64,000 bases of DNA from an uncultured SAR116 cluster alpha proteobacterium (lineage in GTDB: Bacteria > Pseudomonadota > Alphaproteobacteria > Puniceispirillales > Marisalimonadaceae): positions 22,191 to 86,190 of the forward strand of contig CACCZR010000001.1 of NCBI GenBank assembly GCA_902550555.1. The letters are read 5' to 3'. The translations under genes and the position numbers were made by a program. The notes under the pieces are model-generated. The model had not been told where the DNA came from. It made no database searches and saw only the letters and a list, made by a program, of their open reading frames with translations. The number at the start of each line of letters is the position of its first letter. The first letter of the stretch is position 1. Below are positions 1 to 64,000 of the stretch, piece after piece.

Positions 1-257
1 TGTACTTCAATTCTAACCATTCCATGTCTTTCATCTTTTGAAGAGCTAACAGCATTTAAACTAAATGTGTCAAAGAATGAAGGCCACCCAGAATGAGAAT
101 CATATTTTGCATCGCTTGAGAATAAATTAGAATTGCAACAAACACATTTATAAATACCTTTTTCTTTATTATGTAAATATTCACCTGAAAAAGGTGGTTC
201 AGTTCCATGCTGTTGTGTAATATAATATTGATCTTCAGATAATTTATTTTTATTCAT
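1..257 (-). CDS. msrB: peptide-methionine (R)-S-oxide reductase MsrB (partial, runs off left edge)
   Basis: Manual translation of minus strand: MNKNKLSEDQYYITQQHGTEPPFSGEYLHNKEKGIYKCVCCNSNLFSSDAKYDSHSGWPSFFDTF..., typical MsrB GTEPPFSGEY / SGWPSF motifs. Confidence 0.9.
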   Translation of the reverse strand, partial: MNKNKLSEDQYYITQQHGTEPPFSGEYLHNKEKGIYKCVCCNSNLFSSDAKYDSHSGWPSFFDTFSLNAVSSSKDERHGMVRIEV

Positions 258-314
258 TCATAATCAATATAGAAAATAACATAAATTTACAATAAATTAT
301 ATTAGTTCTAAAAT

Positions 315-926
315 TCAATTCATGGAATTTAATATTTTACTAACTTTAACTACTCTTATTATTGCAGTTAAAAAACATAACAGTGCAAATATCCAAGCTA
401 TGAAACTTGCTAATTCATAAAATACAAACATTAATATGAATAAAATTATAGTTTCTGCTCCTTCAATAAGACCTTCACTATAGAAAAATGATTTTTTTGA
501 AAGTTGCTCAATTTTAATTTTTTTTTTCTCAAAAATCCAAGCTGTCGTTAAAAAAGTGGCACATGTTCCTATAAAAGATGTTAGTAACAATGACATGGAC
601 AAGAAATTATTATTATCGAATAAAATAAAGCCAAATGGTAAAAAAGAATAAATTAAAAAATCAGAAATTATGTCGTAAAAACCACCTAAATCTGTTGGCT
701 TTTTTAACCTAGCCAAAGTTCCGTCAACACCGTCAAAAAATCTATTTGATATAAAAAAAATTAAAGCAATATATATCATTCCTAAAGATAAAAAAACAAA
801 ACAAAAAACACCTAAAATAAAACTAAATAATGTAATTTGATTTGGTGAAATGTTATATTTTAGTAGAATAGTTGAAAATTCTGTTAAAACTGGTTTAAAA
901 ATTAAATTCAATTTTTGGTCTAGCAT
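315..926 (-). CDS. CDP-alcohol phosphatidyltransferase family protein
   Basis: DGVDGTLARLKKPTDLGGFYDIISDF resembles the CDP-alcohol phosphotransferase motif D(G)xDGxxAR...GxxxDxxxD; multi-TM. Confidence 0.85.
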   Translation of the reverse strand: MLDQKLNLIFKPVLTEFSTILLKYNISPNQITLFSFILGVFCFVFLSLGMIYIALIFFISNRFFDGVDGTLARLKKPTDLGGFYDIISDFLIYSFLPFGFILFDNNNFLSMSLLLTSFIGTCATFLTTAWIFEKKKIKIEQLSKKSFFYSEGLIEGAETIILFILMFVFYELASFIAWIFALLCFLTAIIRVVKVSKILNSMN

Positions 927-933
927 ATTATTT

Positions 934-1950
934 TTAAGGTAATATGAATAGCTGTTTTGGAAAAATTAAATCTGGATCATTTATTTTATCTTTATTTAGA
1001 TTAATAATATCTATGTATTTTTGTCCTCCACCTAATCTTTGATAAGCTATTTTCCACAATGCATCTCCTTTTTGAACAACTAACAGAGTTTTATTCCCAG
1101 CATTTTTGAGAACTTCGCCATAAATATTTACATCATCTTTTGCAATTATTTTTCCTTCTTTGTTAATAAGATTAACTATTAAAACTTGTTTACCAGATAT
1201 TAATGAATTTGGTAATGTAATATTCCAAGCATTATCTAAAATTGACCCACTGAATACTTTACCTCCTAATATTCTCGCCTCAACCTTAACACCTTTTATT
1301 GAATACCCTGTAATCGCTAATTGATTTAATTCTAGATCATTTGTAAGCGATAAAATTGAAATTTCAGGATTTAAGTTATTAACAGAATTTTGAGAAATTA
1401 ATTTTAGTTTTTTTCTCTTTTGGCTTAAGTTAGGTGATTGTATTATTTTAGTAGCTTTAATACCATTTGTATCAATAATAGCTACTATCGGAACTGTGTC
1501 TTTATTATTATCAATTTTAATAGCTATCGCGTCATTTGAAACTATTATTTTTTTATCCAATGAAGTTATTTTAAGAGCTAAAATATGATCCCCTACACTT
1601 AGTGGTTTTTCAGTAACAATTACAAATTCTCCAATATTATCAGATAAGGTTTTTGCAATTATTTTTCCATTTGAAATTGCATTTAACTCAGAATTTGGAA
1701 GAGTTTTTCCTGCTATAAGAACATCACCATTTGGGTTTACTCGGATTGTTTGTAAGTTTAAAATTTTTTCACTTTTAATATTATCTATTTTTTCATCCTC
1801 TTTAATAAGAGGTTTTGCTTCTTTGATTTTATCAACTACAGGTACATTTATTTTTTTTTCTACAATATTTGATGGTTGATAAATATTATAAGTTATTGCT
1901 CCAACAGCTAAAAAAGTTCCTAAAAAAAGCAAGTATGTTATTTTAGACAA
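934..1950 (-). CDS. LysM peptidoglycan-binding domain protein, membrane anchored
   Basis: N-terminal TM; C-terminal LysM-like VVQKGDALWKIAYQRLGGGQKYIDIINLNKDKINDPDLIFPKQLFILP. Confidence 0.8.
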   Translation of the reverse strand: MSKITYLLFLGTFLAVGAITYNIYQPSNIVEKKINVPVVDKIKEAKPLIKEDEKIDNIKSEKILNLQTIRVNPNGDVLIAGKTLPNSELNAISNGKIIAKTLSDNIGEFVIVTEKPLSVGDHILALKITSLDKKIIVSNDAIAIKIDNNKDTVPIVAIIDTNGIKATKIIQSPNLSQKRKKLKLISQNSVNNLNPEISILSLTNDLELNQLAITGYSIKGVKVEARILGGKVFSGSILDNAWNITLPNSLISGKQVLIVNLINKEGKIIAKDDVNIYGEVLKNAGNKTLLVVQKGDALWKIAYQRLGGGQKYIDIINLNKDKINDPDLIFPKQLFILP

Positions 1951-2018
1951 AATATTTATCTTTCTATATAGTATTAATAATTTAACATTACTAAATACTT
2001 AAATCAAAGATTTAAAAG

Positions 2019-2564
2019 ATGACAAAGAAAAATATTTGTGTATTTTGCGGTGCCTCTTCAGGCTCTACTCCTGACTATAAAATTTTAGCAAAGAAAGTTG
2101 GTAAAATTATAGGAGAAAATAATTTCAATTTGATTTATGGTGCTGGTAGTACTGGGCTGATGGGTGCTTGTGCAAAGTCAGCTAAACGATATGGAGCAAA
2201 AGTTTTTGGTGTAATGCCAAACTTTCTTGCAAGAATTGAAAAACCATTAGATGATATTAATATCAAATTTACATCTACAATGAGAACAAGAAAAGCTATC
2301 ATGTATAAAAAAGCATCCTTGTTTATAATTTTACCTGGTGGTATTGGCACTCTTGATGAATGTGTTGAAGTGTTAACATTAATTCAGTTGAAACAAATAA
2401 AAGAAAAAAAAATAATTATATTTAACTACAAAAATTATTGGGATTTCTTGCTAAAGCTTCTTGAAAAGATGAAAAAAGAAAAATTTATGAATAATAATTT
2501 TTATTCTGATTTAATTGAATTAGATGATTTAAATAAATTAAAAACTTTTTTAAAAAGTTTTTGA
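2019..2564 (+). CDS. TIGR00730/LOG family Rossmann-fold protein (putative nucleoside 5'-monophosphate phosphoribohydrolase)
   Basis: VFCGASSGS..., GAGSTGLMGACA, MRTRKAIMYKKASLFIILPGGIGTLDE (PGGxGTxxE motif). Confidence 0.9.
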   Translation: MTKKNICVFCGASSGSTPDYKILAKKVGKIIGENNFNLIYGAGSTGLMGACAKSAKRYGAKVFGVMPNFLARIEKPLDDINIKFTSTMRTRKAIMYKKASLFIILPGGIGTLDECVEVLTLIQLKQIKEKKIIIFNYKNYWDFLLKLLEKMKKEKFMNNNFYSDLIELDDLNKLKTFLKSF

Positions 2565-2617
2565 AAATTTTTCTTTATAGTCTATACCTTATTTTATTAT
2601 TACTTTAATCGTTAGGA

Positions 2618-3988
2618 ATGAATATGCTTGATTTATTAAATATAGCCAAAACAGAGGCAGTTGGAAATAATCTTTTAAAATTAATATCTTCGTTATATAG
2701 ATCATCTAACATAAGACCAAAAGGATATCCAAATGCTATCGTTTGGGAAGGTGGTAACTTTGATAAAAATATTAACCCAATAGCACATTCATTAACTGAT
2801 GCTTATGCTCTTTTAGGTACAATTGCAGCAATTGATATTTTGAATTTACCATTTTATGCAGTACCAATGTGGTCTCAAATCAGACATGATGAAAATTTAG
2901 AGCCTTTGAGTTGGTTTGGAAACATGCCTATGACATCAATAAAATGGTCTACTGCAGGTGATGCTTATGTAAATGATAAAAATGGATCTAGAGTAGTTGT
3001 CATGGGAAAGTCTGGAAATGCCCCTTTAAGAACACAAGCTGGTGTATACTGTAATGTAAGACCATATGGCCCAATAACTGTTGTAAGATGTATGCCTTGC
3101 CTACCTTACTCCCAAAATAAACAAAAATTTGAAGTTAGCAAAGATACAGGCATCATTCATTCCGAAATGAATACACCTGGAATACAAATGGCTTATGCGG
3201 GAAGACTTTTTTTAAAAATGATTAATGAAACTGGTAAGCTTGGAAGAATTGCCTTTAAACCTACTCAGGCAATGGAAGATGGTATCAATGCAGGAATGAT
3301 AACTTGGTTGCTTGAAGGTACAAAGTTTAAAATCGGAAGAAAATGGGCAGTTAATGCTTATGAAGAACATAAAGAAAGTATCAATAAAATTATAAATTTA
3401 CTTCCTAAAGATTTTAAATCAGGTATGGAAAGTTGGACAGGTCAAATCGAACAACATATATCTGATACAAATTATGGCCTTTTGGTTTGGGATTTGATTG
3501 AAAAGAAAGAATGTGTAGTTTTAGCCACTGACTTAGACGGAGATAGACTGACTGACCTTCTCGCAGATATATCAGACCCATTAAGAAGATTTGGAGATAT
3601 TATTCTAAATCATATTAATCATGATAAAAAAATGAATACGTTATGGAATGAATTAGGTTACACAACTGGTAATGGAAGAGATATGACTTCAGTAATGCAT
3701 AGGATGGATGGGCCACCTATACATGAACAAACACTTGGTTCAGCTGATGCGATGTTACTCAGATTATTAGATGGAGATGAAAGCATGGGAGGAACAAAGC
3801 AACCCTATGACCCAAGAATTCATTTTGTTTTAATAAGAGATGCATATTTAGATGCAAATCCTAACAACAAAGAACTTAAAGAATGGTTCGATATAACTTT
3901 AAAAAAGTTTGATGATATTTATGGTGATACAAGACCAGGTTTTATTGAAGGTTATAAATCACTCAAAGAAAATATTATTCCTTGGTAA
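2618..3988 (+). CDS. conserved-looking hypothetical protein, 456 aa, family not recognised
   Basis: Long ORF with balanced composition and dense Gly/Pro/Trp/Asp-rich blocks (e.g. MHRMDGPPIHEQTLGSADAMLLRLLDGDESMGGTKQPYDPRIHFVLIRDAYLDA); no family assigned by eye. Confidence 0.85.
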   Translation: MNMLDLLNIAKTEAVGNNLLKLISSLYRSSNIRPKGYPNAIVWEGGNFDKNINPIAHSLTDAYALLGTIAAIDILNLPFYAVPMWSQIRHDENLEPLSWFGNMPMTSIKWSTAGDAYVNDKNGSRVVVMGKSGNAPLRTQAGVYCNVRPYGPITVVRCMPCLPYSQNKQKFEVSKDTGIIHSEMNTPGIQMAYAGRLFLKMINETGKLGRIAFKPTQAMEDGINAGMITWLLEGTKFKIGRKWAVNAYEEHKESINKIINLLPKDFKSGMESWTGQIEQHISDTNYGLLVWDLIEKKECVVLATDLDGDRLTDLLADISDPLRRFGDIILNHINHDKKMNTLWNELGYTTGNGRDMTSVMHRMDGPPIHEQTLGSADAMLLRLLDGDESMGGTKQPYDPRIHFVLIRDAYLDANPNNKELKEWFDITLKKFDDIYGDTRPGFIEGYKSLKENIIPW

Positions 3989-3989
3989 T

Positions 3990-5153
3990 TTAATTTAACT
4001 CTTCTTCTAATCTATTTAAAATATTTTCAAGAAATTTAATATCTGCAGCAAAACAAAGACGCAAAAAGTTATCTGCATTTTTCCCAAATGCAACTCCTGG
4101 AGCCAAACCAACTTGAGTTTTTTTAATAAGATTTTTACAAAAACTAATTGAATCCTTAGCATCATTTGCTTTGAAGAAGAAATAAAAAGCTGACTCTGGT
4201 TTACTTATCTTTAATTTAGTCCAATTTTTCATTTTATTATAAACAAAATCTCTAGAAACATGAAGATTCTTCATAACTTCTTCAACTAAAAACTTATGAT
4301 TTTTTAATGCCTTTATAAAACCCTTTTGTATAAATTCAGGTACTCCTGTTGTAGATATTTGGACCAATTTCGCTATATGCTCACCTAAATGTTCAGGATG
4401 TGTAATCCAACCTACTCTCCATCCTGTCATATTGAAACTTTTAGAGGATGAATTTATGACTAATAATTTATCCTCAGGTTCACTTAAAGATAAAAAACTT
4501 GATGATGCATTACCTCGATAGACAATTCTATGATAGACTTCATCCGCTAATAACCAACAATTTTTCTTTCTTATGTGATCTAAAATAATTTGTTGTTCAC
4601 TTGAATTAAGCATCCACCCTGTTGGATTATTAGGGCTATTTATAAAAACTAATTTTGTTTTATCAGTAATCGCATTTAAAAGTTTATCTAGATTTAAAGT
4701 CCACGTTTTATCAAATTCTAAACTAACTTCATTAATTTTAGCTTCTCTTAGAACTACAGATGATCTAATATTTGGCCAAACTGGGCCAACTATTACAACT
4801 TCATCGCCTTTTTCAAGAATTATTTCACAACAAATTTTAATGCCAAGCATACCACCATTCACTAACGAATGTTGAAAAGGTGATGTCTTAACACCAAACA
4901 TTTGATTCATATACTTAGAAATTTCTTCTCTAACCTCAGGAATTCCATTTTGATAGGTATAGAATGTTTCACCTGCTTTTAGTGCATTAATTGTTTCATT
5001 ATAAATTAATTTGTCTGTTGAAATGTTACCTTCTCCAAACCAAGCTGGATATACTACTTTCCCAGTATCTTTTGTGAAATTCCTGCCATAGTTTGCAATT
5101 TCCATGATTGGAGTTTCATTAATTAGTAAAATATTTTTATTTATAGAATTCAT
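3990..5153 (-). CDS. PLP-dependent class I/II aminotransferase
   Basis: Fold-type I motifs NSPNNPTGW, DEVYHRIVY, SSSKSFNMTGWRVGW. Confidence 0.9.
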   Translation of the reverse strand: MNSINKNILLINETPIMEIANYGRNFTKDTGKVVYPAWFGEGNISTDKLIYNETINALKAGETFYTYQNGIPEVREEISKYMNQMFGVKTSPFQHSLVNGGMLGIKICCEIILEKGDEVVIVGPVWPNIRSSVVLREAKINEVSLEFDKTWTLNLDKLLNAITDKTKLVFINSPNNPTGWMLNSSEQQIILDHIRKKNCWLLADEVYHRIVYRGNASSSFLSLSEPEDKLLVINSSSKSFNMTGWRVGWITHPEHLGEHIAKLVQISTTGVPEFIQKGFIKALKNHKFLVEEVMKNLHVSRDFVYNKMKNWTKLKISKPESAFYFFFKANDAKDSISFCKNLIKKTQVGLAPGVAFGKNADNFLRLCFAADIKFLENILNRLEEELN

Positions 5154-5157
5154 TATA

Positions 5158-7809
5158 TTATTTATTAATTAAATATTCTTTTAATAAGTTGATTGCTTTT
5201 TGAACACCTTTAATATTCTGTCCACCAGACTGAGCCATATCTGGTCTTCCTCCTCCTGGCTTACCATCAACTTTAGTAGAAATTAAATTAACTAATTCTA
5301 CTGCATTTAATTTATGTGTTATTTCTTTTCTTATATTAACAACACAAGAAACCTTTTTATTTATAGTTGTAACTATACACACAACGTCTAACTTATTTTT
5401 TTTTAACATTTTTTCAGCATAAGATCTCAATTCTTTAGGTTGCAATTCTTCACTAACAACTGAAAAAAAATTAAACCCATTTATCATCTCTGATTTCACT
5501 AGAAAGTCATTTTCATCAGAGTCTACCTCTTTTTTTATTTTTTTTAATTTTGTATTTTCTTCAATTAATTGATCAATTTTTTTTATTATATTTGATGAAT
5601 TTATATTTAATTTTGATGTGATTATTTTAATAATTTCATTTTTATCCTCATAATACAACATTGCACTTTTTCTTGTAATAGCTTCAATTCTCCTTATCCC
5701 AGATGCTACTCCACTTTCTCCAATAATTTTGAATCTAATAACTTCACCAACTGATTGTAAATGTGTACCACCGCATAATTCAACTGACCACGCTATTCTT
5801 TTTTTTGTTATTGATTTTCCCATAGAAACAACCCTTACTTCATCTCCATATTTTTCACCAAAAAGAGCTATAGCACCTTTTTCCATTGCTGACTTCTGAT
5901 CCATAATTTCAGTATTTACTTTGTCATTCTGATATATTTTTTGATTAACAACATCTTCTATCTTTTTTAAAGTATTTGATTGAATTGGATTATTTAAATT
6001 AAAATCAAATCTTAATTTTTCATTGCTAACTAATGATCCTTTTTGTTTAACATTTGTCCCAAACTCTTCTCTAAGTGCTTCGTGAAGAAGATGTGTAGAA
6101 GTATGATTGGAAGAAATTTCTTTTCTGTTTTCTCTATCTACTTCTAAATTTAATACGTCATCCGTATTAATATAGCCCTTTACTACTATCACTTTATGCA
6201 AAAACATAATTTTATCTGCTACTTTAATTTTTTTACAATCTAAAACTTTTATCTTAACATTATTAGAATTAACATAACCAACGTCCCCTTTCTGACCACC
6301 ACTTTCAGCATAAAATACAGTAGTGTCAAAAATTAAGTCTCCCTTTTCAGATTCTTTTAGACTTTTAGAAAATTTATTATTTTTTATGATACTCATACAT
6401 TTGCCTTCACATTTTAAATTGTCATAACCAATAAAATTTGTTGATGAGTAATCATTTAAAGTCTTCATTATCTCTGAACTAATTTCATCATCTCCTGATC
6501 CAATCCATGCTGCTCTTGCTCTTCTTTTTTGTTTTTTCATTTCTATTTCAAAGGTTTCTTCATCTACCTTCCATGCATGTGCTTTTAAAACATCTTGAGT
6601 TAAATCTAATGGAAAACCGTATGTGTCATATAATTCAAAAGCTTTTTTTCCTGAAAAAATTTTTTCATTGTTTTTTTGTAAAATCTCAGTATGTAAAATA
6701 TCTAAACCTCTATCTAAAGTTTCTCTAAATTTTAGTTCTTCATTCAGAATAATGTTTTTGACAAAATCTTTATTTTCATATAACTCAGGATATGCAGACC
6801 CCATTTCATCTACAAGATAATCAGATAATTCATTCATAAATGGTTTTTGATAACCTAATATATTTGAATGTCTAATAGCTCTTCTCAATATTCTTCTTAG
6901 AACATAACCTCTTCCATCATTGCTAGGAAGCACTCCCTCAGCAATTAAAAATACACTTGATCTGATGTGATCTGCTATTACTCTATGTGAAGCAGCATTA
7001 TTAAATGTAACTTTAGACTTTGTTACTTCAGATGATGCTTTAATAAGGGTTTTAAATAAATCTGTTTCATAGTTGTCATGTGTTCCTTGTAGCAAAGCTG
7101 ATATTCTCTCTAAACCCATCCCTGTATCAATGCTTGGTTTTGGTAAATTTACTCTTGTCTTTGTATCAATTTGTTCATATTGCATAAAAACAAGATTCCA
7201 TATTTCTATAAATCTATCACCATCTTCATCCTTTGAACCAGGAGGGCCACCTTTTACACTTTCACCATGATCATAGAAAATCTCTGAACATGGGCCGCAT
7301 GGCCCTGAATCACCCATACTCCAAAAATTATCACTTGTATTGATTTTAATGATTTTTCTTTCATTAAGATTACCAATTTTTTTCCACAAGCGTTCAGCTT
7401 CTTCGTCTTCATGAAATATAGTTACTAATAATTTATTTTCAGGAATTTCAAATACTTTGGTAAGCAAATCCCAAGACTGATGTATTGCTTGTTCCTTAAA
7501 ATAATCTCCAAATGAAAAGTTTCCTAACATTTCAAAAAATGTATGGTGACGCGCAGTATGACCTACATTCTCCAAATCATTATGCTTTCCACCAGCTCTA
7601 AGACATTTTTGAGAAGTAACAGCTTTATCGTAATCTCTTTTTTCAACTCCAGTAAAAATATTTTTAAATTGAACCATACCTGAATTCGTGAATAAAAGAG
7701 TAGGATCGTTTTCAGGGACTAAATTACTAGATTTAATTTCTTTATGACTATTTTTCTTAAAATACTGTATAAAAGTATTTCTTATTTCTGAAAGATTCAT
7801 ATTCTTCAT
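5158..7809 (-). CDS. alaS: alanine--tRNA ligase
   Basis: NTFIQYFKKNSHKEIKSSNLVPENDPTLLFTNSGMVQFK; HHTFFEMLGNFSFGDYFK; C-terminal CGGTH; GKPGGGRPDMAQSGG. Confidence 0.98.
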   Translation of the reverse strand: MKNMNLSEIRNTFIQYFKKNSHKEIKSSNLVPENDPTLLFTNSGMVQFKNIFTGVEKRDYDKAVTSQKCLRAGGKHNDLENVGHTARHHTFFEMLGNFSFGDYFKEQAIHQSWDLLTKVFEIPENKLLVTIFHEDEEAERLWKKIGNLNERKIIKINTSDNFWSMGDSGPCGPCSEIFYDHGESVKGGPPGSKDEDGDRFIEIWNLVFMQYEQIDTKTRVNLPKPSIDTGMGLERISALLQGTHDNYETDLFKTLIKASSEVTKSKVTFNNAASHRVIADHIRSSVFLIAEGVLPSNDGRGYVLRRILRRAIRHSNILGYQKPFMNELSDYLVDEMGSAYPELYENKDFVKNIILNEELKFRETLDRGLDILHTEILQKNNEKIFSGKKAFELYDTYGFPLDLTQDVLKAHAWKVDEETFEIEMKKQKRRARAAWIGSGDDEISSEIMKTLNDYSSTNFIGYDNLKCEGKCMSIIKNNKFSKSLKESEKGDLIFDTTVFYAESGGQKGDVGYVNSNNVKIKVLDCKKIKVADKIMFLHKVIVVKGYINTDDVLNLEVDRENRKEISSNHTSTHLLHEALREEFGTNVKQKGSLVSNEKLRFDFNLNNPIQSNTLKKIEDVVNQKIYQNDKVNTEIMDQKSAMEKGAIALFGEKYGDEVRVVSMGKSITKKRIAWSVELCGGTHLQSVGEVIRFKIIGESGVASGIRRIEAITRKSAMLYYEDKNEIIKIITSKLNINSSNIIKKIDQLIEENTKLKKIKKEVDSDENDFLVKSEMINGFNFFSVVSEELQPKELRSYAEKMLKKNKLDVVCIVTTINKKVSCVVNIRKEITHKLNAVELVNLISTKVDGKPGGGRPDMAQSGGQNIKGVQKAINLLKEYLINK

Positions 7810-7879
7810 AACAAAACCAATTAAAAAATATATTTAATTATTTTGTTAATATTAAAGCAAGTTTAAATAATAAAAAAAA

Positions 7880-8953
7880 TTACTCTTCTGTATTTTTTTC
7901 CTCAGAAACCTCTGGATTCATCATAATATTATCAACTAATCCAGAATTACTTCTAATTTTATTTTCTATTTCCAATGCAGTATCTGGATTATCTTTTAAA
8001 TACTTTTTTGCATTTTCCTTACCTTGACCAATTCTCTGATCATTGTAAGAGAACCATGCACCTGCCTTATCAATAATATCTGCTGCAACACCTAAATCTA
8101 TAAGTTCTCCATATTTTGAAATTCCTTCTCCGTACATAATATCAAATTCTACAGTTCTAAAAGGAGGTGCAACTTTGTTTTTAACAACTTTAACTCTTGT
8201 TTGATTTCCAACTATTTCATCCTTATCTTTTATAGCTCCAATTCTTCTTATATCGAGTCTTACGGATGAATAAAATTTTAGAGCATTTCCACCTGCTGTA
8301 GTTTCAGGACTTCCAAACATAACTCCAATCTTTAACCTGATTTGATTTATGAATATAACTAGACAATTAGATTTAGATATTGATGAAGTAAGTTTTCGTA
8401 ATGCTTGACTCATTAATCGAGCTTGAAGTCCAACATGCGTATCACCCATGTCTCCCTCTAATTCAGCTCGTGGTACTAAAGCAGCGACCGAGTCTATAAC
8501 CATTACTGATATAGCGCCTGATCTAACTAATGTATCAGCAATCTCTAATGCTTGTTCACCAGCATCAGGTTGTGAGATAAGCAATTCATCAATATTCACA
8601 CCCAATTTTTTAGCATAAACGGGGTCTAAGGCATGTTCCGCATCTACAAAAGCACAGGAACCTCCTTGCTTTTGTGCTTCAGCGATAGCATGAAGCGCTA
8701 AAGTCGTCTTACCAGAACTTTCTGGACCATAAATTTCAATTATTCTACCTTTTGGAAAACCACCTATTCCAAGGGCAATGTCTAACCCAAGTGATCCTGT
8801 GGAAATTGATTGAATATCAATATTTTGATCATTTTCTCCTAATTTCATCACAGAACCTTTACCAAAGTTCTTTTCAATTTGTGAAATTGCACCTTCTAGT
8901 GCTAAATTTTTATTTTCATTATCCATGGAAAAATCAAGTACCTCAGCATTCAT
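7880..8953 (-). CDS. recA: recombinase RecA
   Basis: [46 protein letters not shown]. Confidence 0.99.
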
Positions 8954-9016
8954 TTTTATACTCCTAAAAAATTTATAAGAATATAATATTCATGTTTTGT
9001 TCTCATGTCAACAAAT

Positions 9017-9031
9017 GTTCACATTTTGTTC
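9017..9031 (-). promoter_or_regulatory. putative alphaproteobacterial LexA/SOS box (GTTC-N7-GTTC) upstream of recA
   Basis: gttc acatttt gttc at 9017-9031, about 64 bp upstream of the recA start. Confidence 0.7.
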
Positions 9032-9034
9032 TTT

Positions 9035-9514
9035 TTAATCGTCTTTATGTATTCTTTCCATTTTTTCATGCCTTTCTTGAGCATCTAAACATAAAGATGC
9101 TATCGGCCTTGCGATTAATCTTTTAATACCAATAGGCTCATCTGTTTCTTCACAGTAACCGTATGTTCCTAAATCAATTCTTCTTAAAGCGGAATCAATT
9201 TTACTAATTAATTTTCTTTCTCTATCTCTTGTACGTAGTTGAATAGCAGCATTACTTTCAACTTGAGCTCTGTCAGCGATATCAGGTCTCTGCAATCCAT
9301 CTTCAGACAGATCATCTTTTGTATCTGAAGCCTCATTTAATAATTCTTTTTTCCATATTAAAAGTTTTTGTCTAAAAAATTCTAAATGGTTTTCATTCAT
9401 ATATTCTTCAATATCTGTAGGCATATAATCTTCAGGAAGTACAATTCTAGACCCTTGAATGCCAGTCTTATTTGAAGTTTCATTATTTATTTTATTTTTA
9501 TCTATAGAATTCAT
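9035..9514 (-). CDS. dksA: DksA/TraR family RNA polymerase-binding protein
   Basis: LRTRDRERKLISKIDSALRRIDLGTYGYCEETDEPIGIKRLIARPIASLCLDAQERHEK. Confidence 0.9.
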   Translation of the reverse strand: MNSIDKNKINNETSNKTGIQGSRIVLPEDYMPTDIEEYMNENHLEFFRQKLLIWKKELLNEASDTKDDLSEDGLQRPDIADRAQVESNAAIQLRTRDRERKLISKIDSALRRIDLGTYGYCEETDEPIGIKRLIARPIASLCLDAQERHEKMERIHKDD

Positions 9515-9639
9515 TTAAAAACACCTTATATAAATTGTATGTAGGCTTATAATGAAACCTATAAAAGTTCAACATATTTTTTTAAAAAAATTAATTAGAC
9601 GTAGAGATGCCAAATAAATAATCAATAAAGATAACTTTT

Positions 9640-10869
9640 ATGAATAAACAACTATATAAAAATTTACTTGTTAATGAATTGACAAAAATAAAAAAAGAAA
9701 ACAGATATAGAATTTTTAATGAAATTAAGAAAAATGGTTCTTTTCCAGTAGCTAAAAAAGCCTATAGAAATAAAAGTAAAGATATTCTCATTTGGTGTTC
9801 AAATGATTATCTCGGAATGAGTAGAAATGAGATATCTATAAAAAGAGCAAAAGAATGTCTAGATAATTATGGAATTGGTTCAGGAGGGACAAGAAATATA
9901 TCTGGAACTCATACGCCTCTAGTTAAATTAGAAACTGAATTAGCTAATTTACATTGCAAACAAAAAGCGTTGGTTTTTACATCTGGATACGTAGCAAATG
10001 AAAGTGCAATTGGCGCATTAACAACTATATTTAAGGATTCGATTATATTTTCTGATGAAAAAAACCATGCATCAATCATTTCTGGAATAAAAAAAAATAA
10101 ATCTGAAAAATATATTTTTAATCATAATGACATGATTGATTTAGAAAATAAATTATCTTTAGTGGATGTTAATCGTCCTAAAATTATTATATTCGAATCT
10201 ATTTATTCAATGGATGGAAGTATAGGTAATTTACCTGGAATAGTTAATTTATCCAAAAAATATAATGCGTTCACTTATGTTGATGAAGTTCATGCAGTTG
10301 GTATGTACGGAAAAACAGGTGCAGGAATTTCAGAAAAATATAATTTGCAAAATGATATTGATATTATTCAAGGAACACTAGCCAAAGCTTTTGGAACAAT
10401 AGGAGGCTACATAGCATCTGATGATCTTATCTGTGATGCTATTAGATCCACAGCAAGCGGCTTTATCTTCACCACTTCGCTGCCTCCATTAGTGGCTGAA
10501 AGTGCAAGAGCATCTATTGAATATCTTAAATCTAACAGTGAATTAAGAATTAAGCAGCAAGAAAACGTTGAATTTTTAAAAAATGAACTTTTAAAAAATG
10601 ATATTGAGATACTTCAAAATACGACTCATATTATCCCCGTGATGATTAGAGAGGCTGAATTATGTAATGAAATAAGTAAACACTTACTTGATAACTATGG
10701 TCATTATATACAACCAATTAATTACCCAACTGTAAAAAAAGGAGAAGAGAGGTTAAGAGTTACACCAGGACCATTTCATAATAAAAAAATGATGTCAGAT
10801 TTAGTTAATAGTTTAAAAGAAACATTTAGAAGATTTAATTTTTCAAAATCCAGCATTAATGCAGCGTAA
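9640..10869 (+). CDS. hemA: 5-aminolevulinate synthase (C4 pathway)
   Basis: [49 protein letters not shown]. Confidence 0.97.
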
Positions 10870-10874
10870 ATAAA

Positions 10875-11891
10875 ATGATACAGAAACCCTCAGATCATAT
10901 AAAAACAAAATTTGATAAAATTGGTATCCTTTTAATTAACTTGGGGACACCTGAAAATACTGATTATTGGTCAATGAGAAAATACCTTAAACAATTTCTA
11001 AGTGATAGACGTGTAATAGATGTGTTTAAACCACTTTGGTGGTTAATCTTAAATGGACCTATCTTGGCCTTAAGACCTCAAAAATCTGGCAAAGCTTATA
11101 AACGAATTTGGGATGAAAAAAAAGGATCACCACTTAAATACATAACAGAAAGCCAGTTAAAAAAAATACAAGATAAGTTTAAATCAAATGATACATTAAT
11201 ATTTGATTATTCAATGAGATATGGGAAACCATCAATAAATGAAAAACTTGAACTTTTATTTCAAAAAGGTTGTTCTAAATTATTAATTTTGCCACTTTAT
11301 CCTCAGTACTCTGCAAGTACCACAGCATCAGTACAAGATGAAGTGTTTAAATGGTTATTAAAAAAAAGATGGCAACCATCCATTAGAACTATAGCCCCTT
11401 GGTTTGATGATGACAAATATATTACTAATATTGCAAACTCAATTCAGAAATCATTTAAAAAAGCTGGAAAACCTGAGCATCTTATTGTTTCTTTTCATGG
11501 TGTTCCAAGAAGATATTTATTATTAGGTGATCCTTATCATTGTCATTGCCAAAAAACTGGAAGATTAATAAAAGAAAAACTTAAATGGCCAGATAATAAA
11601 TTTACCGTTTCGTTTCAATCAAGATTTGGGCCTGAAGAGTGGTTAAAACCTTACACTGATGAAACCTTAATGGAACTTGCCAAAAATGGAATAAAAAAAA
11701 TCAGTATAATTTCTCCTGGTTTCGTTACAGACTGTCTAGAAACACTTGATGAAATCAAAAATGAGGCTCTAGAAACTTTTCAAGAGCATGGTGGAAAAAA
11801 TTTAAATTATATAAATTGTTTAAATGATGGGGAAGAAGGTATTTCATTATTATCTAAATTAATTCAAAATAATATTAAAGGATGGAATTAA
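10875..11891 (+). CDS. hemH: ferrochelatase
   Basis: GILLINLGTPE, LSDRRVID, LILPLYPQYSASTTASV, VSFHGVPRRYLLLGDPYHCHCQKT, SFQSRFGPEEWLKPYT. Confidence 0.97.
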   Translation: MIQKPSDHIKTKFDKIGILLINLGTPENTDYWSMRKYLKQFLSDRRVIDVFKPLWWLILNGPILALRPQKSGKAYKRIWDEKKGSPLKYITESQLKKIQDKFKSNDTLIFDYSMRYGKPSINEKLELLFQKGCSKLLILPLYPQYSASTTASVQDEVFKWLLKKRWQPSIRTIAPWFDDDKYITNIANSIQKSFKKAGKPEHLIVSFHGVPRRYLLLGDPYHCHCQKTGRLIKEKLKWPDNKFTVSFQSRFGPEEWLKPYTDETLMELAKNGIKKISIISPGFVTDCLETLDEIKNEALETFQEHGGKNLNYINCLNDGEEGISLLSKLIQNNIKGWN

Positions 11892-11951
11892 TTTTAATTA
11901 AATTAAACCAATATTTACATTTTTTAAAAAGATTGTATATTACCAATACAT

Positions 11952-12025
11952 GCGGGTATTGTGTAGTGGTAAGACCTCAGCCTTCCAAGCTGATGACGCG
12001 AGTTCGATTCTCGCTACCCGCTCCA
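11952..12025 (+). tRNA. tRNA-Gly(TCC), CCA encoded
   Basis: GCGGGTA...TACCCGC acceptor stem, anticodon loop cTTCCaa, T-loop GTTCGATTC, T + CCA. Confidence 0.95.
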
Positions 12026-12041
12026 TAAAAATATATAAATT

Positions 12042-12899
12042 TTATTTAAAATTTAAATAAAGTATTACGGATACGCTAGATAATATTAAAGCCCCCCCCA
12101 ATAAAGTTGTCAAACTTGGTAGATTTTGAAGAAATAAATAGTCAATTATTATTGAAAAAACAGGAATTAAAAATAAAAAAAACGATGCTTTATTTGCACC
12201 AAAATAACCTACTGAATATGTCCAAGTATAATAACCTAAAAGTGTTGGAAATAAAGTTAGCCAAACAAGAGCAAATATACTCTTTTCATCTAAAATACTG
12301 ACTGAGTTTAAAGTTGAATTGAACCAGAATAACATTGGAATTGTTCCAAAAACTAGAGTTAAAGATAATGAAATAGCAACGCCATATTTATCTATTAATG
12401 GTTTTACAATATGAAAATAACTTGCAGTCAATAAAGCAGCAAAAAATATTAAAAATGCACCCTCATTCAAAATAGTGTCTAATTGTCTTTCTAATGAAAT
12501 TATAAACACACCTACAATACATATAATTATACCAACCCAGTAGTAAGCTTTTATCTTTTCTTTTAATAAATAGAAACCAATTAAAAATGCAAAAAGTGGA
12601 TTACAATTTACTATAAAACTACTTGCACCTGCGCTAACTGAAGTTTGTCCTGTATTTAAAAAAAAATTATATAAAAAAATTCCAAAAAAGCCTGATAAAA
12701 AAAAACGAAGATAATCTCTCATTGAAATATTTAACTTAGTTTTTAAAAAGTATAATAATCCCAAAATACCGGGTAATAAAAATCTACCTAAAGCTAGCTC
12801 CATGGGGTTTAAATCTTTTAAAAGGTATGACATTGCTGGAAAGGATGATCCCCAGACTAAAATTGTTATTAAAAGATAAAAAAAGGGTTTTATGGTCAT
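12042..12899 (-). CDS. EamA/DMT family transporter
   Basis: Two-repeat 10-TM pattern; WGSSFPAMSYLLKDLNPMELALGRFLLPG. Confidence 0.85.
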   Translation of the reverse strand: MTIKPFFYLLITILVWGSSFPAMSYLLKDLNPMELALGRFLLPGILGLLYFLKTKLNISMRDYLRFFLSGFFGIFLYNFFLNTGQTSVSAGASSFIVNCNPLFAFLIGFYLLKEKIKAYYWVGIIICIVGVFIISLERQLDTILNEGAFLIFFAALLTASYFHIVKPLIDKYGVAISLSLTLVFGTIPMLFWFNSTLNSVSILDEKSIFALVWLTLFPTLLGYYTWTYSVGYFGANKASFFLFLIPVFSIIIDYLFLQNLPSLTTLLGGALILSSVSVILYLNFK

Positions 12900-12904
12900 T
12901 GAAA

Positions 12905-13645
12905 TTAATTTGATTTTGGAATACTTAATTTTTTATCTACATTATGCTTTTGTAAAGAGTTTTTAATATACCCATTCTCTATAGCTTCAAATATTATTGA
13001 ATTAATAAATTCAATAACTTCAGGATAATTCTTTTTAAAACCAACTGATTGCTTTATAAATGTAAATGGTTCATCAATAATCCTATCATTATTTTTCAAT
13101 AGCATTTCATCAATTAACTTTGGTCTTAAACCAGCTAACACATTTGCTTTACTAGACCTATAATAAGTATGAGAATCGTCAATCGATTTAACTCTAACTA
13201 TTTTAGAGAATTTAAAATTTGATTTGAGCCATAAATCATAAGCGCTCCTATCTGCAACAACAATTGTATTTTCTTCTTTGTCAATATCCTGATTTGTAAG
13301 AAGACCGGATTTATTTTTAACTAAAAAGTTTGCATCTATTAAAACATATGGATTACAAAAGTCTATTGTATTACCTCTTTCGGGTTCAAAAGCGATATTA
13401 CCTATATCCCAAACATCCTCATTTACAACATCAGCTAAATGCCCTGGTCTTTCAAACAAAATAAATTTACATTTAACATCAATTTTTTTTGCAATTAATT
13501 TTGCAATATCAGGTGATATGCCAATTGGATCACCATCTTCATTTTTACCCACAACAAGTAAAAAATTACTCATGTTAATTCCAACTCTTAAATATCCCTT
13601 TGGTGCTATTGTTTGTTTTATTTCATATATCATTTCAATCTCCAA
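12905..13645 (-). CDS. substrate-binding (PBP type 2) domain protein, no obvious signal peptide
   Basis: LRVGINMSNFLLVVGKNEDGDPIGISPDIAKLIAKKIDVKCKFILFERPGHLADVV...WDIGNIAFEPERGNTIDFCNPYVLIDANFLVK. Confidence 0.75.
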   Translation of the reverse strand: MEIEMIYEIKQTIAPKGYLRVGINMSNFLLVVGKNEDGDPIGISPDIAKLIAKKIDVKCKFILFERPGHLADVVNEDVWDIGNIAFEPERGNTIDFCNPYVLIDANFLVKNKSGLLTNQDIDKEENTIVVADRSAYDLWLKSNFKFSKIVRVKSIDDSHTYYRSSKANVLAGLRPKLIDEMLLKNNDRIIDEPFTFIKQSVGFKKNYPEVIEFINSIIFEAIENGYIKNSLQKHNVDKKLSIPKSN

Positions 13646-13695
13646 AACATCTAAAAAACTATTGTTATTATATATTTTTAAAATACAATTAAATT

Positions 13696-14037
13696 ATGAA
13701 ATATTTTATTGCCATTATTAAACCTTTTAAACTTGATGATGTTAGAAAAGCTTTAACTCAAATTGGAGTTGAAGGTTTAACCGCTTCAGAAGTAAGAGGT
13801 TTTGGCAGACAAAGAGGCCAAACTGAAATTTATAGAGGAACTGAGTATAGCGTTTCTTTTGTACCAAAACTTAAGATTGAATTAGCTGTTCCAGACGAAT
13901 TAGAAGAAAAAGTTTTGGAAACCCTAAACAAAAGTGCAAATACTGGTCAAATAGGTGATGGTAAAATCTTTGTATTTGATATTAAAAGCGCAACTAGAAT
14001 AAGAACTGGTGAAACAGGAAATGATGCCTTGTCTTAA
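13696..14037 (+). CDS. glnB/glnK: nitrogen regulatory protein P-II
   Basis: MKYFIAIIKPFKLDDVRKAL...GFGRQRGQTEIYRGTEYSVSFVPKLKIE...GDGKIFVFDI...IRTGETGNDAL. Confidence 0.97.
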   Translation: MKYFIAIIKPFKLDDVRKALTQIGVEGLTASEVRGFGRQRGQTEIYRGTEYSVSFVPKLKIELAVPDELEEKVLETLNKSANTGQIGDGKIFVFDIKSATRIRTGETGNDALS

Positions 14038-14038
14038 A

Positions 14039-17238
<3,200 letters not shown>

Positions 17239-17241
17239 AGT

Positions 17242-18177
17242 CTATTTAAATATTTGAATTACACCAACTATCTTTTCATCATTATTTCTAACAATTAATG
17301 ATTGTAATCTAGCCTCTTTCATTCTCTCGTGAGCTACTTGTAAGTTATCATTCTCATACGCCGTCATAGGTGATTTATTTAAAATATCTTTTATTTCTAT
17401 TTTAGTAAAATCGTCAGACATTAATAATGATCTTCTTAGGTCACCATCTGTGATAATGCCTTCAAGTTTTTCTTCATTTCCAATTAATGCTAATCCTAAC
17501 CTACTTTCTGTCATTTTTAGAACAACTTCTTTCATAGTCCCATTTTTATTCACAAAAGGTAAATTTTGAGTAATCATTTCGTCCTTAACGCTCAATAACA
17601 ATCTTCTACCTAGAGATCCACCAGGATGGGTTAGTGCAAAATCCTCTTGTTTAAAGTTTTTTAAATTCATTAAAGAAACTGCTAATGCATCACCAATTAT
17701 TAAAGTTGTTAAAGTTGATGTAGTTGGAGCCAAATTTAATGGGCAAGCTTCTTTATCTACAGATATGTTTAAAACAATATCTGAATTATTTGCTAGATTA
17801 GAATTTAATTCACCAGTCATTGCAATTATTTTAACTTTCAATCTCTTTAATGCAGGTAAAAGTGCCAAAATCTCATCAGTTTCACCTGAATAAGATATTA
17901 AAATAATAATGCTTTTTGATTGAACTATACCTAAATCGCCATGGATAGCCTCACCAGGATGCAAGAAATAACTTGGCGTTCCAGTTGATGCTAAGGTAGC
18001 AGAAATTTTTCTTCCAACTAAACCTGATTTTCCCATGCCACAAACAACTATGTGACCATCTGAAGAATTAATTAACTTTACAGCTTTTTCAAATTCTGGA
18101 TCAAAAAGTTTTTCGAGTCTATTAATTGCATTTTGATAAGTTTTTGTTAAATTTAAAAATGTTTCTTTTATTTGCAC
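17242..18177 (-). CDS. kdsD: KpsF/GutQ/KdsD family arabinose-5-phosphate isomerase (SIS + CBS)
   Basis: VCGMGKSGLVGRKISATLASTGTPSYFLHPGEAIHGDLGI; ALTHPGGSLGRRLL; CBS motifs GIITDGDLRR. Confidence 0.92.
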   Translation of the reverse strand: MQIKETFLNLTKTYQNAINRLEKLFDPEFEKAVKLINSSDGHIVVCGMGKSGLVGRKISATLASTGTPSYFLHPGEAIHGDLGIVQSKSIIILISYSGETDEILALLPALKRLKVKIIAMTGELNSNLANNSDIVLNISVDKEACPLNLAPTTSTLTTLIIGDALAVSLMNLKNFKQEDFALTHPGGSLGRRLLLSVKDEMITQNLPFVNKNGTMKEVVLKMTESRLGLALIGNEEKLEGIITDGDLRRSLLMSDDFTKIEIKDILNKSPMTAYENDNLQVAHERMKEARLQSLIVRNNDEKIVGVIQIFK

Positions 18178-18224
18178 TTAATGACCTTTTTTTGATTTAC
18201 TATGTATATAATTAATTTATTGAT

Positions 18225-18992
18225 ATGACAATGAAAATACACTTCACATCATCGAACAGTAAAGAAGCCATCTCTCTTAAATCCAAATATTCGGAACTTT
18301 ACAATCAAGCTAATTTAAGTGAAGCAGATGTAATTGTGGCTATAGGTGGTGACGGAGAAATGTTAAAAGCTTTAAGACTTGCAATTAGAAACAACTCTTC
18401 TGTTTTTGGTTTGAATAAAGGTCATATTGGTTTCTTGATGAATAAAATTAATAAAACAAATTTGATTAAGAGAATAAATAAAGCTAGTCAATTAACTGTC
18501 CATCCTCTCGAGATGGAGTGTTTTAATCATAAAGGAAAAAAACAAACATTTCTTGGGATAAATGAAATTTCATTATTCAGAAATACAAATCAAAGCTCAA
18601 TTATTTCTATTTCAGTTGACGGAGTTGAAAGACTAAGAGATTTATATTGTGACGGAATTTTAGTTTCCACTCCAGTAGGTTCAACGGCTTATAATTACTC
18701 TGCAAAAGGGCCAATTATACCACTTAAATCCGATATACTTGCATTAACACCAATAAGTCCATTCAGGCCAAGAAATTGGCAAGGAGCTTTGCTAAATAAT
18801 AATTCAATTGTTACATTCACAATAAAAAATCCAGAATATAGACCAGTTAATGCCAGTGCAGACTCAGAAGAAGTTAAAAACATTAAAAAAGTAATAATTA
18901 AATTGAGAAAAGATATTAATATAAAACTTTTACATGATCCTGAAGACAATATGGAAAACAGACATTTAAAAGAACAATTTTTAATAGATTAA
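18225..18992 (+). CDS. nadK: NAD kinase
   Basis: VAIGGDGEMLKALR, GLNKGHIGFLMN, DGILVSTPVGSTAYNYSAKGPIIPL. Confidence 0.95.
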   Translation: MTMKIHFTSSNSKEAISLKSKYSELYNQANLSEADVIVAIGGDGEMLKALRLAIRNNSSVFGLNKGHIGFLMNKINKTNLIKRINKASQLTVHPLEMECFNHKGKKQTFLGINEISLFRNTNQSSIISISVDGVERLRDLYCDGILVSTPVGSTAYNYSAKGPIIPLKSDILALTPISPFRPRNWQGALLNNNSIVTFTIKNPEYRPVNASADSEEVKNIKKVIIKLRKDINIKLLHDPEDNMENRHLKEQFLID

Positions 18993-20794
18993 ATAACTTG
19001 TTTTTTTATCTCTTTTTGCTTGTTCCACATTTCAAAATATAATCCTTTATTTTTTATCAAATTACTGTGTTTTCCTTGTTCAATTATTTTTCCTTTAGAC
19101 ATAACTACAATCTTATCAGAGTTACGAATGGTCGTTAATCTATGAGCAATTATAATTTTCGTAATATTTTTGAAATATTCATCTATTGAGTCCAAGACTA
19201 GTTTCTCTGTTTTAGTGTCAAGAGCTGAAGTTGCTTCATCTAAAATTAAAATTTTTGGTTTTTTCAACATCATTCTAGCGATTGCTATCCTTTGCTTTTC
19301 TCCACCTGATAATTTTAAACCTCTTTCACCAACAATAGTTTCATACTTTAAATCTAAAGATTCAATAAAGTCATCTAAATTACAAAGTTTAACTACTTTT
19401 CTGATTTCTTTCATAGAGGCATTTGCGTTTCCATAAGAAAGATTATAACCTATTGTATTATTAAACATGATGGTATCTTGAGGAACAACGCCAATAATTG
19501 ATCTTATAGAATCCATTTTACAATCTTTTAATTTTTGATTATCTATTGAAATTTCACCTTTATGAGGATCATAAAATCTAAAAAGTAACTTAGTTAAAGT
19601 AGATTTTCCACAACCTGTTGGTCCGACAATTGCTGTACTTTTACCTCCTTCTATTTCAAGATTTAAATTTTTAATGATATTTCTAGAATTATAGTTGAAA
19701 CCTAAGTTTGAAATGTTTATTTCACCATTGTGAAATTTAAAATTTTTGGCATTATCTTGATCAAGTATATCTAACTTTTCATTCATTAATTCAAACATTT
19801 TTTTCATATCAAAAATTGATTGTCTTATCTCCCTATAAACATATCCTAAAAATTCTAATGGAACATATAATTGAAGCAAGAATGTGTTTACAACAACAAA
19901 ATCACCAAGGCTCATTTTTTCATGGTAAATATCATATGCAGCCATAGACATAATAGAAAATAAACCCAAAGAAATAATTAAACCTTGTCCTAGATTTACC
20001 GCTGTAAGTGATAATCTTGTTTTTACAGCTTTGTCTTCATAATCTTTGAGAGCATTGTTATAAGAATTTATTTCTTTAATTTCAGAATTAAAATATTTCA
20101 CTGTTTCATAATTAAGTAAACTATCAACCATTTTGGTTCCTGCATTTTCATCAGATTCATTCATTTTTTTTCTGATTAAGATTCTCCATTCAGTAAGTTT
20201 AAAAGTGAAAATACCGTAAAGAAAAACAGTTAATAATGTAGCAGCACAATAAAAAAAACCAAACGTTGTCCAAAGTACCACGCCTACCATTATCACTTCT
20301 AAAACAACAGGTATAACTTCAAAAATACTGAATCTTAATAAAAGCTCTATTCCTTTAGCACCTCTATCAAGAGCTCTAGATAATCCTCCTGTTTTTCTAT
20401 TAAGGTGAAAATTTAAAGATAAGTTATGCAGATGTTGAAAGGCAAATAATGCTGCAGCTCTTACAGATTTTTGAGCAACTTTTATGAAAACAAATTGTTT
20501 AGCTTCATCAAAAAAAACCTTGGCAAAGCGAGCAAAACCATAACAACCAATTAATACAATTATTAAATAAAAATTTGATAATTCTTTTTTATTTACTAAA
20601 TCAACAGAATATCCATATAAAAATGGAACCAATATATTAGTTAATGTTCCCAAACAAAGAAAAAAAATAGCTACAAAAATTCGAACTGGAATTTCAGTAT
20701 TACCTTTTGGAATAACAAAGTTATAAAGTTGTTTGAATATAGAAAGGAAATCCAATGTACTTGGATTTATTGTTTCATTAACATTATTTTTCAT
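18989..20794 (-). CDS. ABC transporter ATP-binding/permease, Atm1/HMT-like
   Basis: TM domain with fused ATPase (VGPTGCGKSTLTKLLFRFYDP; LSGGEKQRIAIARMMLKKPKILILDEATSALD); lies at the end of the suf cluster. Confidence 0.9.
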   Translation of the reverse strand: MKNNVNETINPSTLDFLSIFKQLYNFVIPKGNTEIPVRIFVAIFFLCLGTLTNILVPFLYGYSVDLVNKKELSNFYLIIVLIGCYGFARFAKVFFDEAKQFVFIKVAQKSVRAAALFAFQHLHNLSLNFHLNRKTGGLSRALDRGAKGIELLLRFSIFEVIPVVLEVIMVGVVLWTTFGFFYCAATLLTVFLYGIFTFKLTEWRILIRKKMNESDENAGTKMVDSLLNYETVKYFNSEIKEINSYNNALKDYEDKAVKTRLSLTAVNLGQGLIISLGLFSIMSMAAYDIYHEKMSLGDFVVVNTFLLQLYVPLEFLGYVYREIRQSIFDMKKMFELMNEKLDILDQDNAKNFKFHNGEINISNLGFNYNSRNIIKNLNLEIEGGKSTAIVGPTGCGKSTLTKLLFRFYDPHKGEISIDNQKLKDCKMDSIRSIIGVVPQDTIMFNNTIGYNLSYGNANASMKEIRKVVKLCNLDDFIESLDLKYETIVGERGLKLSGGEKQRIAIARMMLKKPKILILDEATSALDTKTEKLVLDSIDEYFKNITKIIIAHRLTTIRNSDKIVVMSKGKIIEQGKHSNLIKNKGLYFEMWNKQKEIKKQVI

Positions 20795-20800
20795 TGAAAA

Positions 20801-21151
20801 TTAAGAGTTTGATACTGTGAAACTTTCACCACATCCACATCTCGAAATTTCATTTGGATTTTCGAATTCGAAGCCTGAACTAAATTTACTTTCTTTATAA
20901 TCCATTTTTGATCCAATTAAAAACATTGTTGCAGCAGGATCAACTAAAATAAGTACGTCATCAACAATTACTTTTTCTTCAAATGGTTTTACTTCTTTAG
21001 CGTAATCAATATTATATTTCAAACCTGAACAACCAGCTGTTTTAATACCAACTCTTAATCCAACGATATCATTACCTGTTTTTTTCATGAGGAATTTGAC
21101 TCTATTTAATGCAGCGTCCGTAATAGTCAAAATTTGTTTGTTATTTTCCAT
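20801..21151 (-). CDS. sufA: HesB/IscA-type Fe-S assembly protein (SufA)
   Basis: GIKTAGCSGLKYNIDYAKE ... SRCGCGESF; suf context. Confidence 0.92.
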   Translation of the reverse strand: MENNKQILTITDAALNRVKFLMKKTGNDIVGLRVGIKTAGCSGLKYNIDYAKEVKPFEEKVIVDDVLILVDPAATMFLIGSKMDYKESKFSSGFEFENPNEISRCGCGESFTVSNS

Positions 21152-21562
21152 TTATATATCTAACGCTAATTTAGCGTCCTCGCTCATTCTTTCTTTTGTC
21201 CACGGTGGATCCCACACAAGCTCTACTTCAATTAGACCTATATTTTTAATTTTAGTCAACTCATCTGCAACCTGTTTTGGTAATTCACCTGCAACAGGGC
21301 ACCCAGGTGATGTTAAAGACATTTTTATATACACATTATTACCCTTTGATATATTTATGTCATATATAAGACCTAAATCATAAATATTGACTGGTATCTC
21401 TGGATCATAAACATTTGTTAAATTAGAAATTATATCATTTTCACATACTGAAATTTTATCAAAAGTATTTTTACTCCCTAACTTTACTATAAATGGTTTT
21501 GTTGAACCTTTTGGGTAGTTTGGTATAAAATCATAAAGCGTTTTTGTATCTTTATTCATCAT
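21152..21562 (-). CDS. sufT: DUF59/MIP18 family protein, SufT-like
   Basis: LTNVYDPEIPVNIYDLGLIYDI...MSLTSPGCPVAGELPKQV...LVWDPPWTKERMSEDAKL. Confidence 0.92.
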   Translation of the reverse strand: MMNKDTKTLYDFIPNYPKGSTKPFIVKLGSKNTFDKISVCENDIISNLTNVYDPEIPVNIYDLGLIYDINISKGNNVYIKMSLTSPGCPVAGELPKQVADELTKIKNIGLIEVELVWDPPWTKERMSEDAKLALDI

Positions 21563-22797
21563 TTAAAAATCTTCTTAACTTTTTCCAAAGATAATACTAA
21601 TCTATCAAAATCCTCATATGTAGAATAAGCACCAACCGATGCTCTAGTTGTAGAACTTAAATTAAAATGATCTAAAAGTGGTTGTGCACAATGATGACCC
21701 GCTCTCACGGCCACACCTTCTCTATCAATTATTGTAGCAATGTCATGAGAATGTGCACAGTCCATTGTAAAGGATATTACCCCTGCTTTATTCTTATTTT
21801 TTCCAAAAATATTTACACCATCTACTTTTTGGAGTTTATCATATGCGTAAGAAATTAATTTTTGTTCATGATTACCAATATTTTCAATTCCGTATTTATT
21901 AATCCAATCAATAGCTTTTCCTAATGCAATTGCTTGAACAATAGGAGGGGTTCCAGCTTCAAATTTTAGAGGTGGGTCTGCAAAAGTAGTTTTGTTAATG
22001 CTTACTACGTCAATCATATCACCTCCACATAAAAAAGGAGGCATATTTTCTAGTAATTTATAATTTCCATAGAGAATACCAATTCCAGTTGGTCCATATA
22101 ATTTATGTCCAGAAAAACAATAAAAATCACAACCAATATTTTTAACATCAACTGGAAAGTGATTTATTCCCTGGCATCCATCTACTAAAGAAATAGCATT
22201 AACAGATTTGGCTAAATCACAAATTTCTTTAATTGGAAATATTGTCCCTAAAACATTTGAAACGTGAGGAAAAGTTATGACTTTAGTTTTATCTGATATA
22301 AGTGATTTAATGATATTAATATCAAAATCTTTATCAGGATCAAAATAAGCAACCTTTATGTTAGCTTTTTTTATTCCTGCAATATATTGCCAAGGTACAA
22401 AATTAGCATGATGCTCTGCGATTGTTAAAATTATTTCATCATTAGGACTTAGATTTTCCATCCCCCAACTATAAGCAACTAGGTTTATTGATGCAGTTGC
22501 ACCTGACGTAAAGATAATCTCTTTTTCATCTGCATTAATAAATTTTGCAACTTTTTGTCTGGCTTTTTCATAACTTTCTGTGGCTTTTTCTGATAAAAAA
22601 TGTAATCCCCTGTGTACATTCGAATATTCCTTAGAGTAGTTATTATTAATTACATCAATAACATCTTTTGGCTTTTGCATTGATGCTGCTGAATCTAAAT
22701 ATACTAACGATTTATCCCAAACTTTTTGCTTTAATGCTGGAAATTCATTAATAATTTTTTGTGTATCAAAATTCTTATGCATATCATTCATATTCAT
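21559..22797 (-). CDS. sufS: cysteine desulfurase SufS
   Basis: YLDSAASMQKP, FTSGATASINLVAYSWG, CDFYCFSGHKLYGPTGIGILYG, VAVRAGHHCAQPLLDHF. Confidence 0.97.
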   Translation of the reverse strand: MNMNDMHKNFDTQKIINEFPALKQKVWDKSLVYLDSAASMQKPKDVIDVINNNYSKEYSNVHRGLHFLSEKATESYEKARQKVAKFINADEKEIIFTSGATASINLVAYSWGMENLSPNDEIILTIAEHHANFVPWQYIAGIKKANIKVAYFDPDKDFDINIIKSLISDKTKVITFPHVSNVLGTIFPIKEICDLAKSVNAISLVDGCQGINHFPVDVKNIGCDFYCFSGHKLYGPTGIGILYGNYKLLENMPPFLCGGDMIDVVSINKTTFADPPLKFEAGTPPIVQAIALGKAIDWINKYGIENIGNHEQKLISYAYDKLQKVDGVNIFGKNKNKAGVISFTMDCAHSHDIATIIDREGVAVRAGHHCAQPLLDHFNLSSTTRASVGAYSTYEDFDRLVLSLEKVKKIFK

Positions 22798-24046
22798 TGG
22801 CTAATAATTTATTAATTTTACTTTTAGTTTCATTATAAATTATGTCATGAAATTTATCACTAATTGATAAAGAAATCATCTCATTTAAAAATGCGTCTAC
22901 AAGGATAACTTTAGCTTTTTGTTTTGATATACCCCTACTTGAAAGATAAAAAATTTGATCTTCATCTAATTCGCCAACTGTTGCCCCATGTCCACATATC
23001 ACGTCATCTGCATAAATTTCAAGTTCAGGCTTAGAATTAGATACGGCTTTATCTGATAACATGATAGCCCTACTCATTTGTTTAGCTTCAGTTTTCTGTG
23101 CAAGTTTTTCAACTCTGACTTTACCTTGAAAGACTGCAGTTGATTCTTCTCCTAGTACACCTTTAACAATTTGAGAGGATTTGCAATTAGGTACATTATG
23201 ATAAATACATGAAGTTAAATCATGATGCTGATTTCCCGATGATAAATAAATGCCATTAATATCTGCTTTTGAGTTTTCCCCTTCTAACAAAGTATGCATT
23301 TCCGATCTAGTGAATTCACCACCTTTAATAAGTGCAAAACTTCTTAAATTAGCTTCTTCCTTTATTACAGAAAGTGTCAATGATAGATTATATGAACTTA
23401 TTTTATCATCATATATTTTAATAATTTCTAAATTTGAGTTTTCTGATAAATTTATAATTTCAAAAGGAGTTAATAATCCGGCATGGGTTGAGTAATGTTG
23501 AAAAACTTGAACATCTGCATTTTTTTCTAAATCAATATAAATAAATGGATGTATTGAAGTGTTTTCACTTCCTCCTAGATTAAAAATTTCAATTGGTTTA
23601 TAAAACTTTATATCATTTTTAAATTTAATTTTAAAAAACTTCTGAGAACATGAAAGGGTAGAATTTAATGTTGGGTGATTTTTTACAGATAAGTTGTCAA
23701 ACTTATTAATTATCTCTTTAAAATCTTCTATTTGAACTTCTTCAATTACAATTTCTGAAAATAATTTATCTGATAATTTTTTTTCAAATTTTCCATTAAC
23801 AAAAACCAAAGATATAGAATCTTTTATTAATTTATTAATATTGAAATCTTGTTGATTTCCCCAACTTAGTGGTAAAATATTTTTTCTAGCTAACTTACCT
23901 AATCGGCTAAATTTCCAAGCTTCATCTCTTGGAGAAGGCCAAGACTTTAAACTCAAATAAGGTTGTCTTTGAGGTTGATTTGGATAAACTTTATCAACAA
24001 ATTTTTCTAAATTTGAAAAGAATTGGTCATTTCTAGCTTTTTTCAT
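22784..24046 (-). CDS. sufD: Fe-S cluster assembly protein SufD
   Basis: SRAIMLSDKAVSNSKPELEIYADDVICGHGATVGELDEDQIFYLSSRGISKQKA. Confidence 0.96.
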   Translation of the reverse strand: MKKARNDQFFSNLEKFVDKVYPNQPQRQPYLSLKSWPSPRDEAWKFSRLGKLARKNILPLSWGNQQDFNINKLIKDSISLVFVNGKFEKKLSDKLFSEIVIEEVQIEDFKEIINKFDNLSVKNHPTLNSTLSCSQKFFKIKFKNDIKFYKPIEIFNLGGSENTSIHPFIYIDLEKNADVQVFQHYSTHAGLLTPFEIINLSENSNLEIIKIYDDKISSYNLSLTLSVIKEEANLRSFALIKGGEFTRSEMHTLLEGENSKADINGIYLSSGNQHHDLTSCIYHNVPNCKSSQIVKGVLGEESTAVFQGKVRVEKLAQKTEAKQMSRAIMLSDKAVSNSKPELEIYADDVICGHGATVGELDEDQIFYLSSRGISKQKAKVILVDAFLNEMISLSISDKFHDIIYNETKSKINKLLANEYE

Positions 24047-24788
24047 TCAAAATCTCAGAATAACCATTTTTTTCTACGTACAAAGCTAGGTCTGCATCTC
24101 CAGATTTAATAATTTTACCGTCTGACATAATATGGACAATGTCTGGTTTTATATAATCCAATAATCTTTGATAATGAGTGATTACAACTACAGCATTATT
24201 TTTATCTTTTAAGTTATTAACACCTTCAGAAACAATTTTTAGTGCGTCTACGTCTAAACCAGAATCAGTCTCATCTAGCACAGATATTTTTGGGTTTAAA
24301 AGAGCCATCTGAAGTATTTCAAATCTTTTTTTCTCTCCACCAGAAAAGCCAAAATTGACATATCTTTTTAACATTTCATCTTTAATACTAAGATTTTCAG
24401 CAACTTTTCTTAAATGCTTTATAAAATCAAGATGTGATAATTCATTTTCACCTAAATATTTTTTTCTAGAGTTAAAAATTTCTCTTAAAAAATTTGTGCT
24501 TGATACACCAGGTAGTTCTACTGGATATTGGAAAGCTAAAAACAACCCTAAGTTTGATCTTTCATCAGGTGAAAGTGGAGTAAGATCAGTATTATCAAAT
24601 GTAATGCTTCCATTATCTAATTCATAGCCATCTCTTCCAGCTAGCATATATGACAGCGTACTTTTTCCAGATCCGTTTGGACCCATAATCGCATGAGTTT
24701 CTCCCTCATTTACGTTTAATGATAATCCTTTTAAAATCTTTTTATTATTAATGCTTAATTCAGCATTTTTAATCTCAAGTATAGGCAT
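24033..24788 (-). CDS. sufC: Fe-S cluster assembly ATPase SufC
   Basis: AIMGPNGSGKSTLSYMLAGRDGYE, FSGGEKKRFEILQMALLNPKISVLDETDSGLDVDALKIV. Confidence 0.98.
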   Translation of the reverse strand: MPILEIKNAELSINNKKILKGLSLNVNEGETHAIMGPNGSGKSTLSYMLAGRDGYELDNGSITFDNTDLTPLSPDERSNLGLFLAFQYPVELPGVSSTNFLREIFNSRKKYLGENELSHLDFIKHLRKVAENLSIKDEMLKRYVNFGFSGGEKKRFEILQMALLNPKISVLDETDSGLDVDALKIVSEGVNNLKDKNNAVVVITHYQRLLDYIKPDIVHIMSDGKIIKSGDADLALYVEKNGYSEILNEKS

Positions 24789-24794
24789 AAGGCT

Positions 24795-26246
24795 TTACCC
24801 TACTGAACCTTCTAGACTAATACCTATTAATTTCTGAGCCTCAACAGCAAATTCCATAGGAAGTTCTTTCATGACTTCTTTACAAAATCCGTTAACAATC
24901 ATAGAAGTTGCTTGTTCGGCATCTAGCCCCCTTTGCATACAATAAAACAGTTGGTCTTCTGATATTTTTGAAGTAGTTGCCTCATGCTCAACCTTAGCAT
25001 TTGATACATATTGATTAATATAAGGTACTGTATGTGCTGAACAGGTGTCACCAATGAGTAAAGAATCGCACTGAGTAAAATTGCGTGCATTGTAAGCACC
25101 TTTTTGTATTTGAACTTGTCCTCTGTATGTATTTTGTGACTTTCCTGCTGAAATACCTTTTGAAATAATTGTAGATTTTGTGTTTTTACCAATGTGTATC
25201 ATTTTAGTACCAGTATCCGCCTGTTGAGCATTATTAGTAATTGCTACTGAATAAAATTCTCCAATTGAATTATCCCCCATAAGAATGCAAGATGGGTACT
25301 TCCACGTAATTGAAGAGCCTGTTTCAACTTGTGTCCAAGATATCTTAGAATTTTTACCTAAACATTTACCTCTTTTAGTAACAAAATTATATATTCCACC
25401 TTTACCTTGTTCATCTCCTGGGTACCAATTTTGTACAGTTGAGTACTTTATCTGTGATTTGTTCATAGCAACTAGTTCTACCACAGCAGCATGCAATTGA
25501 TTTTCATCTCTTTGTGGAGCTGTACACCCTTCCAAATAAGAGACATAACCTTCATCTTCAACAACTATTAATGTTCTTTCAAATTGACCAGTATTTTTTT
25601 CATTAATCCTAAAATAAGTAGATAATTCCATAGGACATTTAACTCCTTTTGGAATATATACAAATGAACCATCAGTAAAAACTGCAGAATTAAGTGCTGT
25701 GTAATAATTATCTGTTACTGGTACTACAGAACCAATATATTTCTTTACCAAATCTGGATGATTTTTTATTGCTTCGGAAATTGGACAAAAAATCACTCCA
25801 ACTTCTGAAAGTTTTTCTCTAAAAGTTGTAGCCACAGAAACAGAATCAAAAACAGCGTCAACCGCAACACCAGCTAACATTTTTTGTTCATTTAGAGGAA
25901 TTCCTAATTTTTCGTATGTTTTTAATAATTCAGGATCAACTTCATCTAAACTATTTAACTTCTTTTTGGCTTTTGGAGCAGCATAGTAATAAATATCTTG
26001 AAAATCTATATCTGGAAAAGAAACTTTTGCCCAATTAGGTTTTTCCATACTTTTCCATTTTTTAAAAGCATCTAATCTCCAATCTAACATCCATTTTGGT
26101 TCGTCTTTTTTTTGAGAAATAAATCTTATAATCTCTTCATTTAGTCCTTTTGGAGCCTTATCAACTTCAATCTTAGTGGAAAATCCGTATTTATATTTAT
26201 CTGTAGTTGATTTTACTTGGTTAATAGTTTCAGTTGTTGCTACCAC
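24795..26246 (-). CDS. sufB: Fe-S cluster assembly protein SufB
   Basis: [74 protein letters not shown]. Confidence 0.98.
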
Positions 26247-26337
26247 TCTAATATACCTTATTTGAAAATATTAATGATTTTAGATTACTATATATATAAT
26301 ATTGTATAACATTAATTAAAGAACAATTAATAAATAA

Positions 26338-26682
26338 TTAATTCCTAACCTGAGGCTTTAATAAATATTTACCTTTTTGAATCCCACTAAACATTTGTTC
26401 AAGATCAGGATGATCAACTGGACCATTATCACTATCCATAATAATATTTTGTTGAGAAACATACGCAGAATAAAATGTTTCAGAATTTTCAGCCATTAAA
26501 TGATAAAATGGTTGTTTCTTTGAAGGTCTTAAATCTGCTGGAATTGATTGATACCACTCTTCTGTATTTGAAAACTCTGGGTCAACATCTACAATAACAC
26601 CTCTAAATGGATATATTCTATGTTTAACAATATCACCAATGTTAAACATTGGATTTTTCGAAACTTTTTTTTTATCACTCAT
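26338..26682 (-). CDS. hspQ: heat shock protein HspQ (YccV-like); start moved to ATG at 26682
   Basis: FNIGDIVKHRIYPFRGVIVDVDPEFSNTEEWYQSIPADLRPSKKQPFYHLMAENSETFYSAYVSQQNI; AGG Shine-Dalgarno precedes ATG-AGT (MSDKKK). Confidence 0.93.
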   Translation of the reverse strand: MSDKKKVSKNPMFNIGDIVKHRIYPFRGVIVDVDPEFSNTEEWYQSIPADLRPSKKQPFYHLMAENSETFYSAYVSQQNIIMDSDNGPVDHPDLEQMFSGIQKGKYLLKPQVRN

Positions 26683-26694
26683 ACCCATCACCTA

Positions 26695-26729
26695 ATATCA
26701 AATATCAAATATCAAATATCAAATATCAA
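26695..26729. repeat. 7-bp tandem repeat, ATATCAA x5, just upstream of the hspQ start
   Basis: atatcaa repeated five times without interruption. Confidence 0.97.
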
Positions 26730-26766
26730 AAGGAAATATTTTAATATTATTAAATTAAAGAAAATA

Positions 26767-26952
26767 TTAATTTTTTGTTTTGATTTTTAATATCTGTTTC
26801 CCATTATACATACCTGTTTTTAAATCAATGTGATGAGGACGATGTAACTCACCAGTATCCTTATTTTCAACATATGCATCATTATCAATAGCATCGTGAG
26901 ATCTTCTCATTCCACGTCTTGACTTAGTTATTTTACTTTTAGGAACAGCCAT
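26767..26952 (-). CDS. rpmF: 50S ribosomal protein L32
   Basis: [22 protein letters not shown]...[21 protein letters not shown]. Confidence 0.98.
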
Positions 26953-26979
26953 TTTTTTCTCTCTACAAATTATATTTAA

Positions 26980-27055
26980 TGGTGGAGCTGGACGGGATCG
27001 AACCGACGACCTGATGCTTGCAAAGCACCCGCTCTCCCAACTGAGCTACAGCCCC
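26980..27055 (-). tRNA. tRNA-Ala(TGC), CCA encoded
   Basis: Minus strand GGGGCTGTAGCTCAG...TTTGCAA...GGTTCGATCCCGTCCAGCTCCACCA. Confidence 0.96.
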
Positions 27056-27144
27056 ATTATTATATATTTGTGATATAACTAACTTAGATTTACGTCAAGT
27101 AATTTATCATATATATTATGACCAAATATTGAGATATTGCTTAA

Positions 27145-28137
27145 ATGATATTTAAAACTGTTCAAATAAATAAATGTGTTGGTTACATATTACCAGAAAA
27201 TATTTTTGTTATTGAAAATGGAAAAAAAGTTAAGCTTTCTAAAGGAACTAAAATTAACCAACAAATTAAAAATATTCTTGTAAGTAATGGTTTTAAACAG
27301 ATTAGTGGTTTTTTACTTAGTGAAAATGATTTTGATGAAAATAAAGCATCAGATCTAATAGCTAGAAGTATATGTACAAATAAATTGAATAATTTAAATT
27401 ATAAAAATCTCAATACTGGAAGAAGTAATATTTACAGTACTAAATCAGGATTATTTATTTATAACGCAAACAATTTAATAAAATTGAATGATAATTCAAA
27501 AATTGCCATAAGTGCAATAAGACCATTTTCTAAAGTTGAACAAAACCAAGAACTGATTACAGCCAAAGTAATACCTTATGGAATTGATAAAAAACTCTTA
27601 CAAAAAAATAGTTTAAGACTAAAAGACACTTTTAGAGTGGCACCTTTCCAAAAGAAAAGTATTACTTTAATTCAAACATTTGATAATAAAATTAATGAAA
27701 AACTCATAATTAAGTCTAGAAATGTTACTCAAAAAAGATTGGAATTATGCGGTATAAAAAAAATCGATGAGATTATAATTCCTCATAAAGAAAATATTTT
27801 ATGTAATAAAATACAAATTTGCATAAATCGAAATGTTGATATTATTTTAATTATTGGTCCACACGCTATAACGCATATTAAAGATGTAATCCCAAATGCC
27901 ATTTCAAAAAGTGGAGCAAAAATAATCAGATTTGGAATTCCTGTTGAACCAGGAAATTTATTGTTATTATCTAAATTTAAATCCTCTAATAAAGATATTT
28001 ATATTATTGGTATGCCAAGTTGTGCAAAATCTCCAAAAGAAAATGGTTTGGACTGGGTATTGTGGCGTATTCTAAGTAATATTAATTTTAAAAACTCTAA
28101 TCTCAATGAATTATCAGTTGGTGGTTTGATAAAATAG
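27145..28137 (+). CDS. molybdopterin-binding (MoeA/Mog-like) domain protein
   Basis: C-terminal half IILIIGPHAITHIKDVIPNAISKSGAKIIRFGIPVEPGNLLLLSKF...IYIIGMPSCAKSPKENGLDWVLWRIL resembles the MoCF-binding domain of MoeA-like proteins. Confidence 0.75.
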   Translation: MIFKTVQINKCVGYILPENIFVIENGKKVKLSKGTKINQQIKNILVSNGFKQISGFLLSENDFDENKASDLIARSICTNKLNNLNYKNLNTGRSNIYSTKSGLFIYNANNLIKLNDNSKIAISAIRPFSKVEQNQELITAKVIPYGIDKKLLQKNSLRLKDTFRVAPFQKKSITLIQTFDNKINEKLIIKSRNVTQKRLELCGIKKIDEIIIPHKENILCNKIQICINRNVDIILIIGPHAITHIKDVIPNAISKSGAKIIRFGIPVEPGNLLLLSKFKSSNKDIYIIGMPSCAKSPKENGLDWVLWRILSNINFKNSNLNELSVGGLIK

Positions 28138-28144
28138 AAATTAT

Positions 28145-29119
28145 CTAATTCTTAGGACCTAAATGTTTTAAATTCTTAACTTTTGATAACTTGATTTGCT
28201 TTTCTCTTTCATTAAATCTCTTTTTTTGTTTAATTGTGGTTTGTTCATAACAATATTTACAACTTTGACCTTTTACATAATGTTTGTTTTTTTTATTTTC
28301 CTTACTCAAGGGCATTCTACAAGCATAACACATATCATATTCGCCCTTTTCCAGAGAAGCATTTAAAGAAACACGATAATCAAAAACAAAGCATTCACCC
28401 TTCCATTCATTTTCATCAGATTTAACATTTTCTAGATACTTTAAAATTCCTCCATCCAAATGAAAAACATTTTCAAACCCAAGTTGTTTCAAGTATGATG
28501 TCGATTTTTCACAACGAATACCACCTGTACAGAACATTCCAATTTTTGATTTTTTTGAAACTTTTTTATTAATTAAATTTTTTTGAACCCAATTTGGAAA
28601 ATTTCTAAAAGATTTAATTTTAGGGTTAATACTGTTTTTGAAAGTTCCAATGGATACTTCATAATCATTTCTAGTATCTATTATCATTCTATCACTCTCA
28701 TTTAAAAGTTCATTCCATTCTTTTACATTTAGATATTTTCCAACTTTATGAGATGGACTTACTTCAGGTATACCAATTGTAACTATTTCTTTTTTGAGTC
28801 TTACTTTCATTCTCAAAAAAGGATTTTTATTACTAGAAGAAAATTTTGGAGTAATGTCCTTAAATTGACTAAATTTATCCATATATGAAAAAAAATTTTT
28901 TAGATCACTTTCTGAACCAGCAATAGTTCCATTAATCCCCTCATTTGCTAATAATATTGTGCCTTTTATATTTGTTTTACTTAAAGATCTATCAAATTTA
29001 ATTTTTAATTCTTGATAATTTTCTAATACTAAAAATTTGTAAAAAGTTGAAATGATGTATTTATCTAGTGTAGAGTTATTTGTATTTAGATAATTTTGTA
29101 AATTTTGATTTAATGACAT
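28145..29119 (-). CDS. trhO: rhodanese-type tRNA uridine(34) hydroxylase TrhO (YceA family)
   Basis: GTILLANEGINGTIAGS, IDTRNDYEVSIGTFKNSINP, GMFCTGGIRCEKSTSYLKQLGFENVFHLDGGILKYLE, C-terminal Cys-rich motif. Confidence 0.95.
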   Translation of the reverse strand: MSLNQNLQNYLNTNNSTLDKYIISTFYKFLVLENYQELKIKFDRSLSKTNIKGTILLANEGINGTIAGSESDLKNFFSYMDKFSQFKDITPKFSSSNKNPFLRMKVRLKKEIVTIGIPEVSPSHKVGKYLNVKEWNELLNESDRMIIDTRNDYEVSIGTFKNSINPKIKSFRNFPNWVQKNLINKKVSKKSKIGMFCTGGIRCEKSTSYLKQLGFENVFHLDGGILKYLENVKSDENEWKGECFVFDYRVSLNASLEKGEYDMCYACRMPLSKENKKNKHYVKGQSCKYCYEQTTIKQKKRFNEREKQIKLSKVKNLKHLGPKN

Positions 29120-29169
29120 AATCTTTTACTAAACCTTATCATATAACTATTTTTACTTTAGGAGTTAAG

Positions 29170-29601
29170 ATGAATAACATAGATAAAACCACAGCACAAA
29201 AAATAATTGAAAAATCGTTTGAAAAAGGTCGTGAATTAAAACTTAATCCATTAATGGTTGTAGTTTTTGACAACAGAGGCGCTGTAAAAGCATGTGCAGC
29301 AGAAGATGGGACAAGTCCATTAAGGTTTAGTATTGCTTATGGAAAAGCAAATGGAGCATTTCAGATGGGGATGGGTTCAAGAGCTTTGTTTAATAGAGCA
29401 GAACAACAAGCTTATTTTATCAATGCTGTAAATGCTTTGACAGATGGAAACTTAGTTCCAGTTCCAGGAGGTGTTTTGATCAGAAACAGTAATAAGGATA
29501 TAATTGGATCAATAGGAATATCTGGAGATACATCTGATAATGATGAAAGTGCAGCTGTCTATGGTATTGAAAGCGTAAATTTAATTCCAGATATTGGTTA
29601 A
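29170..29601 (+). CDS. GlcG/HbpS family heme-binding-like protein
   Basis: NPLMVVVFDNRGAVKACAAEDGTSPLRFSIAYGKANGAFQMGMGSR...VPVPGGVLIRN...GSIGISGDTSDNDE. Confidence 0.88.
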   Translation: MNNIDKTTAQKIIEKSFEKGRELKLNPLMVVVFDNRGAVKACAAEDGTSPLRFSIAYGKANGAFQMGMGSRALFNRAEQQAYFINAVNALTDGNLVPVPGGVLIRNSNKDIIGSIGISGDTSDNDESAAVYGIESVNLIPDIG

Positions 29602-30219
29602 ATAGTAAAAAATAGATGGCCCACTAAAAATTAAAATTAGAACTAATAACGCATAACCATTTTTTTTTGATGGATAATCTTTTTGTATAAAATTTTTATC
29701 CTTAGATTTTCCATCGATCATTTGATTAATTATTTTTTCTTTTAAAAAAAATTGATAATAACTTACAGCACTTAAATGAAGAATTATTAATAAGTATAAA
29801 AAATAATGCAAAATATTATGAACATTTGTAAAAATTCCAACTAATTGTGGTGCGAATTTTACAAATGGCCCATCATAAAAAATATCATCTGAAGAAAACA
29901 TGCCAGACAAAGATGTTAATAAAATTAATACAAAAATTGAAAATATAGATAATGAACCAAGTGGATTATGTCCAAAATATTTTTTCTCTTTATTTCTAAA
30001 ATAATTGAATAAGTAATTCTTATTAAGATTAAAATTTTTAAACTTTGAATAATAGCCACCAAAAAAACCCCAATAAATTCTAAATAAAATTAAAAAAAAT
30101 AAAGTTATTCCTGAAATTTCATGAATATAGAAATAAGAAAATTTTCCTGATATTATTGATATAATTATTGTTATGATTAACATTAAATGAAATATTCTAA
30201 TGTTTAAATCCCAAATCAT
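29581..30219 (-). CDS. cytochrome b561 family / hydrogenase-type cytochrome b
   Basis: MIWDLNIRIFHLMLIITI..., multiple TM with His residues (GHNPLGSLSI, HNILHYFLYLLIILHLSAV). Confidence 0.85.
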   Translation of the reverse strand: MIWDLNIRIFHLMLIITIIISIISGKFSYFYIHEISGITLFFLILFRIYWGFFGGYYSKFKNFNLNKNYLFNYFRNKEKKYFGHNPLGSLSIFSIFVLILLTSLSGMFSSDDIFYDGPFVKFAPQLVGIFTNVHNILHYFLYLLIILHLSAVSYYQFFLKEKIINQMIDGKSKDKNFIQKDYPSKKNGYALLVLILIFSGPSIFYYLTNIWN

Positions 30220-30259
30220 AGTTTATTATTAAATAGATTTTGAAATTAATATATTAAAA

Positions 30260-30877
30260 ATGCAAAAAAACTGGTCCCTAAAAATTTTAAATAGTTTTAA
30301 AAAACTAAGTGAATTAGATGACGACTTGAAATATATAATTAACAAATATAACCTCCCAGATTCACGTAAGGAAAGTAATACTTTTGAAACTTTAATGAGA
30401 ATAATAATTGGCCAACAAATTTCTCGAAAAGCAGCTGAAAGTATATATCAAAAACTTAAAGAAAAAAAAATCACAACATATAAAAACTTTTTGAACACTG
30501 ATGACAAATATTTAAAAAATCTAGGTTTGTCATTTAGAAAAATTATATACATTAAAGACTTAGCAAAGAATATTTATGAAAAAAAAATCAAATTAAGTGA
30601 GTTTAAAAAATCATCTTCTGAGGTTGTATATAATTCTCTTATAAAAATTAAAGGTATTGGCAAATGGACAATTAATAATTATCAATTGTTTGTATTAGAA
30701 GATTGTGATGCTTGGCCTGGTGGTGATTTAGCCGTTCAAGAAGCCATTAAAAGTTTAAAAAATTTAGATGTAAGACCTGATGAAAATGAATCAAATAATA
30801 TAGCAGAAAAATGGAGGCCTTTTAGGGGGTCTGCTGCTTTATTGTTATGGCATTACTACAGTAAAAAAAATGATTAA
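30260..30877 (+). CDS. DNA-3-methyladenine glycosylase II family (AlkA-like, HhH-GPD)
   Basis: FETLMRIIIGQQISRKAAESIYQKL...LIKIKGIGKWTINNYQLFVLEDCDAWPGGDLAVQEA (HhH then catalytic Asp). Confidence 0.92.
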   Translation: MQKNWSLKILNSFKKLSELDDDLKYIINKYNLPDSRKESNTFETLMRIIIGQQISRKAAESIYQKLKEKKITTYKNFLNTDDKYLKNLGLSFRKIIYIKDLAKNIYEKKIKLSEFKKSSSEVVYNSLIKIKGIGKWTINNYQLFVLEDCDAWPGGDLAVQEAIKSLKNLDVRPDENESNNIAEKWRPFRGSAALLLWHYYSKKND

Positions 30878-32645
30878 ATACGACGAAGTCAAAAACATTA
30901 TCAAAATAATTGAAGAGTGCAGTGCTGTTGCATTAACTTTTTATAAAAAAAAACACCTTGAAATATCTATTAAAGATGATAACTCACCTGTAACAAAAGC
31001 TGATTTAGAAATTAGTAGAATTTCAACTAATAAACTTTCTGAAATGTTTCCTAATGATAAAATAATATCAGAGGAAAACATAACTAATTTAAATGAAGTT
31101 GATATGACCAAATATTGGCTTATTGATCCTATAGATGGTACAAAGGAATTCATAACTAAAAGTGGTTTTTTTACAATTAACTTTGCATTAATATCAAATA
31201 ACAAACCTGTTTTTGGAATTATATGTCAACCAACAACTTCTTCTATTTGGTTTAACTATAATAATAAAGCATATAAAATTAAAAAAACATATAACATTTT
31301 AGATGCTAAAGAATTAAAACCTAAAACTATAAATTACAATAAACTCAATATGATTTGTAGTTCTACAAACTTAAAATCAGGTATAAAAAATTGGTTAAAT
31401 ATGATTAATCCATTAAAAATTTCAGATATAGGATCAAGTCTTAAATTCTGTTATCTTGCGGAAGGTAAATATGATATTTACCCAAGATCGATACCAACCA
31501 TGGAGTGGGACACAGCTGCAGGACATAGTATTTTAAAGGCAAGTGGTGGTAATATTTTTACTACAAATGGATTAGAATTATATTATGGGAAAAATCATTT
31601 TAAAAATGGTAACTTCATAGCTTTTAGTAATTATAAAAACTTTCCATTATCAAAATATTTTTTAGAAAACATTGAAGATTATAAAGTTTACATAAAAAGA
31701 ATTGAAAGTGCGTCAAACTCCTTAAAAAATGGAAAACTTGTTGTTTTTCCTACTGAAACAGTTTTTGGATTGGGAGCCATCGGCACTAATGAACAAGCTA
31801 TATCTGCAATTTATGCAGCAAAAAATAGACCGAAAAACAATCCTCTAATTGCACATTTTTCTTCCCTAAAGCAAGTAAAAAAGTATGTGATTTTTACAGA
31901 TCTAGCTAATAGATTAGCTGCTAATTTTTGGCCTGGACCTCTAACAATGGTTCTAAAAATTAATGAAAAAAATCGATTTTCAAGAATTTTATCAAGAGGG
32001 AAAAATACACTTGCAGTAAGAATTCCTTCTCATCCAGTAGCTTTAGACTTAATATCAAAATGTGAAATTCCTATTTTAGCGCCTAGTGCAAATAAATCTG
32101 GAGGCGTTAGTCCAACTTCTGCAGAACATGTGAAACAAGACTTTAAAAAATTAAATGGTCCAAGTTGGGAAATTTCTGATATTTTAGATTTTGATGGATG
32201 TGAAGTTGGTATTGAATCTTCTGTTGTAGATTGTAGAAATGATCTTCCTGTAATTTTAAGAGAAGGATTTATTACACTAAAAAACATAGAAGACATTATG
32301 GGTATTAAAGTAATATATAAAAATTTCACTGATGAACTAATATCACCTGGCACGTTACAAAAACATTATTCTCCTAAAACCAAAGTTTTATTAAACCAAA
32401 AAAAATATATAGCTGGATCAGCTTGTTTAGGTTTTGGCAAACTTCCAATAGCTTTTAGAGATTGTAAACATATTTTCAATTTAAGCTTATCTGAAAATTT
32501 ATTTGAGGCTTCCCATTTACTTTATGAAGGGTTAAGGTATTTAGATAAACTTGACCTAAAATTTATTCAAGTTTTACCTATTCCTAGCATAGGAATTGGA
32601 AAGGCTTTAAATGATAGATTAAAAAGAGCTTCTTTTAATGAATGA
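30870..32645 (+). CDS. fusion: N-terminal CysQ-like/inositol-monophosphatase domain + C-terminal Sua5/YrdC threonylcarbamoyl-AMP synthase
   Basis: N-term: DDNSPVTKADLEISR, WLIDPIDGTKEFITKSGFFTINFALI, EWDTAAGHSILKASGG. C-term: LKNGKLVVFPTETVFGLGA, AIYAAKNRPKNNPLIAHF, APSANKSGGVSPTSA, SPGTLQKHYSPKTKVLL (Sua5 C-domain). One 591-codon ORF, no Met at the junction. Confidence 0.93.
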   Translation: MIKYDEVKNIIKIIEECSAVALTFYKKKHLEISIKDDNSPVTKADLEISRISTNKLSEMFPNDKIISEENITNLNEVDMTKYWLIDPIDGTKEFITKSGFFTINFALISNNKPVFGIICQPTTSSIWFNYNNKAYKIKKTYNILDAKELKPKTINYNKLNMICSSTNLKSGIKNWLNMINPLKISDIGSSLKFCYLAEGKYDIYPRSIPTMEWDTAAGHSILKASGGNIFTTNGLELYYGKNHFKNGNFIAFSNYKNFPLSKYFLENIEDYKVYIKRIESASNSLKNGKLVVFPTETVFGLGAIGTNEQAISAIYAAKNRPKNNPLIAHFSSLKQVKKYVIFTDLANRLAANFWPGPLTMVLKINEKNRFSRILSRGKNTLAVRIPSHPVALDLISKCEIPILAPSANKSGGVSPTSAEHVKQDFKKLNGPSWEISDILDFDGCEVGIESSVVDCRNDLPVILREGFITLKNIEDIMGIKVIYKNFTDELISPGTLQKHYSPKTKVLLNQKKYIAGSACLGFGKLPIAFRDCKHIFNLSLSENLFEASHLLYEGLRYLDKLDLKFIQVLPIPSIGIGKALNDRLKRASFNE

Positions 32646-34089
32646 TTATAAAAAAAAAATAACTGCTTTAAATTTAAAATCTAAACCTATTTTTGATATT
32701 GAAGATCATCTTAAATATACAAAAGATTGGAGAGGACAGTATATTGGAGATGCAATAGCAATTTTAAAACCCCATGATAAATATGAAGTGTCAAAGATTT
32801 TAAAGTTTGCAAATGATAATGAAATTTCAATTGTTCCTCAAGGTGGAAATACAAGCCTTTGTGGTGGTGCAACTCCTCTTAAAAATTCCTTTTCAATCAT
32901 CATAAGTACGGAAAAGATGAATAATATTATTTCTATAGATAAAGAATCAATGACAATAACCTTAGAGCCAGGAGTTATTTTAAGTATCATTCATGAACAA
33001 GTTGAAAAGAATGATCTTTTTTTTCCACTTAGTTTAGGAGCTAAAGGCTCATGCACAATTGGTGGAAACCTATCTACGAATGCAGGAGGTATAAATGTCT
33101 TAAAATATGGTAACACAAGAGATCTATGTTTAGGTTTAGAAGTTGTATTACCTAACGGTGATATAATGAACTTGTTAAAAATGCTTAAAAAAGATAACAC
33201 TGGTTACGATTTGAAAAATATTTTTATTGGTGCTGAAGGAACTCTTGGAATTATTACCGCTGCTACCATGAAATTATTTCCAAAACCAAAATTAAGTATT
33301 ACTTCTTTTGTTGAAACGCTCTCAATAAATAATGCAATAAAACTTTTGAACCTTTTTGAACAAGAATTGAAAAATGAACTGGAAGCATTTGAACTTATGC
33401 CAAAAGTTTTTTGGGAAGTGGCATCAAATAATACAGAAAATTTGTTACTTCCATTTAACAAAATGCCTGAAATGGGCGTTTTGTTAGAATTAACAACAAC
33501 ATCTACAAATGATACTTTGCTTAATAACGAAGGGACAACATTTCTGCACGAAAAACTTGAACATCTTCTATCAAAAGCATTGGACGAAGAATTAATTGAG
33601 GATGCAATAATATGTAAAAACGATTTGGAAAGAAATAAATTATGGGAAATTAGAGAAAATGCCGCTGAAAATGAAAAAAAAGAATTAATAAACTCTCATG
33701 CCAAAAAATGTCTTAAACATGATGTTTCTTTACCAATAAATAATATAGAAAAATTTCATCAAGAGACTCAAAAAATGATTTCCACAAAGATAAAAAATAC
33801 GAGAACAATTTTCTTTGGTCATTTAGGGGATGGAAACTTACACTACAATATATTTGGTAATGGCAAAGGAGATGATGGATTTGAAAACCAATCACAAAAT
33901 ATAACAGAAAACTTATATAAAATTATTGAAAAATTAAATGGATCTTTTTCTGCAGAACATGGCATTGGACAATTAAAAAAAGATAATCTAAGATTTTTTA
34001 AAGACCCAGTAGCATATTATTTAATGAAAAATATAAAAAATATGATTGATCCAAAAAATATTATGAACCCAGGGAAAATTCTAATATAA
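32638..34089 (+). CDS. FAD-binding oxidase/dehydrogenase (GlcD / D-2-hydroxyglutarate dehydrogenase-like)
   Basis: VPQGGNTSLCGGATP, LGAKGSCTIGGNLSTNAGGINVLKYGNTRDLCLGLEVVLPNG, FGHLGDGNLHYN, SAEHGIGQLKK. Confidence 0.93.
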   Translation: MNDYKKKITALNLKSKPIFDIEDHLKYTKDWRGQYIGDAIAILKPHDKYEVSKILKFANDNEISIVPQGGNTSLCGGATPLKNSFSIIISTEKMNNIISIDKESMTITLEPGVILSIIHEQVEKNDLFFPLSLGAKGSCTIGGNLSTNAGGINVLKYGNTRDLCLGLEVVLPNGDIMNLLKMLKKDNTGYDLKNIFIGAEGTLGIITAATMKLFPKPKLSITSFVETLSINNAIKLLNLFEQELKNELEAFELMPKVFWEVASNNTENLLLPFNKMPEMGVLLELTTTSTNDTLLNNEGTTFLHEKLEHLLSKALDEELIEDAIICKNDLERNKLWEIRENAAENEKKELINSHAKKCLKHDVSLPINNIEKFHQETQKMISTKIKNTRTIFFGHLGDGNLHYNIFGNGKGDDGFENQSQNITENLYKIIEKLNGSFSAEHGIGQLKKDNLRFFKDPVAYYLMKNIKNMIDPKNIMNPGKILI

Positions 34090-34127
34090 AATGTTCATTA
34101 TTTTAAAATTTTAGCTATTATAACTTC

Positions 34128-36248
34128 ATGAAATTTATAATTTTAATATTATCTCTTTTTCTTTTTTCAGTGTCTTCTTACTCCCAAGATAATACCAAAA
34201 GTAATGTTGAATTTACTAGTGATAGTTTGGAAGTTGATGAAAATCAAAATTTAATGATCGCCAAGGGAAATGTAGTCATTAAATCTGAAAAAGAAACAAT
34301 TAAAGCAGACATTGTTAAATATGATAAATCTTTAGACAAAGCAACTGCGTCTGGAAATATATCAATTATTAGTACTGATGGAACAATTATTGAGACCTCA
34401 GAAATAATTTTAACAAATGAATTTAAAGATATATTAGCATTAACCTTGTTTACTAAATTTAAAGATAATTCAAAATTAAAAGCATCAAAACTTTCAAAAA
34501 TATCAGATAGAAGTGTATTTTTTAATGGTGAATATACTCCATGTGATTGTGATTTTAAAAATGGAGAAAAACCAGTTTGGCAACTTAACTCAAGTGAAGT
34601 AACTCACGATAAATCAGAAAAAATGATTTATTTTAAAAATGTTGTATTAAAAATTATGGATTATCCTCTTTTTTATTTTCCATATTTGAGTACACCTGAT
34701 CCATCAGTCAGAAGGAAAAGTGGTTTTCTTATGCCTGCAATAGGTTATTCAAATAGAAACGGCTTAGAAACAACAATACCATATTACTTTACAACTGAAG
34801 ACGAAAGTTGGGATTCTACTTTTACTAACCACTTTAAGGGAAAAAATGGATATATAAACCAATTAAATGTCAGAAAAAAATATCCTTCTGTTTTCTTAGA
34901 AACAAATTTATTTCAAGGTCAAGTAGATACTAATAATGAAGATAAAGATAAAGTTTTTGCGGGAAATTTATATTTTGATGGGAAACTTGAAAGTAATTGG
35001 CATGTTAATGCTTCAGGAAAGTATTCAGATCAAGATACTTTTATGAGGAGATATAATTTTGACAGCTCAACAAATTATAAAAATTTTATAAAAACAAATA
35101 AAATTACAAATAATTCTTTTTCAGAAATTGAATGGTATAAATATACAAACCTAGAAGTTGATTCAAAAATTAATCAACCAAACCTTCAACCATCTATAAA
35201 ACATAAAGTATTTTTAAACGATAAAAATATTAACTCTGAAATATCTTTGAATGCTCATGAAATCAAGCATGATGAAGGCTATAATATTCAAAGATGGTCA
35301 AGCTCTGGAATATTAGAACATAAAGTTGATAATGAATTTATAGATTTGATATTAAGTGCAGAAACAGGACTTGATCTTTACGCTATTAAAAATAGACCAT
35401 CTTCAGATGTTAATGATAATAAATATCTAGATAGATTTTCATTAGGTGTAAGTGTTTTATCAAAAAAAGATTTTATTTTTAACATTAGTGAACATGATTT
35501 ACTAATGACACCAAAGGTACAGATCGTTTCAATGCATAGTACTAATAGAAAAAATGATGTTCCTAACAGAGACTCCTCAGATTATAGAATTGATCATGCT
35601 AATTTATTCTTAATTAATCAATACCAAGGCAGAGATAACATACAAACAAATCAAAGATTAAACTTTGGTATTGATAATGATCTGAATACAGATATAGGAT
35701 CTTTTTCACTTTTCATTGGACAAAGTCATAAAATTGGTGGAACAAACCAAAATATTGTAGATACTGATTCTAATCGACAATCAGACTTTATCACTGAAAT
35801 CCAATGGATAAACTCTAAAGAATTTAATTTGTCTTATAACGCACTGTTCGATCATCATAACTTAGAAACCAACTATACAAGTGTAAAATTATCAGGAGAG
35901 TATTCTAATTTTTACTATAATTTAATTCATAGGTCTGTTAACAAAAATCTAATAAGTGATAATTCTGATAGAGAAGAAATACAATTCTCTATTGGTAAAA
36001 AAATAGATAATTGGAAATTAAGTTACAATAATAAATATGATTTAAATGACAATAATGCAGAATTAATCGAAGAAGAAATTCTTTTAGATTATGTTGGTGA
36101 ATATATGTTCCAAGATTGTCTATCTTTAAAACTTAGTTATAAAAATAAAGATGGAGCACCTGACAGAGATATTCTACCAGAAAATTCAATTTTTTTAACT
36201 CTTAGTCTTAAAAACTTAGGAGATTATGGGCTTAATTCTTTATTTTAA
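34128..36248 (+). CDS. lptD: LPS assembly protein LptD
   Basis: Signal peptide, OstA-like N-domain (EFTSDSLEVDENQNLMIAKGNVVIKSEKETIKADIVKYDK), YFPYLSTPDPSVRRKSGFLMPAIGYSNRNGLETTIPYYF. Confidence 0.95.
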   Translation: MKFIILILSLFLFSVSSYSQDNTKSNVEFTSDSLEVDENQNLMIAKGNVVIKSEKETIKADIVKYDKSLDKATASGNISIISTDGTIIETSEIILTNEFKDILALTLFTKFKDNSKLKASKLSKISDRSVFFNGEYTPCDCDFKNGEKPVWQLNSSEVTHDKSEKMIYFKNVVLKIMDYPLFYFPYLSTPDPSVRRKSGFLMPAIGYSNRNGLETTIPYYFTTEDESWDSTFTNHFKGKNGYINQLNVRKKYPSVFLETNLFQGQVDTNNEDKDKVFAGNLYFDGKLESNWHVNASGKYSDQDTFMRRYNFDSSTNYKNFIKTNKITNNSFSEIEWYKYTNLEVDSKINQPNLQPSIKHKVFLNDKNINSEISLNAHEIKHDEGYNIQRWSSSGILEHKVDNEFIDLILSAETGLDLYAIKNRPSSDVNDNKYLDRFSLGVSVLSKKDFIFNISEHDLLMTPKVQIVSMHSTNRKNDVPNRDSSDYRIDHANLFLINQYQGRDNIQTNQRLNFGIDNDLNTDIGSFSLFIGQSHKIGGTNQNIVDTDSNRQSDFITEIQWINSKEFNLSYNALFDHHNLETNYTSVKLSGEYSNFYYNLIHRSVNKNLISDNSDREEIQFSIGKKIDNWKLSYNNKYDLNDNNAELIEEEILLDYVGEYMFQDCLSLKLSYKNKDGAPDRDILPENSIFLTLSLKNLGDYGLNSLF

Positions 36249-36626
36249 TTATTTCATTATTGATAATGCAGTTGGTGATAACTTATGTACAACTATAGTA
36301 TTCCTATCAATTAGTTTTTCAACTTTTGGAGCAATATTGTTTATCCATTCATCACTTTCATAAACATCTATATACAATTTTTGTTTATGATCTAAATTTT
36401 TAAACCTTCTGATCCATATATATAAATTTCTATTTTCTAAGGTCTTCATTTCACGTTTTCCATTACTTAGATGAAATCTATCAAAACTATTTTCTGTAAA
36501 ACTACCATGTATTATCATTCCTTTAGAAACTTGAAATGGAATGATAATATTTTCCATGAGTTTCAACCATTCAGTCATTTTTCCTGGAAAAACTTGATAT
36601 ATTCTTAATTCAAAAAATTCACTCAT
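36249..36626 (-). CDS. NIPSNAP-like family protein
   Basis: FFELRIYQVFPGKMTEWLKLMENIIIPFQVSKGM..., NRNLYIWIRRFKN. Confidence 0.75.
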   Translation of the reverse strand: MSEFFELRIYQVFPGKMTEWLKLMENIIIPFQVSKGMIIHGSFTENSFDRFHLSNGKREMKTLENRNLYIWIRRFKNLDHKQKLYIDVYESDEWINNIAPKVEKLIDRNTIVVHKLSPTALSIMK

Positions 36627-36718
36627 AAGTGATCCTCTATATAAACTTATTTATTAAATTTACAATTTTAACTTAAAAAATACAATTTTTTATATAAGAT
36701 AATATTAGGGAGTTAATT

Positions 36719-36907
36719 ATGGCAACTTATGAATGCAATAAATGTGGAATGTCTGTTAATGCTACATGCGGAAAATGTGATGAAAAACTGTTAAATGATA
36801 CGCTGGAAATTGAAAATGGTTCAGTGCAAATATCAAAATGTCCAAATGGACATGGAAAAATTAAATCACCTTTATGCTGTGGACAAGACATGACATGCAC
36901 TATATAG
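36719..36907 (+). CDS. small Cys-rich protein, putative desulforedoxin-like metal-binding fold
   Basis: 62 aa with CNKC, CGKC, KCPNGHGK and LCCGQDMTC. Confidence 0.8.
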   Translation: MATYECNKCGMSVNATCGKCDEKLLNDTLEIENGSVQISKCPNGHGKIKSPLCCGQDMTCTI

Positions 36908-36923
36908 AATTTTAAATTTTCTC

Positions 36924-37148
36924 ATGTCAGAAATTTTTGGTTTTTTGTTCTTTGGAATAATTATAATTTCTATAATTGTAATAGTTGTAAATTTTGTAAA
37001 TAAAAATCACAATAAAACTATAATTAAAGAAAAAAATCCGACCGATAATAAAATTAAAAAAGAACTCAATAAACTAAAAAAATTACATGAAGAGGGATTA
37101 ATTACAAAAAAAGTTTTAGAAGAAAAACAAAAGGAAATTTTAAAATAA
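36924..37148 (+). CDS. small membrane protein with C-terminal SHOCT-like domain
   Basis: N-terminal TM; LKKLHEEGLITKKVLEEKQKEIL. Confidence 0.75.
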   Translation: MSEIFGFLFFGIIIISIIVIVVNFVNKNHNKTIIKEKNPTDNKIKKELNKLKKLHEEGLITKKVLEEKQKEILK

Positions 37149-37347
37149 TATAAATTAAAAATTCAGTAAAAAACAAAATAACTATAATTAATTAAATATA
37201 CAGACTTTTTTAAATTTACCTAAAACTTCTTATAAAAAATTACTTAATTTTAAGTTGAAATCATCAATTAAAATTAAAAGTTAATACATACTTAATTTGT
37301 CTTTAGTCATAAAGAAGATATTAAAATTCTTGTTATTTTATAATCTT

Positions 37348-37378
37348 AGACTAAAATAAATAGTAATTATTTTAGTCT
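37348..37378. terminator. perfect 12-bp inverted repeat (AGACTAAAATAA / TTATTTTAGTCT), hairpin upstream of structured RNA
   Basis: Stem arms 37348-37359 and 37367-37378, 7-nt loop. Confidence 0.6.
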
Positions 37379-37412
37379 TTAAAATAATTTAATTTTAGAA
37401 AGGAGGTGGTCC

Positions 37413-37460
37413 ATGTCTAATATAATTTTATTCGTTACCACTTCCTATAGTCAAATATAG
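37413..37460 (+). CDS. putative short ORF MSNIILFVTTSYSQI
   Basis: ATG after AAAGGAGGTGGTCC; TAG at 37458-37460. Confidence 0.4.
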   Translation: MSNIILFVTTSYSQI

Positions 37461-37482
37461 GAAAGTGCAAAATTAAAATTAA

Positions 37483-37508
37483 AATGGGGAATTTATTCCC
37501 CATTATTT
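37483..37508 (+). terminator. intrinsic terminator-like hairpin
   Basis: AATGGGGAA ttta TTCCCCATT ATTTT. Confidence 0.75.
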
Positions 37509-37518
37509 TGAATATTAA

Positions 37519-37902
37519 ATGATAGATACTTTTCAAGAATTAAAACTTAAAATACTAAAATTTAATTTAAACCAAAATTGGACTTTACCTAACGAAATAT
37601 GGAACGAAGAAATTCCCCATGATTATATGTATGAAGATACTTATTTACAATTGAGTTTTGTTTTTAATACCTTTACAGAAAATGAATTGTTACAATTAAT
37701 TAAACTTACAAATGATGAAACAATTAATGGTATAAATGAAAATTTACTTATTGAAATAAATAATTATGTCAAAAGCTGCGTAGATTTTATTAACTATGAA
37801 ATTAAAGGTGAAACGGAAAAATATTTTCAAAAGTTTAAAAATAATTCATGTTTTTCTTATGAAAAAAAAATTAAAATGTATTTAAATTCTATTCGTCTCT
37901 AG
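37519..37902 (+). CDS. hypothetical protein
   Basis: 127-aa ORF, no recognised family. Confidence 0.6.
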   Translation: MIDTFQELKLKILKFNLNQNWTLPNEIWNEEIPHDYMYEDTYLQLSFVFNTFTENELLQLIKLTNDETINGINENLLIEINNYVKSCVDFINYEIKGETEKYFQKFKNNSCFSYEKKIKMYLNSIRL

Positions 37903-38107
37903 TCTTTTTTATCCAGAAAGTAATTTCTCTAAAACAAACATAATTAAAAATCAAAATTGGCATCAAATATACAATTGATACTAATACGACTAAAACTAAT
38001 TCATCTACTGTGGCACTTTTTTTTTCAAAAATTAATAAGTAAAATGATATTATTATACAAAAAAAACTCACTAAAGATATTATTCTGCTTAATTTAAATA
38101 AATTCAT
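37889..38107 (-). CDS. small membrane protein, hypothetical
   Basis: 72 aa, two predicted TM segments. Confidence 0.55.
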   Translation of the reverse strand: MNLFKLSRIISLVSFFCIIISFYLLIFEKKSATVDELVLVVLVSIVYLMPILIFNYVCFREITFWIKKTRDE

Positions 38108-38183
38108 TTTAATTTTATAAAAATTTATAATTATAATATATAGTTTTTAATAATTTTAAATTAAAAAAGATGTTTAATTATTT

Positions 38184-38981
38184 ATGAAAAAAACTTTTGT
38201 TTCTAATAAACCTAAAATAAGCATCAAATATGATGGGACAGGCGATCTATTAATTTTTTTACATGGAATTGGTGGAAATAAAGATAATTGGGATTTAAAT
38301 TTTCCTATACTATCAAAACATTTTTTGTGTGTTGCATGGGACGCCCGTGGTTATGGTGAAAGTGAAGATTATAAAGGTGAACTTTTTTTCGACGATGTCA
38401 TAAATGATTTACTAAGTATCTATAAATATTTTGATAAAAATAATGCACATATTATCGGTTTGTCTATGGGCGGGCAAATTGCATGTTTATTTTATGAAAA
38501 ACATCCTGAAAAAGTTAAATCTATGGTACTATGTGATACTCATTTCGGTTTAGGAAATTTGGGAAAAGATGAAATAGACAAATTTATTAATAGTAGAAAA
38601 AAACCTCTTTTAGAAGGATTACAACCTAAAGATATTGCCCTCCCAGTAACAAATTCCTTAGTAGGTAATTTAAATAATGAACCTGCTATCGAAGAATTAG
38701 TCAATTCTATGAGTAAATTACACAAAGAAAGCTATTTAAAAACTATAGAAGCTTCTATGTCTACTTTTCATGACCATATCTTTCCAAAAATTGATGTTCC
38801 AACTTTAATTTTAGTTGGAGAGAAAGATACATTAACACCACCATCAATGGCATTTGAAATTCACAAATTAATTAAAAATAGTAAATTTTCAATGATTGAA
38901 GAAGCTGGTCATCTTATTAATATCGAGAATCCAAAAGCTTTTAATTATAGAATATTACAATTTTTAAAAGAAGTTAATTAG
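38184..38981 (+). CDS. alpha/beta hydrolase
   Basis: FLHGIGGNKDNWD, WDARGYGESEDY, GLSMGGQIACLFYEKHPEKV, LVGEKDTLTPP, EEAGHLINIENP. Confidence 0.93.
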   Translation: MKKTFVSNKPKISIKYDGTGDLLIFLHGIGGNKDNWDLNFPILSKHFLCVAWDARGYGESEDYKGELFFDDVINDLLSIYKYFDKNNAHIIGLSMGGQIACLFYEKHPEKVKSMVLCDTHFGLGNLGKDEIDKFINSRKKPLLEGLQPKDIALPVTNSLVGNLNNEPAIEELVNSMSKLHKESYLKTIEASMSTFHDHIFPKIDVPTLILVGEKDTLTPPSMAFEIHKLIKNSKFSMIEEAGHLINIENPKAFNYRILQFLKEVN

Positions 38982-39024
38982 TGTTATAAATAGATACAAT
39001 TTAAAATGATAAAGTTTTATTTAT

Positions 39025-39486
39025 TTACCCTAATTTACAGTACTTAAACAAATTATTATCTTTTTCATATTCTCTAAATCTATATTTTGGATTATCAATT
39101 AAATAACCCTTATTATCTAAAAGTTTTTTTTTACCTTCATCTTCAGTATTAAATCTACCCTCTTCTACATACACTCTCCCTTCACCTATGCCCAAAAAAA
39201 TATCTATTGGTTTTTCTTCACAAATATATTCACCAAATACATCTTTTTTCATTGGTTTACACTCCCAAACATAAACTTCACTTCCATTTTGACTTCTTTC
39301 ATAAAGAAAAATATCATTTTCCAAAAATTCACCTTTTACAATTTTCTCCTTAAAAATATCAATGCTTCCTATATCTTTTAAAATCAACTCTTCATCACAT
39401 TTAATAATTTTTGTAAGATATTTTTGTTTTTTTGTTAGATATACTAAACAACAATGAGGTACATATCTTTGACTCATAAATCCCAT
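39025..39486 (-). CDS. hypothetical protein
   Basis: 153-aa ORF, no recognised family. Confidence 0.65.
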   Translation of the reverse strand: MGFMSQRYVPHCCLVYLTKKQKYLTKIIKCDEELILKDIGSIDIFKEKIVKGEFLENDIFLYERSQNGSEVYVWECKPMKKDVFGEYICEEKPIDIFLGIGEGRVYVEEGRFNTEDEGKKKLLDNKGYLIDNPKYRFREYEKDNNLFKYCKLG

Positions 39487-39657
39487 AAAATGTCCTTTAT
39501 TCCATAGATTTTAATTTTCTTTTATAAAACTTTAAAAATTTATGTTTAGAGTTTAAACAAAATTTAAAATTCCTGATTAAATTTTATTCAATTAGTAAAC
39601 TTCACACAAACATAAAAACTTAGTCTTCACTAAATCAATAACTTTTCTTATAAGGGT

Positions 39658-39933
39658 ATGACAGGAGAAAATATGTCTATTAAAATAACATTAATTGAAA
39701 ATCACATAAATAGAAATTTTAAACAATACAATATTGATGACTTTACCATTAAAGAAAATTTTGGATCAATTGAGAATTTTAAAACAATTTTAAGTAAGAA
39801 AAGATCAAAAGAGGATGAAGCTAACTTAATAGCTTTTTTGAATGAAATTAGACCAATAAATAAAATAATTGATATGAGAAAAAATAATCATAAAACAACT
39901 ATTCATAAAGGATACGTTACAAGCTCAAATTGA
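39658..39933 (+). CDS. hypothetical protein
   Basis: 91-aa ORF; upstream purine-rich SD-like AGGAGA; true start may be internal ATG (MSIKITL...). Confidence 0.55.
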   Translation: MTGENMSIKITLIENHINRNFKQYNIDDFTIKENFGSIENFKTILSKKRSKEDEANLIAFLNEIRPINKIIDMRKNNHKTTIHKGYVTSSN

Positions 39934-40100
39934 TTTATTAAAATTGTTTTCAAATTTTTAAAACTTTTTTTAAATGCGTCTGAATTTATTCGACTCTGAC
40001 TGATTATTTCGTCAAGGAGGTAGTTCCAAAAAATAAATCCTGTCATATAGTAGATTTTGATCTTTTGGAGATAATTTTAGATTTAAAAAAAAATATAAGA

Positions 40101-41171
40101 TTAATTGATACTTCTTAAATAATTAACTGCATTATTTTTTTTATAAAAGTTTTTTAGTGGAACAATATATTTTTTGTCATCATTAAAAGAGAATAGTCCG
40201 TAGATATTATAACTCATATCCCATCCTATTGAACCTCCACTATAATCACCAACGGAAATTAAAAAAGATGCCTCACATTTTCCAAAGATATGAGGTGCAA
40301 GATTTTTACAATTTTTGAGAGGTATCTTAGATAAGATAGTATAAGAATATTCTGTACAAGAAGACTTAGTTGAACAAATTTTATTATGAATAGATTTATT
40401 AATTATTTTTGGATCAACATTAGTTGTTTTAACTATACCACCACCTCTTAAATTACCTTTAAAACAATCTTTTAGTGATGCTGCTAGATAAATTTTTTCA
40501 TCCCACGAGGTATTGATAGGTTCTAGATTAGGTATTTCCTTACCTAAAAATTTTCCTGGATTATTTAAAAAATCATTATAATTTTTGATGTCGAACTTTT
40601 CTGAAAATTCTTCATAATTATCACCAGAAATCCATTTGGTTGAGAAACATTGAGGTGGGATAATCTTTTCAGATACTTTCCAACCAATAGGTAATTTTTT
40701 TTCTGAAATTATTTCTTTTTTTGCACCCAAAATTGAAAAAATATACCATTTATTTTTATCTTTATCTTTGTTGAACCATATAGATCCGTTATCAAGCATA
40801 AATCCTCGCCATCCAACCGGCGAACAAGGAGATTTGCTTTCAAGTAAACTATTTCGCCATTTGTCAGAAAAAATATCAGAGAACTTCTTATTATTTACAA
40901 AGTCTTTTCTTGGACCAGAAGTTAATTCTCCTTCAACAAGATTAAATATACTTTTAAGGTTTTTTTCTTTAACTAATTTTTTGATAGTTTCACCAAAGTT
41001 ATATGCTTCTTCGGGATCGTAGTAATTCTTCCAAAATTCTGCATACTTTCTATCTTTTTCTACACAGTTTAAAGCACTTTTTTCTTTACTCAAAGTTAAG
41101 GAAGAATTTAAGCAAAACATAATTGTAAGAATTAGAATATATATATTTTTCATAATCGTACTCCAATACAA
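40101..41171 (-). CDS. secreted hypothetical protein, Cys-containing
   Basis: Signal peptide MKNIYILILTIMFCLNSSLTLS; no recognised family. Confidence 0.75.
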   Translation of the reverse strand: MYWSTIMKNIYILILTIMFCLNSSLTLSKEKSALNCVEKDRKYAEFWKNYYDPEEAYNFGETIKKLVKEKNLKSIFNLVEGELTSGPRKDFVNNKKFSDIFSDKWRNSLLESKSPCSPVGWRGFMLDNGSIWFNKDKDKNKWYIFSILGAKKEIISEKKLPIGWKVSEKIIPPQCFSTKWISGDNYEEFSEKFDIKNYNDFLNNPGKFLGKEIPNLEPINTSWDEKIYLAASLKDCFKGNLRGGGIVKTTNVDPKIINKSIHNKICSTKSSCTEYSYTILSKIPLKNCKNLAPHIFGKCEASFLISVGDYSGGSIGWDMSYNIYGLFSFNDDKKYIVPLKNFYKKNNAVNYLRSIN

Positions 41172-41236
41172 ATTATTATTATTAGTAAAAAAATTTGATC
41201 TTTCAACTATGGTAAATATTAAATACCCCCTTGCCG

Positions 41237-41256
41237 AACTATTCCACGGTAACGGA
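41237..41256 (-). repeat. glmS 3'-end repeat copy 1 (putative att site)
   Basis: aactattccacggtaacgga; minus strand TCC GTT ACC GTG GAA TAG = SVTVE*. Confidence 0.85.
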
Positions 41257-41368
41257 ATGGATTCAAAGTTACTATATTTATATAAATTTATAAAATTTAA
41301 TTTTTATTTAAAAATTTTACTTCAAAAAAATATTTAACAAATATACCTAACTTAGTTAGAATTGAGAG

Positions 41369-41707
41369 ATGAAAAGTATATTTGTTTCATTAATCTTATT
41401 ATTTTTTTTATCAAGTTGTACTTCTAAATTAGATCATGAGAAAACTTTAAACTCATGGATAGGTTCTAAAGAAAGTACATTAGTTGAACAATGGGGAACT
41501 CCATCGAATTTTTATAAAACTGATGATGGTAAAAAGTTTTTAACTTGGAAAAATAGTTCACAATATTTGATAGGTGGTGGATATAATTATGGATATGGAT
41601 ATAACTATCCATACTTAGTAACTTCTAACTGTGATATTACGATGATAATTGAAAAAGGAATAGTTACTTCTTGGAGATATAAAGGAAATAACTGTTACGA
41701 TTATTAA
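41369..41707 (+). CDS. lipoprotein, hypothetical (SmpA/OmlA-like flavour)
   Basis: Lipobox LLFFLSSC; GSKESTLVEQWGTPSNFYKTDDGKKFLTW; GYNYGYGYNYPY tract. Confidence 0.75.
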   Translation: MKSIFVSLILLFFLSSCTSKLDHEKTLNSWIGSKESTLVEQWGTPSNFYKTDDGKKFLTWKNSSQYLIGGGYNYGYGYNYPYLVTSNCDITMIIEKGIVTSWRYKGNNCYDY

Positions 41708-41719
41708 AACAAACCTTAA

Positions 41720-42115
41720 TCAGTTTGTTTGAGTAATTTTAAATAAACTTCCATATTTTGTATCAACTGATGGTTCAATTATAAATTTATAAATTTTACC
41801 CTTAGTTGTGTTAATTACTAATGGATATTTCCCTGGACTTAAAAAACCTTCAACTTTAATTGTAGTTTTTCCATCTGTAGGTAAATCATAATAAAAACTA
41901 CTTCCATTAGTTAATTTTGTTAAAACTTGTCCATTAACTTCAATAAGAACATCTACACCAAGAAATAAAAACTTTTCTTTTCTATCAAAAATTAATCTTA
42001 CGTTATCTTTTCCAACTGTTTTTTCATCATAAAAACTTTTAGGAATATTACTTGTAGTTACACAGGAAAATAAAAAGAATAGAGGTAGTAATAATATTAT
42101 AAATTTTTTTTTCAT
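41720..42115 (-). CDS. lipoprotein, hypothetical
   Basis: Lipobox LFFLFSC; DUF2846-like appearance. Confidence 0.75.
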   Translation of the reverse strand: MKKKFIILLLPLFFLFSCVTTSNIPKSFYDEKTVGKDNVRLIFDRKEKFLFLGVDVLIEVNGQVLTKLTNGSSFYYDLPTDGKTTIKVEGFLSPGKYPLVINTTKGKIYKFIIEPSVDTKYGSLFKITQTN

Positions 42116-42595
42116 TTAAATTTTGTTTTCCAATGTTTTTTGTTTATAAAGATTTTCATATTTTCCTTTTACATCTTTCATTTTTTTTTTAAAAACTTCT
42201 TTTGAATAAACTTTACATTGATATATTCCAATAAGTTTTGTATGAGAAATTTCTTTAAGTTTTAAAGTTTTTCTATCTAACTCATATCTTAAATCTATAG
42301 TTCCCCAATCAATTTTTTTTGAATTTGTAATAAAATCTATTGGAGAATCCCTTTTTATTAAAAATTCGTCATTTTTCATATATATATAATTAAAAACGAC
42401 TTTGTTATCATTGAAAACAAATCCTATTTGTAATGTGAGAAGATTTCCATCTTTATCTCTTACGTTTTTATCTATAAATTCATCTTTTAATTTACCATCT
42501 TCGTATTTACAGACTATTCCTTTCCCATTTGGATTTCCAAAAGAAGGAAATGTTTGAAGTAATAATACTAATATAATGAGTAGTATCTTTTTCAT
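42116..42595 (-). CDS. secreted hypothetical protein
   Basis: Signal peptide MKKILLIILVLLLQTFPSFG. Confidence 0.7.
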   Translation of the reverse strand: MKKILLIILVLLLQTFPSFGNPNGKGIVCKYEDGKLKDEFIDKNVRDKDGNLLTLQIGFVFNDNKVVFNYIYMKNDEFLIKRDSPIDFITNSKKIDWGTIDLRYELDRKTLKLKEISHTKLIGIYQCKVYSKEVFKKKMKDVKGKYENLYKQKTLENKI

Positions 42596-42966
42596 TTAAA
42601 TCTTATTAAATTCATCATTTCTGAAGAGGGGATTTGAGTATAAAATTTACCTCCACCAAATATTGACATAATTGGGTAAGTTTCTATTGGTGTTAAATCG
42701 ACCTTTACAGTTCCATTTCTACTATTCTTAGAAAAAAAAACGTCAGTTTCTACTTTTTGTCCAAGAAATGTAAAAGTAAGAGGTAGATTTATCCCATCTA
42801 TTTTAATATTTTGGTAACCATTTTTTTCAAACATTTCTAAAACAGAATCTTTGACAGTTTGTTCATTATGTTGATGTTGTTGATAACCAACATAACCAAT
42901 AAAGATAATTAAAATTATAATTATAAATCTCATCAAGATATTATAACGAATAAAGAACAAAAACAA
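42592..42966 (-). CDS. hypothetical protein with N-terminal TM
   Basis: MRFIIIILIIFIGYVGYQQ; overlaps start of downstream ORF. Confidence 0.65.
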   Translation of the reverse strand: MFLFFIRYNILMRFIIIILIIFIGYVGYQQHQHNEQTVKDSVLEMFEKNGYQNIKIDGINLPLTFTFLGQKVETDVFFSKNSRNGTVKVDLTPIETYPIMSIFGGGKFYTQIPSSEMMNLIRFK

Positions 42967-43020
42967 AAATAATACTTACTCCAATCATCATCAAAAACTT
43001 CTTATAGACTTCCCACATTA

Positions 43021-43407
43021 TTATTTATTTTCTTTCCAAAACTTTTCTACATACAAACTTTCTCTGATAAATAATATTTTATCTTTGTTTCTTTGTAATC
43101 TCTTTTTGTATTTCTGAATTATTCCCCAAACCAACTTTGGTGTATATTCTTTTTTGGTTCTAAGGGTCTTAAGTTTTTTTAATGAAAGATATTCACAAAT
43201 TTCTTTATTAGTTAAACCGTTTTTGTGAAGATTATAAATTAGGTCTAACCTTTTAAGTCTTTCATTTCCTATCCAAAACAAACCTAATTTGTTAGTTTGG
43301 ATTATTACTTGGAATCGAAAATAAAATTTGTAATCAAAGATAGTACTTTTAAATCTATTCCACCGTAACCGAATTGTTCGGAACGGACTTTTCCAGTTGT
43401 CGGGCAA
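43021..43407 (-). CDS. small HTH-like DNA-binding protein at element right end (5' reading frame uncertain across putative att site)
   Basis: LDLIYNLHKNGLTNKEICEYLSLKKLKTLRTKKEYTPKLVWGIIQKYKKRLQ; aligns by eye with the unlisted frame at 45067-45416. Confidence 0.6.
   Translation of the reverse strand: MPDNWKSPFRTIRLRWNRFKSTIFDYKFYFRFQVIIQTNKLGLFWIGNERLKRLDLIYNLHKNGLTNKEICEYLSLKKLKTLRTKKEYTPKLVWGIIQKYKKRLQRNKDKILFIRESLYVEKFWKENK
43355..43372 (-). repeat. glmS 3'-end repeat copy 2 (putative att site)
   Basis: ctattccaccgtaaccga; minus strand TCG GTT ACG GTG GAA TAG = SVTVE*. Confidence 0.85.
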
Positions 43408-43549
43408 TCAATGCTTTTTTTGCTCGTTCATTCACTTCAAAAATTTTAAATATATTTAAATATTATAGTAATTTTATTATTGTCTTACTTAAAAATTTTA
43501 TATGGATTAAATTTTGTTATCAAATAAATTTTTAGAAAGTGAGATTATA

Positions 43550-43756
43550 ATGAAAAATTTAACAACTGCTCAAGCAATATTAATTGGATTAGGAATGATT
43601 GCCCTTGCAATTGCATCAATACCATATTCACCCAAAATAGTTACACCAGCGTTTTCTAAAACACAAGTTCAAAAAATTTCTATTTGTGATGCAAGAGGAT
43701 TTAATTGTACAAGAATTAATAATTCTGGTGAACTTTTAGTCGCAAATAATAAATAA
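43550..43756 (+). CDS. small exported/membrane hypothetical protein
   Basis: MKNLTTAQAILIGLGMIALAIASIPYSPKIVTPAFSKTQVQKISICDARGFNC; start moved from the track's 43514. Confidence 0.6.
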   Translation: MKNLTTAQAILIGLGMIALAIASIPYSPKIVTPAFSKTQVQKISICDARGFNCTRINNSGELLVANNK

Positions 43757-43786
43757 ATTTAAATACAATATATTATTATTTATAAT

Positions 43787-44995
43787 CTATAAATCTCGTT
43801 TCTTTTTGGTGTTACTTTTTTTTGCTTGTTTTGCCATCATTCTATACATGGGTGCGATACCAGCAGTAGTTTTTTGACAAACTTGATAAGTTTTTGATTT
43901 ATCTAAGGCACTCATCATTCTTAACTGACCTTGATATTCACTATCCCTATCTAATTTTGCTAATGCTTTGTCATATGCTTTATCTTTGAAAGAGGAAATT
44001 TTATCGTTCGGAATTTCTGCTTCACTAATTAGTTTGTCTAAAATGATTTTTACATCTTTTTTAAATTCTTTAAAATGCCCAGATGACTTATGCTCTTCAC
44101 AATAACCAGAAATTTTTAAGTAATTTTCATATACACTAACTACATTATTTAACGCTTGGTGTGGTTTAAGTATTTTTACAATTAACTCATCTGATTTTTT
44201 CTTTGACAAGACTTTTCCAGTTATTTGGAATTTATCTTTAATACTTTTCCTTGTTCCTTTAAAACTTTTGAAGTCCTTACTGAAAGTCAATTTAAGATTA
44301 AGTTTGTCACCATTAGATTTCTCTATAATACCAATTAAACTTTTATCATCTAAAATAATTTTTTTTATTTCAGATATTAATTCTTTTTTTGAACTTGTAA
44401 TTATTTTTTCAGTACCAACTAACTTACCATTTTTAATTTTAAACGTAACTACAATCGGAATTATATAATCTCTATATATATGTTTTCCTGTGTATAATTG
44501 GTTAGCAATTAGATTGTAATTATTATTTTTTTTAGTATTTTCTGCAGACTTAGTAGTAATCTTACTAAATTCTGCTAAAGATATTTGTGGATATCCATCA
44601 TTGAGAAATTGAAATTTACCAATTTGTTTATTGTTTTTGAATTTTCCCCTATAAGTTTTGTTACTCTTAGCGGAGTATACAATAGCATTCTCAGGTAATT
44701 GTCCTTTATTCCAAACTCCAAATACCATAATATCCTTGTCCAAATATTCCATTAAACCTTTTCCATGTGGCAATCCATTCTTAAAATTTCCTAGATAATT
44801 CTGAGTTTTTTCAAACAAATATTCTCCATAACAATCTGAATATTTTGGGACTTCGTCACAATGAATTTCTTTGGGGTGATTCTTAACATCATTTGCTAAA
44901 AAATCTTCAAACAAGTCAGCATATGAAAAAGATGAAATAAAAAGAGTAAATAGAATTAATAATAAGTAGGATAAATATTTTTTTAAAATAGACAT
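43787..44995 (-). CDS. secreted MORN-repeat-containing hypothetical protein
   Basis: Signal peptide; MORN-like YLGNFKNGLPHGKGLMEY and TYRGKFKNNKQIGKFQF. Confidence 0.75.
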   Translation of the reverse strand: MSILKKYLSYLLLILFTLFISSFSYADLFEDFLANDVKNHPKEIHCDEVPKYSDCYGEYLFEKTQNYLGNFKNGLPHGKGLMEYLDKDIMVFGVWNKGQLPENAIVYSAKSNKTYRGKFKNNKQIGKFQFLNDGYPQISLAEFSKITTKSAENTKKNNNYNLIANQLYTGKHIYRDYIIPIVVTFKIKNGKLVGTEKIITSSKKELISEIKKIILDDKSLIGIIEKSNGDKLNLKLTFSKDFKSFKGTRKSIKDKFQITGKVLSKKKSDELIVKILKPHQALNNVVSVYENYLKISGYCEEHKSSGHFKEFKKDVKIILDKLISEAEIPNDKISSFKDKAYDKALAKLDRDSEYQGQLRMMSALDKSKTYQVCQKTTAGIAPMYRMMAKQAKKSNTKKKRDL

Positions 44996-45066
44996 AAATT
45001 TATTTTTTCATATGGAAAAAAAACTTTCAACTTTTTTTAACTAAAATCATTAAATTAAAATTAGAT

Positions 45067-45416
45067 TTACTTAGTAAATTCAACCCACATTTTACTTCTT
45101 ACAATTGGGTATCTGGTATTTCTGAACTTCATGTTCTCTTGTCTTTGTCTGTATCTTTTTAGAACAGAGAAAACATTAGTGTTTTTCCAGACATGACCAC
45201 CGTCAGTTTTCATGCCCCTATCATTCAGTATCTTTGCAATTCTTCTGTACCCAATCCCATTGTCATGAAGTGATTTAATTATCTTATAAACTTCATGTTG
45301 ATTGTCTGAATATCTGTTTGGATTTTGAATTGGAATTAGGTGATTAAACTGGGTTGAAACCTCAAAAAAGAGATAGTTCGCATATTCAGATTCGTGATTT
45401 AAAAGTCCATTCCAAA
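45067..45416 (-). pseudogene. 5'-truncated HTH-like DNA-binding gene abutting glmS (not in ORF track; no start codon)
   Basis: Open frame from glmS 3' end: YRGIVWNGLLNHESEYANYLFFEVSTQFNHLIPIQNPNRYSDNQHEVYKIIKSLHDNGIGYRRIAKILNDRGMKTDGGHVWKNTNVFSVLKRYRQRQENMKFRNTRYPIVRSKMWVEFTK*. Confidence 0.75.
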
Positions 45417-45434
45417 CTATTCCACGGTAACAGA
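45415..45434 (-). repeat. glmS 3' end, repeat copy 3 (putative right att site)
   Basis: aactattccacggtaacaga; minus strand TCT GTT ACC GTG GAA TAG = SVTVE*. Confidence 0.85.
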
Positions 45435-47252
45435 CTTTGCTAAATTTCTTGGTTGATCAACATCGGTTCCTCTTTCCCTAGCAACGTGATAAGCAATTAA
45501 TTGAGCTGGTATTGACATAAAAATTGGAGAAAAAACATCATTCCAAGTATCATTAAAAGTTGGAACTAAAACTTTATTTTCTATAAAAGATATCTTATTT
45601 ATATTTTTTTGATCTGAAACCAAAAATACCTTCCCCCCTCTTGCCAATGCCTCTTGAAGATTAGATATAGATTTTTCTTCCATTCCATCCGAGGTCAAAA
45701 ACATTATTATTGGCAAACCTTCTTCAATAAGAGCAATTGGTCCATGTTTCATCTCACCAGCAGCAAAACCCTCAGAGTGTATGTAGCTTAATTCTTTAAG
45801 TTTTAATGCTCCTTCTAATGCCAAGGGGTAAAGTATTCCTCTACCAAGATAGAGAATATTTTGGCTATTTTTAATAGATTGAGCTAAGTTTATAAATTCT
45901 TCATTGAGTGATAAAATTTTAGATAAAAAGTTTGGTACTAATTTTAAGTTTTGGATAAAATTCTGATATTTTTCTAGCGATATTTTTTTATTATACATTC
46001 CAATTTTCATTGCAATAGATAATAAAACTATTAACTGAGAGGTAAAAGATTTTGTGCTTGCAACTCCGACTTCAGGTCCAACATGGGTGAATATAGAGTA
46101 ATCAGCTTCTCTATCAATTGAACTATTTTCTACATTTGTTATTGCTGTTGTTGTCAAATTTAATCTTTTTGCTTCTCTCATTGCCATTAAAGTATCAATA
46201 CTCTCTCCTGATTGAGAGATAACTATCATACATGAATACATTGCTGTAGCAGGGCTTCTATACCTGTATTCAGATGAAAGTTCTACATTTACTGGAATAG
46301 ATGAAAATTTTTCAATCCAATATTTTCCAACCATAGCAGCATAGTGACTGGTTCCAGCTGCACAAATTGTGATGCCAAAGTTTTTTTGTATATTCATTTT
46401 TTCTGGAAAAATATTTAAGTCATTTTCTTCTCTTACTAAATTACCAATAGTGTTAATTAACACATTAGGCTGTTCATGGATTTCTTTTTCCATAAAATGT
46501 TTATATCCATCTTTATTTAAAAAATTTAAATTTGACTTAATATTTATCTTTTCTCTTTTAACTTTATTATTGTTAAGATCATAAATTTGGAAATTTGTTT
46601 TGTTTAAAATAGCATAATCACCGTCGTTTAAATAAATTACTTCATTTACCATATGTGAAATGGACTGAGCATCAGAGCCTACAATATTATAACCATCACC
46701 TAATCCTATAACTAAAGGTGATGTTTTTCGAGCAACAAAAATCTCTTCTTTTAAACTATGAATAGCAGCAAAGGCATATGCTCCTTCAATTTTTTCAACT
46801 ACTGAAACACAAGCATTAAAGAAATTATTAGTATTTTTCATTGAAATACTTAATAAATGTGGAATTACTTCCGTGTCAGTTGATGTTTCAAAAACAACAT
46901 TCTTTTCTTTTAATTCTAAACGTATTTGATCGTGGTTTTCAATAATACCGTTATGAACTACGGCAACATTTTCAGATAAAATTGGATGTGTGTTTTCTAA
47001 TAAAACTTTTCCATGAGTTGCCCAGCGAGTATGGCCTATTGCAATTGAAACATCTTTTATCTCTTCTGCCAAAACTTCAAATTTAGAATTTAATTTATTT
47101 AATTTTCCTAGAGCTTTAATTGTATTAAGGTGGCTCTTTTGTAAATAAGCTAATCCAGCAGAATCATAACCTCGGTATTCTAGATTTTTTAAAACATTTA
47201 AAGCACTTTTACACGCATTTAATTTTCCAACTATACCGACTATACCACACAT
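45417..47252 (-). CDS. glmS: glutamine--fructose-6-phosphate aminotransferase (isomerizing)
   Basis: MCGIVGIVG, GHTRWATHGKV, EKEIHEQPNVLINT, DQPRNLAKSVTVE*. Confidence 0.98.
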   Translation of the reverse strand: MCGIVGIVGKLNACKSALNVLKNLEYRGYDSAGLAYLQKSHLNTIKALGKLNKLNSKFEVLAEEIKDVSIAIGHTRWATHGKVLLENTHPILSENVAVVHNGIIENHDQIRLELKEKNVVFETSTDTEVIPHLLSISMKNTNNFFNACVSVVEKIEGAYAFAAIHSLKEEIFVARKTSPLVIGLGDGYNIVGSDAQSISHMVNEVIYLNDGDYAILNKTNFQIYDLNNNKVKREKINIKSNLNFLNKDGYKHFMEKEIHEQPNVLINTIGNLVREENDLNIFPEKMNIQKNFGITICAAGTSHYAAMVGKYWIEKFSSIPVNVELSSEYRYRSPATAMYSCMIVISQSGESIDTLMAMREAKRLNLTTTAITNVENSSIDREADYSIFTHVGPEVGVASTKSFTSQLIVLLSIAMKIGMYNKKISLEKYQNFIQNLKLVPNFLSKILSLNEEFINLAQSIKNSQNILYLGRGILYPLALEGALKLKELSYIHSEGFAAGEMKHGPIALIEEGLPIIMFLTSDGMEEKSISNLQEALARGGKVFLVSDQKNINKISFIENKVLVPTFNDTWNDVFSPIFMSIPAQLIAYHVARERGTDVDQPRNLAKSVTVE

Positions 47253-47312
47253 AAATATTTCCCATTTACATAATAAATTTGAATTTTTGATATTAAAATA
47301 TATAAATAAATA

Positions 47313-48611
47313 ATGAATGTTTGTACAGTTATACTTGGAGCAGGAAAAGGTTCTAGGATGAAGTCAATGACTCCTAAACCATTTCATAAAGTTGCAAACT
47401 TGAAACTTATTGATTGGGTTCTTAATACTCTCAATTCAATTAAATTAAATAAAAAAATAATAGTAACGTCTAAAAATTTTAATTTTTCAGAATATTCTAA
47501 AACTAATCGAATTGTTATTCAAAACGATCAATTAGGTACGGGTAATGCCGTTATTGAAACAAAAAATGAACTTAAAAATTTCAAAGGTGTGATTGTTATA
47601 TGTTTTGCTGACACTCCCTTTATCACAAAAAAAACTATAAAAAAACTCATTAAATCTATTAAACAAGGTAATGATATTGCATTAACCTCCTTCAAAAGTA
47701 ATCGTAAGAACTCATATGGAAAAATTATTTTATCTCAAAAAAATAAACCAGTAAAAATTACTGAAGATAGAAATGGAAAATTAAATTCACTTTTGTGTAA
47801 TGGTGGAATAATGGCTTTTAACAGTGACATTATGTTCAATTTACTATCAAAGATTAAACCCGATAATATATCAAAAGAATATTATTTAACGGAAGTTGTA
47901 GAAATAGCTTATAAAAATGATCTTAAAACAGATCTAATTCATATTGATGAACAAGAAATATTAGGAGTGAATTCCAGAGAAGATCTAGCTTTAGCTGAAA
48001 AAATTATTCAAACAAAATTAAGACATTTTTTTCTTAATAAGGGAGTAACATTAATTGATCCAGAAACTAATTACTTTTCTTATGATACTATTATTAAAAA
48101 AGATGTAACAATCTTTCCCAATGTATTTATTGGTGAAGGCGTTAAAATTGACAGTGGATCAAGTATTTTGTCATTTTGTCATTTAGAAAACTGCTATATA
48201 AAAAAAAATGTATCAATAGGTCCTTTTGCAAGAATAAGAGGTAATACAGTTTTAAACGAGAATAATAAAATTGGCAATTTTGTTGAATTGAAGCATGTAA
48301 TTTCAGGAAAAGACGTAAAAATTAACCATCTTTCATATATAGGTGATACTTCAATTGGAAGGTCTAGTAACATAGGTGCAGGATCTATTACATGTAATTA
48401 TGATGGTCATAAAAAAAATAAAACATTTATAGGTTCTAATACTTTTGTTGGCTCAAACTCTACTATGGTTGCCCCATTAAAAATCGGTAACAATAGTACG
48501 ATTGGAGCTGGATCAGTAATTACTGAAGATGTTAATCATGGTGATCTTGCTATTGGAAGAGAAAGACAAGTAAATAAAAAAGATAGATCAATTACTAAGA
48601 AAAAAAATTAA
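47313..48611 (+). CDS. glmU: bifunctional UDP-N-acetylglucosamine pyrophosphorylase / GlcN-1-P acetyltransferase
   Basis: VILGAGKGSRMKS, hexapeptide left-handed beta helix C-domain, GAGSITCNYDGHKKNKTFIG. Confidence 0.97.
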   Translation: MNVCTVILGAGKGSRMKSMTPKPFHKVANLKLIDWVLNTLNSIKLNKKIIVTSKNFNFSEYSKTNRIVIQNDQLGTGNAVIETKNELKNFKGVIVICFADTPFITKKTIKKLIKSIKQGNDIALTSFKSNRKNSYGKIILSQKNKPVKITEDRNGKLNSLLCNGGIMAFNSDIMFNLLSKIKPDNISKEYYLTEVVEIAYKNDLKTDLIHIDEQEILGVNSREDLALAEKIIQTKLRHFFLNKGVTLIDPETNYFSYDTIIKKDVTIFPNVFIGEGVKIDSGSSILSFCHLENCYIKKNVSIGPFARIRGNTVLNENNKIGNFVELKHVISGKDVKINHLSYIGDTSIGRSSNIGAGSITCNYDGHKKNKTFIGSNTFVGSNSTMVAPLKIGNNSTIGAGSVITEDVNHGDLAIGRERQVNKKDRSITKKKN

Positions 48612-49408
48612 TATCCCCTATCATCAACTCTTAAGTGTTTAAACAAACCATTTGTTATAATCAAATTCCATCTTTTATCTCTCCACCACTGGTTATTTAG
48701 CTCAATTTCAATATTTTTAAATCCATTAATTTTTTTCTTACTATTGGCAATTTCAGCCTCGTTAATAATTACTTTTAAAAAGAAATTTCTATCAACCATA
48801 ATTGCTAAGTTTGACCAATTCATAATTTCAGATGTAATTAAATAGGAATTATTTTCTAATTTTGATATATATTTAGGAAATTTTATATCTGGATCTTTTT
48901 CAGTATATATTCCTGTACCAATTAACTTTTTTGCTTTGTTTGGTCTTAAAAATCTTTTTATTTTATTTAAAGTTCCACAACCCCAATATTTTTTATATTT
49001 GTTTATAGCATGAAAAGGTTCACCGGGATCTTTAATACTTCTTAATCTAACTTGAGCTGCTTTATATTTATATAAATGTTCAAGCGAATGTTTAAGTAAA
49101 GTATATGTTATCTTATCATTCTCAACTAAAGGTAAATCATTTTCTAAAAGTAATAAAGGACCCTCAGGCATGTTTAATGCTAAATTTTTGAACCCATTTA
49201 AGATACCAATATTCTTTTTAAATAAAATAGGTTTATATCCAAAGTTTTTGCATATTTTTATCCCTTCATTATTATATTCAGGCAAACAAATAAATTTAGA
49301 GTGAGTTAAAGAATTTAATCCATTTTCTTGATAACTTTTTAATGAATTGTAAAGGCTTGCATAACCTTTCCAACTTAAAATTCCAATCGAAAAATTAAGA
49401 TTTTTCAT
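48608..49408 (-). CDS. glycosyltransferase-like protein
   Basis: NFSIGILSWKGYASLYNSLKSYQENGL...GPLLLLENDLPLV, GT2-like start. Confidence 0.6.
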   Translation of the reverse strand: MKNLNFSIGILSWKGYASLYNSLKSYQENGLNSLTHSKFICLPEYNNEGIKICKNFGYKPILFKKNIGILNGFKNLALNMPEGPLLLLENDLPLVENDKITYTLLKHSLEHLYKYKAAQVRLRSIKDPGEPFHAINKYKKYWGCGTLNKIKRFLRPNKAKKLIGTGIYTEKDPDIKFPKYISKLENNSYLITSEIMNWSNLAIMVDRNFFLKVIINEAEIANSKKKINGFKNIEIELNNQWWRDKRWNLIITNGLFKHLRVDDRGY

Positions 49409-50405
49409 TTTCTACGAGAGCTTTGTCATCTCCACCATTTAATATAATCTGTTTTTCAAATTCTCTAAGTCTTTTATAAACACTTGCTAATTCTATAATT
49501 GTGGGCCATGCCTTTAATAAGTACTGCATTGATCCCTCAACTCTACCAAATGCTCTAATTATTTGTTGCATAACTCCTAGAGTTACGACACCAGCAACAA
49601 TAGCTGGTGCAAGAAAAACATAAGCACTTAAAACATTAGCCTGCAAATATGCCATTCTGCCAATATTGAAATAAAGGTATCTCAAATAACTTAAAAAATG
49701 TATTTGTTTAACATCAATAAACAATTCATCAATTGTTTTTGGCCTAACAAACTGATCATCTTCTGCAATAACTAAAATTTTTCTATACGCTGCTTCTTTT
49801 TTTTGCAAATCATATTCGACACCTACTAACCTTAAAACCCACCCAAGGCCAATCAAAAATATTGTTCCTCCAAGAGTCCATACAAGTGCCCCTGTAATCA
49901 ATCCATATTGCCAATCACCAAAAAAATAAATCGGAATACCTAAAGATAACCCAAACAAGATTGGTATAAATTGGATTAAAACCATTATAGATTCGACTAA
50001 ACTTGTACCAAGTGATTCCATTATTCTTGCAAATTTAACAGTATCTTCTTGAACCCTTTGTGCCGCCCCTTCAATAGTTCTTGCTGTATTATATACAGAA
50101 TGATACCAATCAACCATAGCTGTTCTCCATCTAAACAAATAGTGGGCAGTAAAATAACTTATTATTACGTATAGACCTACATACATTCCTGCCAAAGTTA
50201 TAAAAGAAAATAAACTATCCCAATATTCATCAATAGTTATTGAATTTGGAGACCCTAAAGCTTTTTGAATCATATCATAAAATTTTCCAAACCATTCATT
50301 GATTTTTACATCTATTTTAACCTGAACCCATAAAGAAAATAATATCAAAAAGGAACCTAACCATGACCATAAAAACCATTTTTTTATTTTAAAAAATCTA
50401 AACAT
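49395..50405 (-). CDS. SbmA/BacA-like inner-membrane transporter
   Basis: NEWFGKFYDMIQKAL, LFRWRTAMVDWYHSVYNTARTIEGAAQRVQEDTVKFARIMESLG, YRKILVIAED. Confidence 0.88.
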   Translation of the reverse strand: MFRFFKIKKWFLWSWLGSFLILFSLWVQVKIDVKINEWFGKFYDMIQKALGSPNSITIDEYWDSLFSFITLAGMYVGLYVIISYFTAHYLFRWRTAMVDWYHSVYNTARTIEGAAQRVQEDTVKFARIMESLGTSLVESIMVLIQFIPILFGLSLGIPIYFFGDWQYGLITGALVWTLGGTIFLIGLGWVLRLVGVEYDLQKKEAAYRKILVIAEDDQFVRPKTIDELFIDVKQIHFLSYLRYLYFNIGRMAYLQANVLSAYVFLAPAIVAGVVTLGVMQQIIRAFGRVEGSMQYLLKAWPTIIELASVYKRLREFEKQIILNGGDDKALVENEKS

Positions 50406-51504
50406 TTCTGCTAACTCTTATACTTTGAATAATTCCAAGTCCAATAAAAATAGTTATAAGAGAAGTTCCTCCATTACTTATGAATGGAAGTGGGGCTCCT
50501 ACAACAGGTATTAATCCAGATACCATGCCAATGTTGAAAATAACATATAAAAAAATTAAAAAGGAGATTCCAAAAATTATAATTTTATTTGTAAAATCTT
50601 CTTCTTTTAAAAATTCTCTCATCAAAACGATAATGATAACAAAGTATAAAATTAATAATGACATAGATCCAATAAAACCCATTTCCTCTGAAATCAAAGT
50701 ATATACAAAGTCAGTATGTTTTTCTGGTAAGAAATCTAATCTGCTCTGACTTCCAGCCAAATATCCTTTCCCAAACATTCCACCAGAACCTATAGCAATT
50801 TTTGATTGCATTATCTGGTAGCCCTTTCCAAGGGTATCTAATTCAGGATTTAAAAAAACTAAAATTCTATATTTTTGGTATTCAAGTAAGTTTTGCCATA
50901 TTACAGGTATAGAAATTAATGATACTAATGTTATTGATAAAATGACATTCCAAGAAAGGCCATTTAAAAAAATTATTGCGAAACCAAGTAATATTAACAT
51001 TGAACCAGTACCAAGATCAGGTTGATTGATAATTAAAAATCCAGGTATTAGAACTAAAGAAATTGCAATTAAATTATACAAAATATTTTTTGAATTATTT
51101 GGAAAATAAGTAAAAAATTTTGCTAATAATAATATTATGGCTATTTTTGCTAATTCTGAGGGTTGAAAAAAAAAGTATTTAAGGTCAATCCATCTCTTTA
51201 CATCTCCAACTCCAAAATGAGTTACGTATATTAAACACAAAATACAAAATATATATAAAATAACTGAAAAATTCATAATAAAATTAATTTTAAATTGACT
51301 TAAAATAAAAACTATAAAAAATCCAAAAATCACTTTATATATATGATTAAGTGCCCAAGGTTTTAAACTACCATCTCCTGCTGAATAAAGTGCACCAACA
51401 CCAATTATACAAATAACTAAAACTACAAATAATAGAATCCAATCCAATTTAAAAAAATTTTTTAATATACTGTCTGGTTTATAAAATTTATTAGAAGTGA
51501 ACAT
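50398..51504 (-). CDS. mrdB: rod shape-determining protein RodA
   Basis: SEDS family; FFFQPSELAKIAIILLLAKFF, QPDLGTGSMLILLG, LPEKHTDFVYTLISEEMGFIG. Confidence 0.97.
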   Translation of the reverse strand: MFTSNKFYKPDSILKNFFKLDWILLFVVLVICIIGVGALYSAGDGSLKPWALNHIYKVIFGFFIVFILSQFKINFIMNFSVILYIFCILCLIYVTHFGVGDVKRWIDLKYFFFQPSELAKIAIILLLAKFFTYFPNNSKNILYNLIAISLVLIPGFLIINQPDLGTGSMLILLGFAIIFLNGLSWNVILSITLVSLISIPVIWQNLLEYQKYRILVFLNPELDTLGKGYQIMQSKIAIGSGGMFGKGYLAGSQSRLDFLPEKHTDFVYTLISEEMGFIGSMSLLILYFVIIIVLMREFLKEEDFTNKIIIFGISFLIFLYVIFNIGMVSGLIPVVGAPLPFISNGGTSLITIFIGLGIIQSIRVSRNV

Positions 51505-51515
51505 TAAAACCTAAT

Positions 51516-53339
51516 TCAAATTAATAATTTTTCTATTATATCTTTTGCGATAGGTGCTGCAGTTACAGAACCACTTCCACCATGCTCTACAATAACACAA
51601 ATTGAGTATTTAGGTTTTTCTAATGGAGCATATCCTACAAATAAAGCATGATCTCGTTTTTTCCACTCACGATCTTTATTTTTTATAATTCCTTTTTCTC
51701 TTTCCTCTTCAGAAATTCTAACGACTTGTACAGTGCCTGTTTTTCCTGCCATTTTAATACTTTGACTATTTAATTTAGATTTAAATGCTGTACCTAATTC
51801 ATTATTAACTACATTTGACATTGCATTTTTTACATAATTTAAATGACCTTTATTTATATCTAATTTTAAAAATTTTTTTGTTTTATTTTTTAATAAAGTT
51901 GGTTCTACTGACATTTCTGAGTTTGCAATACGAGCAGTCATTGTACATAACTCAATAGGATTACTCAACATATAACCCTGACCAATTGAGGCATTAATTG
52001 TTTCACCTGGTGTCCACCTTGTTCCTCTATTATCTAACTTCCATTTCTTAGAGGGTACTAACCCTTTTTGAAATTCACTTAATTCCAAATTAATGTTTGC
52101 TGATAAACCTAGTTTATTTAGCATTAAACCAATTTTATCAATTCCTACTTTTAATCCAAGTTCATAAAAAAATACATCACATGATCTTTCTATTGCTTGT
52201 GATAAGTTTATATTTCCATGTCCATATTTATGCCAACAATGAAATTTCATATCACCATATTCTTTTACTCCATTGCAAAAAAACTTGTTATCATAACCAA
52301 TAACACCACTCTCTAAAGCAGCTAAAGCTACAGCCATTTTTATTGTTGACCCGGGTGGATAAAGACCAGAAACAGCTCTATTAAGGAGTGGTGCTTTTTT
52401 ATTATTCACTAAAGATTTCCATTCTTTAGGATTGATTCCTCTTGTAAATATATTTGGATTAAAATTTGGTGATGATACACAACATATCAATTCTCCAGTA
52501 TTAACATCCATAACTACCACAGAACCTGTTTCAGGCTCTACATATTCTCTTTTCTTGGTATTTATGTTTTGCAGTCTACTTAATGCATATGATTGAATAT
52601 TTAAGTCAATACTTAGATTTAAATTTTTTCCAGGATTAGGATTTTCATACAAATTAGAAGTTATAATTTTACCTCTTGCATTAACTTCTTCTCTTCTTCT
52701 TCCGAATTCACCTCTCAGTTGATTATCAAAAAATTTTTCTATGCCATATTTCCCAATTCTTAAATTAGAAAAATTGATTAAATTTTTGTTTCTTTTTAAA
52801 TCATTTTCTGTCAACTTCCCAGTGTACCCAATTAAATGACTTGTTATAGCCCCTTGAGGATAAACTCTTTTCTTAGTCATTAAAAAATTTACCTTTGGGA
52901 ATTCATGTAATCTAACTGCAATTTTTGAAATATCTCTTTTTGAAAGATTATCTGTGATAAATACATTAATATTATTTTTTTTTAAATTTTTGTATCTTAT
53001 TTGAAAATTATTTATATCTTCTTCGTTAAGAGTTGTTATTGATGAAAGCTTTTTTAGAATTTCACTTAAATTTAAATTTTTAGATGATTTTATATATAAA
53101 CTAAATGCATCTCTATTAGCTGCTAAAACTCTACCTTTTCTATCATAAATTTGACCTCTTTCTGGAACAACAAGACTAAAATTAAACTGATTTTCTTTAG
53201 ATAATTTATCATACTTTTTATTTTCAATAACTTGAAGATCAAATAATCTCCATGAAAGAACTCCAAACGAAATACCCTTTAAAGCAGATAAGAAAAAAAA
53301 CCTTCTTTCAATATTTTTTTTAAAAATTAAATTTTTCAT
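51516..53339 (-). CDS. mrdA: penicillin-binding protein 2
   Basis: PERGQIYDRKGRVLAANR, YPPGSTIKMAVALAAL, KTGTVQV. Confidence 0.97.
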   Translation of the reverse strand: MKNLIFKKNIERRFFFLSALKGISFGVLSWRLFDLQVIENKKYDKLSKENQFNFSLVVPERGQIYDRKGRVLAANRDAFSLYIKSSKNLNLSEILKKLSSITTLNEEDINNFQIRYKNLKKNNINVFITDNLSKRDISKIAVRLHEFPKVNFLMTKKRVYPQGAITSHLIGYTGKLTENDLKRNKNLINFSNLRIGKYGIEKFFDNQLRGEFGRRREEVNARGKIITSNLYENPNPGKNLNLSIDLNIQSYALSRLQNINTKKREYVEPETGSVVVMDVNTGELICCVSSPNFNPNIFTRGINPKEWKSLVNNKKAPLLNRAVSGLYPPGSTIKMAVALAALESGVIGYDNKFFCNGVKEYGDMKFHCWHKYGHGNINLSQAIERSCDVFFYELGLKVGIDKIGLMLNKLGLSANINLELSEFQKGLVPSKKWKLDNRGTRWTPGETINASIGQGYMLSNPIELCTMTARIANSEMSVEPTLLKNKTKKFLKLDINKGHLNYVKNAMSNVVNNELGTAFKSKLNSQSIKMAGKTGTVQVVRISEEEREKGIIKNKDREWKKRDHALFVGYAPLEKPKYSICVIVEHGGSGSVTAAPIAKDIIEKLLI

Positions 53340-53848
53340 TTACTTACAAATACATTCAAAAAAACTTTTGGTAAATCGATTAAAAATAAAATTATTGGAA
53401 AGAGTAAAAGTGTTGTTCCAATATTAAATGAAACAGCATAAATATCCGGTAATTTAAAGTTTATAATTAAAAACATAAACTTTACGATTAATAGACTAAT
53501 AATATAAGATAAAGAAAATAAAAACCATTCACCATATTTTTTTAAAATTTTTAAACTAAAATTAAAATTTAATGTAAATAATTTTAATAATATTAAAAAT
53601 AAAGAATGGATCCCTATTAATCCTCCTGTAATCATATCATATAAAAGTCCAAATAAAATTATCAAAATACCAGAAGGTTCATGATTTAATCTTCTTAAAC
53701 TTAAAAATAAAACAATAGCTAAAATGTATGGTTGTGAAATTACAAAAAAAGACAAAAAATTCAGAGAGATTTGTACAAAACAGGCTATTAAAGTAATTAA
53801 AGAAAAAATTAAATTATTAAAAAAAATTTCTGAGTTAAGCTTTTCCAT
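53336..53848 (-). CDS. mreD: rod shape-determining protein MreD
   Basis: Multi-TM, mreBCD-mrdAB context. Confidence 0.85.
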   Translation of the reverse strand: MEKLNSEIFFNNLIFSLITLIACFVQISLNFLSFFVISQPYILAIVLFLSLRRLNHEPSGILIILFGLLYDMITGGLIGIHSLFLILLKLFTLNFNFSLKILKKYGEWFLFSLSYIISLLIVKFMFLIINFKLPDIYAVSFNIGTTLLLFPIILFLIDLPKVFLNVFVSK

Positions 53849-53858
53849 TGATATAAAA

Positions 53859-54752
53859 TTAATTATTAAATTTGTTAAAACCCTTCAAATTGATTTTGTT
53901 TTGATTTTCTTGAAGAGGAGCAAATCCAGTAGATTTTTCATGACTTTTTAAATTAACTGAAGATAAAATAGAGACAAATCTCAGTTTTTGAGGATTTGGT
54001 AATGGCTGGACATAATAATTTCCATTTGAAATGGATATTATTTTACCAACATTAACACCTGGTGGAAAAACTCCACCATGCCCTGAAGTTTCTATAATTT
54101 CTCCAATAATAGGTTTAGCTTCCGATGATAAAAACCTTAATTTTAATAATTTACCATTTTCACCCTGAGCAATAGCAGGCCAACCACTTTGAGTTAGATA
54201 AGAGGGTACCATAGAATTTATATCAATTGTTAATAATACTCTACTTGATGATGGTCCAACGCTTATTATTGAGCCCACCAAGCCTAAAGAAGAAATGACT
54301 GGTTGTCCTTTTTTAATGCCATCAACCCGTCCTCCGTTGACAACCATAGTTTTTGCAAAAGTTCCTCCAGATATATTTAATACTCTTCCTGTAAAAATAA
54401 TTTCATTTTGGTTAATTTTAAAATTTAATAATTTTTTTAATTCTATTATTTCACTCTCTGAATTACCTAATTTTGTTTCGATAATCTTAAGTCTACGGTT
54501 TTCATTTTTAAGTTTAATATTTTCTTTTCTTAGTAAGGCTGCTGATTGAACGTCTTTTATAACATTTTCTAATTCTAAGGCTGGTTTGCTAACTAAACTT
54601 GAAATTGGAGATAAGAAATCAGTCAAGAAAGATGACAAATTTCTAAAAGCAATTAAATCTAGCTTACCAACAAATATTAGAATTAAGCAAGTTAAGATCA
54701 GTAATGAATTAAAAAATCTGTTTTTATATAATTTACTTTTTTCAAAAAGCAT
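53859..54752 (-). CDS. mreC: rod shape-determining protein MreC
   Basis: Coiled coil then GRVLNISGGTFAKTMVVNGGRVDGIKKGQPVISSLGLVGSIISVGPSSSRVLLTID. Confidence 0.95.
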   Translation of the reverse strand: MLFEKSKLYKNRFFNSLLILTCLILIFVGKLDLIAFRNLSSFLTDFLSPISSLVSKPALELENVIKDVQSAALLRKENIKLKNENRRLKIIETKLGNSESEIIELKKLLNFKINQNEIIFTGRVLNISGGTFAKTMVVNGGRVDGIKKGQPVISSLGLVGSIISVGPSSSRVLLTIDINSMVPSYLTQSGWPAIAQGENGKLLKLRFLSSEAKPIIGEIIETSGHGGVFPPGVNVGKIISISNGNYYVQPLPNPQKLRFVSILSSVNLKSHEKSTGFAPLQENQNKINLKGFNKFNN

Positions 54753-54779
54753 ACTTAATATATTATAACAATAAAATTA

Positions 54780-55817
<1,038 letters not shown>

Positions 55818-55842
55818 TTACCTTTCTATTTCATAATATAAA

Positions 55843-56871
<1,029 letters not shown>

Positions 56872-56879
56872 TTATTAAT

Positions 56880-57437
56880 TTATTCAAAAATTTTATTTAT
56901 TATTTTTGTCTCAGTTTCGTATCCTCTAGACATTGCAGAAACGCCTGTCCGTGAAATTTCAATATCTCCAAGAGATTTCATTAAGTTTACAAATGCGTCT
57001 ATTTTATTAGGTTTACCAGTTAATTCAAAAACAAAACTCTTTAATGTAACATCAAGTGTTTTAGCTCTAAATGTATCTGCAACTCTTAAAGCTTCAACTC
57101 TATTTAAGCCTGATGATACTACTTTAACAAGTGCTAATTCACTTTTTATGAATGGACCCTCAAGCGTCAAATCTCTTACAAGATGAACAGGGATTAATCT
57201 TGACAATTGTGATTTTATCTGTTCGATAGTATTACTTGTACCTTTTGTAACAATTGAAATTCTAGAGAGACTTCTTTTATTATCAATTTCTGTTACAGTT
57301 AAACTTTCAATATTATAACCTCTTCCTGAAAATAAACCTATAACTCTTGCTAAAGTGCCAGGTTCATTATTTACAACAACCGTCAGAGTTCTTAAACTTT
57401 CTTTCTCTTCAATATTTAATTTTTCGTAAATTGACAT
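56880..57437 (-). CDS. ilvH: acetolactate synthase small subunit
   Basis: LTVVVNNEPGTLARVIGLFSGRGYNIESLTV (ACT domain). Confidence 0.97.
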   Translation of the reverse strand: MSIYEKLNIEEKESLRTLTVVVNNEPGTLARVIGLFSGRGYNIESLTVTEIDNKRSLSRISIVTKGTSNTIEQIKSQLSRLIPVHLVRDLTLEGPFIKSELALVKVVSSGLNRVEALRVADTFRAKTLDVTLKSFVFELTGKPNKIDAFVNLMKSLGDIEISRTGVSAMSRGYETETKIINKIFE

Positions 57438-57439
57438 AA

Positions 57440-59194
57440 TTATACCAGCGTTAATCCATCTGATGAAACTTTTTGATTCTTTTTATCTTCTTTATTTAAA
57501 ATCATTTCGTAATGAGCAGACCCAGAAGGAATCATCGGAAAACAATTTTCTTCTTTAGCGACACAAATATCTGCTAATACTGGACCTTTATATTCTAACA
57601 TTTCATCAATAACACCTTGCAACTCTCTCATGTTTTCGGCTCTAAGTCCCTTAATACCAAAACTGTCAGCTAGTTTTATAAAATCTGGTAGAGAGTCTGT
57701 ATAGCTTTCACTGTATCTAGATCCATGAATTAATTCTTGCCATTGTCTTACCATACCCATCCATTGATTATTAATAATAAATATCTTAATTGGTAATTTA
57801 TATTGTACAATTGTTGATAATTCTTGCATGTTCATCAAAAATGAAGCTTCCCCAGCAATATCTATAACTAAAGAATTAGGATTTGCTACTTGTACTCCAA
57901 TCGAGGCTGGTAAACCATAACCCATAGTTCCTAGTCCTCCTGATGTCATCCAATGATTAGGTTTCGAAAAACCAAAATATTGTGCTGCCCACATTTGATG
58001 CTGACCGACTTCGGTGGTAACAAAAGGTTCAAATGATTTTGTTTCTTTATATAATTTTTCTATAGCATATTGAGGTTTAATAACGACTTCATCAATTGAA
58101 TAAGCAAGCGATTTTTTTTCTTTCCATTTATTAATTTCTGACCACCATTTATTTAAAGAAAAAGTTTTTATCTTTCTTTTTTTAAGCTCATTATAAACTC
58201 CCTTTAGTACCTCTTTGACATCCCCAATTATAGGTAAATCAACTTGCACAATTTTATTTATTGAGGAAGGATCAATATCAATATGAATTTTTTTTGAATT
58301 TGGAGAAAACGCATCTAATCTCCCAGTAACTCTATCATCAAATCTAGCACCAACATTAACTAATAAATCACAATTGTGCATAGCTAGATTAGCTTCATAA
58401 GTTCCATGCATTCCCAACATTCCAAGAAAATTTTTATTGTCATGAGAAACAGCTCCTAATCCCATTAAGGTTAGTGTTACTGGGGCATTTAACAAATCTA
58501 TAATTTTATTTAAATATTGTGATGCCTCAGTTCCTGAGTTTATAATACCACCACCTCCATAAAAAATTGGTTTTTTTGAGATTAAAATTAAATCAACTAT
58601 TTTTTTTATTTCATTACTTTTGATAGGATACTTACTTATAATTTTTTTGTTTATAACTGAAGTTTTTTTCTCATACTTTACTTCAGAAAGTTGAATATCT
58701 TTGGGCAAATCAATCAAAACTGGGCCAGGCCTACCTGAACTTGCAATTTCAAAAGCTTCATGTACAACTTTGCATAAATCTTTTGGTTTTTTTACAAGAT
58801 AATTATGTTTAGTCGCTGGCCTAGAAATTCCTGTGGTATCTGCTTCTTGAAAAGCATCAGTTCCAATCAAATGAGTTGGAACTTGCCCAGTAATACAAAC
58901 TAATGGCACTGAATCCATTAAAGCATCAGTTAAACCTGTTATTGCATTTGTTGCGCCAGGACCAGAAGTAACTAAAACACATCCTACTTTTCCAGTAGAT
59001 CTCGCAAAACCTTCTGCAGCATGAACTGCAGCTTGCTCATGCCTTACAAGAATATGTTTTATTCGATTATTTTTAAATATAGCGTCATATACTGGTAAAA
59101 CTGCACCGCCTGGATAACCAAATACAGTATCCACATCATTCTCAATAAGCGCTTTTATAAGTGCCTCTGCACCATTCATACTTTTATCTAACAT
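57440..59194 (-). CDS. ilvB: acetolactate synthase large subunit
   Basis: [51 protein letters not shown]-binding C-domain. Confidence 0.98.
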
Positions 59195-59255
59195 ATTTAT
59201 CTCCGATATTTAATAACTTTGTTTATTAATTTGGTCAATATATTATTGATTAACA

Positions 59256-60170
59256 TCAAATACTTAAAATTAGATTTGGATTGAAATTATGTCTAAACCA
59301 AGTTAATTGTCTTTTTATATATCTTCTAGTATCACGTTTACTTAGTAAAATCGCATCCTCAAGAGTAATTTCTTTTTCTAAGTATTTAAGAATCCAATTA
59401 ACACCTAAACATTTAAACCCAGGTAAAGATCTATCAAAATTTTTATCTTTTAAAAATTTTACTTCTGCAATAGCACCTTTATTAATAAATTCTTCAAATC
59501 TATTTTCACAATTTTGATAATTTTTTTCTCTATCTTGCTCCAACAATATTGAAAAAAAAGTTTTATATATTTTACTTATACTAGAACTTTTATACCATTG
59601 TGAAATAGCTTTACCAGTTTGCAAATAGACTGAATAAGCCCGAATTAATCTTTGTTTATCTATATTTTTTTCTATGAACTCTTCATCTACTTCTTTCACT
59701 AATTTTCTGAATTCTAAAAGTCCAATTTTCTCAAAAAGTTTTGAACATTCTTCCAAAACGTCATTATCAACCTTCGGTATTTTTGAAATACCATTTATTG
59801 CTGATTTTATGTACAAACCAGTACCCCCAACAATAATTGGAATTTTATTTTTATTGAAAATTACATCTAGTTTTTCTTCAACTAGTTCTAACCAATCCAT
59901 TACAGAAAATTTTTGGCAAATTGACTTTATGCCATATAACTCGTGAGAAATAATTTTTTTATCTCTATCACTTGGCTGAGATGAAATGATTTTAAGCTCT
60001 TTATATATTTGCATTGAATCTGCATTAATTATAACCCCATTTATGTTTTTAGCTAAAGATATAGCTAAGTTTGACTTACCAATTCCTGTTGGACCTGAAA
60101 TTACTATAATTGGAGTTTCATCAAAATTTAAATCTAAAATTTTACTTTCTATTAGTTGAATTATGGACAT
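59256..60170 (-). CDS. miaA: tRNA dimethylallyltransferase
   Basis: VISGPTGIGKSNLAISLAKNINGVIINADSMQIYKELKIISSQP, VGGTGLYIKS, KRQLTWFRHN. Confidence 0.97.
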   Translation of the reverse strand: MSIIQLIESKILDLNFDETPIIVISGPTGIGKSNLAISLAKNINGVIINADSMQIYKELKIISSQPSDRDKKIISHELYGIKSICQKFSVMDWLELVEEKLDVIFNKNKIPIIVGGTGLYIKSAINGISKIPKVDNDVLEECSKLFEKIGLLEFRKLVKEVDEEFIEKNIDKQRLIRAYSVYLQTGKAISQWYKSSSISKIYKTFFSILLEQDREKNYQNCENRFEEFINKGAIAEVKFLKDKNFDRSLPGFKCLGVNWILKYLEKEITLEDAILLSKRDTRRYIKRQLTWFRHNFNPNLILSI

Positions 60171-60197
60171 ATCAAATATAATGTTTTAAAAATTGTA

Positions 60198-61091
60198 ATG
60201 ACTAATTATTTATTTATATCAAACTCATCAAATTTTAAAATTGATAACAATATTATTAATCAAATTAATTCTATTTTACATAATGAAAATATTCAATTTT
60301 CAAATAAAGAAATAAAAAAATATGAATTTTATGAATGGATCATAAAAGTAAATGTTATAGAAGAGTTTGTTAAAAAAAAAATTGAAAACTTTTTTATAAA
60401 TTTACCAATTGATGTAAATTTTTTGAAAATCTTATCCCCTCGCAAAAAGAAAGTTCTAATTTGTGATATGGATAGCACTATTATTAAAGAAGAAAGTCTA
60501 GATGAAATAGCCGAAGAAGCTGGAATTGGAGATGAAATAAAAAATATTACAAAAAAAGCAATGAAAGGTGAGTTAGACTTTAAAGACGCTCTTTTAAAGA
60601 GAATAAAATTATTAAATAATTATCCTTTAGAAAATATTTTTACATTAAATCCGAAAATTAGAATTAATGATGGAGCAAAAGAATTAGTAAGAAAAATGAA
60701 AAGCAAATCATGTATTACTGTATTAATCTCAGGTGGATTTTCTCCTTCCGTAAGCTACATAGCAAAAAAAATTGGGTTTGATTATTACCATTGCAATAAT
60801 TTTTTATATAAAAAAAATAATGGGAAGATTGTACTTAATGGATGTGTCCAAAATCCTATTTTGGATAAAAATTCAAAATTAGATATAACTAAATGTTATT
60901 TAAAAAATTTTAATTTGACACTTAATGATGTTGTTTCAATAGGTGATGGAGCAAATGATGTTAATTTAATAAAGCACTCAGGAATTGGAGTGTCGTATAA
61001 AGGTAAACGAGTATTAAATAAAGTAGCAAATGTTGTTTTTAATCATACAAATTTGAAAGGCATACTATATTTACAGGATTACAAAATTTAA
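60198..61091 (+). CDS. serB: phosphoserine phosphatase (start revised to MTNYLF...)
   Basis: LICDMDSTIIKEESLDEIAEEAGI, LISGGFSPSVSYIAKKIGFDYYHCN, SIGDGANDVNLIKHSGIGVSYKGK. Confidence 0.96.
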   Translation: MTNYLFISNSSNFKIDNNIINQINSILHNENIQFSNKEIKKYEFYEWIIKVNVIEEFVKKKIENFFINLPIDVNFLKILSPRKKKVLICDMDSTIIKEESLDEIAEEAGIGDEIKNITKKAMKGELDFKDALLKRIKLLNNYPLENIFTLNPKIRINDGAKELVRKMKSKSCITVLISGGFSPSVSYIAKKIGFDYYHCNNFLYKKNNGKIVLNGCVQNPILDKNSKLDITKCYLKNFNLTLNDVVSIGDGANDVNLIKHSGIGVSYKGKRVLNKVANVVFNHTNLKGILYLQDYKI

Positions 61092-61093
61092 TA

Positions 61094-62518
61094 TTAAAAT
61101 ATTTCAACAGCGACAAATCTATTATTACCTTCAAAATTAACAAGCATTAATAGTGCATTCCTCTTTTGCTTTTTTGCCTTTTCTATAGCATTAGAAATTA
61201 TACTTAAATCTGAAACCTCAGATTGGCCTACTCTAACTATAATCATTCCTTCCCTAAGACCGCTCTTAAAGGCCTTACTATTATTTTTAACATTAGAAAT
61301 TACAATTCCTTTAGTAAATTCTTTAATTTTATACTTTTTAATATCTTGATCATCTAACTGCTTAATTTCAAAACCAATCTTTGGAAATGATTTGGTTTGA
61401 CCTTTTCTTTGATTATTATTGATGAGGTTGTTATTTTCAGCCAACTCTAATTCACCTAACTTTACATTAAGAGTCTTTATCTTACCTTCTCTCCAAATTT
61501 CGACTTTAACTGACTTACCAACAGGTGTACCTGCGACAACTTTAGGTAATTCATTCATGTTTTTTATTTTAATGTTATTAAATTTTAAAATTATATCACC
61601 AGATTTAATTCCAGCGTTGTATGCTGGACCATTTTCAGTTGCTGATGATACCAACGCACCATGTGTATTTTTTAAACCTAAAGAATCAGCAATTTCTTTT
61701 GTGATTTGTTGGATTAAAACACCTAACCAACCTCGCTTTGTACGACCATATTTTCTAAGTTGATCTGAAACTTGTTTTGCTAAATTAGATGATACAGCAA
61801 AACCTATACCCACAGACCCTCCTGATTGAGAAAATATTGCTGTGTTTATACCTACAACATTTCCTTTCATATCAAATAATGGCCCACCTGAATTACCCCT
61901 ATTTATTGATGCGTCAGTTTGGATGTAATCATCATAAGAACCACCTATGTTTCTCCCTCTTGCAGATACAATTCCTGCTGTCACTGTTCCTCCAAAGCCA
62001 AAAGGATTTCCAATAGCCATTACCCAGTCACCCACTCTTAAATCATTAGAGTTGCCAAATTTGACAGCTTTTAAATTAGTATTTTTTGGATTGATTTTAA
62101 GTAATGCAACATCAGTTTTGGGATCTTTACCAACCACCTCAGCTTCAAAAGATTTGTCATCGTGAAGTATAACCATGATTTTTTCAGCATTTTCTATTAC
62201 GTGATTGTTAGTAATGATATAACCTTTACTATCAATAATAAAACCGGATCCAAGAGATTGTGCCCTTCTTTTACCTTGATTAGGCTCTTGAAATTGTTTG
62301 AAAAACTCTTCAAACGGTGACCCAGGAGGAAAAGCTGGTAGATTGTTTTTTCTATCTTCAATTATTGTTGTTGTCGAAATATTAACAACAGACGGACTTA
62401 ATGATTCGGCTAAATTAGCAAAACTCTCTGGAGCTTTTTTGGCATAACCACTTACACTTAAGGGTATAAAAAATATCAATGTGAGTAAAAAAAATTTTAA
62501 TTTATAATTTAAATACAT
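61094..62518 (-). CDS. degP: Do/DegP (HtrA) family serine protease
   Basis: TNNHVIENAEKIMV, DVALLKI, GNSGGPLFDMKGNVVGINTAIFSQSGGSVGIGFAV; two PDZ-like regions. Confidence 0.96.
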   Translation of the reverse strand: MYLNYKLKFFLLTLIFFIPLSVSGYAKKAPESFANLAESLSPSVVNISTTTIIEDRKNNLPAFPPGSPFEEFFKQFQEPNQGKRRAQSLGSGFIIDSKGYIITNNHVIENAEKIMVILHDDKSFEAEVVGKDPKTDVALLKINPKNTNLKAVKFGNSNDLRVGDWVMAIGNPFGFGGTVTAGIVSARGRNIGGSYDDYIQTDASINRGNSGGPLFDMKGNVVGINTAIFSQSGGSVGIGFAVSSNLAKQVSDQLRKYGRTKRGWLGVLIQQITKEIADSLGLKNTHGALVSSATENGPAYNAGIKSGDIILKFNNIKIKNMNELPKVVAGTPVGKSVKVEIWREGKIKTLNVKLGELELAENNNLINNNQRKGQTKSFPKIGFEIKQLDDQDIKKYKIKEFTKGIVISNVKNNSKAFKSGLREGMIIVRVGQSEVSDLSIISNAIEKAKKQKRNALLMLVNFEGNNRFVAVEIF

Positions 62519-62588
62519 ATATTCCTCAGTTAAATAAGTATAATTTTAACAAGTTAAAAATGTCACAAATATGTTAAAAAAAAGAAAT

Positions 62589-63458
62589 TTAATTACCTTT
62601 TTTTTGTGAAAAGAAATCAAAAAACTCACTTTCTGGTGATAAAATCATTGTTGTATCTTTATCAACAAAAGTTTTTTCGTAAGCTAACATTGATCTATAG
62701 AATTTAAAAAACTTTGCATCTTTTCCAAAAGCATCTGCATATATTTTAATGGCTTTACCATCTCCATTACCTCTAATAGCTTCAGCTTTTCGTTTGGCTT
62801 CAGCAACTAAAATTGTTTTTTGTTTCTCTGCATCAGATCTTATCTTTTGAGCTTCTTCGGCTCCTTGAGCTCTGAATTCTTTAGCCTCTTGTTCTCTTTC
62901 TGATCTCATCCTGTTAAAAATATTTTGACTAGTAGCCTCAGGATAGTCAGCTCTCCTAATTCTTACATCAATAATCTGCATGCCAAGTCTTTTAACTATT
63001 TGATTAACTTCAGTACCAATATCATCAACAATTTTTTGTCTAGCATCTGATAGAATTGATACTAATTCTAATTTACCTAATACACGTCTCACAGAAGAAT
63101 CAATAATTGATTCTAATCTTTGTCTGGCTCCAGTTTCATTTCTAACTGTTTGGTAAAATAATAACGGGTCAATTATTTTAAACCTTGAATATGTATCTAC
63201 CTCTAACCTTTTTTGGTCTGACAAAATTACTTCTTCGGAATCACTTGAAACAAGAGATAAAACTCTTTTTTCAAAATAAGTTACATCTTGTATAAATGGT
63301 ATCTTAAAATTTAATCCTGGTTTATTTATAACTCTTTTTGGCTCTCCAAATTGAAGTACTATAGCTTGTTTAGTTTGGTCAACCGTGAAAAAAGAACTAT
63401 ATATAAAAAATAATGAAATAATTCCAAGAGTGTATGTTAAGATTTTAGTATTACTCAT
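62589..63458 (-). CDS. hflC: protease modulator HflC
   Basis: SPFH/band 7; VDQTKQAIVLQFGEPKRVINKPGLNFKIPFIQDVTYFEKRVL. Confidence 0.97.
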   Translation of the reverse strand: MSNTKILTYTLGIISLFFIYSSFFTVDQTKQAIVLQFGEPKRVINKPGLNFKIPFIQDVTYFEKRVLSLVSSDSEEVILSDQKRLEVDTYSRFKIIDPLLFYQTVRNETGARQRLESIIDSSVRRVLGKLELVSILSDARQKIVDDIGTEVNQIVKRLGMQIIDVRIRRADYPEATSQNIFNRMRSEREQEAKEFRAQGAEEAQKIRSDAEKQKTILVAEAKRKAEAIRGNGDGKAIKIYADAFGKDAKFFKFYRSMLAYEKTFVDKDTTMILSPESEFFDFFSQKKGN

Positions 63459-64000
63459 TATTTAGTTCCTTTACTTTGCAGTTTATCTATTGGCAAATAA
63501 GGTACAATGCCAGATGAACTTGATGATTTATCCATAATAATTTTATTAACATTTGATAAGACTTTTTCCATAGTTTCTAAATAAATCCTAGATCTCGTTA
63601 CATCAGGATCAACTTTGTAACTATTATAAATTGACATAAAGCGATCCGTATCACCTTTCGCTCTATTAACAACTTCACTTTCATAAGCTTGAGCTTCGTT
63701 AATCATTTGTGCAGCTTCACCTCGTGCTCTTGGCACAATATCATTCCTAAATGCTTGTGCTTCGTTTATAAGAGTATCTCTATCTTGTCTAGCTCTTTGA
63801 ACATCATTGAAAGCATCTATAACCTCTTGAGGTGGGTCGACAGAAAGTAACTGAACGTCTCTCACTTCAACACCTGCTTCATATAAATTTAAAAGATCTT
63901 GTAATAAAGATTTAGCTTTTAATTGTATATTTTGTCTTCCTTCAGTTAAGGCGGTCTGAATTTTAGTTTGACCAATTATATCTCTCATTATTGATTGAGC
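63458..64000 (-). CDS. hflK: FtsH protease activity modulator HflK (partial, runs off right edge)
   Basis: MRDIIGQTKIQTALTEGRQNIQ...LLSVDPPQEVIDAFNDVQRARQDRDTLINEAQAFRNDIVPRARGEA. Confidence 0.95.
   Translation of the reverse strand, partial: AQSIMRDIIGQTKIQTALTEGRQNIQLKAKSLLQDLLNLYEAGVEVRDVQLLSVDPPQEVIDAFNDVQRARQDRDTLINEAQAFRNDIVPRARGEAAQMINEAQAYESEVVNRAKGDTDRFMSIYNSYKVDPDVTRSRIYLETMEKVLSNVNKIIMDKSSSSSGIVPYLPIDKLQSKGTK

Follow-up and report, generated by a model that had tools for sequence, protein, structure and literature searches.

The 3′ end of glmS in an uncultured SAR116 alphaproteobacterium carries a tandem series of small mobile cassettes, which we read, with a probability of roughly 85%, as an SCC-like serine-recombinase cassette array whose crossover falls at a central AC dinucleotide. 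The window, the whole 64,000-nucleotide stretch of DNA that was analysed, contains three such cassettes, each flanked by two copies of a 22-bp att spacer of the form NNNN TCN GTN AC N GTN GAR TRR. The features of the array are as follows.

45417–47252, minus strand: glmS, the gene targeted in the host; cassette 1 supplies its final codons (Thr wobble, Val, Glu, stop)
45417–45434, minus strand: att core 1, the true glmS end, TCT GTT AC/C GTG GAA TAG
43373–45416, minus strand: cassette 1, 2,044 bp; matches a cassette in G039 at 92.2% identity along its full length
45401–45416, minus strand: left inverted repeat of cassette 1, TTTGGAATGGACTTTT
45070–45414, minus strand: 115-aa ORF of cassette 1 with no start, a PF07508-like winged helix in frame +2 relative to glmS
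43787–44995, minus strand: cargo of cassette 1, a 402-aa protein with a signal-peptide-like start and a MORN-like repeat
43377–43392, plus strand: right inverted repeat of cassette 1, TTCGGAACGGACTTTT
43355–43372, minus strand: att core 2, TCGGTTACGGTGGAATAG
41257–43354, minus strand: cassette 2, 2,098 bp; its cargo is four small ORFs, of which several begin like signal peptides or lipoproteins
43339–43354, minus strand: left inverted repeat of cassette 2, ATTTAAAAGTACTATC
43024–43353, minus strand: 110-aa winged-helix ORF of cassette 2, also with no start, frame +1, dN/dS 0.17 against G026
41261–41276, plus strand: right inverted repeat of cassette 2, ATTCAAAGTTACTATA
41239–41256, minus strand: att core 3, TCCGTTACCGTGGAATAG
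40004–41238, minus strand: cassette 3, 1,235 bp, 92% identical to G015
41224–41238, minus strand: left inverted repeat of cassette 3, TTCGGCAAGGGGGTA
40101–41150: cargo of cassette 3, a 349-aa exported-protein-like gene
40008–40022, plus strand: right inverted repeat of cassette 3, TTCGTCAAGGAGGTA
39986–40003, minus strand: att core 4, TCAGTCAGAGTCGAATAA, decayed; once the end of glmS and still linked to glmS in G006

Cores 1–3 are the three 18-mers that an earlier, sequence-only reading had described as lying in one orientation and differing at two wobble positions only, and we confirm both their places and their differences. Nothing else in the window matches when up to 3 mismatches are allowed (0.07 matches expected; none of 100 shuffles gave as many as 3), and the whole 1.6-Mb draft genome holds no further copy of the exact pattern. 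The tandem arrangement proposed at the time stands, but the count of two units does not, given three cassettes and a fourth, decayed site that departs from the 18-mer pattern by one constrained base. Terminal inverted repeats, a crossover at AC, a serine-recombinase system and the putative split of the recombinase gene formed no part of that reading. In every genome examined the islands target the glmS 3′ end, and never rlmH or ssrA.

When the window's glmS, cut after the A of the central AC, is fused in silico to the sequence past site 4, the product matches the glmS 3′ junction of the congener G006, with 451 of 505 positions identical and no gap at the junction. The coding end that glmS has in G006 (ACAGTCGAATAA) is the one left behind at site 4 of the window (AGAGTCGAATAA). 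A search of relatives for an empty site had been named beforehand as a refuting test, and G006 has that allele; variable content between the repeats, the companion check, is seen in cassette 1, shared across genera at 92%, whose counterpart follows glmS in a different genus (54% identity between the GlmS proteins) and ceases to match at the cassette borders. Each congener carries different cassettes behind glmS. The empty site and the variable content thus support reading the 18-mers as att sites that belong to elements inserted in tandem at the 3′ end of glmS. They also contradict the idea of an immobile array, formed by ancestral duplication or as a gene-conversion tract of the glmS end: excision was never directly observed, but an empty-site allele, full-length cassettes at 92% identity between genera and a different cassette set in each congener make such a history exceedingly improbable. 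A search of 151 relatives with two junction patterns revealed no free circles; both matches proved to be junctions within arrays, between neighbouring cassettes whose repeats are similar.

The wobble-only variation of the cores allows the crossover to be read from natural sequences. Core positions 1–6 track the upstream cassette and positions 9–18 the downstream one, with the linkage switching between 6 and 9 (permutation p ≤ 0.001); the crossover is therefore placed at AC, with the cassette donating the GlmS codons V-E-stop. The same half-core linkage test shows that the core rebuilds the glmS coding end, as had been suggested. The terminal inverted repeats vary between cassettes and keep a fixed register, with 9.5 of 16 matches at one offset versus ~4.6 at all others (116 cassettes), and their axis of dyad symmetry falls on the invariant AC of TCNGTNACNGTNGARTRR. 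Linkage switch and repeat register together locate the predicted crossover at the central dinucleotide at the dyad centre, and a 2-bp crossover segment in that position is the serine-recombinase pattern (PMC3783163).

The two halves of displaced cores are under different constraint. SAR116 relatives contain 113 displaced cores in which AC and right half are intact; every one lies on the glmS strand, versus ~4 in controls, and 65 of the 113 have coding changes in the left half. Where it is the left half of a displaced core that is intact, a single change in the right half is seen in only 3 cores and a changed AC in 2. Terminal inverted repeats, a single target and a common orientation would equally be expected if a transposon with inverted repeats, Tn7- or casposon-like, had inserted at glmS and the copies were simply its target-site duplications. 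Fresh duplications would match on both sides, however, whereas the core halves follow different neighbours, and only one half retains its coding sense, the other varying freely; moreover, inspection of cassettes turned up no transposase gene, and large serine recombinases (LSRs) are present. The half-core linkage and the asymmetric constraint lead us to reject plain target-site duplication, which we judge highly improbable.

Some arrays and islands carry an LSR together with a serine recombinase of ~200 aa, and islands of the same kind occur in Beta- and Gammaproteobacteria. The two recombinase genes are direct neighbours in G015, G021, G027 and Gamma_G154 and lie near each other in Zwartia, Polynucleobacter and Rhodocyclaceae; the ORF lists of the Limnohabitans and Pseudomonadales islands showed no resolvase partner. 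The LSR contains the resolvase catalytic domain (PF00239) and the Recombinase domain (PF07508) in G021, and a zinc ribbon (PF13408) too in Zwartia. Among 400 Burkholderiales genomes the LSR turned up in no more than 2, the reference being one of these, and phage and plasmid records contained no LSR relatives. Genes for restriction-modification and for GmrSD-type phage defence are among the cargo of the cassettes. Small tyrosine-recombinase-like ORFs are present too in the Limnohabitans and Pseudomonadales islands, and no resolvase-domain gene and no LSR were found in the window's own draft genome (69% complete), as would suit a tyrosine recombinase or an integron-type integrase acting as the mover with the LSR as ordinary cargo. 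We consider this improbable, as the LSR is the last gene, abutting the core, in nearly every LSR-bearing locus examined across Alpha-, Beta- and Gammaproteobacteria, and a 2-bp crossover at the dyad centre fits serine recombinases (PMC3783163).

In the mechanism that we propose for the serine-recombinase array, the LSR, with a 2-bp central overlap, and its ~200-aa partner would carry out strand exchange at the central AC, the point at which, as the sequences show, the incoming cassette brings the V-E-stop codons and the old end shifts to the far side. The recombinases would be carried only by autonomous cassettes, and the LSR-less cassettes of the window would therefore have moved in trans.

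The layout of the elements points to a further feature of the recombinase itself. The LSR gene terminates at the right att site, and a start-less winged-helix (wHTH) ORF occupies the opposite end of the element. This ORF is under purifying selection (median dN/dS 0.26), also in LSR-less cassettes, and 27 of 56 copies have no canonical start between 40 codons upstream and 15 codons inside the ORF. Its frame is open across attP, that is, the right repeat plus core, in 35 of 37 cassettes, versus 16 of 37 for a control frame. At the predicted circle junction the LSR-to-wHTH frame is open in 10 of 10 elements, versus 1 of 20 other frames. A frameshift is required in nine of the ten elements (−1 in eight, +1 in G015) and none in G068. 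A conserved run of A8–A10 is the putative shift site, chosen after inspection and taken as the first of two runs in the Rhodocyclaceae element; homopolymer lengths, on which the run depends, may be wrong in single-cell assemblies. A model of the wHTH protein (mean pLDDT 85.5) gave no significant match in a PDB fold search.

Two ways of expressing the ORF were rejected: translation from a canonical start of its own, for which there is no consistent start, and fusion to glmS by frameshift, since internal copies away from glmS still hold the frame. At slightly better than even odds, we propose instead a bacterial LSR gene that contains its own attP. On the excised circle, the LSR gene would read through attP into the wHTH ORF of the opposite end, in most cases through −1 slippage on the A-run, so that the full LSR-winged-helix protein could be made only there. 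Integration at glmS would break this protein by removing the C-terminal domain, a break that would probably give directionality. In arrays, LSR-less cassettes would keep the 3′ exon, and their wHTH ORFs may serve as swappable specificity domains for an upstream LSR, the weakest step of the scheme. The ORF might instead encode an independent small protein, such as a directionality factor, with a non-canonical start by the att site and an incidental match to the LSR frame. Purifying selection in LSR-less cassettes, retention without an adjacent LSR and a possible ATG, GTG or TTG at or near the border in some copies would suit that reading. We nevertheless find it unlikely, as almost half of the copies have no canonical start and a short gene needs no open frame across the right repeat and core up to the LSR A-run.

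For SAR116, which are abundant and mostly uncultured ocean bacteria, and for some freshwater Betaproteobacteria, the array means widespread gain and exchange of cassettes at one essential gene that is left unbroken. As tools for integration, LSRs whose att sites are short and protein-coding are likewise of interest.

The literature searched yielded no relevant report of LSR islands at glmS. Tn7-like elements target the conserved glmS end and insert downstream of the stop codon with a 5-bp duplication; the exchange point of the glmS cassettes, in contrast, lies within the coding end. Integron gene cassettes form head-to-tail arrays of small cassettes with terminal recombination sites and grow at a fixed anchor. 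Judged from att structure alone, the glmS cassettes differ from them by a symmetric double-strand att, a coding core and a housekeeping-gene anchor.

The glmS cassettes work like an SCC-type cassette chromosome but are no member of that family. SCC/SCCmec and the Enterococcus cassette chromosome are islands that an LSR inserts into the final codons of an essential gene, with inverted repeats at their att sites, multiple attR sites and variable cargo (PMC6222049). The att sites of the glmS cassettes combine direct with inverted repeats, as expected of the SCC type. The SCC elements differ in their rlmH target, Firmicutes hosts and larger size, and the part of the source available describes no recombinase gene split by att (PMC6222049). 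The LSRs described here score below the CcrA and CcrB equivalog cut-offs: the NCBIfam model SCCmet_CcrB gives 84.4 bits on the Zwartia LSR (cut-off 900), and the CcrA model 73.5 bits (cut-off 700), with 30 bits on the G021 LSR.

The closest layout is that of the Dehalococcoides ssrA islands (DsiB/DsiA), described in the available portion of their report (PMC3146451) as tandem islands bounded by 3′-end copies of one essential gene. Common to both are an LSR (~540 aa) with a ~200-aa serine recombinase and many islands without a recombinase of their own. The Dehalococcoides target is ssrA (tmRNA), whereas here it is a protein-coding end in Proteobacteria, and the likeness to DsiB is one of layout. 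In the same portion, dsiB always overlaps att at its 3′ end, and its authors suggested that it may be complete only on the circle or beside another island's 3′ fragment; a 3′ exon, fixed-register inverted repeats and an A-run go unreported there (PMC3146451). For dsiB-type recombinases, whose 3′ piece was noted as missing in 2011 (PMC3146451), the wHTH ORF offers a concrete candidate that can be tested. Archaeal 'suicidal' integrases (SSV1, pTN3, pT26-2) have, as proposed here for the LSR, an att inside the recombinase gene, which integration splits; they are tyrosine recombinases, whereas the bacterial serine recombinase described here would lose only a C-terminal extension (PMC8371274). A review terms self-disrupting recombinases exclusive to archaea, and the split LSR, if true, would extend them to a bacterial serine recombinase (PMC8371274).

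The three 18-mer copies of the glmS coding end that the sequence-only reading had proposed as att cores are all present where it placed them. They are the only matches in the window at up to three mismatches (0.07 expected), and the exact pattern has no other match in the 1.6-Mb draft genome. The glmS gene itself ends in the copy at 45417-45434. A fourth, decayed copy (site 4) extends the array:

39986-40003, minus strand, fourth att copy with one constrained base changed, TCAGTCAGAGTCGAATAA

The tandem units behind glmS are thus borne out, but with the fourth copy the window holds three cassettes rather than two, with lengths of 2,044, 2,098 and 1,235 bp. These cassettes carry small exported or lipoprotein-like genes with no family match above cut-off. 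The stretch past site 4 (window 39025-39985), which opens with the repeat-like ATTCAGACG, is possibly an older cassette; no additional right boundary turned up.

An empty site is preserved in the congener G006, where the DNA lying beyond site 4 of the window adjoins the glmS stop directly (90% identity, 972 nt). Window glmS up to the A of the central AC dinucleotide, joined to the sequence from site 4, matches G006 at 451 of 505 positions with a gapless junction. The glmS end reads TCTGTT followed by ACAGTCGAATAA in G006 and TCTGTT followed by ACCGTGGAATAG in the window, and the former right half of the core is now left at site 4 as AGAGTCGAATAA, with one base altered. The variable content anticipated between the repeats was also found. 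Cassette 1 has a counterpart, 92.2% identical from end to end, in G039, a genome of a different genus (54% GlmS identity with the window); for cassette 3 the match is DNA of G015 at 92% identity, where GlmS identity is 61%. Across ten congeners, the left halves of the glmS core are near-constant; the right halves and the DNA behind them vary.

We fetched the loci behind glmS from relatives in the family and order, mostly incomplete single-cell or metagenome assemblies. Up to seven copies, counting the glmS end, stand in tandem there, each on the same strand as glmS. Of displaced copies that keep AC and the right half intact, there are 113 on this strand versus ~4 in three control strands. The closest named loci in a search with the large serine recombinase (LSR) of the arrays are the SAR116 single-cell genomes AG-426-I14, AG-915-E09, AG-892-O16 and AG-343-K16, and these single-cell matches coincide with the window's family and order relatives. 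At the second att site behind glmS in G022 (L055) and G024 (L061), a 42-bp cassette (60 bp with the core) consists of two inverted repeats alone and resembles a minimal non-autonomous unit.

Two independent lines, both drawn from sequence comparison, agree in placing the predicted strand exchange at AC. First, over 188 sites, variation at core positions 1-6 follows the left flank, which is the right end of the upstream cassette, and variation at positions 9-18 follows the right flank, which is the left end of the downstream cassette. Positions 3, 6, 9, 12 and 18 are tied to the expected flank and not to the other (permutation p<=0.001; related sites are counted separately in both tests, so p-values are indicative). 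The invariance of positions 7-8 (AC) is set by the search definition; copies with an altered AC occur at background level only. Second, when the left ends of 116 cassettes are compared with the reverse complement of their right ends, a single offset stands out with 9.5 of 16 positions matching, against ~4.6 at every other offset. This puts the dyad centre of a 22-bp spacer between A and C; the repeat sequences themselves vary from one cassette type to another. Asymmetric constraint on the core is to be expected if the right half serves as the end of glmS each time its cassette is first. Coding changes affect the left half in 65 of the 113 displaced copies, and a single right-half change with the left half intact occurs in only three. 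This asymmetry accounts for the earlier observation that the window's cores differ at wobble positions only.

The LSR found in some arrays (about 550-580 aa) contains PF00239 and PF07508, with a zinc ribbon too in Zwartia, and lies next to a ~200-aa serine recombinase or not far from it. A resolvase-domain search of the window's draft genome (69% complete) gave no match, in which case the window cassettes would have been mobilised in trans. Relatives of the array LSR also occur outside SAR116, and islands laid out in the same way (glmS core, left repeat, winged-helix ORF, cargo, LSR, right repeat, core), about 5-15 kb in size, are carried by three cultured Betaproteobacteria and by one MAG each of Gammaproteobacteria, Pseudomonadales and Rhodocyclaceae. 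In almost every examined locus with an LSR, this gene comes last, on the same strand, with its stop at most about 60 bp from the core; two LSRs, those of Zwartia and Polynucleobacter, themselves terminate in SVTVE. The Limnohabitans and Pseudomonadales glmS islands (L206 and L209) also encode ~200-aa tyrosine-recombinase-like ORFs, and their ORF lists show no small serine partner. An Anderseniella MAG shows another layout, with a related LSR gene (L170, 840-2471) convergent on the glmS 3' end and overlapping it from the opposite strand.

An ORF of some 110-125 codons, in frame +1 or +2 to glmS, sits immediately inward of the left repeat and encodes a PF07508-like winged helix (wHTH ORF). It has no consistent start, and 27 of 56 examples lack a canonical one between 40 codons upstream and 15 codons in. 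It evolves under purifying selection, with a median dN/dS of 0.26 over 93 of 99 pairs, which are non-independent. AlphaFold models the domain confidently as helix-rich (mean pLDDT 85.5); a PDB search with this model gave no significant match. In a predicted circle, the right-end LSR would join the left-end wHTH ORF. In 10/10 LSR elements, the frame that leads into the wHTH ORF has no stop between an A6-A10 run close to the end of the LSR gene and the far side of the predicted junction, versus 1/20 for the two other frames (Fisher ~4e-7, indicative only, as the elements are related and the A-run was chosen post hoc). Joining the frames would take a -1 shift in eight elements, a +1 shift in G015 and no shift in G068; homopolymer lengths may be wrong in some assemblies. 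Of 37 cassettes with clear repeats and a wHTH ORF, with or without an LSR, 35 show no stop in the wHTH frame across the right repeat and core; for the control frame the count is 16. In our reading of these frames, a long LSR-wHTH form would be produced only from the predicted circle, via a putative frameshift. PF07508-like matches opposite to the array strand (G001:C12:841-984, G011:C26:3007-3144, G018:C31:8816-8965) are perhaps inward-reading winged-helix ORFs at right ends.

Cargo of other cassettes includes type I, II, IIG and III restriction-modification and GmrSD genes; anti-phage defence is carried by many SAR116 cassettes (L037, L038, L044, L064, L131, L134). Genes resembling HUH-type replication proteins (PF23343) occur in some elements, above cut-off in the Gammaproteobacteria MAG and below it in G015. 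The Zwartia island encodes a clamp like T4 gp45, a clamp loader and a 1,490-aa helicase-nuclease, and clamp-loader-like ATPases are found in betaproteobacterial glmS islands (L205 4301-5615, L207 4909-5550).

The glmS cassettes work like SCC (PMC6222049), but CcrA/CcrB membership thresholds are not reached and the target is not rlmH. The nearest layout described in the open-access full-text literature is that of the Dehalococcoides ssrA islands (PMC3146451), which share with the glmS arrays the tandem islands and the pairing of an LSR with a ~200-aa serine recombinase. There the LSR gene always overlaps the att site, and the authors already proposed its completion on a circle or via the 3' fragment of a neighbouring island. 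Self-splitting recombinases have been described as confined to archaea and as tyrosine recombinases (PMC8371274). Our analysis adds a glmS target in three proteobacterial classes, a mapped crossover and, in the wHTH ORF, a candidate for the 3' fragment proposed for the ssrA-island LSR.
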